Shown one piece after another: positions 1 to 34,094 of a DNA stretch of 34,094 nt. Position 1 is the stretch's first letter; the number at the start of each line of letters is the position of its first letter. The notes below the pieces were generated by a model, which ran no database searches, had not been told where the DNA came from, and worked only from the letters and a program-made list of their open reading frames with translations. Position numbers and translations under genes: made by a program. Source of the stretch: a bacterium (GTDB lineage Bacteria > Actinomycetota > Acidimicrobiia > Acidimicrobiales > Bin134); contig JAPOSH010000021.1 of NCBI GenBank assembly GCA_026709815.1, forward strand, positions 1 through 34,094, written 5' to 3'.

Positions 1-2
1 GG

Positions 3-22
3 CCCCCCCCCCCCCCCCCCCC
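3..22. repeat. 20-nt poly-C homopolymer at the window start
   Basis: ggcccccccccccccccccccc directly visible; probably a contig-end or sequencing artefact. Confidence 0.9.
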
Positions 23-47
23 ATATCCGTCATGCCCAATCTCAAGG

Positions 48-1349
48 ATGAACCTAACCATGACTGACCTGGAGAGCCGGAACTTCTTCACCGACAACGA
101 CCTAGTGGGCAATCCCTACCAGTACTTCGACCGCCTCCGATCGCTGTGTCCCGTTCATCCCGAGCCCCACCACGACGTGATGATGGTCACCGGCTATCGC
201 GAGGCCGACGAGGTGTACCGCGACACTAAGGGCTTCTCGGCCTGCAACTCGGTGACCGGGCCATTCCCCGGCTTCCCGGTGCCACTGGAGGGTGACGACG
301 TAAGCCGCCTGATCGCCGAGCACCGCGACAAGCTGCCCATGGCCGATCTGCTCCCCACCATGGACCCGCCCGACCACACCAACCACCGGGCCCTGCTCAT
401 GCAGCTCATCGACCCCGAGCGCCTAAGCGAGAACGAGGAGTTCATGAGGCGCCTGGCCGACCGCCAGCTCGATGCTTTCATCGGACGGGGCCGCTGCGAG
501 TTCATCAGGGATTTCGCCCAGCCTTTCGCCCTTTTGGTGGTGGCCGAGCTGCTCGGCGTGCCTGAGGCCGACCGGGACGACTTCACCCTTCAACTCCTGC
601 GCGGCGGTGCCGAGCAAGGAACCGGCTCTGGTGACGAGAGCGACGTGGCCCAGAACCCCCTCGAATTCCTCTACGAGCGGTTCAACACCTACATCAAGGA
701 TCGCCGGGCCAACCCCCGCGACGACATGCTCAGCAGGCTGGCCACCGCCTCTTTCCCCGACGGTTCCACCCCCGAGGTGATCGACGTTGTGCGCATCGCC
801 ACCAGTCTGTTCGCAGCAGGAACTGAGACCACCGCGCAGCTGCTCGGCACCATGATCTATTTGGCGGCTGAGAGACCCGGACTCCAAGAGGCCCTCCGCC
901 GCGACCGCTCTCTGATCCCCAACTTCGTGGAGGAGTCGCTGCGCATCGAGAGCCCGATCAAGGGCAGCTTCCGGCTCACTCGCCGCCCGGTGACCGTGGG
1001 CGGGGTTGAACTGGGGGCGGGCACCACGGTGATGGTGCTCAACGGGGCGGCCAACAACGACCCCGGCCAGTTCCCCGATCCCCGCAAGCTGGACATCTCA
1101 CGCGACAACGCCCGCACCCATCTGGCATTCGGACAAGGGATACACGCCTGCCCTGGCGCCCCCTTGGTCCGCGCCGAGGCCCAGGTGAGCTTCAACCGCA
1201 TCCTCGACCGCATGGCCGACATCCGCATCTCCGACGAAATCCACGGGCCACCCGGTGCCCGCCGATTCAGGCACGTACCCGTCTACATGCTGCGGGGACT
1301 CGCATCCATCAGCCTCGACTTCACCCCGGCCCGCGCCGAATCGGCTTGA
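48..1349 (+). CDS. Cytochrome P450
   Basis: I-helix AGTETTAQ, EESLRIESP (ExxR), heme-binding FGQGIHACPGAPLVRAEAQ. Confidence 0.97.
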   Translation: MNLTMTDLESRNFFTDNDLVGNPYQYFDRLRSLCPVHPEPHHDVMMVTGYREADEVYRDTKGFSACNSVTGPFPGFPVPLEGDDVSRLIAEHRDKLPMADLLPTMDPPDHTNHRALLMQLIDPERLSENEEFMRRLADRQLDAFIGRGRCEFIRDFAQPFALLVVAELLGVPEADRDDFTLQLLRGGAEQGTGSGDESDVAQNPLEFLYERFNTYIKDRRANPRDDMLSRLATASFPDGSTPEVIDVVRIATSLFAAGTETTAQLLGTMIYLAAERPGLQEALRRDRSLIPNFVEESLRIESPIKGSFRLTRRPVTVGGVELGAGTTVMVLNGAANNDPGQFPDPRKLDISRDNARTHLAFGQGIHACPGAPLVRAEAQVSFNRILDRMADIRISDEIHGPPGARRFRHVPVYMLRGLASISLDFTPARAESA

Positions 1350-1370
1350 GCGCGCCGAGAGTGAAGCGGC

Positions 1371-1444
1371 GCGCTTGGAGGGACTCGAACCCCCGGCCTT
1401 CTGATCCGTAGTCAGACGCTCTAATCCAACTGAGCTACAAGCGC
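1371..1444 (-). tRNA. tRNA-Arg (anticodon ACG)
   Basis: Reverse complement GCGCTTGTAGCTCAGTTGGATTAGAGCGTCTGACTACGGATCAGAAGGCCGGGGGTTCGAGTCCCTCCAAGCGC folds as a cloverleaf; anticodon loop CTACGGA. Confidence 0.95.
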
Positions 1445-1490
1445 AGGCACCCTTATTGTACCCTGCGTCCCCACGACAGTCGCTACTGGA

Positions 1491-2369
1491 TTAGATGCGA
1501 GACGGGCAGTTTCGGAGCACGGGCGAAATCGCCGACGATGAGCCGGTGAGATCGAAAGTGGCCGAAATCCTGTACCCGCCGAACGGGATGAACGACGAGA
1601 CCGTGATCTCTTGACCGTCGAGGTCGACGAGGAGATTGGCGAACTCGGCGATGGCGTCCTCGTACCGCAGAAACGATGCTTCGTTGCTGGTGCTGTTGAT
1701 GGCCTCGAACGTCGCGATCTCGCCGCCGGCGAGCACGAGTTCGAGTTCGTAGGTATCGATGCGAGACGTGACGAACCAATCCCAGACCACATAGGTCCGC
1801 AGCAGCGGCTCCTCGCGGGCATCGCTCTCGAAGCAGGCCACCCGCAGCTCGGGAACCGCGCCGGCGGGGGCGCGCTCTGAGCTGATCGCAGAAATGTAGG
1901 CCCCCTCCCGCCAGAGCCTTCCGAGGTTGGGCTGATGCCGCCCGTCTTCCTCATAAACCTGCCAGCCGACTTCGACCGGAGGATCGCCGGACGGGGGAAG
2001 GCCGGCCGGACCTTCGAGATCGCATCCGCCGGGCACCAGGCCGGTGTCAACGCCGAACCGGCACCGGTAGACGTTCAAAAGCGCCTCCTGTGAGGCAATC
2101 AGAACATCTCTGTCGGCAACCTCGGTGGCGCCGGTGTGGCCGCTGAACAGCGGTGGACTCACTGCGGGCCGGACGGGCACGCCCCAAAAGCATCCGCCGG
2201 GTACCAGGCCGGTGTCGATGCCGAACCGGCACCGGTAGACGTTCAGCAGCGCCTCCTGTGAGGCAATCAGAGCATCTCTTTGCCTGACGCCGTCCGCGCT
2301 CACGGCCGAGGCGGGCGCGGCCAGCACAGCACCCAGCATGATCAGGCCGAATAACGGCATGACCATCAT
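1491..2369 (-). CDS. Secreted hypothetical protein with duplicated ~29-aa module (RDxLIASQEALLNVYRCRFGxDTGLVPGGC)
   Basis: Signal-peptide-like start MMVMPLFGLIMLGAVLAAPASAVSADG; two near-identical modules; the ORF-track start at 2561 runs through a tRNA and is not credible. Confidence 0.75.
   Translation of the reverse strand: MMVMPLFGLIMLGAVLAAPASAVSADGVRQRDALIASQEALLNVYRCRFGIDTGLVPGGCFWGVPVRPAVSPPLFSGHTGATEVADRDVLIASQEALLNVYRCRFGVDTGLVPGGCDLEGPAGLPPSGDPPVEVGWQVYEEDGRHQPNLGRLWREGAYISAISSERAPAGAVPELRVACFESDAREEPLLRTYVVWDWFVTSRIDTYELELVLAGGEIATFEAINSTSNEASFLRYEDAIAEFANLLVDLDGQEITVSSFIPFGGYRISATFDLTGSSSAISPVLRNCPSRI
2022..2111 (-). repeat. Direct repeat copy A encoding the VYRCRF module (partner 2190-2279)
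   Basis: 90 bp aligned at a constant 168 bp offset with about 6 mismatches by eye. Confidence 0.9.
2190..2279 (-). repeat. Direct repeat copy B encoding the VYRCRF module (partner 2022-2111)
   Basis: See copy A. Confidence 0.9.
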
Positions 2370-2473
2370 GTGCTTCGCCCTTCGACCCACTGCCGTAAAT
2401 ATACAGTTTGCCCCTGTCCATGCCGATGTTTTGCAGGGGGTTTGCAGCAGGATCGCTCTTTTTCTGTGTCTGC

Positions 2474-2559
2474 GGAAGGTATGGGATTCGAACCCATGGT
2501 GACCCGGAGGCCACAACGGCTTTCGAGGCCGCCCCATTCGTCCGCTCTGGCAACCTTCC
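2474..2559 (-). tRNA. tRNA-Ser (anticodon CGA), class II with long variable arm
   Basis: Reverse complement GGAAGGTTGCCAGAGCGGACGAATGGGGCGGCCTCGAAAGCCGTTG...GGTTCGAATCCCATACCTTCC; anticodon loop CTCGAAA. Confidence 0.95.
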
Positions 2560-2613
2560 ACAACCCAGGGTAGCGGGCCGCAGACGGGGGCTCACAGCCC
2601 ATAACCTGACCCT

Positions 2614-3063
2614 GTGACCGACGACCGGGCGTTGATGGAGTTGGCCTTGGCCGAGGCTCGGCGGGCCGGCGAGCGGGGCGAGGTGCCCATCGGCGCCGTG
2701 GTGGCCATCGAAGGGGCCGTGGTGGCCGCCCGCCACAACGAGCGGGAGAGCACCGGCGATCCCACCGCCCACGCCGAGATCCTGGCGCTGCGGGACGCGG
2801 CCGCGGTCTGGGGCTCGTCCCGGCTCACCGGAGCGACGCTGGTGACCACGCTGGAGCCCTGCCCGATGTGCGCGGGGGCGGCGGTGACAGCCCGTGTGGG
2901 CCGGGTGGTGTTCGCCGCTGAGGATCCCAAAGCCGGGGCGTGCGGCACGCTCTACAACCTGGGGGCCGACCCCCGCCTGAACCACAACTTCGACGTGGTG
3001 CCCGGCATCGGACGCGAGGAGTCGGCTGCCCTTTTGAGAGGCTTCTTCGCCGCCCGACGCTGA
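2614..3063 (+). CDS. tadA: tRNA-specific adenosine deaminase TadA
   Basis: Zn-deaminase motifs HAEILALRDAA and TLEPCPMCAGA; size 149 aa. Confidence 0.93.
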   Translation: MTDDRALMELALAEARRAGERGEVPIGAVVAIEGAVVAARHNERESTGDPTAHAEILALRDAAAVWGSSRLTGATLVTTLEPCPMCAGAAVTARVGRVVFAAEDPKAGACGTLYNLGADPRLNHNFDVVPGIGREESAALLRGFFAARR

Positions 3064-3066
3064 GGC

Positions 3067-3663
3067 TCAGCTGCTCTTCCCGCCGAAGGCGCCCCGCCGC
3101 GGGCGCACCCGGCCCGCCCCCCGGCGACGGGGCCAGAAAAGCCAGGCGGCGAGAGCTGCGGCCACACAGATGATGACGGCCAGCGCCACGGTGGCCCCAC
3201 TGAGGCCGCTTGAGCTTCCCGACCCTTGCGCGGCGGAGGCGGGCAGCCACTCAGGCGGATCGGCCGCCGGATCGTAGGTGAATTCGAACTCCTCAGTGGC
3301 CCAGTCGCCATCGCTCTGGTCGAGCAACTCCCAGACCACCCGGTACCGGCCAGGCTCGGTCAAAGAGCCGAAGCGGCCCTGAACCAGGTGGCCGTCCACC
3401 GTGATCGCCGTCAGGCTGCGGCCGCCATCGGGATACTGCAGCGCCACCCCATTGGAACCGTGGGGCTGAATGGGGTCTCGGAACTCCATCTCCACCCGGT
3501 CGACCAACCCGCCCACCGTTTGACCGGGTTTCGGCGCCGACCGGACCATCTCGGCATGGGCGTCGGCGGCCCGGCCCACCACCGCCAAAATCGATGCCAA
3601 AAGGCCCAGAACAAGCGAAAATGCCAGCACGAACGCGATTGCCCTTCGTGTCCGAACCCGCAT
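3067..3663 (-). CDS. CopC/YobA-like domain membrane-anchored protein
   Basis: Signal/TM N-terminus, AHAEMVRSAPKPGQTVGGLVDRVEMEFRDPI..., C-terminal TM helix and Arg-rich tail. Confidence 0.8.
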   Translation of the reverse strand: MRVRTRRAIAFVLAFSLVLGLLASILAVVGRAADAHAEMVRSAPKPGQTVGGLVDRVEMEFRDPIQPHGSNGVALQYPDGGRSLTAITVDGHLVQGRFGSLTEPGRYRVVWELLDQSDGDWATEEFEFTYDPAADPPEWLPASAAQGSGSSSGLSGATVALAVIICVAAALAAWLFWPRRRGAGRVRPRRGAFGGKSS

Positions 3664-3743
3664 TGCCCAACCCTATGCCGCCATTGGCGCTCCCAAACAG
3701 CCGACGGCGCCCGGTTGGGCGTATCGTGCAGGACGTGCATGCG

Positions 3744-5636
3744 ATGGGAGGCGCTCACAGCGCCATGGGCCACGATCCCGCCGGGGTCAAGGGCAAGCGG
3801 ATCGCCGGTCAGACGATCCGCCGGGTTGCCGGCTTCGCGCGTCCCTATCAGGCCATGCTCGTCGGGTTCGTGGCGGTGCTTTTGCTGGGGGCGCTGCTGT
3901 CGCTGGTGCCGCCGCTGCTGTTCCGGCAGATCATCGACGAGGCCATTGAGAACCGGGACCGGGGCCAAGTCCACCTGCTGGCGGGGATCATCGTGCTGGC
4001 CGCTTTCGGCGAGGCCGCCCTGTCCTTCATCGAGCGCTACTGGTCGGCCCGCATCGGCGAGGGGCTGATCTACGACCTGCGGGTGAAGCTCTACGACCAC
4101 GTGCAGCGCATGCCGATGGCGTTCTTCACCCAAGTGCAGACCGGCTCGCTGATCAGCCGCATGAACAACGACGTGATCGGCGCCCAGCGGGCGTTCACCG
4201 GCACGCTGGGGTCGGTGGTGTCCAACACCATCGTGCTGGCCACCACGCTGGTGGCCATGTTCTTGCTGGAATGGCGGCTCACGCTGTTGGCCCTGGCCCT
4301 GCTGCCGGTGTTCATCCTGCCCACCAAGCGGGTGGGCCAAAGGCTCCAAGCCCTCACCCGGGAGTCCATGGAGCACAACGCCTCCATGAACACGGTGATG
4401 ACCGAGCGGCTGAACGTGTCGGGGGCGCTGCTGGTGAAGCTGTTCGGGCGCCACGACTCCGAGCGGGACGGGTTCGGGGCCACCGCCGGGCGGGTGCGCG
4501 ACATCGGGGTGCGCAGCGCAATGTACGGGCGGACGTTCTTCATCGCCCTGAGCCTGGTGGGGGCGGTGGGCGCCGCGGTGCTGTACTGGGTGGGGGCCCA
4601 GCTGGTGATCTCCGGGGCCATCACGGTGGGAACCTTGGCGGCCATGGGGCTGATGGTGGTGCGGATCTACACCCCGCTCACCAGCTTGACCAACGCCCGG
4701 GTGGACGTGATGACCGCGCTGGTGTCGTTTGAACGGGTCTTCGAGGTGCTCGACACCCCCAATCCCATCGCCGACCGCGCCGATGCGGTGACCCTGCAAA
4801 AGCCCAGGGGCCGAATCGAGCTGGCCGACGCGACCTTCGCCTACCCGCCCAGCGACGACCGGCTGGCCTCCTTGCAAGCCGACGCCGGCACCCCGGAGAT
4901 CGCTGGCACCCCCGACACCACCGGCCAGCCGGTGTTGCGCCACGTGTCGGCGGTGATCCAGCCGGGACAGCTGGTGGCGCTGGTGGGGCCATCGGGAGCG
5001 GGCAAAACCACCCTGGCCGCGCTGTTGACCCGGCTCTACGACGTGGACGCCGGAGCGGTGCTGATCGACGGAACCGACATAAGGGATATGACCCAGGAGT
5101 CGCTGCGAGCGGCCATCGGGGTGGTGCCCCAGGATCCCCATTTGTTCCACGAGACGGTGGCCGACAACCTGCGCTACGCCCGACCGGACGCCACCGGCGC
5201 CGAGATGGAAGCAGCCTGCCGCTCGGCCTGCATCCACGACCTCATCGCCTCGCTGCCTCAGGGCTACGACACGGTGGTGGGCGAGAGGGGCTACCGCCTG
5301 TCGGGCGGGGAGAAGCAGCGGCTGGCCATCGCCCGGGTGCTGCTCAAAGACCCAGCCATCGTGGTGCTGGACGAGGCCACCAGCCACCTCGACAGCGAGA
5401 ACGAGGCGCTGGTACAGCAGGCGCTGGGGCTTGCCCTCCGAGGGCGCACCGCAGTGGTGATCGCCCACCGGCTTTCCACCGTCACCAACGCCGATTTGAT
5501 CTTGGTGCTCGACCGGGGGGAGCTGGTGGAATCAGGCCGGCATGGGGATCTGCTGGGCGCCGAGGGGCTGTACGCCGAGCTGTACCGCACGCTGGTTCGC
5601 AACGAGCAGCAGCCGCTGACGAAAGGCGCGATATGA
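3744..5636 (+). CDS. ABC transporter, fused permease/ATP-binding protein (exporter type)
   Basis: Walker A GPSGAGKTT, signature LSGGEKQRLAIARVLLKDP, Walker B IVVLDEATSHLD; start ATG 3744 or GTG 3735 preferred over the ORF-track start that overlaps the CopC gene. Confidence 0.93.
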   Translation: MGGAHSAMGHDPAGVKGKRIAGQTIRRVAGFARPYQAMLVGFVAVLLLGALLSLVPPLLFRQIIDEAIENRDRGQVHLLAGIIVLAAFGEAALSFIERYWSARIGEGLIYDLRVKLYDHVQRMPMAFFTQVQTGSLISRMNNDVIGAQRAFTGTLGSVVSNTIVLATTLVAMFLLEWRLTLLALALLPVFILPTKRVGQRLQALTRESMEHNASMNTVMTERLNVSGALLVKLFGRHDSERDGFGATAGRVRDIGVRSAMYGRTFFIALSLVGAVGAAVLYWVGAQLVISGAITVGTLAAMGLMVVRIYTPLTSLTNARVDVMTALVSFERVFEVLDTPNPIADRADAVTLQKPRGRIELADATFAYPPSDDRLASLQADAGTPEIAGTPDTTGQPVLRHVSAVIQPGQLVALVGPSGAGKTTLAALLTRLYDVDAGAVLIDGTDIRDMTQESLRAAIGVVPQDPHLFHETVADNLRYARPDATGAEMEAACRSACIHDLIASLPQGYDTVVGERGYRLSGGEKQRLAIARVLLKDPAIVVLDEATSHLDSENEALVQQALGLALRGRTAVVIAHRLSTVTNADLILVLDRGELVESGRHGDLLGAEGLYAELYRTLVRNEQQPLTKGAI

Positions 5637-7045
5637 GCCGGCTCGACTCGACTCGGCTCCGAGCAGCCTCCGGGTCGACGGCGTTCACCGTGGCCGAGTT
5701 GGCCGAGCGCATCAAGCAGACCCTGAGCAGCGCATTCGGCGACGATTTGTTGGTGGAGGGCGAGATCCGCAACCTGAGCCGTGCCCGCAGCGGACACACG
5801 TACTTCGACTTGGTCGAGCCCGCCGCCGTCAATGGCGCCGGGCGCCAGCCCGAGGCGTCGGTGTCGGTGGCGCTGTTCCGGTTCAACCGCGAGCGGGTGG
5901 AGGAAACACTGCGCCGCCACGGCGGGATGGCCATGGAAGACGGCATGAAGGTCCGCATCCAAGGCAAGTTGGACTTCTGGCCCCCGGCCGGTCGCCTCCA
6001 GATCTACATGTCGGGCATCGACCCCAACTTCACGCTGGGAGAGCTCGAGGCTGAGCGGCTTCGGCTGTTGGAGAAGCTGCGCGACGAGCAGCTGCTGGCC
6101 AAGAACCGCGGGGTCCCATTCCCTGCGGCCCCTCTTCGGATCGGACTGGTCACCTCCGACGGCAGCGCGGCTCACCGCGACTTCGTCGACGAGCTGGAGG
6201 CCAGCGGCTTGACCTGGGAGGTGGTGCTGGCCGACACCCCGGTGCAGGGCATCGACGCGCCACGGCTCATTGCGGCGGCTATCGCGGCGACGAGCCGAGC
6301 CGGCGCGGACGTGATCGCGGTGGTGCGGGGCGGCGGGGCCCGCACGGATTTGGCCGCCTTCGACAGCGAGGCTGTGGCCCGGGCCGTCGCCGACGCCCCG
6401 GTCCCGGTGGTCACCGGGGTGGGCCACGAGATCGACCGGACCATCGCCGACGATGTGGCCCACGAGGCCCAGAAGACGCCCACCGCCGCGGCGGTGTTCA
6501 TCGTGGGCGCGGCCCGGCTGCACCTGGAGTCGGCCGAGCAGGCTTGGGACGGCATCGCCAAGCGGGCTGAGCAGCTCCTGGGCAACGCCGATCAGCAGCT
6601 GGCAACAGTGGGGCAGATCGTCGCCCGCGCCGCGGAGGCCCATCTCCAGCAGGCGGGCAGCCGGCTCCGCCGCCGAGCGGCCCGAATCCGAGAGCTGGCC
6701 GAGAGCCGCACCCGGGTCGAGACCCGCAGGGTGGACGGCTGTGCGGAGACCGTTCGGCACCGGGCTGCGGCCGCCGTCGCCGACGGGCGGCGCACACTGG
6801 AGCAGAAGTCCTCGGCGGTGGCGGCTCTGTCCCGGCGAGCCCCGAGGGCCGCGGCCAAGGAGCTGGGCAATCTGGAGAGCCGGGTGCGTCTGCTCGACCC
6901 CCGGGCGATCTTGGCCCGCGGCTGGTCGATCACCCGACACCGCGGCAAAGTGGTGCGCGATCCGGCGGCGGTGGCGGTGGGCCATGAGCTAGTGACCACC
7001 CTGGCCGAGGGCGAACTTCACAGCACCGTGTCGCAAGGCGAATGA
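5633..7045 (+). CDS. xseA: Exodeoxyribonuclease VII large subunit
   Basis: FTVAELAERIKQTL, LLVEGEIRNLSRARSGHTYFDL, VVRGGGARTDLAAFDSEAVARAV, TGVGHEIDRTIADDVAHEAQKTPTAAA; ATGA overlap with upstream gene. Confidence 0.96.
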   Translation: MSRLDSTRLRAASGSTAFTVAELAERIKQTLSSAFGDDLLVEGEIRNLSRARSGHTYFDLVEPAAVNGAGRQPEASVSVALFRFNRERVEETLRRHGGMAMEDGMKVRIQGKLDFWPPAGRLQIYMSGIDPNFTLGELEAERLRLLEKLRDEQLLAKNRGVPFPAAPLRIGLVTSDGSAAHRDFVDELEASGLTWEVVLADTPVQGIDAPRLIAAAIAATSRAGADVIAVVRGGGARTDLAAFDSEAVARAVADAPVPVVTGVGHEIDRTIADDVAHEAQKTPTAAAVFIVGAARLHLESAEQAWDGIAKRAEQLLGNADQQLATVGQIVARAAEAHLQQAGSRLRRRAARIRELAESRTRVETRRVDGCAETVRHRAAAAVADGRRTLEQKSSAVAALSRRAPRAAAKELGNLESRVRLLDPRAILARGWSITRHRGKVVRDPAAVAVGHELVTTLAEGELHSTVSQGE

Positions 7046-7058
7046 GGAGCATGAGACG

Positions 7059-7319
7059 ATGAGCGCACCCGAGATCGGCTACGCCGACGCACTGAGCGAG
7101 CTTCAGCAGATTCTGGGTGAACTGGAAGCCGAGCGCATCGACATCGACGTGCTGGCGGTGAAGGTCGAGCGGGCCGCGGAGCTGATCCGGGTGTGCCGGG
7201 GGCGGATCAATGACGCCGAGGTGCGGGTGAAGCAGATCGTGGCCGGACTGGACGCCGCCAACGAGCACATCGCGGCAGAAGAACAAGCCGACTGGGACGA
7301 GTCGCTCTCATCCGACTAG
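7059..7319 (+). CDS. xseB: Exodeoxyribonuclease VII small subunit
   Basis: Small coiled-coil protein YADALSELQQILGELEAERIDIDVLAVKVERAAELIRVCRGRI immediately after xseA. Confidence 0.92.
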   Translation: MSAPEIGYADALSELQQILGELEAERIDIDVLAVKVERAAELIRVCRGRINDAEVRVKQIVAGLDAANEHIAAEEQADWDESLSSD

Positions 7320-7371
7320 AACAGCATCTACCCGGCGCATGTTGGACTGCCGCTGAAGCGGGGAGCGCGTC

Positions 7372-8259
7372 TTGCCCATCGAGAAACTCAAGACCGTCGA
7401 TGCTTTCATCGTCTTCGATCTGGCCGACGCACCCGAGTCGGCGGGCATCGTGCGATCGGCCCGCAAGATCCTGCCGGGCGGGGCGAGCGATCTGGCCCGA
7501 TCCATGACCTACGCATTCGCCACCTTTGAGATGCGTCGCAGCGGAGCATCGGCGGGAATCAACGCCCCCGACGACGACCGGGCCGATGCGGTGGCCAAGT
7601 TCGCCGCCGAGATCGCCCCGATGGTGGCCACGGGCCGCTTTCTGCCCGAGCCGGGCGCCCGGGTGCCGCGGACCGCATTGGCGCCGCTGGCGGGATCCGA
7701 TCCCCGAGCAGTCATCGGAGAGACGGCCGAGCAGGCCACCGTGGCCGGTGTGGTGGCCGCTGCCGCACAAGTCAGCGGCGGCCTGGACGGCCGCACCGCG
7801 GCCATCGAGGGCTCAGGACCGATGTGCGACGCCCTGGCCACGGCGGTTGAGGATCAAGGCGGCACGATCGCTGATATGAGCGGCCCGGCCGATGTGCTGT
7901 TCGCCGGCTCGAAAATGGGGGCCATCGACCACAAGTCGGCCCAACAACTCCAGGTGGGCACCCTGGTGCCCTACGGTCCGATCCCGGTCACCGCTCGGGC
8001 GCTTGCCACCCTCGGCCGGGCCGGGACCACCGTGGTGCCCGACTTCATCGCCACCGCCGGATCGCTGTTCGCCTGGTGGCCCACCGGCGACCTTGCCCCC
8101 GAGGCCGTCACCGCCGACGCCGCCACCGGGATCACCGCCTCCCTAGAGGAGATCGCCGGCCACCCCGACGGCCTTTTTTTGGCCGCCGCCCGGCGGGCCG
8201 AGGCCTTCATCGCCACTTGGCAAGACCGCCTCCCGTTCGGCCGCCCCCTGGCCCCGTAG
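7372..8259 (+). CDS. Glu/Leu/Phe/Val dehydrogenase-like protein lacking catalytic lysines
   Basis: MTYAFATFEMRRSGASAGINAP aligns with MTYKxAxxxLPxGGAKGGI; C-terminal VPYGPIPVTARALATLGRAGTTVVPDFIATAGSLFAWW resembles the GluDH C-terminal region. Confidence 0.7.
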   Translation: MPIEKLKTVDAFIVFDLADAPESAGIVRSARKILPGGASDLARSMTYAFATFEMRRSGASAGINAPDDDRADAVAKFAAEIAPMVATGRFLPEPGARVPRTALAPLAGSDPRAVIGETAEQATVAGVVAAAAQVSGGLDGRTAAIEGSGPMCDALATAVEDQGGTIADMSGPADVLFAGSKMGAIDHKSAQQLQVGTLVPYGPIPVTARALATLGRAGTTVVPDFIATAGSLFAWWPTGDLAPEAVTADAATGITASLEEIAGHPDGLFLAAARRAEAFIATWQDRLPFGRPLAP

Positions 8260-8273
8260 GAGTCTCGCTCCGG

Positions 8274-8347
8274 TGGAGCTGATGGGACTCGAACCCACGA
8301 CCCCCTGCTTGCAAAGCAGGTGCTCTAGCCAGCTGAGCTACAGCCCC
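8274..8347 (-). tRNA. tRNA-Ala (anticodon TGC)
   Basis: Reverse complement GGGGCTGTAGCTCAGCTGGCTAGAGCACCTGCTTTGCAAGCAGGGGGTCGTGGGTTCGAGTCCCATCAGCTCCA; anticodon loop TTTGCAA. Confidence 0.97.
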
Positions 8348-8448
8348 GGATGATTCCAGCGTACCGGGCGCCTTTCTGAGGCGTCGATGCAATAGGCCGT
8401 TCAATGTGACCAGTGCTCAATGTGACCGGGGGGCGCTGTCGTGTTGTA

Positions 8449-9582
8449 ATGGCCCCGGTGCGATTCGATTTGAGCGACGATCAGGAGTTCTTCCGGGAGA
8501 CTGCTCGTCGTTTTATCGAAGCCGAGGCGCCACCCAGCGCAGTGCGGGAGTGGCATGGCCTGCCCGGGGGCTTTCCGCCGAGTTGGTGGCAGACCGCGGC
8601 CGAGCTGGGCTGGACCTCCCTCATGGTGCCCGAGTCGCTGGGCGGGGGCAGCATCTCCGGGCGACCGATCATCGATGTCACCATCGTGGCCGACGAGATG
8701 GGCCGGGGTGTGGTGCCGGGGCCGTTCATGCCCACCAACGTGGTGGCCGACACTCTGGGCCGATCGGGGAACCCCGATCAACAGTCGCTGCTGGAAGGGG
8801 TCGTGGCGGGCGAGGTCGTGATGGCATGGGCGTTCTGCGAGCCGGGCGGCCACTGGACCGCCGACCATGTGGCCGCCGCGGCGGCGCCGGTGAACGGCGG
8901 CTACGCGCTCTTTGGCGCCAAGACCGCGGTGGAGGCCGCCGCGCAGGCCCACCACTTGCTGGTGACCGCCCGGACGCCTGATGGATTGGCCCAGTTCCTG
9001 CTGCCCTCTGATACTCCCGGAATCACCATCACCCCTCAGGAGTCGCTGGATTTGGGCCGTCGCTTCGCCGAAGTGCGCCTCGACGGGGTGGACGTCGGCC
9101 CTGAATCTGTGGTGGGCGCGCCGGGAACAGCGACCGATGCCGATGTGGAGCGTCAGCGCCATCTGATGATGCTGCTCCAGTGCGCCGACAACGCCGGATC
9201 GGCGGCCCGGGTGCTGGAGTTCACCGTTGCGTACGCTTTCGACCGCTACTCGTTCGGGCGACCTCTGGCGTCGTATCAGGCCCTCAAGCACCGCTTCGCC
9301 GACATGAAGCTGTGGTCGGAGGCCTCGCAGGCCGCAGTGGACGGAGCGGCTGACGCACTGGCCGATGCCCGCGATGAGGATCGGATGGTGAGCGTGGCCA
9401 AATCGTACGTGGGCGACCGGTCGGTAGAGCTCATGCAGGACTGTGTGCAGATGCATGGCGGCATCGGGGTCACCTATGAGCACGACCTGCACCTGTACCT
9501 GCGCCGGGCCACCGTCAACCGCGGGCTGTTCGGCACCCCGGCCGACCATCGTGACCACCTGTCGAGAATCAGCGGGTACTAA
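8449..9582 (+). CDS. Acyl-CoA dehydrogenase family protein
   Basis: FDLSDDQEFFRETARRF, FDRYSFGRPLASYQALKHRFADM, MQDCVQMHGGIGVTYEHDLHLYLRRA. Confidence 0.93.
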   Translation: MAPVRFDLSDDQEFFRETARRFIEAEAPPSAVREWHGLPGGFPPSWWQTAAELGWTSLMVPESLGGGSISGRPIIDVTIVADEMGRGVVPGPFMPTNVVADTLGRSGNPDQQSLLEGVVAGEVVMAWAFCEPGGHWTADHVAAAAAPVNGGYALFGAKTAVEAAAQAHHLLVTARTPDGLAQFLLPSDTPGITITPQESLDLGRRFAEVRLDGVDVGPESVVGAPGTATDADVERQRHLMMLLQCADNAGSAARVLEFTVAYAFDRYSFGRPLASYQALKHRFADMKLWSEASQAAVDGAADALADARDEDRMVSVAKSYVGDRSVELMQDCVQMHGGIGVTYEHDLHLYLRRATVNRGLFGTPADHRDHLSRISGY

Positions 9583-9610
9583 AGCGGGCATCAAAGGGTA
9601 TGAGAAGGCG

Positions 9611-10870
9611 ATGATCATGGACGACTTTGTGTACGCCGAGACCGATCCCTCCGAGCTGGCCGAGTATCGGGAGCAGGTGCAGACCTGGATGAGCGAGAAC
9701 ATGCCCCGGCGCGACCCCGAAAATCCCTGGCATCCCACCCAGGACGACGACGAGCGCAGCAGCCGCAACCGGGAGCTCCAGCGGCGGCTGTTCGACGGGG
9801 GGTACGCCGCGGTGTGCTACCCCGTCGAGTACGGCGGCCAGGGCTTGACCATCGCCCACCGGCGGATCATCGACGAGGTGAGCATGGGCTTCGACATGCC
9901 GCTGCTGTTCAGCGTGCCCACCTTGTCGATCTGCGGGCCGACCATTCTGGAGTACGGCACCGAGCAGCAGAAGCAGCGCTACATACCGGCCTGGATCCGG
10001 GGCGACGAGCTGTGGGTGCAGTTCATGTCCGAGCCCAGCGGCGGTTCTGACATGGCCGGCGCCCTGACCCGGGCCGACCGCGACGGCGACGCCTTCGTGG
10101 TCAACGGCTCCAAGATCTGGAGCACTTTCGCCCAGCGCTCCGACTATGCCCTGATGCTGGCCCGCACCAACTGGGAGGTGCCCAAGCACCGGGGCCTGAC
10201 CATGTTCATCGTGCCCATCGGCCACCCGGGCATCGAGATACACCCCATAAAGATGGTGGACGGCACCGAGGAGTTCTGCCAGGAGTACTTCAACGACGTC
10301 ATCCTCCCCGCCGAGAACGTGGTGGGCGAGGTTGACGACGGATGGACGGTGGCCAGCCGCCTGCTGTTCCACGAGCGGGCCGCGGTGGGTGGCGCCTCGC
10401 CCTACACCCAAGGCCGGCATCGGGGCCGCGCGGCCTCGGGATTGGCCGACTTGGTGTCGGGCGCTGGCCGTCGCCGCGCCGACGAACAAGGTCGCCTGCG
10501 CCAGCAGATCGGTGGTTTGGTGACGATGAGGCAGCTCGAGCCTCTGCTGTCGGCTCGGGTGGTGCGGGGGATAGAGAAGGGCAGGCTCCCATCCCCGGCA
10601 GGATCGCTGGTGCGCTTGTTCCACGGCCTGGCCCAGCTGGAGCGCCAGACGACGGCGTTCGAGGTGCAAGGCGATGCCGCGCTGGTGTGGAACCCGGGCG
10701 ATGCCAGCGGCGGCTACGGCGTGGAGTATGTCCAGCGTCAGCAGGCCTGCATCGGCGGCGGGACCACCGAGATGGCCCGCAACATCATCAGCGAGCGCCT
10801 CCTCGGCATGCCCCGCGAGCCTGCGGCCGACCGCGACCTCCCCTTCAACCAAGTCCCCCGCAGCGGCTGA
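9611..10870 (+). CDS. Acyl-CoA dehydrogenase family protein
   Basis: PVEYGGQGLTIAHRRIIDEVS, WVQFMSEPSGGSDMAG, VNGSKIWSTFAQRSDYALMLART, IGGGTTEMARNIISERLLGMPR; ATG 9611 in frame. Confidence 0.94.
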   Translation: MIMDDFVYAETDPSELAEYREQVQTWMSENMPRRDPENPWHPTQDDDERSSRNRELQRRLFDGGYAAVCYPVEYGGQGLTIAHRRIIDEVSMGFDMPLLFSVPTLSICGPTILEYGTEQQKQRYIPAWIRGDELWVQFMSEPSGGSDMAGALTRADRDGDAFVVNGSKIWSTFAQRSDYALMLARTNWEVPKHRGLTMFIVPIGHPGIEIHPIKMVDGTEEFCQEYFNDVILPAENVVGEVDDGWTVASRLLFHERAAVGGASPYTQGRHRGRAASGLADLVSGAGRRRADEQGRLRQQIGGLVTMRQLEPLLSARVVRGIEKGRLPSPAGSLVRLFHGLAQLERQTTAFEVQGDAALVWNPGDASGGYGVEYVQRQQACIGGGTTEMARNIISERLLGMPREPAADRDLPFNQVPRSG

Positions 10871-10888
10871 GGCCAGCCTTGTGGGCCG

Positions 10889-10923
10889 CGGCGCTATGGC
10901 GCCGGGAGGCGCTCGAAGAGCGC
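10889..10923. terminator. Two adjacent GC hairpins between convergent genes (possible bidirectional terminator)
   Basis: CGGCGC-TATG-GCGCCG (10889-10904) and GCGCTC-GAA-GAGCGC (10909-10923); no U-tract. Confidence 0.35.
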
Positions 10924-10927
10924 TGGC

Positions 10928-11467
10928 TCAGTCGTCTTGGTTCTGCTCGCCTTGGCTTTGGTTCTCTTGGCTTTGGTCTTCTTGGTCTTGGTCGTCTTGG
11001 CTTTGGTCGTCTTGGTTTTGGGGGATTTGCTTTGTCATGGCCACGACGTTGCAGCCTTGTTGGCGTTGCACGCTGACGGTGTCCATGACCCGGAGCACGA
11101 GGGCGAGTCCCAGTTGCTCGAGGTTGGAATCGTCCAATATGAGCTCGGCGGCTGAAGAGGGAATTTGAGCCGTGGGCAGCGGCTGCCCGGCATGGGCGAT
11201 GAGAATCAGCAGCTCGTCGGGGTCTTGGTAGAGCGCGAGTTCGATTCGCTGGGGTTCGTCGCCCTCAAAGCTGTTCTCGATGGAGAAGCTGAGGATCTCA
11301 TCCACGGAGAGATTGAGGGTGTAGGCGAGCTGGCTGCCGAGTCCGTGCTGGGTGCAGAACTCCTCGATCGCCGCGGCCACCCTGGCCAGCTCGCGTAAGT
11401 CGTTCACCAGCGAAAGCTCCAGAACAGCGCCTTGGGCCGGCTCAGGCGGGGACATCGTTTCGCTCAC
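10928..11467 (-). CDS. Degenerate GHKL/RsbW-like (anti-sigma-factor-kinase-like) protein with Q/D-rich repetitive C-terminal tail
   Basis: Architecture LAYTLNLSVDEILSFSIENSF...LLILIAHAGQPLP...LEQLGLALVLRVMDTVSVQRQQGCNVVAMTKQI resembles HATPase_c_2; tail QNQDDQSQDDQDQEDQSQENQSQGEQNQDD. Confidence 0.7.
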   Translation of the reverse strand: MSETMSPPEPAQGAVLELSLVNDLRELARVAAAIEEFCTQHGLGSQLAYTLNLSVDEILSFSIENSFEGDEPQRIELALYQDPDELLILIAHAGQPLPTAQIPSSAAELILDDSNLEQLGLALVLRVMDTVSVQRQQGCNVVAMTKQIPQNQDDQSQDDQDQEDQSQENQSQGEQNQDD

Positions 11468-11470
11468 TGC

Positions 11471-12589
11471 TCACTCTTCTCGCAGAGAGTCGCTGAAGAA
11501 ATCGGTGACCGGTTTGGCGAGGTAGCTGATCACCGAGCGGTCGCCCGTGCTTATCAGCACTTCGGCGGGCATGCCGGGTATCAGCGGCAGCCCGCCGCCT
11601 TCGCCTTGCGCGGTCGCATCTATGGCTACCTCCGCCTCGTAGTAGGAACGCCCGGTCCGCGGGTCGGAGATCGTGTCGGCTGACACCCTCATCACCGTCC
11701 CACTCCGCTCTGGGGTGGTCTGGTACTGGAAGGCAGGAAAGCGGATGGTCGCCTCTTGGCCCGCGTACACCCGGTCGATGTAGACCGGCCGGATCTGAGC
11801 CACCACGATCAGCGCCGAACCGTCGGGCACGATGTAGAGCAGCGGCTCCGCAGGACGCACGATGTCGCCCGGCCCGGAGACGGCAAGGCCGAACACGGTT
11901 CCGGAGACAGGCGCCAGCACTTCTTGTCTGAAGACTCGGCCGCGCAATGACCGCTCACGGCGGGTGAGTTCTTGTGCTTGGGAGCGAACCTGCTGGAGTT
12001 GCGCCTCTACCTCGTCTGAGCGCTCCGCTTCCAGCTTCAATAGCTCCGCTTCTAGCTCGGCGGCTTCCTGCGGCCCTGGGGCCGACTCGATCCGGCTTTG
12101 CAGCAGCCCGGTGAGCTGCGCATGGAGGTCGCTGCGGGTGGCGAAGGCCAGCTCCTCTTCGCCCAGTAGCTGCTGCACCTCATGGGACTGCTCGGCCAGT
12201 TCCAGGAGCTGGTCGTCCCAGGAGATGAACTCCTCCTGGCGGAGCTCCGCTTCCAGTCGGTCGCGGTGGGCCTGCAAGGCGGCGAGGTCCAGTTCGATCG
12301 CCTCCAGCTCCGAGTTGATCTGCCCGACGGCGAAGCGCAGCAGCGGATCGCCAGGCTCGACGCTGTCGCCGTTGGCGACTAGGACCTCGGCCACGACTCC
12401 GCCGTCTAAGTGCTCAATCGGCTGGTTGCGGGTCTCGCCCGCGACCTGGGCCGGGGCCACCACCGCGCTGTCCACCGATGCCCCCACTCCCCATCCCACC
12501 AGTCCAACCACCAGCGCGACCACGCCGAAGGTTCCCAAAAGCAGCGGCCGCCGGGCGGAGTACCGCCCCTCGTCGGTATCCCGGTTCAT
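11471..12589 (-). CDS. HlyD-family type I secretion membrane fusion protein
   Basis: Single N-terminal TM, coiled-coil region, VLAPVSGTVFGLAVSGPGDIVRPAEPLLYIVPDGSALIVVAQIRPVYIDRVYAGQEATIRFPAF; ATGA overlap with upstream ABC gene. Confidence 0.88.
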   Translation of the reverse strand: MNRDTDEGRYSARRPLLLGTFGVVALVVGLVGWGVGASVDSAVVAPAQVAGETRNQPIEHLDGGVVAEVLVANGDSVEPGDPLLRFAVGQINSELEAIELDLAALQAHRDRLEAELRQEEFISWDDQLLELAEQSHEVQQLLGEEELAFATRSDLHAQLTGLLQSRIESAPGPQEAAELEAELLKLEAERSDEVEAQLQQVRSQAQELTRRERSLRGRVFRQEVLAPVSGTVFGLAVSGPGDIVRPAEPLLYIVPDGSALIVVAQIRPVYIDRVYAGQEATIRFPAFQYQTTPERSGTVMRVSADTISDPRTGRSYYEAEVAIDATAQGEGGGLPLIPGMPAEVLISTGDRSVISYLAKPVTDFFSDSLREE

Positions 12590-14433
12590 GGCTTGCCGGT
12601 GCCCTCTGACGGTGCGGCAAGCGCCGGTTCACGGGTTTTGCGCCGAAGGCGTTGAACGACGGCGTTGATCCGGCGCTGGCGGATGTCGTCCGCAGATACC
12701 TGGCCCTGCGGTCTTGGGCCGGCGCCGGCCGGTGCCGTGCCAGCCTGTTTCAGGGTTCGAACAGGTCGGCGACCGCCGCTTTCGCTCACTGCGGGCACCG
12801 GTCGGCCTTCCTCCATGATGTAGACCGCATCGCACTGCGCGAACGCCCCGTGCCGGTGGGCCACCACCACCGCTGCCCCGCCCCGCTGCTTGTGAGCCTC
12901 CAGCGCCCGGGCCATGGCCATTGTGCCCTCGGCGTCGAGGTTCGAGTCAGGCTCGTCCATCACGATTATCACCGGGTCGCCGAAGAAGGCCCGCGCCAGC
13001 GCGATCCGCTGCCGCTGACCGCCTGACAGCGCCGCGCCGCCCGAGGAGACCCGAAAGTCGTAGCCGTCGGGCAGCCCGAGGATCATCTCGTGGGCCCCGG
13101 CGCGTTTGGCCGCCTTGACGATGTCATCATCGGACGCATCCTCGGACAGCCTCGCGATGTTCTCCGCCACGGTGCCGTCGAACAGCACCACCTCTTGCGG
13201 CAAATAGCCCACATGCTCGCCCAGCCGGTCGCCGTACTGCTCAAGCTCAGCGCCGTCGAGGCGGATCGAGCCCCCAGCGGGTGGCCACACCCCGGCCAGC
13301 GCCCTCGCGAAGGTGGACTTGCCCGACGCGGTGGGCCCGGCAATCCCCGCGGCCTGTCCCGGCTCGAGCCGCAGGCTGGCGTTGCGGACGATCGCGTATC
13401 GAGCCCCTGGCGGGGCCACCACCACCCTGCTGGCGTCGAGCACAGCCCGCGGCTTGGGCAGAGAAGTGCGGGGCATGGCCTCCGGCGTCGCCGTCAGCAG
13501 CGCCGACAAGGAGCGGTACGCGCCGACCGCCCGCTGCATCAACGGCCACTGCCCTATAGCTGAATCTATCGGGGCCAGTGCCCGGCCCAGCAGAATCGAC
13601 CCCGCAATCATCAAACCCGGGGTTATCTCCCCTTCGATCGCCAGCCATGCCCCCAGACCCAGCATCATGGATTGCAGGAACAGCCGCAGCGTCTTCGACG
13701 TGCTGGAGAACAAACCCAACCGGTCAGACGACTCCAAGGTCTGATCGAGCACGCCGAGGCGCAGCTGCTTTGAGCGGGCCACCACTGCATCGCGCATCCC
13801 GAGCCCCGCGACCGTCTCCCCCCCGGCCCGCATCTGCTCGATGAAAAAAGTGGACTCGTTGGTCTTCTGCTGCAACTCCTGCTGAAGCTTGGCGGTGCGC
13901 CTCTGGCTCAACAGGGCGATACCCGCCAGCAGCACCCCTGAGAACACCGCCAGCACCCCCAAAAGCCAGTGGAAGGCGAACAGCACGGCCAGGAAGACCG
14001 GGGTGAACGGCGCGTCGAAGAACGCGAACGGCGCTGCGCTGGAGCAGAACCGCTGTATCGCCTCCAAGTCTTGCGGGCCGGTGCTCGGATGCGACCGCTC
14101 AGCCGGTGAGGCTGACCGGTCCAAAACAGCTCGAAGAACCCGCGAGTCCAACCGCGACTGCAGCCGGGCGCCGGCCCGGGCGAGCACCCGGCTCCGGGCG
14201 TAGTCCAGCACGCCCATCATCAAGAACAAGAAGGCGACGATCAACACCAGCGCGAGCAGCGTGGCCTCAGATCGCGACGACAGAACCCTGTCGTACACCT
14301 GCAACATGAACACCGGCCCCGTCAACATCAACACATTGACGAACACGCTGAAAAGCCCGCACGCCGCGAAAAGCTTGCGGCACTCGGAGATAGCCGCTCG
14401 TATCTCCCGAGAGCCCTCGCTTGCGTCGTTCAC
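12586..14433 (-). CDS. Type I secretion system permease/ATPase (PrtD-like ABC)
   Basis: LFAACGLFSVFVNVLMLTGPVFMLQVYDRVLSSRSEATLLAL, Walker A GPTASGKSTFARALAGVWPP, LSGGQRQRIALARAFFGDPVIIVMDEPDSNLD; GTG start at 14433 preferred over track start 14835. Confidence 0.88.
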   Translation of the reverse strand: MNDASEGSREIRAAISECRKLFAACGLFSVFVNVLMLTGPVFMLQVYDRVLSSRSEATLLALVLIVAFLFLMMGVLDYARSRVLARAGARLQSRLDSRVLRAVLDRSASPAERSHPSTGPQDLEAIQRFCSSAAPFAFFDAPFTPVFLAVLFAFHWLLGVLAVFSGVLLAGIALLSQRRTAKLQQELQQKTNESTFFIEQMRAGGETVAGLGMRDAVVARSKQLRLGVLDQTLESSDRLGLFSSTSKTLRLFLQSMMLGLGAWLAIEGEITPGLMIAGSILLGRALAPIDSAIGQWPLMQRAVGAYRSLSALLTATPEAMPRTSLPKPRAVLDASRVVVAPPGARYAIVRNASLRLEPGQAAGIAGPTASGKSTFARALAGVWPPAGGSIRLDGAELEQYGDRLGEHVGYLPQEVVLFDGTVAENIARLSEDASDDDIVKAAKRAGAHEMILGLPDGYDFRVSSGGAALSGGQRQRIALARAFFGDPVIIVMDEPDSNLDAEGTMAMARALEAHKQRGGAAVVVAHRHGAFAQCDAVYIMEEGRPVPAVSESGGRRPVRTLKQAGTAPAGAGPRPQGQVSADDIRQRRINAVVQRLRRKTREPALAAPSEGTGKP

Positions 14434-14494
14434 ACCTGGCACTTGCCATAAAGTAAACCAAGCAAACACGCTCTGCATAAATCGGGGGAACCCT
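14434..14494. promoter_or_regulatory. Divergent intergenic region, likely bidirectional promoter
   Basis: About 61 bp between divergent starts (T1SS ABC and lipoprotein), locally AT-richer. Confidence 0.4.
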
Positions 14495-15972
14495 ATGAAG
14501 AACAAAAAGAGGCGCGGGCTGATCGGAGTGCTGCTGGCGCTGGCCATGATCGCCGCAGCCTGCGGCGGCAACGACGACGATGGCAATGGCGGCAATCCTG
14601 CTCCCGCCTCGGCCACTGAGGCACCGGCCGAGGCTGAGCCGGGACCGGGATCACCGGCACCGGAAACCGAGTCCGAAGAAGCCGCCCCCGCAGAGCCCGC
14701 GCCCGGCATAGGAGACGCCCCAGAAACCGAAGAGCCGGTGTTCGAGCCGGCCCCCACTGAGGAGCCGGCGCCGGAAATACCCCTCACCGCCACTTGGCGG
14801 GGCGTGACCGCCGACACCATCACCATCGGCGTCACCTACCTCGACATCGACCAGCTGGTGGAGCTCGGCTTCTCCCCGGCCACTTGGGGCGACCAAGAGC
14901 TGATGATCCAGGCGCTGGCCGACGACGTCAACGAGCGGGGCGGCATCAACGGCCGGCAGTTGGAGGTTGTCATGGACAAGTACAGCCCCATCGGCGCCAC
15001 CGAGGCCGGGTGACCGAGGACAACGAGGTGTTCGCCGTGTTGTTCGGGTTCCTGGGCCCGGCCGAGGTGGCCAACACCTGCATCGTCGGCACGCAGGAGA
15101 CGATCCTGGTCGGGGGGACCATCACCGCCGAGCGCCTAGCCGAAGCCCGGGCGCCGTGGGTCAACGAGCGGGTGACGCGCGAGGTCAGCACCGGCGCTCT
15201 GTTCACCCTGCTCGAAGCAGAGGGAATGCTCGAGGGAAGGTCGGTTGCGGTGGTGGCCGACGCTTCGGCGGCCCCGCAACTCGGGGAGGTGGCCGACCTG
15301 CTGCGGGGGCGGGGAATCGAACCGGTGCTCGAGATCGCCACCTCCGCCCAAGTGTCTGATCTCATCGCCCAGAACCAAGAGTGGGCCGCATTGTCGGAGC
15401 GCATCCGAGCCGCGGGCGCCAACACCCTCCTGCTGGTGGGCAACGCATCGGCCGGCATCGAGAATGCCGCGCTGAACGGGCTGGAGGTGGACATCTGGGC
15501 CACCGACGCCTCTGGGCTGGGCAGCAACATCGGCAACAACGTGAACCCCGAGTCGGCCCGGGGCGTGATCACCGTGAACGCCATGACCGGCGCCCAGATA
15601 TTTGAGACCGATCCCCGGTTCAAAGAGTGCCTCGACGCGTTCAACGCCAGACATCCCGACATCGAGGTCAAGCACCCCGACACCCTCGAAGAAGGCGAGC
15701 CGCTTTGGTATAACGGCTTGTCCGCCCACTGCCGGTTCTTCCAGCTCTTCGAGCTGCTGGCCACCGCGGCCGGGCCCAACCTGACCCACGAGACCTTCGC
15801 CGAGGCCATCGCCGGCATCGGCGAGTTCTCGATCGCCGGCCAGCCCTACGCATCGTTGGGGCCGGACAAGCTCTCCAGCAACGACTCCTTCCAGCTCTTG
15901 GAGCAGGATCCCGATCGGGGGGCACGGGGCGAGCTGGTGCCGATCGGCCCGCTGCGAGACGCAACGCCGTAG
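14495..15972 (+). pseudogene. Branched-chain-amino-acid-type periplasmic substrate-binding lipoprotein, disrupted (two frames)
   Basis: Lipobox-like AMIAAACGG and P/E/A-rich linker in frame 14495-15013 end at ...YSPIGATEAG*; homologous continuation VTEDNEVFAVLFGFLGPAEVANTC... is in another frame 15010-15972. Confidence 0.75.
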
Positions 15973-16016
15973 GCGGGCGGCACTCTAGGCGGGCGGCACT
16001 CTAGGCGGGCGGTTCT
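15970..16016. repeat. 16-nt tandem repeat, about 2.9 copies (taggcgggcggcactc)
   Basis: taggcgggcggcactc|taggcgggcggcactc|taggcgggcggttct directly visible. Confidence 0.95.
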
Positions 16017-16057
16017 GAACTGACCGCTCCTGCGCAAAGGAGAATACGGTTGCGGCT

Positions 16058-16882
16058 ATGAGCGATGGTCCTTCCGCATCCCATCGGCTGGCCGAGGCTT
16101 TCGCGACCGGTCGCCCCGCGCTGGGGGCCTGGGCCGGGCTGCCCGCGGCGATGAGCTGCGAGATCATGTCCCGAGCCGGGTTCGATTACATATGCATCGA
16201 CATGCAGCACGGGCTGGCCGACTACTCCGACGCGGTGGCGATGCTGGCCGCCATCGACCTGGGCCCCGCCACCCCGGTGGTGCGGGTGCCGTGGAACGAG
16301 CAGGGCATCATCGGCCGGGTGCTGGACGCCGGGGCGATGGGCGTCATCGTCCCCATGGTCAACAGCCGCACCGAGGCCGAGGCCGCGGTGCGGTCGTGCC
16401 GCTACGCGCCCGAGGGCGCCCGCAGCTTCGGCCCGACCCGGGTGGCCCAGCGTGACGGGCCCGGCTATTTCGCCGGGGCCAACCAAGCCGTCAAGTGCAT
16501 CCCCATGGTGGAGACCGTCGCCGCGCTGGAGAACCTGGACCACATCGTGTCCACGCCGGGGGTCGACGCCGTATACGTCGGCCCCGCCGATCTGTCGGTG
16601 AGCTTGGGCCTGCCACCCGGCAACAACGACAGCGAAGCGTCGTTCGACGATGCCCTAGCCGCCATCGTGGCGGCCTGCAACCGCCACGGCGTGGTCCCCG
16701 GCATCCACTCCACCCCCTCGCTCGCTCCCGCCCGGGCAGCCCAGGGCTTCCGCCTCATCACCGTCACCGCCGACAACGCCGCCCTCTCCGCCGCCGTCAC
16801 CGCCCACCGCCAGTCCGTCTCAGACGCCCTCAGCGGCCGCGCCTCCACCAGCACCAAGGTCGCCAGCGAGTCCCTCTACTGA
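16058..16882 (+). CDS. HpcH/HpaI aldolase/citrate lyase family protein
   Basis: GAWAGLPAAMSCEIMSRAGFDYICIDMQHG, PVVRVPWNEQGIIGRVLDAGAMGVIVPMVNSRTEAE, YVGPADLSVSLG. Confidence 0.93.
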   Translation: MSDGPSASHRLAEAFATGRPALGAWAGLPAAMSCEIMSRAGFDYICIDMQHGLADYSDAVAMLAAIDLGPATPVVRVPWNEQGIIGRVLDAGAMGVIVPMVNSRTEAEAAVRSCRYAPEGARSFGPTRVAQRDGPGYFAGANQAVKCIPMVETVAALENLDHIVSTPGVDAVYVGPADLSVSLGLPPGNNDSEASFDDALAAIVAACNRHGVVPGIHSTPSLAPARAAQGFRLITVTADNAALSAAVTAHRQSVSDALSGRASTSTKVASESLY

Positions 16883-16949
16883 GCACCCGCCCCGTTGACC
16901 ATGACATATTGACATGTTTATCTTATCATAATTTGATATCTTGCTAACC

Positions 16950-18176
16950 ATGCCATCGAGCGTCTTCGCGGCACCGGAACCGGACGACGCCGACCTTCTC
17001 GTCATCGCAGAGATCGAGCGTCTGCGGCGAGACCTCTCCCACTACGTTGGGCACAGGCCCCGAAGGTGGGCTGGTCATCTGCGGAGAATGAGCCTGGCCC
17101 GAGCAGTCCGCGGCTCGAACTGGATCGAGGGGTACCGAGCATCCCTCGACGACGTGCTCGATGCCATTGAAGGAGAAGAGCCAATCGACGCCACCGCGGA
17201 GACCAGATTGGCTCTGACCGGCTACCGGGACGCCATGACCTATGTCCTCCAACTCGCCGAAACCGAGGCCCGAGTCGACGAATCCCTCTTGAAGTCCCTC
17301 CACTTCATGATGACCAAGCACGATCTTCACGCCCGGCCCGGCCTCTACCGGCAGGGACCGGTATGGGTGGAAGACGAGAACGGGGAACATGTCTACGACG
17401 CGTCCGATGCGGGACTGGTCGAGCCGCTCATGGCGGAACTCGTCCAATCTCTCTACGACGATGATTCCGTGCCCGTCATGTTCCAGGCTGCGATCGCCCA
17501 TCTCAATCTTGTGATGATCCACCCCTTCCGCGACGGCAACGGCCGGATGGCCCGGGCGCTGCAAACGATGGTGCTCTCAGGCGAGGGCATCGTCTCCCCC
17601 GTCTTCTCTTCGGTGGAGGAGTACCTGGGCCGCAACGCCGGCGACTACTACGCAGTCCTGTCCGAAGTCGGCCAAGGCAGCTGGAACCCCGAGAACACGG
17701 CTCGACCCTGGATCCGATTCATGCTCCGAGCCCACTACCGGCAGGCGTGGACGCTTCAGAGGCGCATCCGCGAAACCGAGCAGCTCTATGACGGCATCGC
17801 TCAGCTCATCAGCCGCTATCGCCTGCCGGATCGAGCGACCGGTGCGCTGGCCGACGCCGCCCGCGGCCGGCGATTAACTCGATCGATCTATTCCCACCTC
17901 GTTGAGACAACCGACGGCGACCCGATCTCCGACCTCACCGCAAGCCGAGACTTGAAGGCAATGGTCGATGCCAGACTCCTCGAGCCGAGGGGCGCAGGCC
18001 GGGGCCGCACCTACCACGGCGCCGAAGAACTGCGCGACCTGTGGCGCGAGATCCGGGCCGCCCGCCCCCCGAGAGCAAACGACGACCCCTACGTCCCACA
18101 AACGCTGCCCGGCATTACCGCCGAGGCCCCTACCTCAGCAACGAATCCTCACAAAACCTTCAATTCAGCTCCATAA
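16950..18176 (+). CDS. Fic family protein (predicted adenylyltransferase) with C-terminal winged-helix-like region
   Basis: Fic motif MIHPFRDGNGRMARAL; ATG 16950 in frame. Confidence 0.93.
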   Translation: MPSSVFAAPEPDDADLLVIAEIERLRRDLSHYVGHRPRRWAGHLRRMSLARAVRGSNWIEGYRASLDDVLDAIEGEEPIDATAETRLALTGYRDAMTYVLQLAETEARVDESLLKSLHFMMTKHDLHARPGLYRQGPVWVEDENGEHVYDASDAGLVEPLMAELVQSLYDDDSVPVMFQAAIAHLNLVMIHPFRDGNGRMARALQTMVLSGEGIVSPVFSSVEEYLGRNAGDYYAVLSEVGQGSWNPENTARPWIRFMLRAHYRQAWTLQRRIRETEQLYDGIAQLISRYRLPDRATGALADAARGRRLTRSIYSHLVETTDGDPISDLTASRDLKAMVDARLLEPRGAGRGRTYHGAEELRDLWREIRAARPPRANDDPYVPQTLPGITAEAPTSATNPHKTFNSAP

Positions 18177-18224
18177 AGAAGAGCCGCATATCTGTAGAGC
18201 CTGGTAGATCGGATGTCTGCGTGG

Positions 18225-18653
18225 TCAGACCTGCACAGCAGCGACTCGGCGAAGGTTGATAGTATGGTGCCGCTTGTCGCCTCTTTCGGCATCCTTGAGT
18301 TTAGCAGCAACCACATCCCAGTGTTTGGCCACCATGCGAACGTAGTGCCAAATCGATTCGTCCCTGCCGAGGAGGAAGAACACCACAGTGGGCGAGTTAC
18401 GCAGGAGACCAGCGGTTGACTTTTCCCGAAGGATGCGATTGTCATGAGTGAAAGCTGGCCAGCCATTTTGGCCAGCAATCTTTATCCAATCCTCATCAGA
18501 AGTACGCCGAGGTGTGCCAGGAAAACTGGGATGCCCCGGATAGACGACATCTATTCCTGCCCTCTCCAATGTCAGTCCCAAGCCGAGCAAGTCCTCGTCG
18601 ATAAACCATCGTCGCCTCTCGATTCGCCTGGAATGCTTCACGCTGCGACACAA
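18225..18653 (-). CDS. PIN-like (VapC45/DUF5615-like) putative toxin
   Basis: RRWFIDEDLLGLGLTLERAGIDVVYPGHPSF...TSDEDWIKIAGQNGWPAFTHDNRILRE follows the acidic-residue pattern of PIN-like proteins; overlaps upstream antitoxin-like gene by 16 bp; TTG start. Confidence 0.7.
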   Translation of the reverse strand: MCRSVKHSRRIERRRWFIDEDLLGLGLTLERAGIDVVYPGHPSFPGTPRRTSDEDWIKIAGQNGWPAFTHDNRILREKSTAGLLRNSPTVVFFLLGRDESIWHYVRMVAKHWDVVAAKLKDAERGDKRHHTINLRRVAAVQV

Positions 18654-19387
18654 GCCGTGATCTGACGGGAGCGGAGTTTTTTCTCGAATCGCACAGCCTC
18701 TTTCACCTGCCCAACCGAGAGGTCATAAACATCCGCCAAGTATTCGGCGCTATCACCACCTTTGTTGAAACCGTAGATCGTGCGGGTTGTCGTAGCCGTT
18801 CCCTCTATGACAGGGCAACCGGCTTTGAGCACGGGGTCGACAACGACTCCGATGTCGCGGCCTGCCGGCCAGTAACAGATAGCCGTGTCGCCGTCGAAGT
18901 CGATCCGGCTGGCGAACGCGGCAACAGATGCCAGCTGCTCGCGCGAAGGAGAGCCGGGCGGGATGAACTCCACTTCGGACCGGAACGCCGCGTGGGGGGC
19001 GATCTGGTGCTGACCGTCACGGTGACGCCATGCCGCTCCGTCGGGTGAGTGGTCAAGCAGCTCACGGGCCGGGCCGACATACGGTTTGAGGTGGGCCAAG
19101 GGGTAAGGAATCCCCTCGGAATCCCGCCAATCGCCCACATAGTCTCTCAGCTGCTGGAGCGATGCGTCCATGCGGCGATAGGCGACAAGATGTCCTGCCT
19201 CGATGAACTCGCCCCAAGACAGGAGCTTGTCGTCTATCAGTCGCTCCTGGCGAAGAACCGGCTCCGCTCGCCGCTGACCACGCTGGCCGTGCAGCCAGTA
19301 GCGGAGCGTGTTCTGGTGCACGCCGAGCAGATTGCCCGCCTCGGGAATCGTGTAGACCTTGCGGTCAAGCACGCTTTCCTCGCTCAC
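18638..19387 (-). CDS. MerR-type HTH plus DUF433-like putative antitoxin (VapB45-like)
   Basis: YTIPEAGNLLGVHQNTLRYWLHG and VVDPVLKAGCPVIEGTATTTRTIYGFNKGGDSAEYLADVYDLSVGQVKEAVRFE. Confidence 0.7.
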   Translation of the reverse strand: MSEESVLDRKVYTIPEAGNLLGVHQNTLRYWLHGQRGQRRAEPVLRQERLIDDKLLSWGEFIEAGHLVAYRRMDASLQQLRDYVGDWRDSEGIPYPLAHLKPYVGPARELLDHSPDGAAWRHRDGQHQIAPHAAFRSEVEFIPPGSPSREQLASVAAFASRIDFDGDTAICYWPAGRDIGVVVDPVLKAGCPVIEGTATTTRTIYGFNKGGDSAEYLADVYDLSVGQVKEAVRFEKKLRSRQITACVAA

Positions 19388-19482
19388 GCCGGCCTCCCAT
19401 TGCCTTGCCTGATGCCCTCCGGCACCTAGAGTAATTGAGCCTTTGCAGAGACCTGGGGCAGAAAGAGTCGCGGTCGGTCTTT

Positions 19483-20355
19483 TCAGGGTTGTTCGCGGTA
19501 GCGGCGGATTATGGCGGTGGTGTCGAGGCGGTTCTCGCCTGCGGCGGCGGTGGCCTGGGTATAGCGCTGGCAGAGTTCCACGAGGGGGACGGGGGCGCCG
19601 AGCTCGGCGGCGGCGGCGGCCACCAGACCGAGGTCTTTGATCATCCAGTCAACGGCGAAACCGAAGTCGAACTCGTCGGCCACCATGGTGTGACCCCGGT
19701 TCTGGAGATACCAGGACCCGGCCGCCCCCTTGGTGACGGCGGTCAGCACCTTGTCCATGTCGAGCCCCGCCCGCTCGCCGAAGGCCAGCGCCTCGGCTGC
19801 CCCCTGCACCGCGCCGGCGCACAGGATCTGATTGACCATCTTGGTGAGCTGCCCCGACCCGGCTGGCCCCATGAGGGTGATGGCGGAGGAATAGGCCTCC
19901 ATCACCGGTCGGGCGGCAGCGAAGTGCTCCGGCTCGCCGCCGCACATCACGGTGAGCACCCCGTTCTCGGCCCCGGCCTGCCCCCCGGAGACGGGGGCGT
20001 CCAGCCAGCCGATTCCCTGAGGGGCGCACACCCCGGCCAGCTCTCGGGCCAGCGCGGCCGACGCGGTGGTGTGGTCCACCAGCACCGATCCGGCGGCCAT
20101 GGCGCCCAGCGCACCGGAATCGCCCAGCACCACCTCCCGCAGGTCGTCGTCAGCCCCCACGCAGGTGAACACGAACCCGGCCCCGTCGGCCGCCTCGGCC
20201 GGGGTGGCGGCCACTGCTCCGCGGTGCTGTTCGCCCCAGCGCTCGGCCACGGCGGGCGTCCGGTTGAACACCCGCACCTCGCCGGCGGCCGCCGCTAGGT
20301 GCCCGGCCATGGGATAACCCATGTTGCCCAGTCCGATGAACGCGCAAATGCTCAC
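19483..20355 (-). CDS. NAD(P)-dependent oxidoreductase, 3-hydroxyisobutyrate dehydrogenase-like
   Basis: CAFIGLGNMGYPMAGHLAAAAGEVRVFNRTP, DAPVSGGQAGAENGVLTVMCGG, GQLTKMVNQILCAG; GTG start 20355. Confidence 0.93.
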   Translation of the reverse strand: MSICAFIGLGNMGYPMAGHLAAAAGEVRVFNRTPAVAERWGEQHRGAVAATPAEAADGAGFVFTCVGADDDLREVVLGDSGALGAMAAGSVLVDHTTASAALARELAGVCAPQGIGWLDAPVSGGQAGAENGVLTVMCGGEPEHFAAARPVMEAYSSAITLMGPAGSGQLTKMVNQILCAGAVQGAAEALAFGERAGLDMDKVLTAVTKGAAGSWYLQNRGHTMVADEFDFGFAVDWMIKDLGLVAAAAAELGAPVPLVELCQRYTQATAAAGENRLDTTAIIRRYREQP

Positions 20356-20436
20356 GGCGGCCACGATACCGGCCCGACCTCGCCGCACCCTCGGCGATGG
20401 GCGGCGCCAGCAGCACCCCCCTTAGCATCAGGAGCG

Positions 20437-21330
20437 ATGAGATACAGCCAAAAAGGGCGGATGGCCCCTCATCCGATGGACAGCATCGGCGTGGTCGACC
20501 TCATGCTGGGGGTGCCGCCAGACCGCGACGCCTGGTACGCCGGCTTCCAAAGACTGCTGAAGGACACCGAGAGCCGCAGCTTCGGCCACGGCGCGGCCTA
20601 CATGTTCAAGGACCTGCCCCAAGTGGACGGCGCCGTGGACTTCATCGCCTATCTGCTGGCCGAGATGGACCGCTGGGGCATCGAAAAGGGGCTGCTGCCG
20701 GTGAGCTTCGGAGACGCCTGGGGCGCCCGGGGGGTGGCCGAGCATCCCGACCGCCTCTACGGCAGCTACCTGGTGGACCCCAACCAGGGCGGGCAGGCGG
20801 TGCGGGACCTGCGCCGAGCGGTGGACGAGCTCGGGGTCGTCGCCGCGGCCTGCTTTCCCGCCGGCCTGCACCCGCCGGTCGAAATCAACGAGCCGCTGAT
20901 GTATCCGCTCTACGCAGCCTGCTGCGAGCTGGAGATTCCCGTGTGTCTGAACGCGGGAGTGCCAGGACCGCGGTTCCCGTTCGGCCCCCAGCACGTCGAG
21001 CACCTCGATCAGGTGTGCGACGACTTCCCCGAACTGGTGCTGGTCACCCGCCATGGTTCCGAGCCGTGGGAGGATCTCATGGTGGAACTCATGTTGAAGT
21101 GGCCGGGCCTGCTCTATTCCACCTCGGCGTTCGCCCCCAAGCACTATCCGAGGGCCATCATCGACTACGCCAACACCCGGGGGGCCGACAAGGTGATGTA
21201 CGCCGGATATTTCCCCTCCGGCCTGTCGCTGGAGCGAATCATGACGGAGATGCGCGATGTGCCGCTGCGCGACCATGTCTGGCCTAAATTCCTGCGAGAG
21301 AACGCCCTGCGGGTGTTCAATATGGCATGA
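20437..21330 (+). CDS. Amidohydrolase family protein
   Basis: DLMLGVPPDRDAW...VVAAACFPAGLHPPVEINEPLMYPLYAACCELEIPVCLNAG...FPELVLVTRHGSEPWEDLMVELMLKWPGLLYSTSAFAPKHYP. Confidence 0.8.
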   Translation: MRYSQKGRMAPHPMDSIGVVDLMLGVPPDRDAWYAGFQRLLKDTESRSFGHGAAYMFKDLPQVDGAVDFIAYLLAEMDRWGIEKGLLPVSFGDAWGARGVAEHPDRLYGSYLVDPNQGGQAVRDLRRAVDELGVVAAACFPAGLHPPVEINEPLMYPLYAACCELEIPVCLNAGVPGPRFPFGPQHVEHLDQVCDDFPELVLVTRHGSEPWEDLMVELMLKWPGLLYSTSAFAPKHYPRAIIDYANTRGADKVMYAGYFPSGLSLERIMTEMRDVPLRDHVWPKFLRENALRVFNMA

Positions 21331-21920
21331 GCGTATTGGAGCACATCATCCGTCGGCGCGATCTGGGAGTGATCGACTCCCTCCTCGGCGCAGGCATTCT
21401 GGCCGTCGCAGTGTTCATGTGGGCCGAGCGGTCGGTGGTGGTCGATCCAGGCGGCGAGGCCACCGGCAATTGGAAGTGGCAGCTGTGGCAGATCGGTTCG
21501 GTGGCGCTGGCTTTGGGCGGCGTCTGGCTGCTGTGGCGCAACACCAGCAAGGTGCCCTGGGTGCGCACGCTGTGCCTGTCGTCGCTGGCGATGGCCGTCA
21601 TGCTCAACCAGTACACCGATGTCTTCAACGACAGCGGGAACCTGTGGATCACCATCAATCCGCTGTACATCGCCTGTGCCACCGTGGCCGGCTTCACCGG
21701 ATGGCGCCGGGTGATCGCCCAACGGCAAGGGCTGGAACCGGCCAGCCCCTTCACCCCGGCTGCGGCCACGATTGCGACGGGGATGGCGGTGACGATGCTG
21801 GTCAACGTGTACTTCACCAACGATGCGGGCGCGTGGTACATCCTCGACCCGCTGATGATCTTGACCCTGCTGATCTGGGCCTCAGCAGCACGACGCACCA
21901 ACGTGGGCGACGCCATCTGA
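21327..21920 (+). CDS. Multi-pass membrane protein of unknown function
   Basis: Several hydrophobic helices; ATGA overlap with the amidohydrolase gene. Confidence 0.75.
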   Translation: MSVLEHIIRRRDLGVIDSLLGAGILAVAVFMWAERSVVVDPGGEATGNWKWQLWQIGSVALALGGVWLLWRNTSKVPWVRTLCLSSLAMAVMLNQYTDVFNDSGNLWITINPLYIACATVAGFTGWRRVIAQRQGLEPASPFTPAAATIATGMAVTMLVNVYFTNDAGAWYILDPLMILTLLIWASAARRTNVGDAI

Positions 21921-21988
21921 CCCGATACGCTCCCCCACAACCAGATCACAGGAGCACGGCCATGCCCGAAGTAAACGGCTACGCCCAT
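21768..21988. repeat. Left copy of 221 bp imperfect direct repeat (3' end of membrane gene + intergenic + first 9 codons of VOC gene)
   Basis: Aligns with 22829-23049 at constant offset 1061 with about 7 mismatches by eye. Confidence 0.95.
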
Positions 21989-21991
21989 TGA
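21962..21991 (+). pseudogene. Truncated 5' remnant of VOC gene (MPEVNGYAH*)
   Basis: Nine codons matching the start of 23023-23805, then stop at the repeat boundary. Confidence 0.8.
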
Positions 21992-22157
21992 TTCACTTCT
22001 GGGTTTTGCCTCATGCTGTCGGCCACCAGACGGAGCTGTGGGCCGTTGTGCGCCGGGGTTGGCGAAGTCTATGGCGGGTTCAGGGGCCGGCGAGGTAGTC
22101 GGTGTCGTCGCGCACCTGCTCGAAGCAGGCGTAGTCAAGGTAGTGGTTCCACAGGTT

Positions 22158-22730
22158 TCACTGTTTGATGCGCATCGGCCCGCGGTTGTCTCCGTGGCCC
22201 CTCCAGGTGGCCGTCTCAATGCGTTTGCCGATTTCCACTGCGGCTTCAAGCGCGGGCAGCAGGTCAGTGTCGGCTGAGAACACCACTGCGGTGTCGTAGG
22301 CGTCGGTTCGGGCCATGTCCACCACGTCCACCGCAAGCATCACGTCGACGCCCTTTTCCTGCGCCCGCCACACTGTTCGGCTCCCCGCGGTGGACTGGTG
22401 ATAGGCCAGCGGCCTGGTTTTGACCACAATGCCCGCCGAGCGCTGCCACCCGGCTATCTGCCGGGATGTAAACCGAACTAGATCGGCACCGCTTCTGGCG
22501 TCGGGCAGCCCCCGATATACCCGCACACCGCCCAGCTCGCGGTCCGGGAGACTGGATCGCCCCAGGTCGCACAGCATCTCGCCGACCTTGAGAGGGTAGA
22601 CATGGCCGACGTTCCTGTCCGGGCTTCCCTCGTGGCCGAATGCGGACCGGGCCAGATGGTAGACGTTTTGGTAGTCGATGAACACCACGACCCGATGGGC
22701 GCACACGACTCCAAAAAATAGCCCCGCCAT
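22158..22730 (-). CDS. NYN domain (LabA/DUF88-like, PIN-fold RNase-like) protein
   Basis: HRVVVFIDYQNVYHLAR ... EKGVDVMLAVDVVDMARTDAYDTAVVFSADTDLLPALEAA; in-frame reading continues past TGA to 22080. Confidence 0.85.
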   Translation of the reverse strand: MAGLFFGVVCAHRVVVFIDYQNVYHLARSAFGHEGSPDRNVGHVYPLKVGEMLCDLGRSSLPDRELGGVRVYRGLPDARSGADLVRFTSRQIAGWQRSAGIVVKTRPLAYHQSTAGSRTVWRAQEKGVDVMLAVDVVDMARTDAYDTAVVFSADTDLLPALEAAVEIGKRIETATWRGHGDNRGPMRIKQ

Positions 22731-22755
22731 GCCCTGTAGAACAGGGCAGGCGGGG
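22722..22755 (-). promoter_or_regulatory. 14-bp-stem hairpin at NYN gene start, followed by U-run (attenuator or terminator candidate)
   Basis: Minus strand CCCCGCC-T-GCCCTGT-TCT-ACAGGGC-AT-GGCGGGG then CTATTTTTTGG. Confidence 0.6.
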
Positions 22756-22828
22756 AAAAACGAAAATAGAGTACTCGCCTGATGCACTAGCCCACAACCC
22801 GCTAAACCCTCAACAAGCGCAGACAGCG

Positions 22829-23049
22829 ACGATTGCGACGGGGATGGCGGTGACGATGCTGGTCAACGTGTACTTCACCAACGATGCGGGCGCGTGGTAC
22901 ATCCTCGACCCGCTGATGATCTTGACCCTGCTGATCTGGGCCTCAGCAGCACGGCGCACCAACGTGGGCGACGCCATCTGACCCGATACGCTCCCCCACA
23001 ACCGCACGACAGGAGCACGGCCATGCCCGAAGTAAATGGCTACGTCCAT
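22829..23049. repeat. Right copy of 221 bp imperfect direct repeat
   Basis: See 21768-21988. Confidence 0.95.
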
Positions 23050-23805
23050 GGGGATTTCAGCTGGGTCGATTTGTGCACCGAGGCGCCCGACAAGGCCAAG
23101 GTGTTCTACTCAGCGTTGTTCGGGCTGGCCTTTCACGACGAGCGCGAAGGGGATCAGGTGGTCTACACCCTGGGGCTCAAGGGGGAGAAGCCGGTGCTGG
23201 GGCTTATGGAAAAGCCCCAGCAGATGTGCGAGATGGGCATCCCCAACGTGTGGGAGACCTACATCACTGTGAACGACGTGGAAGCAGCCCTGGCCAAGGT
23301 GGCCCCCGCCGGGGGCACTCCCATGGGGCCGGTGATGGAGCCCTCGGGTGCCGGGCGGATGGCGGTGGTGGCCGACCCCGCCGGCGCCGTCGCCGTGCTG
23401 TGGGAGGCGGTCGGCCACGACGGCGCCGCGCTGAAGAGCGAGCACTGCACGCTGTGCTGGAACCAGCTCCTCTCCTCAGACGCCGACAAGGCCCTGAGCT
23501 TCTACTCCGAGGTGTTGGGCTGGACAACGGTGCCCCTGGATATGGAAGATTCGACGGGCATCATGCTAGGCGGCGAGATGATCGCCAGCGCCGGACCGCT
23601 GCCCGCGCCGGGCATCCCCTCCCACTGGGCGGTGTACTTCGCGGTGGACGACTGCGACGCCGCCGCCGCGCAGTGCCTGGAGCTGGGCGGCCAGGTGGCG
23701 GTCCCGCCCATGAACACCCCGCCAGGGCGCATGGCCCAGCTCATCGACGACACCGGCGCCATGTTCTGGGTCATCACCCCCGACCCCACCTTCTCCCCGC
23801 TCTAA
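23023..23805 (+). CDS. VOC family (glyoxalase/bleomycin resistance-like) two-domain protein
   Basis: FSWVDLCTEAPDKAKVFYSALFGLAF..., second domain CWNQLLSSDADKALSFYSEVLGWTT...HWAVYFAVDDCDAAAAQCLELGGQV. Confidence 0.93.
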   Translation: MPEVNGYVHGDFSWVDLCTEAPDKAKVFYSALFGLAFHDEREGDQVVYTLGLKGEKPVLGLMEKPQQMCEMGIPNVWETYITVNDVEAALAKVAPAGGTPMGPVMEPSGAGRMAVVADPAGAVAVLWEAVGHDGAALKSEHCTLCWNQLLSSDADKALSFYSEVLGWTTVPLDMEDSTGIMLGGEMIASAGPLPAPGIPSHWAVYFAVDDCDAAAAQCLELGGQVAVPPMNTPPGRMAQLIDDTGAMFWVITPDPTFSPL

Positions 23806-23864
23806 TCTCGCTAGAAGGAGAAAGTCTTTTGAGGGTTGGCTTTGGATGACTGATTTGTCTCCTC

Positions 23865-24215
23865 TCACTTCTCCTTGAGAATTGCATTCCTTGAGGTGAA
23901 CCTTGCGGAGTCGCGGAGCTTTCGCTTGATTGCCTTAGTTTTCTTTCCGATGACAAGGGCATGAGCAGGATTTTCGGGTATCGGATCAGCTATCGTCTCT
24001 TGGTTGAGAGCTTGAGCGATTCTAGCTTCAAACTCTGCCACTCCAACACTATCAACCAAGGTTTTTGACTTTTCTTTTTGAACACTAGCGACATCAACCG
24101 ACATCTCATCGCCAGAAAAAGCTGCTGACGACACTTTTCCATTTTCGAGTAGATGATATTTATGAACGCGTCTCCACAACAGCTCTTCGCCGTCCAGGGT
24201 TTCTTGATCCTTCAA
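23865..24215 (-). CDS. Hypothetical protein (LWRRVHKYHLLENGKVSSAAFSGDEMSVDVASVQ family), third gene of operon
   Basis: ORF with TTGA 4-nt overlap with upstream gene; AT-rich local composition. Confidence 0.75.
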   Translation of the reverse strand: MKDQETLDGEELLWRRVHKYHLLENGKVSSAAFSGDEMSVDVASVQKEKSKTLVDSVGVAEFEARIAQALNQETIADPIPENPAHALVIGKKTKAIKRKLRDSARFTSRNAILKEK

Positions 24216-24745
24216 TCAGCTCCGCTCTTCATATCGGCAATGCAATCTCTGAGCAGCCCCCAGACCAATGTACTGCTGCTGTCTGCCTCTATTTCCTGTT
24301 CGCTCCCTGAAGGATCAGCGAGAAAGATCTTCGCAGCTCCAATAGATGGAACTTCGATTTCAATCTCATAGCTGCCGCTTGCCCATTCGATCTGCACCCC
24401 TCCATCTGACATAGGCACAACCTCAGGGGCAGGGCCCTCAGGGCAGACCGCTTTTAAGACCTCCACTACTCTCCTGAGTGTGCTCTCGTGGATAGTTCTC
24501 TCTCCATAGCCGTTCCAGTTCTCACTTAGAGCAAGAAACCCTCTAAGTCGCTCAAGAATTGGATTAAACCAAGGCTGTTTACCCAAAGTAGCTGATATCT
24601 CTAATGGTACCTCGCGTCTCTCTGATCCAAGAACTGTACCACCTGTAGATGTCAGAACTTCTGAAGCTCCAGACCTAGTTTGAGCTAGCCACGACAATGT
24701 TGATGAACCGGATGCTGTTAAGAGATCTTGTTCAACAAAGCTCAT
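24212..24745 (-). CDS. Hypothetical protein (SENWNGYGERTI...VVPMSDGGVQIEWASGSYEIEIEV), second gene of operon
   Basis: ATG 24745 gives an ATGA 4-nt overlap with upstream TIGR04255-like gene. Confidence 0.8.
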   Translation of the reverse strand: MSFVEQDLLTASGSSTLSWLAQTRSGASEVLTSTGGTVLGSERREVPLEISATLGKQPWFNPILERLRGFLALSENWNGYGERTIHESTLRRVVEVLKAVCPEGPAPEVVPMSDGGVQIEWASGSYEIEIEVPSIGAAKIFLADPSGSEQEIEADSSSTLVWGLLRDCIADMKSGAD

Positions 24746-25545
24746 ACTGTGCGCTTCCATATTTCATGAGCATTTTTTGTGGTAACTGAAGTGAATCCCC
24801 GAACTATCCATTCATGGGCAACATCCATAAAGCTAAGAGCACCGTTTAGATTAGGGGAAGTCGATGGACCGCGAGAGATCAGGTTCATAACTAATCTATC
24901 TTCATAACTGTTCATAGAAATAGATTGTCCATCTATAGTCAGCCACCCACGATCGTTAGGAAGTTCATATCGGGAAAAAAAGCCTGATTGACAAGCTGGA
25001 GGAAGAAATCCATCGCTCACCACTTCGTTCCAGAGAGCAATTATAGCAGAAGTGTCGCCTGCTGAGTACCAGCCGCTATCCGCGCCGATATGGTTGACAT
25101 ATACTACTTCACAAATTGAAGGTTTAGGCGCTGCTAAATGTAATCCGTCAATCACTCCTTCTAACAGCTCCCATGATTCAACTAGAAATTCTCTGATTGA
25201 GGAATATCGAGGATATGGTGTATCAGCTGGAAGCTTGCGCCAATTGACGACAAGACGATCCTGCTGAAGCTGAACTAAGCGATTTCCGCCTTCGTTCATC
25301 ATCCACAGTCTAGGCGTTTCAACCTCACCGCTCACACGCAGCTCCAATGAAGGGGCCTCTGGCTGGACCATCATTGGTGGCAGTGCTGGTCGCTCTTCCA
25401 CAACGGGAAGTTCGCTCGACCAGGTCTCGGCAATATGACCAAGCTCCAACGACCGGTAGCCGATGGCCGATTCAAATTGGATGGCCAAGGCAACCTCGAC
25501 AACCGGAGGTCGGTCGTAGGCAGGGAGAACTCCGACGGGTGCCAT
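24742..25545 (-). CDS. TIGR04255-like family protein (function unknown), first gene of operon
   Basis: YDRPPVVEVALAIQFESAIGYRSLELGHIAETW...GNRLVQLQQDRLVVNWRKLPADTPYPRYSSIREFLVESWELL; ATG 25545 preferred over track start 25644. Confidence 0.78.
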   Translation of the reverse strand: MAPVGVLPAYDRPPVVEVALAIQFESAIGYRSLELGHIAETWSSELPVVEERPALPPMMVQPEAPSLELRVSGEVETPRLWMMNEGGNRLVQLQQDRLVVNWRKLPADTPYPRYSSIREFLVESWELLEGVIDGLHLAAPKPSICEVVYVNHIGADSGWYSAGDTSAIIALWNEVVSDGFLPPACQSGFFSRYELPNDRGWLTIDGQSISMNSYEDRLVMNLISRGPSTSPNLNGALSFMDVAHEWIVRGFTSVTTKNAHEIWKRTV

Positions 25546-25677
25546 GTCGATGGGCTTCACGATAGTGCAAATTGTTCCGACGCGGGTGCGGGCCGCCAAA
25601 TCGGGAACGTCGATAGCGAGCAATGGCTCCGCGTAGGCTGGCATGTCGATCTAATGCCATTCCCTGAGGAGGCTCCG

Positions 25678-27993
25678 GTGAGCGACGAGACCATGCATGG
25701 TGCCGCAAGGCCTGGGCCTTACGAGGGCTGGGAGGGGCGGGCGGGGCGAACCGTGGCCGGGTCGGATCCGTGGTGGCCCGAGGCGGTGCGGGCGCCGGAG
25801 GGGGCGCCCAACATCGTGGTGGTGCTGGTGGACGACCTGGGCTTCGCCGACTTGGGCTGCTACGGCTCGGAGATCGACACCCCCCACATCGACCAGATGG
25901 CCGCCGAGGGGCTGCGCTACCTCAACTTCCACGTGAACCCCATGTGCTCGCCCACCCGGGCATCGCTGCTCACCGGGCTCAACCACCACGACGTGGGGGT
26001 GGGCCACGTGTGCCACTCCGACCCCGGCTACCCCGGCTACACCTCCGAGCTCACCGAGCACTGCTCGACCGCAGCCGAGATCCTGCGGTCGGCGGGCTAC
26101 GCCACCTTGATGGTGGGCAAGTGGCACCTGTGCAAAGACTCCAACCTGGTGGGCCCCCGGCACAGCTGGCCGCTCCAGCGGGGGTTCGACCACTACTACG
26201 GCTTCCTCGACGGGTTCACCAACTTCCACCACCCCCACCGGCTGATCCGCGACAACAGCGTGGTGCGCACCGACCAGTACCCCGACGACTACTACTTCAC
26301 CGACGACATCACCGACGAGGCCATACACATGGTGCGGGACCAGAAGGCGGCCCGGCCCGACCAGCCGTTCTTCCTGTATTTGTCGCACGGGGCGGTCCAC
26401 GCCCCGCTGCAGGCCAAGCAGGCCGACATCAAAAAATACCGGGGGGCCTACGACGCGGGCTGGGACGAGGTGAGAGAGCGCCGCTTCCAGCGCCAGATCG
26501 AGTTGGGCATCTTCGACGCCGACACTGCGCTGCCACCCCGCAACTCCGAGGAGCGCAACAATGTTCCGCCTTGGGATGAGCTGTCGGCCGCCCAAAAGGA
26601 GGTGTTCGCCCGCTACATGGAGGTGTTCGCCGCCATGGTGGACAACGTCGACCAGAACTTCGGGCGCCTGCGGGCCGCTCTCGAGGAGCTGGGCGAGTGG
26701 GACAACACGCTGGTGCTGTTCACCTCCGACAACGGGGCGTCCCGGGAGGGCGAGGACAGCGGCTGCTCCCAGTACTTCGAGGTCCTGTCACCCACCCAGG
26801 GCGACATCGAGGCCGACCACGCCCGACTCGACTTACTGGGCGGCCCCCAGACCCTGGCCCACTATCCCCGGGGCTGGGCCATGGTCGGCAACACCCCCTT
26901 TAGGCTCTACAAGATCAACACCCACGCCGGGGGTCACCAGGTGGCCATGATCTCCTCTTGGCCCCAGCGAGTGGGCGATCCCGGCGGCTTCCGCCGCCAG
27001 TATCTGCACATCACCGACGTGCTGCCCACCGTGTTGGAAATCATCGGCGCAGAAGCCCCCGCGGAGCGCAACGGCCTGCCGCTGAAAAGCCCGCTGGCCG
27101 GGGCCAGCTTCGCCCCCACGCTGGCCGACGCCGAAGCCCCCGAGCACCACACCGAGCAGTACTACGAGCAGATCGGCCACCGGGGCTTCTACCGCGACGG
27201 CTGGGAGGCGGTCACCCTGCAACAGCCCATAACCCCGTTCGGCGACCACGAGTGGGAGCTCTACAACCTTGCAGACGACCACACCGAGACGGCGGACCTG
27301 TCGGAGGCGGCGCCCGCCAAGCGCCAAGAGCTGATCGACGCCTGGGAGCAGGCCGCCCATCGCTATCAGGTGTACCCGCTGGATGAGGGCTCGATGCTCA
27401 AGTTCGTCCAGCGGCCTGCGTCGGAGGAGGTGTACGAGGCACCGGTGCGGATCGTGCCGGGCACCGACACCCTGGAGCGCTACCGGGCCATGAAGCTGAT
27501 CCAGGCCCGCTCGTTCACGGTGGACATCGAGTTCGACTATGCCTCGGGCGACGAGGGAATGCTGGTGGCCCACGGCGACCAGGGCGGCGGCTATGCCTGC
27601 TATGTGGAGGGCGGCGAGGTGGTCTACGTCCACAACGGCTACGGCCACATGCGGCGCCTGTCAGCAGGTCCGCTGGCCGAGGGCCGACGCACGGCGCGGC
27701 TCGACTTCACCATCACCGACGGCTTCGCCTGGGATCTGCGAGTGCTGGTGGACGGGGTCGAAAAGAACTCGGGCGAGAGCTTCACCGGCATGTGGACCAT
27801 GGCCCCGTTCGAGGGCATCGACGTGGGCATCGACCGCCGCTCCCCCGTCTCATGGGACCTCTATGAGCGACACGGCCCCTTCCCCTACACCAACGCCATC
27901 GAATCGGTCACCTACACCCCCGGCGAGCAGGGCCGCATGGCCGCCGTCCACACCGCCCGAATCCTCAAGCAAATGGGCGCCCGCTTCGAGTGA
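25678..27993 (+). CDS. Sulfatase (arylsulfatase family)
   Basis: APNIVVVLVDDLGFADLGCYGSEIDTPHIDQMAAEG, FGly motif MCSPTRASLLTG, LMVGKWHL; GTG start 25678 preceded by gaggag. Confidence 0.95.
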   Translation: MSDETMHGAARPGPYEGWEGRAGRTVAGSDPWWPEAVRAPEGAPNIVVVLVDDLGFADLGCYGSEIDTPHIDQMAAEGLRYLNFHVNPMCSPTRASLLTGLNHHDVGVGHVCHSDPGYPGYTSELTEHCSTAAEILRSAGYATLMVGKWHLCKDSNLVGPRHSWPLQRGFDHYYGFLDGFTNFHHPHRLIRDNSVVRTDQYPDDYYFTDDITDEAIHMVRDQKAARPDQPFFLYLSHGAVHAPLQAKQADIKKYRGAYDAGWDEVRERRFQRQIELGIFDADTALPPRNSEERNNVPPWDELSAAQKEVFARYMEVFAAMVDNVDQNFGRLRAALEELGEWDNTLVLFTSDNGASREGEDSGCSQYFEVLSPTQGDIEADHARLDLLGGPQTLAHYPRGWAMVGNTPFRLYKINTHAGGHQVAMISSWPQRVGDPGGFRRQYLHITDVLPTVLEIIGAEAPAERNGLPLKSPLAGASFAPTLADAEAPEHHTEQYYEQIGHRGFYRDGWEAVTLQQPITPFGDHEWELYNLADDHTETADLSEAAPAKRQELIDAWEQAAHRYQVYPLDEGSMLKFVQRPASEEVYEAPVRIVPGTDTLERYRAMKLIQARSFTVDIEFDYASGDEGMLVAHGDQGGGYACYVEGGEVVYVHNGYGHMRRLSAGPLAEGRRTARLDFTITDGFAWDLRVLVDGVEKNSGESFTGMWTMAPFEGIDVGIDRRSPVSWDLYERHGPFPYTNAIESVTYTPGEQGRMAAVHTARILKQMGARFE

Positions 27994-28042
27994 GCGGTGG
28001 CAGGCAGATCTGAGTTGGGGGGAAAGATGCGAGCGGCGCGAC

Positions 28043-28471
28043 TCAATCCCAGCGGGGGCGGGGGGATTGCGGAAGCCAGGTGTCGGGCTGCTGGGCGATG
28101 AGGTAGTTGTAGTCCCAGTACTCGCGCCAGTGGGCGATCCTGCCGTCTCGGACCTGCAGGCGGCACAGCACGGGGAGGCTGGCCACGGTGCCGTCGGGGT
28201 GGTGCCACACCTCCACCCGCTCCACCAGCACGTTGTCGCCGTCGGCCCAGATGCCGGTCACGCCCAACTCGAAGCGGTCGAGGGTGCTGAGACCAACCTC
28301 CAGCTTGGCGATGATGCCGGCGCGGCCGACGGTGCCGCCGGAGTCGGCCTCGAACGGCATGTCCTGATACACGCCGTCGTCGGTGAACAGCTCGGCCGCC
28401 GCCGCCCAGTCCATTGCCTCCAAGGCGGCGAACAGGGCCTCGGCCAGCGCTCGGTTGTCAGCTTCGCTCAT
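28043..28471 (-). CDS. SnoaL-like/NTF2-fold protein
   Basis: NRALAEALFAALEAMDWAAAAELFTDDGVYQDMPF...VCRLQVRDGRIAHWREYWD; order and spacing typical of the family. Confidence 0.82.
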   Translation of the reverse strand: MSEADNRALAEALFAALEAMDWAAAAELFTDDGVYQDMPFEADSGGTVGRAGIIAKLEVGLSTLDRFELGVTGIWADGDNVLVERVEVWHHPDGTVASLPVLCRLQVRDGRIAHWREYWDYNYLIAQQPDTWLPQSPRPRWD

Positions 28472-28478
28472 GGGTGCC

Positions 28479-29567
28479 TCACTCGGGCTCGGGCAGGCCC
28501 AGGTACTGGGCCAGCATCTGGGTGGAGGGGTTGACCCGCTCGTACTGGGCGCCGAAGTCGGCGGGGAAGGCGCCGTACTTCACCTGCATGTTCACGATGG
28601 CCACCATGATGATGCAGAACCGCAGGCAGCCCCAGGCCTCGAAGTAGTCCACATGCTCGGCCTTGCGGCCCATGGCCTGCTCCCAGCGGGCGATGGTGGC
28701 CTCCCGGCCGGCGAATCCGGGCAGCCAGTCGATGCCCGCGCCCTCGCTCAAGAACCGGTTCATGTACAGGAACCACCCCAGGTCCACCTCGCCGGGGCCG
28801 AGATCGGCCATCTCCCAGTCGAACACCGACATCACCTTGAAATCGTCGCCGTACATGAGGTTGCTGGGCCGGGCGTCGCCCCAGTTCAGCTCGGTGGGCA
28901 TCGACCCTGAGGGATCGTTGGCCCAGAACCAGTCCAGTGCGGCGTCGATCAGCGGCTTGGGCCGATCCTCGGCGGCCCAGTCGGCGTAGTGGCGCTGGTA
29001 GCCGAGCTGCTGGGCGAACCCCGGCCCGCCGTGCTGGGGCCGGGCCAAGAAGTCGAACCCGTTGGCCTGCCAGTCGGTGGAGGCCACCGCGGCCAGCGTG
29101 TCCACCGACGAGTCGTACAGCGTGGCCTGCTGCTCGGCAGTGGCCTCGAACACCCAGCCCTCGGAGAAGAAAGGCGGGTTGTCGGAGGGCACCCGGCCGT
29201 GCAGGCGCTCCATGATGAAGAACGGCTCGCCCAGCACCGTGCCGGTGTCCTCCGACCACAGCACCTCGGGCACCGGCACGGCCCCGCAGGCGGCCATCTT
29301 CTGCATGCTCTGGTACTGCACGCTCATGTCATAGGCCGGGAAGATGGCGTAGTCGGTGGGCCGGCTGCGCACCACGATGCCCGAATCGCGGGTCTGGCCC
29401 TCAAAGGTGTAGACGGCATCGCACACCAGGGTCTCGTTGCTGAACCCGGAGGCCTCGGGATTCACCAGCGCGGTCACCTCGGCACCGGAAACGCCCGGGC
29501 GGGTGTTCATCCAGTCGGACAGCGAAGCCTTGATGGCCTCGACGTCGCGGTCTTGGGGAATAGCCAT
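28479..29567 (-). CDS. Phosphotransferase family protein (aminoglycoside phosphotransferase/ACAD10-like)
   Basis: SGFSNETLVCDAVY, ELNWGDARPSNLMYGDDFKVMSVFDWEMADLGPGEVDLGWFLYMN. Confidence 0.92.
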   Translation of the reverse strand: MAIPQDRDVEAIKASLSDWMNTRPGVSGAEVTALVNPEASGFSNETLVCDAVYTFEGQTRDSGIVVRSRPTDYAIFPAYDMSVQYQSMQKMAACGAVPVPEVLWSEDTGTVLGEPFFIMERLHGRVPSDNPPFFSEGWVFEATAEQQATLYDSSVDTLAAVASTDWQANGFDFLARPQHGGPGFAQQLGYQRHYADWAAEDRPKPLIDAALDWFWANDPSGSMPTELNWGDARPSNLMYGDDFKVMSVFDWEMADLGPGEVDLGWFLYMNRFLSEGAGIDWLPGFAGREATIARWEQAMGRKAEHVDYFEAWGCLRFCIIMVAIVNMQVKYGAFPADFGAQYERVNPSTQMLAQYLGLPEPE

Positions 29568-29640
29568 GAGCGGTCAGGCTAATAGAGCGACCCCCACGAG
29601 TTCAGGCCGGAACAGCCTCCACCGCGATGAAGTGCTAGCT

Positions 29641-29669
29641 GCTACTAATCTATGTAAAATTAGTAGTAA
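29641..29669. promoter_or_regulatory. Palindromic element upstream of Fic gene
   Basis: gctactaatctatgtaaaattagtagtaa; arms ctactaat/attagtag; contains -10-like TAAAAT. Confidence 0.8.
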
Positions 29670-29696
29670 ATGGCAAGAAGTCCGTAGACTGCCATC

Positions 29697-31091
29697 GTGG
29701 CCAAAGCGCTCACACCGCCGAGTTGGCGGGAACTGCTCGCCGAGATCTCTGAAGGGAGCCAGCAGAGATTGCTCGACGTGCTGACCGCGGGGAAACCAGT
29801 TGACCCCAAGGGCCGGTACCTGCACTGGGACGAGATGCGGCACCGGACCCCGCCTGAGGGCCTCACCCTTGACGAGTGGTGGGTGGGAACTGCCTACAGC
29901 CGCTCGGCAATCGCCCGCACGCTGCCTCTGACCGGTGTGGAGGGAGAGCCCTTCCGGTTCGCCAACGTCGACCGCATCCAAGAGATGGTCCACCACATCG
30001 ACAAGTACGCCAGCGGGCAGATCCAGGCTGACGACCCGGTTGCCAGCGTGAGATCCAGCGACCGCTATATGGTCTCCTCGCTCATGGAGGAGGCAGTCAC
30101 CTCCAGCTTGTTGGAGGGCGCGGCGACCACTCGGAGAGTGGCAAAGGGGATGCTGCGGACCCAGCGACGCCCTCGGACCCACGGAGAGCGCATGGTGTCC
30201 AACAACTTCAATGCGATGCTGGCCGCTGAGAAGCTCGCCCGAAGCGACGCCTCCTTGGCCCCAGACGACGTTTTAGAACTCCACCGGATCGTGACCGACG
30301 GCACGTTGGAAGACGAGTCGGAGGCCGGCCGCCTTCAACAACCCGGAGAAGAACGAGTCTTGGTGATTGATTCCGACGACACCGTGCTGCATCGGCCGCC
30401 GCCCGCAGAGGAATTGCCCGATCGGCTGGAACAGCTCTGCGCCTTTGCCAACGGCGAGAACGCCGAGGGCTTCCTGCACCCTGTGGTTCGAGCCGTCCTG
30501 ATCCATTTATGGGTTGGTTATGACCACCCGTTTGCCGACGGCAACGGGCGCACGGCGCGGACGCTGTTCTACTGGGCCATGCTGCGGTCGGGATACTGGC
30601 TGGCCCAGTACATCTCCATCTCCGCCATCCTGCGCCAAGCACCAGGGCAGTACAAGAAGTCGTACCTGAAAACCGAGACCGACGGCAACGACGCCACCTA
30701 CTTCGTGATCTACCAGCTCAAGGTGATCGAGCGGGCCATCGACAGCCTGCGGAAATACCTGGCTCGCAAAACAACAGAGATCGCTGAGACCAAGCAGCTC
30801 CTGCATAGCGTCTCAGGGCTCAACCACCGCCAGCTCTCCATCATCGGCGACGCGTTGAACGATCCGAACCAGACATTCACCATCGGAGGCCAGGCACAGC
30901 TGCACCGGGTGGTGTACCAATCAGCCCGAACTGATTTGCTGGCGCTAGAGAAACTCGGGCTCTTGTCAAAAACCAAGGCCGGCAAGAAATTCGAGTTCCA
31001 CGCCACTGCCGACCTCCAAGACCGACTCCGCGCCCTCATAGAGCACCAACCGGCGGGTCAGGCCACCGAAACGACAACCCTGAAGTACTAA
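29697..31091 (+). CDS. Fic family protein (predicted adenylyltransferase) with C-terminal winged-helix-like region
   Basis: Fic motif YDHPFADGNGRTARTLFYWAMLR; GTG start 29697. Confidence 0.93.
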   Translation: MAKALTPPSWRELLAEISEGSQQRLLDVLTAGKPVDPKGRYLHWDEMRHRTPPEGLTLDEWWVGTAYSRSAIARTLPLTGVEGEPFRFANVDRIQEMVHHIDKYASGQIQADDPVASVRSSDRYMVSSLMEEAVTSSLLEGAATTRRVAKGMLRTQRRPRTHGERMVSNNFNAMLAAEKLARSDASLAPDDVLELHRIVTDGTLEDESEAGRLQQPGEERVLVIDSDDTVLHRPPPAEELPDRLEQLCAFANGENAEGFLHPVVRAVLIHLWVGYDHPFADGNGRTARTLFYWAMLRSGYWLAQYISISAILRQAPGQYKKSYLKTETDGNDATYFVIYQLKVIERAIDSLRKYLARKTTEIAETKQLLHSVSGLNHRQLSIIGDALNDPNQTFTIGGQAQLHRVVYQSARTDLLALEKLGLLSKTKAGKKFEFHATADLQDRLRALIEHQPAGQATETTTLKY

Positions 31092-31123
31092 TTGCTACTA
31101 ATTCATGTCAAATTAGTAGCAAT
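31091..31123. promoter_or_regulatory. Palindromic element downstream of Fic gene, near-identical to 29641-29669
   Basis: Perfect 12-bp inverted repeat attgctactaat-tcatgtcaa-attagtagcaat, starting at the last base of the Fic stop codon. Confidence 0.85.
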
Positions 31124-31142
31124 CGTCGGTTTTCTCTGGTGG

Positions 31143-33560
31143 CTAGGTGAGGGCCCCGGCGGCGGCGAGGGCGGTGATCTCGTCGCTGGAGAAGCCGAGG
31201 AGCTCCGACATCACCTGCTGGGTGTGCTCGCCCACGAGGGGGCCGGCCCGCCATGGGCGGGCGGGGGTGGCGGAGAACAGCGTCACCGGGCCGTCGAAGG
31301 CCATGGTGCCGATGGCACCGTGGTCGAGCTGGATGAAAAACCCCCGGGCCGCAAGGTTGGGATCAGAAGGGAAGTCGCTGGCCCGCAGAGCCACATAGGC
31401 GGGCACTCCCGCTTCTCGCAGCTCCCCGGCGGCCTCGAAGCCGTCTCGGACCGACAGCCAGTCGGCCAAGGTCTCATCGGCGACCGCGGTCTCGGCCCAC
31501 CGGTCGCCCACTCGGCCGAGTTCGGGCACCACCGAGCACAGCGCCCGCCACTGCTCGTCGGTCTCGACGGCCACCGCGCAGAAGCGCTCGATGCCCGCAG
31601 TGCGATACACGCCGTGAGGAGCGGCCCGCTCAGAACTCAACCCGGCCTGGGAGCGCACCCGGCCGCTGTCGCGGTACTCCAGCACCAGCGGGGCCAGGAA
31701 GTGGATGGACGCCTCAATCTGCGACAGGTCGATGTACTGCCCTTCCCCCGTGCGGTGGCGGTGGCGCAACGCCGCGGCGATGGCGGCGAGGCCATACCGG
31801 GGGGAGATGAAATCGGTGTAGGCCCCCCAGGGCGCATTGGGCGGCCGGTCGGACCAGCCGGTGATGGCGGTGAAGCCCGCCAGGCAGGCGCCGTGCAGGC
31901 CGAAGCCGGTGTGGCGGGCCTCCGGGCCGGTCTGGCCCCGCATGCAGCTCGAGAGCATCACCGCCCGGGGATTGCGGGCCCGCACCTGCTCGTAGCCGAA
32001 GCCCAGGCGCTCGGCGGTGCCGGGGGTGTAGTTCTCCACCACCACGTCGGCCCACTCGATCATCCGGTGGATCACCGCGGCGGCCTCGGGAACGGTGAAG
32101 TTGAGCGCCAGGCCCAGCTTCGACTGGTTCATGTTGGCCATGGGATGACCGGCGCTCATGGGCGAGGCGTGGGGCAGGTGCGGCCCGATCCAGCGCAGGG
32201 TGTCGAGGCGGGCCTCGGTCTCCACCCGGATCACGGTGGCCCCCAGATTGGCCAAGTCCTTGGTGATGAGCGGTCCGGCCGCGATCCACGACAGGTCGGC
32301 CACTCTCAGCCCTTCGAACAGCGCCCCCCGGGGCGCCGCCGGCACCGGGCTGGCGGGCGCCGCCGCGGGCCGGGGCTCGAGACCGTCGAGCAATTCCTGA
32401 TGCTGGCCCAGGGCGGGGGCGCGATGGCGGTAGGCGATGGGGGTGGCCGACAGGCGGGCGAACGGCCCGGCGTGGACGGCGCCGTCCACCTCCACCCAGA
32501 AGTCCCGAGCGGCCAGTTGGGGATCGGCGGCCAAGTGGGCCGCGGTATAGCAGGGGGCCACCAGCATCTTGCCTGCCACCGCCCGCTCCTGGATCTCGGC
32601 CTGGGTCTTGGTCTTGATGAAGGCCAGCATTCGGTCGAGGGCCCGGGCGGCGGCGGCCACCGGGAGCGTCTGGTCGCCCAGCATCTCCAGCCACCGCTCC
32701 CAGTCCACTTCGGCCAGGTCGTCGTCGAGGGCGCCCTCTTCGATCACCCAGTCCATGAGCGCTTTCATCCCTCGGTTGCCCTGGGCCCCCAGCACCAGCG
32801 TCATGCCCACGAAGCCGTCGGCGCAGGGCTCGATCAGTGGCAGCCGCACGCCGGGCACTACCTCGGGGTGGGCCGCATCGGCCCGGTCGTCGCCTCGGCC
32901 GGGGAAGTCCTGGCCCAAGACGGCGTGGCTGGTGACCGACATCAGCGACCACATCACCGCGGCCTGCACGGAGCTGTCGAGGTGCTGGCCCCGGCCGCTG
33001 CGGTCGCGCTCGCACAGCGCCATGACGGCGTCGGCCGCGGCCTGCACGGCCCCGAGGAACGACGTCTCGGGATAGCCCACCGGGGTGGGCACCCGGTCGG
33101 GGTCGCCCTGCATGGCCAGCAGCCCGCCGGCGGCCGACAGGGTGAGATCGCCCATGGCCGCCGCCGCGTCGGGGGTGCCGCCGCCGAACGGGGTCACCGA
33201 AACGTAGACCAGCGCAGGGTTGACGGCGGCCAGATCGCCGGGGCCGAGGCGGCGCTGTGCCAGGTGGCCGGGGGCGAACGACTCCACCAGCACATCGGCG
33301 CCGGCGGCGAGGGCCCGGAGCTTGGCCTGGCCTTCGAGGTCGTCGATGTCGCACACCACGCTGTGCTTGCCCAACCCCCACGCCTCCCAGAACAGCGAGC
33401 GGCCGTCGGCGGCCAGCGGCGGGGTGGTGCGGGCGTCGCACCCGCCGGGAGGCTCCACCTTGATCACCTCGGCGCCGAGATCGGCCAGCGTCTTGCCCGC
33501 CACCTCAGCCATGCGAGTGCTCAAATCAAGAACCCTGATCCCGTCGAGAGCACCGCTCAT
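31143..33560 (-). CDS. Tandem-domain (fused) CaiB/BaiF CoA-transferase family III protein
   Basis: Two copies of the fold: GIRVLDLSTRMAEVAGKTLADLGAEVIKVEPPGG...SLFWEAWGLGKHSVVCD and GLRVADLSWIAAGPLITKDLANLGATVIRVETEAR...NMNQSKLGLALNF; ATG 33560. Confidence 0.9.
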   Translation of the reverse strand: MSGALDGIRVLDLSTRMAEVAGKTLADLGAEVIKVEPPGGCDARTTPPLAADGRSLFWEAWGLGKHSVVCDIDDLEGQAKLRALAAGADVLVESFAPGHLAQRRLGPGDLAAVNPALVYVSVTPFGGGTPDAAAAMGDLTLSAAGGLLAMQGDPDRVPTPVGYPETSFLGAVQAAADAVMALCERDRSGRGQHLDSSVQAAVMWSLMSVTSHAVLGQDFPGRGDDRADAAHPEVVPGVRLPLIEPCADGFVGMTLVLGAQGNRGMKALMDWVIEEGALDDDLAEVDWERWLEMLGDQTLPVAAAARALDRMLAFIKTKTQAEIQERAVAGKMLVAPCYTAAHLAADPQLAARDFWVEVDGAVHAGPFARLSATPIAYRHRAPALGQHQELLDGLEPRPAAAPASPVPAAPRGALFEGLRVADLSWIAAGPLITKDLANLGATVIRVETEARLDTLRWIGPHLPHASPMSAGHPMANMNQSKLGLALNFTVPEAAAVIHRMIEWADVVVENYTPGTAERLGFGYEQVRARNPRAVMLSSCMRGQTGPEARHTGFGLHGACLAGFTAITGWSDRPPNAPWGAYTDFISPRYGLAAIAAALRHRHRTGEGQYIDLSQIEASIHFLAPLVLEYRDSGRVRSQAGLSSERAAPHGVYRTAGIERFCAVAVETDEQWRALCSVVPELGRVGDRWAETAVADETLADWLSVRDGFEAAGELREAGVPAYVALRASDFPSDPNLAARGFFIQLDHGAIGTMAFDGPVTLFSATPARPWRAGPLVGEHTQQVMSELLGFSSDEITALAAAGALT

Positions 33561-33650
33561 GGCGATCAGGGTAGCGCCCAACCGGAAAACCCCCGGAACG
33601 CCGGGCAGAAATTGGGCCTGGCGGTGGGCGGATGTGGCTACGCTGGGGCG

Positions 33651-34046
33651 ATGGCCGGTCTGGTAGGCGCAGAAGCAGGGGTTCGGCCCGAGCCTGCCTC
33701 CGTCGTGGACTACCGGCTGGTCCGGGCCCATGTGCTGCAACGCATCTTGAGCGGCACCCGGATGACCGATTCCGTTTGCGACGCCCACCCGGAGCTGGTG
33801 CGGGCCGGACGGGAGGTGGGCACCGCCGCCGACGAGCCATGTCCGGTGTGTCAGGGAGACAAGCTGGCTCTGGTGTCGTACGTGTTCGGTCCCCGGCTGC
33901 CGGCTCATGGCCGCTGCATCAGCTATGCGACGGAGATCGCCAAACTGGCCCGGCGCAAGGGCCGGTTCACCTGCTACGAGGTGGAGGTGTGCCCCGACTG
34001 CGGTTGGAACCACCTGCTGCGCAGCTACGTGCTGCAACCCCGCTGA
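33651..34046 (+). CDS. DUF5318 family protein (actinobacterial, Zn-ribbon-like CxxC motifs)
   Basis: VVDYRLVRAHVLQRILSG...VCDAHPELVRAG...CPVCQGDKLALVSYVFG...ELARRKGRFTCYEVEVCPDCGWNHLLRSYVL-type pattern; ATG 33651. Confidence 0.85.
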   Translation: MAGLVGAEAGVRPEPASVVDYRLVRAHVLQRILSGTRMTDSVCDAHPELVRAGREVGTAADEPCPVCQGDKLALVSYVFGPRLPAHGRCISYATEIAKLARRKGRFTCYEVEVCPDCGWNHLLRSYVLQPR

Positions 34047-34094
34047 ACAACCCAGCCCCGGCCCGCAGCACCAGATAAGCGGGCCAGCAACGAG

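What the first reader, a model, noticed from the sequence alone, without database searches (positions are those of the whole stretch)
23865..25545. Three-gene, translationally coupled, AT-rich cassette: TIGR04255-like protein plus two uncharacterised proteins
Seen: three minus-strand ORFs with 4-nt start/stop overlaps at both junctions (ATGA at 24742-24745, TTGA at 24212-24215), in a block visibly more AT-rich than both flanks, placed between a VOC gene and a sulfatase gene. Known: TIGR04255 is a sporadically distributed family of unknown function; I recall protein motifs like those of genes B and C as recurrent hypothetical families, but cannot confirm it here. Inference: strict coupling plus anomalous composition suggests a horizontally acquired functional unit whose products act together, possibly defence, TA-like or stress related. 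No catalytic motif was recognised.
Basis: partly seen in the sequence, partly recalled or inferred. Interest (0 to 1): 0.85.

Follow-up and report, generated by a model that had tools for sequence, protein, structure and literature searches.

The report
Mobile three-gene cassette, candidate phage defence
Three small linked genes of unknown function travel together between bacteria as one unit, two of them match a predicted but untested anti-phage pair, and the smallest is predicted to fold like enzymes that use the cofactor NAD, so the unit is probably a previously undescribed toxin-like or virus-defence system.

Summary
Genes A (TIGR04255), B and C overlap by 4 nt (ATGA, TTGA) and sit in a 43-51% GC island inside ~66% GC DNA. 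In nine same-genus genomes the two flanking genes lie 16-68 bp apart, without the cassette. A cassette from the same genus groups with those of other families, so it moves horizontally. B and C match PDC-M32A and PDC-M32B, a computational PADLOC "phage defence candidate" pair. B is homologous only to the last third of M32A (profile E 9e-21). The rest of M32A is unrelated to TIGR04255, so A-B-C is a separate architecture. C (AF2 pLDDT 94) matches ADP-ribosyltransferase folds (Tpt1/KptA, HopF) in two libraries, weakly (E >= 0.1), with R-S-H invariant; no sequence homology to KptA, RES or DUF952 was found. Best reading: a TA-like or abortive-defence cassette with an ART-fold effector (C), a shared bridging module (B) and an exchangeable partner (A). 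Function is unproven, and defence-island enrichment was not shown.

The parts
24742..25545 (-). Gene A: TIGR04255 family protein (267 aa), divergent subfamily found with B-C; AF2 model (pLDDT 89) has two successive strand-helix-strands-long-helix units resembling a TBP-like saddle
   Evidence: NCBIfam E 1.6e-17; no Pfam, PADLOC or PHROG hit; AF2; Foldseek best hit TBP, E 2.7e-3, prob 0.91, TM 0.23, so weak
24212..24745 (-). Gene B (177 aa): its C-terminal ~100-aa module is the same as the C-terminal third of PDC-M32A; W77, G115 and W121 (near-)invariant
   Evidence: PADLOC PDC-M32A E 5.5e-10 to profile 263-339/375; profile-profile prob 99.3, E 9e-21; alignments
23865..24215 (-). Gene C (116 aa, TTG start): PDC-M32B homologue with predicted minimal ADP-ribosyltransferase (Tpt1/KptA-like) fold; invariant R15, S39, H85
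   Evidence: PADLOC PDC-M32B E 9e-7; AF2 pLDDT 94; Foldseek top 7 PDB hits Tpt1 x6 and AvrPphF ORF2, BFVD hits KptA proteins; residue counts
25574..25608 (-). Imperfect inverted repeat in the leader of A (near-perfect arms in the relative L006); possible operator or hairpin
   Evidence: direct reading of upstream sequences; seen only in the window and L006, function not tested
23806..25677 (.). Whole segment between VOC and sulfatase genes that is absent (flanks 16-68 bp apart) in nine same-genus genomes

Best explanation
A-B-C is a horizontally mobile, probably co-transcribed three-gene conflict cassette (toxin-antitoxin-like or abortive anti-phage) built as an architectural variant of the PADLOC candidate PDC-M32. 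Shown: conserved gene order, mobility, purifying selection, homology of B and C to M32A-Cter and M32B, and a free-standing TIGR04255 protein in place of M32A's N-terminal domain. Inferred: C is the effector, a minimal ADP-ribosyltransferase-fold enzyme that uses NAD+ through R15 (strand 1), S39 (strand 2) and H85 (third motif position). B is the bridging or inhibitory module that holds C. A is the exchangeable sensor or regulatory partner that releases or activates C when a trigger such as phage infection is sensed. A is called exchangeable because other TIGR04255 proteins pair with HTH antitoxin-like genes and other B-C pairs carry a different N-terminal domain. The expected outcome is NAD+ consumption or target ADP-ribosylation and growth arrest.
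For: A-B-C order in 21 intact loci. Pairwise divergence of the three proteins is correlated: Spearman 0.52, 0.33, 0.35, Mantel p <= 0.0035. dN/dS 0.16 for A and 0.18 for C; B has pN well below pS. Nine empty sites in the genus, a deleted relic in G011 and frame-broken copies elsewhere. The A tree puts a same-genus copy (L011) with other families at 97/97 and L034 with L037 at 98/95. Copy beside mobF on a Mycobacterium plasmid; integrases next to L037 and L038. PADLOC PDC-M32A/B hits and B-M32A profile match E 9e-21. C fold: Tpt1 (8tfz, 8tfi, 6e3a, 9lda, 7kw8, 9ldg) and AvrPphF ORF2 take the top 7 PDB places. In BFVD the named top hits are again KptA proteins, some from viruses that PMC9503650 lists as KptA carriers. 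R15 in 28 of 28 aligned sequences, S39 in 28 of 29, H85 in 29 of 29. Partner swapping: TIGR04255 with HTH/Xre-like genes; B-C with another N-domain.
Against: The Foldseek matches of C are weak (E 0.12-0.7, TM ~0.43) and no sequence-profile similarity to KptA, RES or DUF952 was found. C lacks the catalytic Glu of canonical R-S-E ARTs. B was not modelled, no complex was predicted, and which gene is toxin or antitoxin is undetermined. PADLOC neighbourhood enrichment did not clearly exceed a control. PDC-M32 has not been tested experimentally in any paper found.
Confidence: 0.4

Rival explanations
1. Mobile TA-like or defence cassette, but C is not an enzyme: the ART resemblance is superficial and C is a small binding or regulatory subunit, the active component being A (nucleic-acid binding, TBP-like) or B.
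For: The ART match of C is fold-only and below conventional significance; no catalytic Glu; the model of A weakly resembles TBP.
Against: Two libraries independently return ART-fold proteins first; the invariant polar residues of C sit on strands 1, 2 and a third strand, as ART active-site motifs do.
Confidence: 0.25
2. Stability (addiction) module of mobile elements rather than anti-phage defence: the cassette is kept because it punishes loss.
For: Plasmid copy beside mobF, copies next to integrases, pairing of related TIGR04255 genes with Xre-like/ParS antitoxin HTH proteins.
Against: Many chromosomal copies without an adjacent mobility gene; frequent decay and clean absence at the window's own site, although this also fits decayed addiction modules.
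Confidence: 0.15
3. NAD+-dependent RNA repair or nucleotide processing system (KptA-like), for instance counteracting RNA-cleaving defences or damage.
For: The closest fold of C is Tpt1/KptA, an RNA-repair enzyme.
Against: C lacks Tpt1's RNA lobe and its Arg-His-Arg-Arg tetrad; no RNA ligase or kinase neighbour was noticed, though neighbours were not fully annotated.
Confidence: 0.07
4. Accessory metabolic operon functionally tied to the neighbouring sulfatase and VOC genes.
For: Adjacent to the sulfatase in the window and in G021.
Against: Opposite strand, different composition, absent between the same two genes in nine sister genomes, and other A-B-C loci have unrelated neighbours.
Confidence: 0.02

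Closest known systems
PDC-M32 (PADLOC phage defence candidate, genes M32A + M32B)
   Same: B is homologous to the C-terminal third of M32A, C is homologous to M32B, same order, overlapping genes.
   Different: M32A's ~250-aa N-terminal domain is absent and unrelated to gene A (profile comparison prob 0.2); a separate TIGR04255 gene takes its place. The only paper found that mentions PDC-M32 reports PADLOC hits in Sinorhizobium prophages, no function (PMC12429752).
TIGR04255 family (NCBIfam sporadTIGR04255)
   Same: A is above the curated cut-off over the full model.
   Different: A-type proteins of A-B-C score low (about 34-68 bits); most other TIGR04255 genes of the order score 77-160 bits and are usually followed by an HTH gene, not by B-C.
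RES-Xre and DarTG-type ART toxin-antitoxin systems
   Same: Predicted ART-fold effector in a small mobile multi-gene cassette; RES toxins too have altered ART motifs (PMC9503650).
   Different: No sequence similarity of C to RES; the antitoxin-like HTH is missing in A-B-C; the third motif residue is His. Similarity to DarTG was not tested.
Tpt1/KptA RNA 2'-phosphotransferase
   Same: Predicted fold of C matches Tpt1 entries best; by size it corresponds to the NAD+-binding lobe.
   Different: C has no RNA lobe and lacks the Arg-His-Arg-Arg tetrad; no sequence-profile match.

Membership tests
PDC-M32 | M32B homologue present next to the M32A-like gene | tested here: met
   C hits PDC-M32B, E 9.3e-7
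PDC-M32 | Full-length M32A (N-terminal domain plus C-terminal module) | tested here: not met
   B matches only profile 263-339 of 375; A does not match M32A's N-domain
PDC-M32 | Anti-phage activity | not testable with these tools
   No experimental report found
TIGR04255 | Score above the curated cut-off over the whole model | tested here: met
   64 bits vs 30, model 2-252/252
ADP-ribosyltransferase superfamily (for C) | ART fold | tested here: inconclusive
   AF2 model plus Foldseek: ART proteins rank first among named hits in both libraries but PDB E >= 0.1 and TM about 0.43
ADP-ribosyltransferase superfamily (for C) | Canonical active-site triad (R-S-E, H-Y-E/D/Q or H-H-h) | tested here: not met
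   Invariant residues are R15, S39, H85 with no conserved Glu; variant triads are known in RES (PMC9503650)
ADP-ribosyltransferase superfamily (for C) | NAD+ binding or turnover | not testable with these tools
   Needs biochemistry
RES-Xre toxin-antitoxin | RES domain (PF08808) plus Xre/MbcA/ParS antitoxin | tested here: not met
   No Pfam hit to either in A, B or C, hhalign C vs RES negative; Xre-like genes occur only with other TIGR04255 copies
Tpt1/KptA | Winged-helix RNA lobe plus Arg-His-Arg-Arg tetrad | tested here: not met
   C is 116 aa with no N-terminal lobe and conserved R-S-H only; tetrad and lobes from PMC6333775
Defence-island gene | Neighbourhood enriched in defence genes over control | tested here: inconclusive
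   59 PADLOC families in 115 flanking genes vs 46 in 115 control genes; Hma-type methyltransferase next to both G117 copies

The most novel reading that the evidence does not exclude
A-B-C is a new immune or toxin system in which a minimal (~115 aa) ADP-ribosyltransferase-fold effector with an R-S-H active site is kept in check by a B module and triggered by interchangeable sensors: TIGR04255 here, a different fused N-domain in PDC-M32. TIGR04255 itself would be a shared sensor that also serves Xre-like antitoxin systems.
Probability: 0.3. Interest if true: 0.8.

Novelty: new variant of a known kind. Interest (0 to 1): 0.55.

Why it matters
TIGR04255 and PDC-M32 are orphan families: one has no function, the other is a predicted defence pair with no mechanism. 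This locus links them, shows that B-C is a shared module with swappable partners, and offers a testable mechanism (an NAD+-using ART-like effector with the R15/S39/H85 triad). If true it would add a small effector type to bacterial conflict systems and explain many hypothetical genes on plasmids and chromosomes.

Tried and rejected
Pfam, PHROG and PDB sequence searches with A, B, C or their profiles: nothing meaningful; the FtsH_ext hit of C (E 0.007, below cut-off, 1 of 29 members) was discarded as chance. Profile-profile comparison of C with KptA, RES and DUF952: negative; the KptA side was a single sequence and the RES set was picked automatically from fetched loci, so these tests are of limited power. 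Sequence-level internal duplication of A, suggested by its repeated secondary structure: not supported (hhalign of the halves). A as the N-terminal part of M32A: rejected. Defence-island enrichment: raw hits looked suggestive (Hma, AbiLi, QatC, PD-T4-3, SoFic) but a matched control gave nearly as many families, so no claim is made. Structure of B and of the complex: not done (two prediction jobs used on A and C).

Full report
Observation. The three minus-strand ORFs, their 4-nt overlaps (ATGA 24742-24745, TTGA 24212-24215) and the AT-rich block are all present as described. A is a TIGR04255 protein (E 1.6e-17). B and C have no Pfam family. The sulfatase really begins at GTG 25678 (matching the start seen in sister genomes), so the cassette lies in an intergenic space of about 1.87 kb between it and the VOC gene.

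Is it a unit? Searching 148 related genomes with PDC-M32A, whose C-terminal module is B, returned B homologues. Most of them sit between an A and a C homologue in the same order. A sparse scan of the phylum added six A-B-C loci in other families, and a plasmid search added one on Mycobacterium paragordonae plasmid unnamed1, directly downstream of mobF. In total 21 intact A-B-C loci were compared. Junctions are overlapping or nearly so (A|B -17 to +16, B|C -8 to +38), and pairwise divergences are correlated (A-B 0.52, A-C 0.33, B-C 0.35; Mantel p 0.0005, 0.0035, 0.002). Between the window and its closest relative (L006; 69%, 55% and 62% amino-acid identity), dN/dS is 0.16 for A and 0.18 for C; for B pN is 0.27 and pS 0.75. 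The genes are therefore maintained by selection, not decaying here. Frame-broken or deleted copies exist elsewhere (L019, L025, L032; relic in G011, L107).

Is it mobile? In nine same-genus genomes the VOC and sulfatase genes are adjacent with 16-68 bp between the homologous flanks (L093-L100, L106). In others an amidohydrolase gene lies there, and in G021 both A-B-C and that gene do. No clear target-site duplication was seen, so the mode of insertion is unknown, and loss in the nine cannot be strictly excluded. In the A tree a same-genus copy (L011) groups with other families (97/97) and L034 with L037 (98/95). Copies also sit beside integrases.

What is it related to? PADLOC gives B = PDC-M32A (profile 263-339/375) and C = PDC-M32B. 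In the genuine two-gene M32 loci collected here (L008, L009, L041 and plasmids of Rhodococcus, Rhizobium and Limnohabitans), a ~250-aa N-terminal domain is fused to the B module and followed by C. Profile comparison: B vs M32A C-terminus prob 99.3, E 9e-21; A vs M32A N-terminus no match. A-B-C is therefore an architectural variant in which a TIGR04255 protein stands in the place of M32A's N-domain. Conversely, most other TIGR04255 genes in the order, including three loci in this genome, are followed by an HTH protein. Four of 24 such partners hit the Xre-like antitoxin HTH and one the Xre/MbcA/ParS toxin-binding domain. Both A and B-C thus recur with alternative partners.

What could it do? 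AF2 models were confident for A (pLDDT 89) and C (pLDDT 94). A contains two consecutive strand-helix-strands-long-helix units; the best PDB hits are TBP but with poor superposition, so this is only a hint, and no sequence duplication was detected. C's best PDB hits are six Tpt1/KptA entries and AvrPphF ORF2 (HopF2), all ADP-ribosyltransferase-fold proteins (E 0.12-0.74, prob 0.35-0.87). In the viral library the best hit is an unnamed protein (E 0.011) and the named hits that follow are KptA proteins, some of them from viruses that PMC9503650 independently lists as KptA carriers. R15 (strand 1), S39 (strand 2) and H85 are invariant in the family. ARTs are classed by active-site profile as H-H-h, H-Y-[EDQ] and R-S-E, and RES toxins keep NAD+ cleavage with altered motifs (PMC9503650); R-S-H would be a further variant. 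That assignment is my inference; sequence-profile methods found no homology.

Mechanism proposed. C is an NAD+-using effector, B its holding or bridging module, and A a sensor or regulator; the outcome is growth arrest on a trigger, for instance phage infection. Shown: conservation, mobility, selection, module homology. Predicted: folds of A and C. Inferred: enzymatic activity, polarity of inhibition, trigger, anti-phage function. PADLOC neighbourhood counts do not distinguish these loci from matched control regions (59 vs 46 families per 115 genes), although Hma-type methyltransferase genes flank both copies in G117.

Verdict. This is a real, conserved, mobile three-gene system for which no description was found: a new variant of the candidate PDC-M32, with a concrete but unproven effector hypothesis.

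Noticed in passing
L001, L002, L003 (own genome) and L175-L196: TIGR04255 genes of the order are mostly followed by an HTH gene (Xre-like antitoxin HTH in 4 of 24, Xre/MbcA/ParS C-terminal domain in 1), suggesting a second, more common TIGR04255-HTH pair; L001 has a third 226-aa gene.
   Followed up: partly
window 18231-19387 (-): PIN_10-like protein plus DUF433/HTH protein, a likely toxin-antitoxin pair in a locally AT-richer stretch.
   Followed up: no
window 22161-22787 (-): NYN-domain protein with a partial match to PADLOC HEC-09.
   Followed up: no
window 29697-31085 (+): Fic-like protein matching PADLOC SoFic (E 3.8e-37) a few kb from the cassette.
   Followed up: no
window 21789-21988 and 22850-23049: 200-bp direct duplication at 97% identity on either side of the NYN gene.
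   Followed up: no
L101-L105, L108 (same-genus genomes): The VOC-sulfatase junction is variable: empty, amidohydrolase gene only, A-B-C only, or both; the window carries the amidohydrolase homologue at 20302-21324 instead.
   Followed up: partly
L051 3947-5252 (Acetobacter persici plasmid): Tandemly duplicated B module followed by an SspB-like (ClpXP adaptor) gene instead of C.
   Followed up: no
window 25574-25608 and L006 upstream of A: Inverted repeat (CCCGATTTGG...CCAAATCGGG) just upstream of A, near-perfect in L006 and eroded in the window.
   Followed up: no
L007 4656-5673 (rumen MAG): B-C pair with no recognised A or M32A N-domain, in an uncultured rumen bacterium whose place in the taxonomy was not determined.
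   Followed up: no
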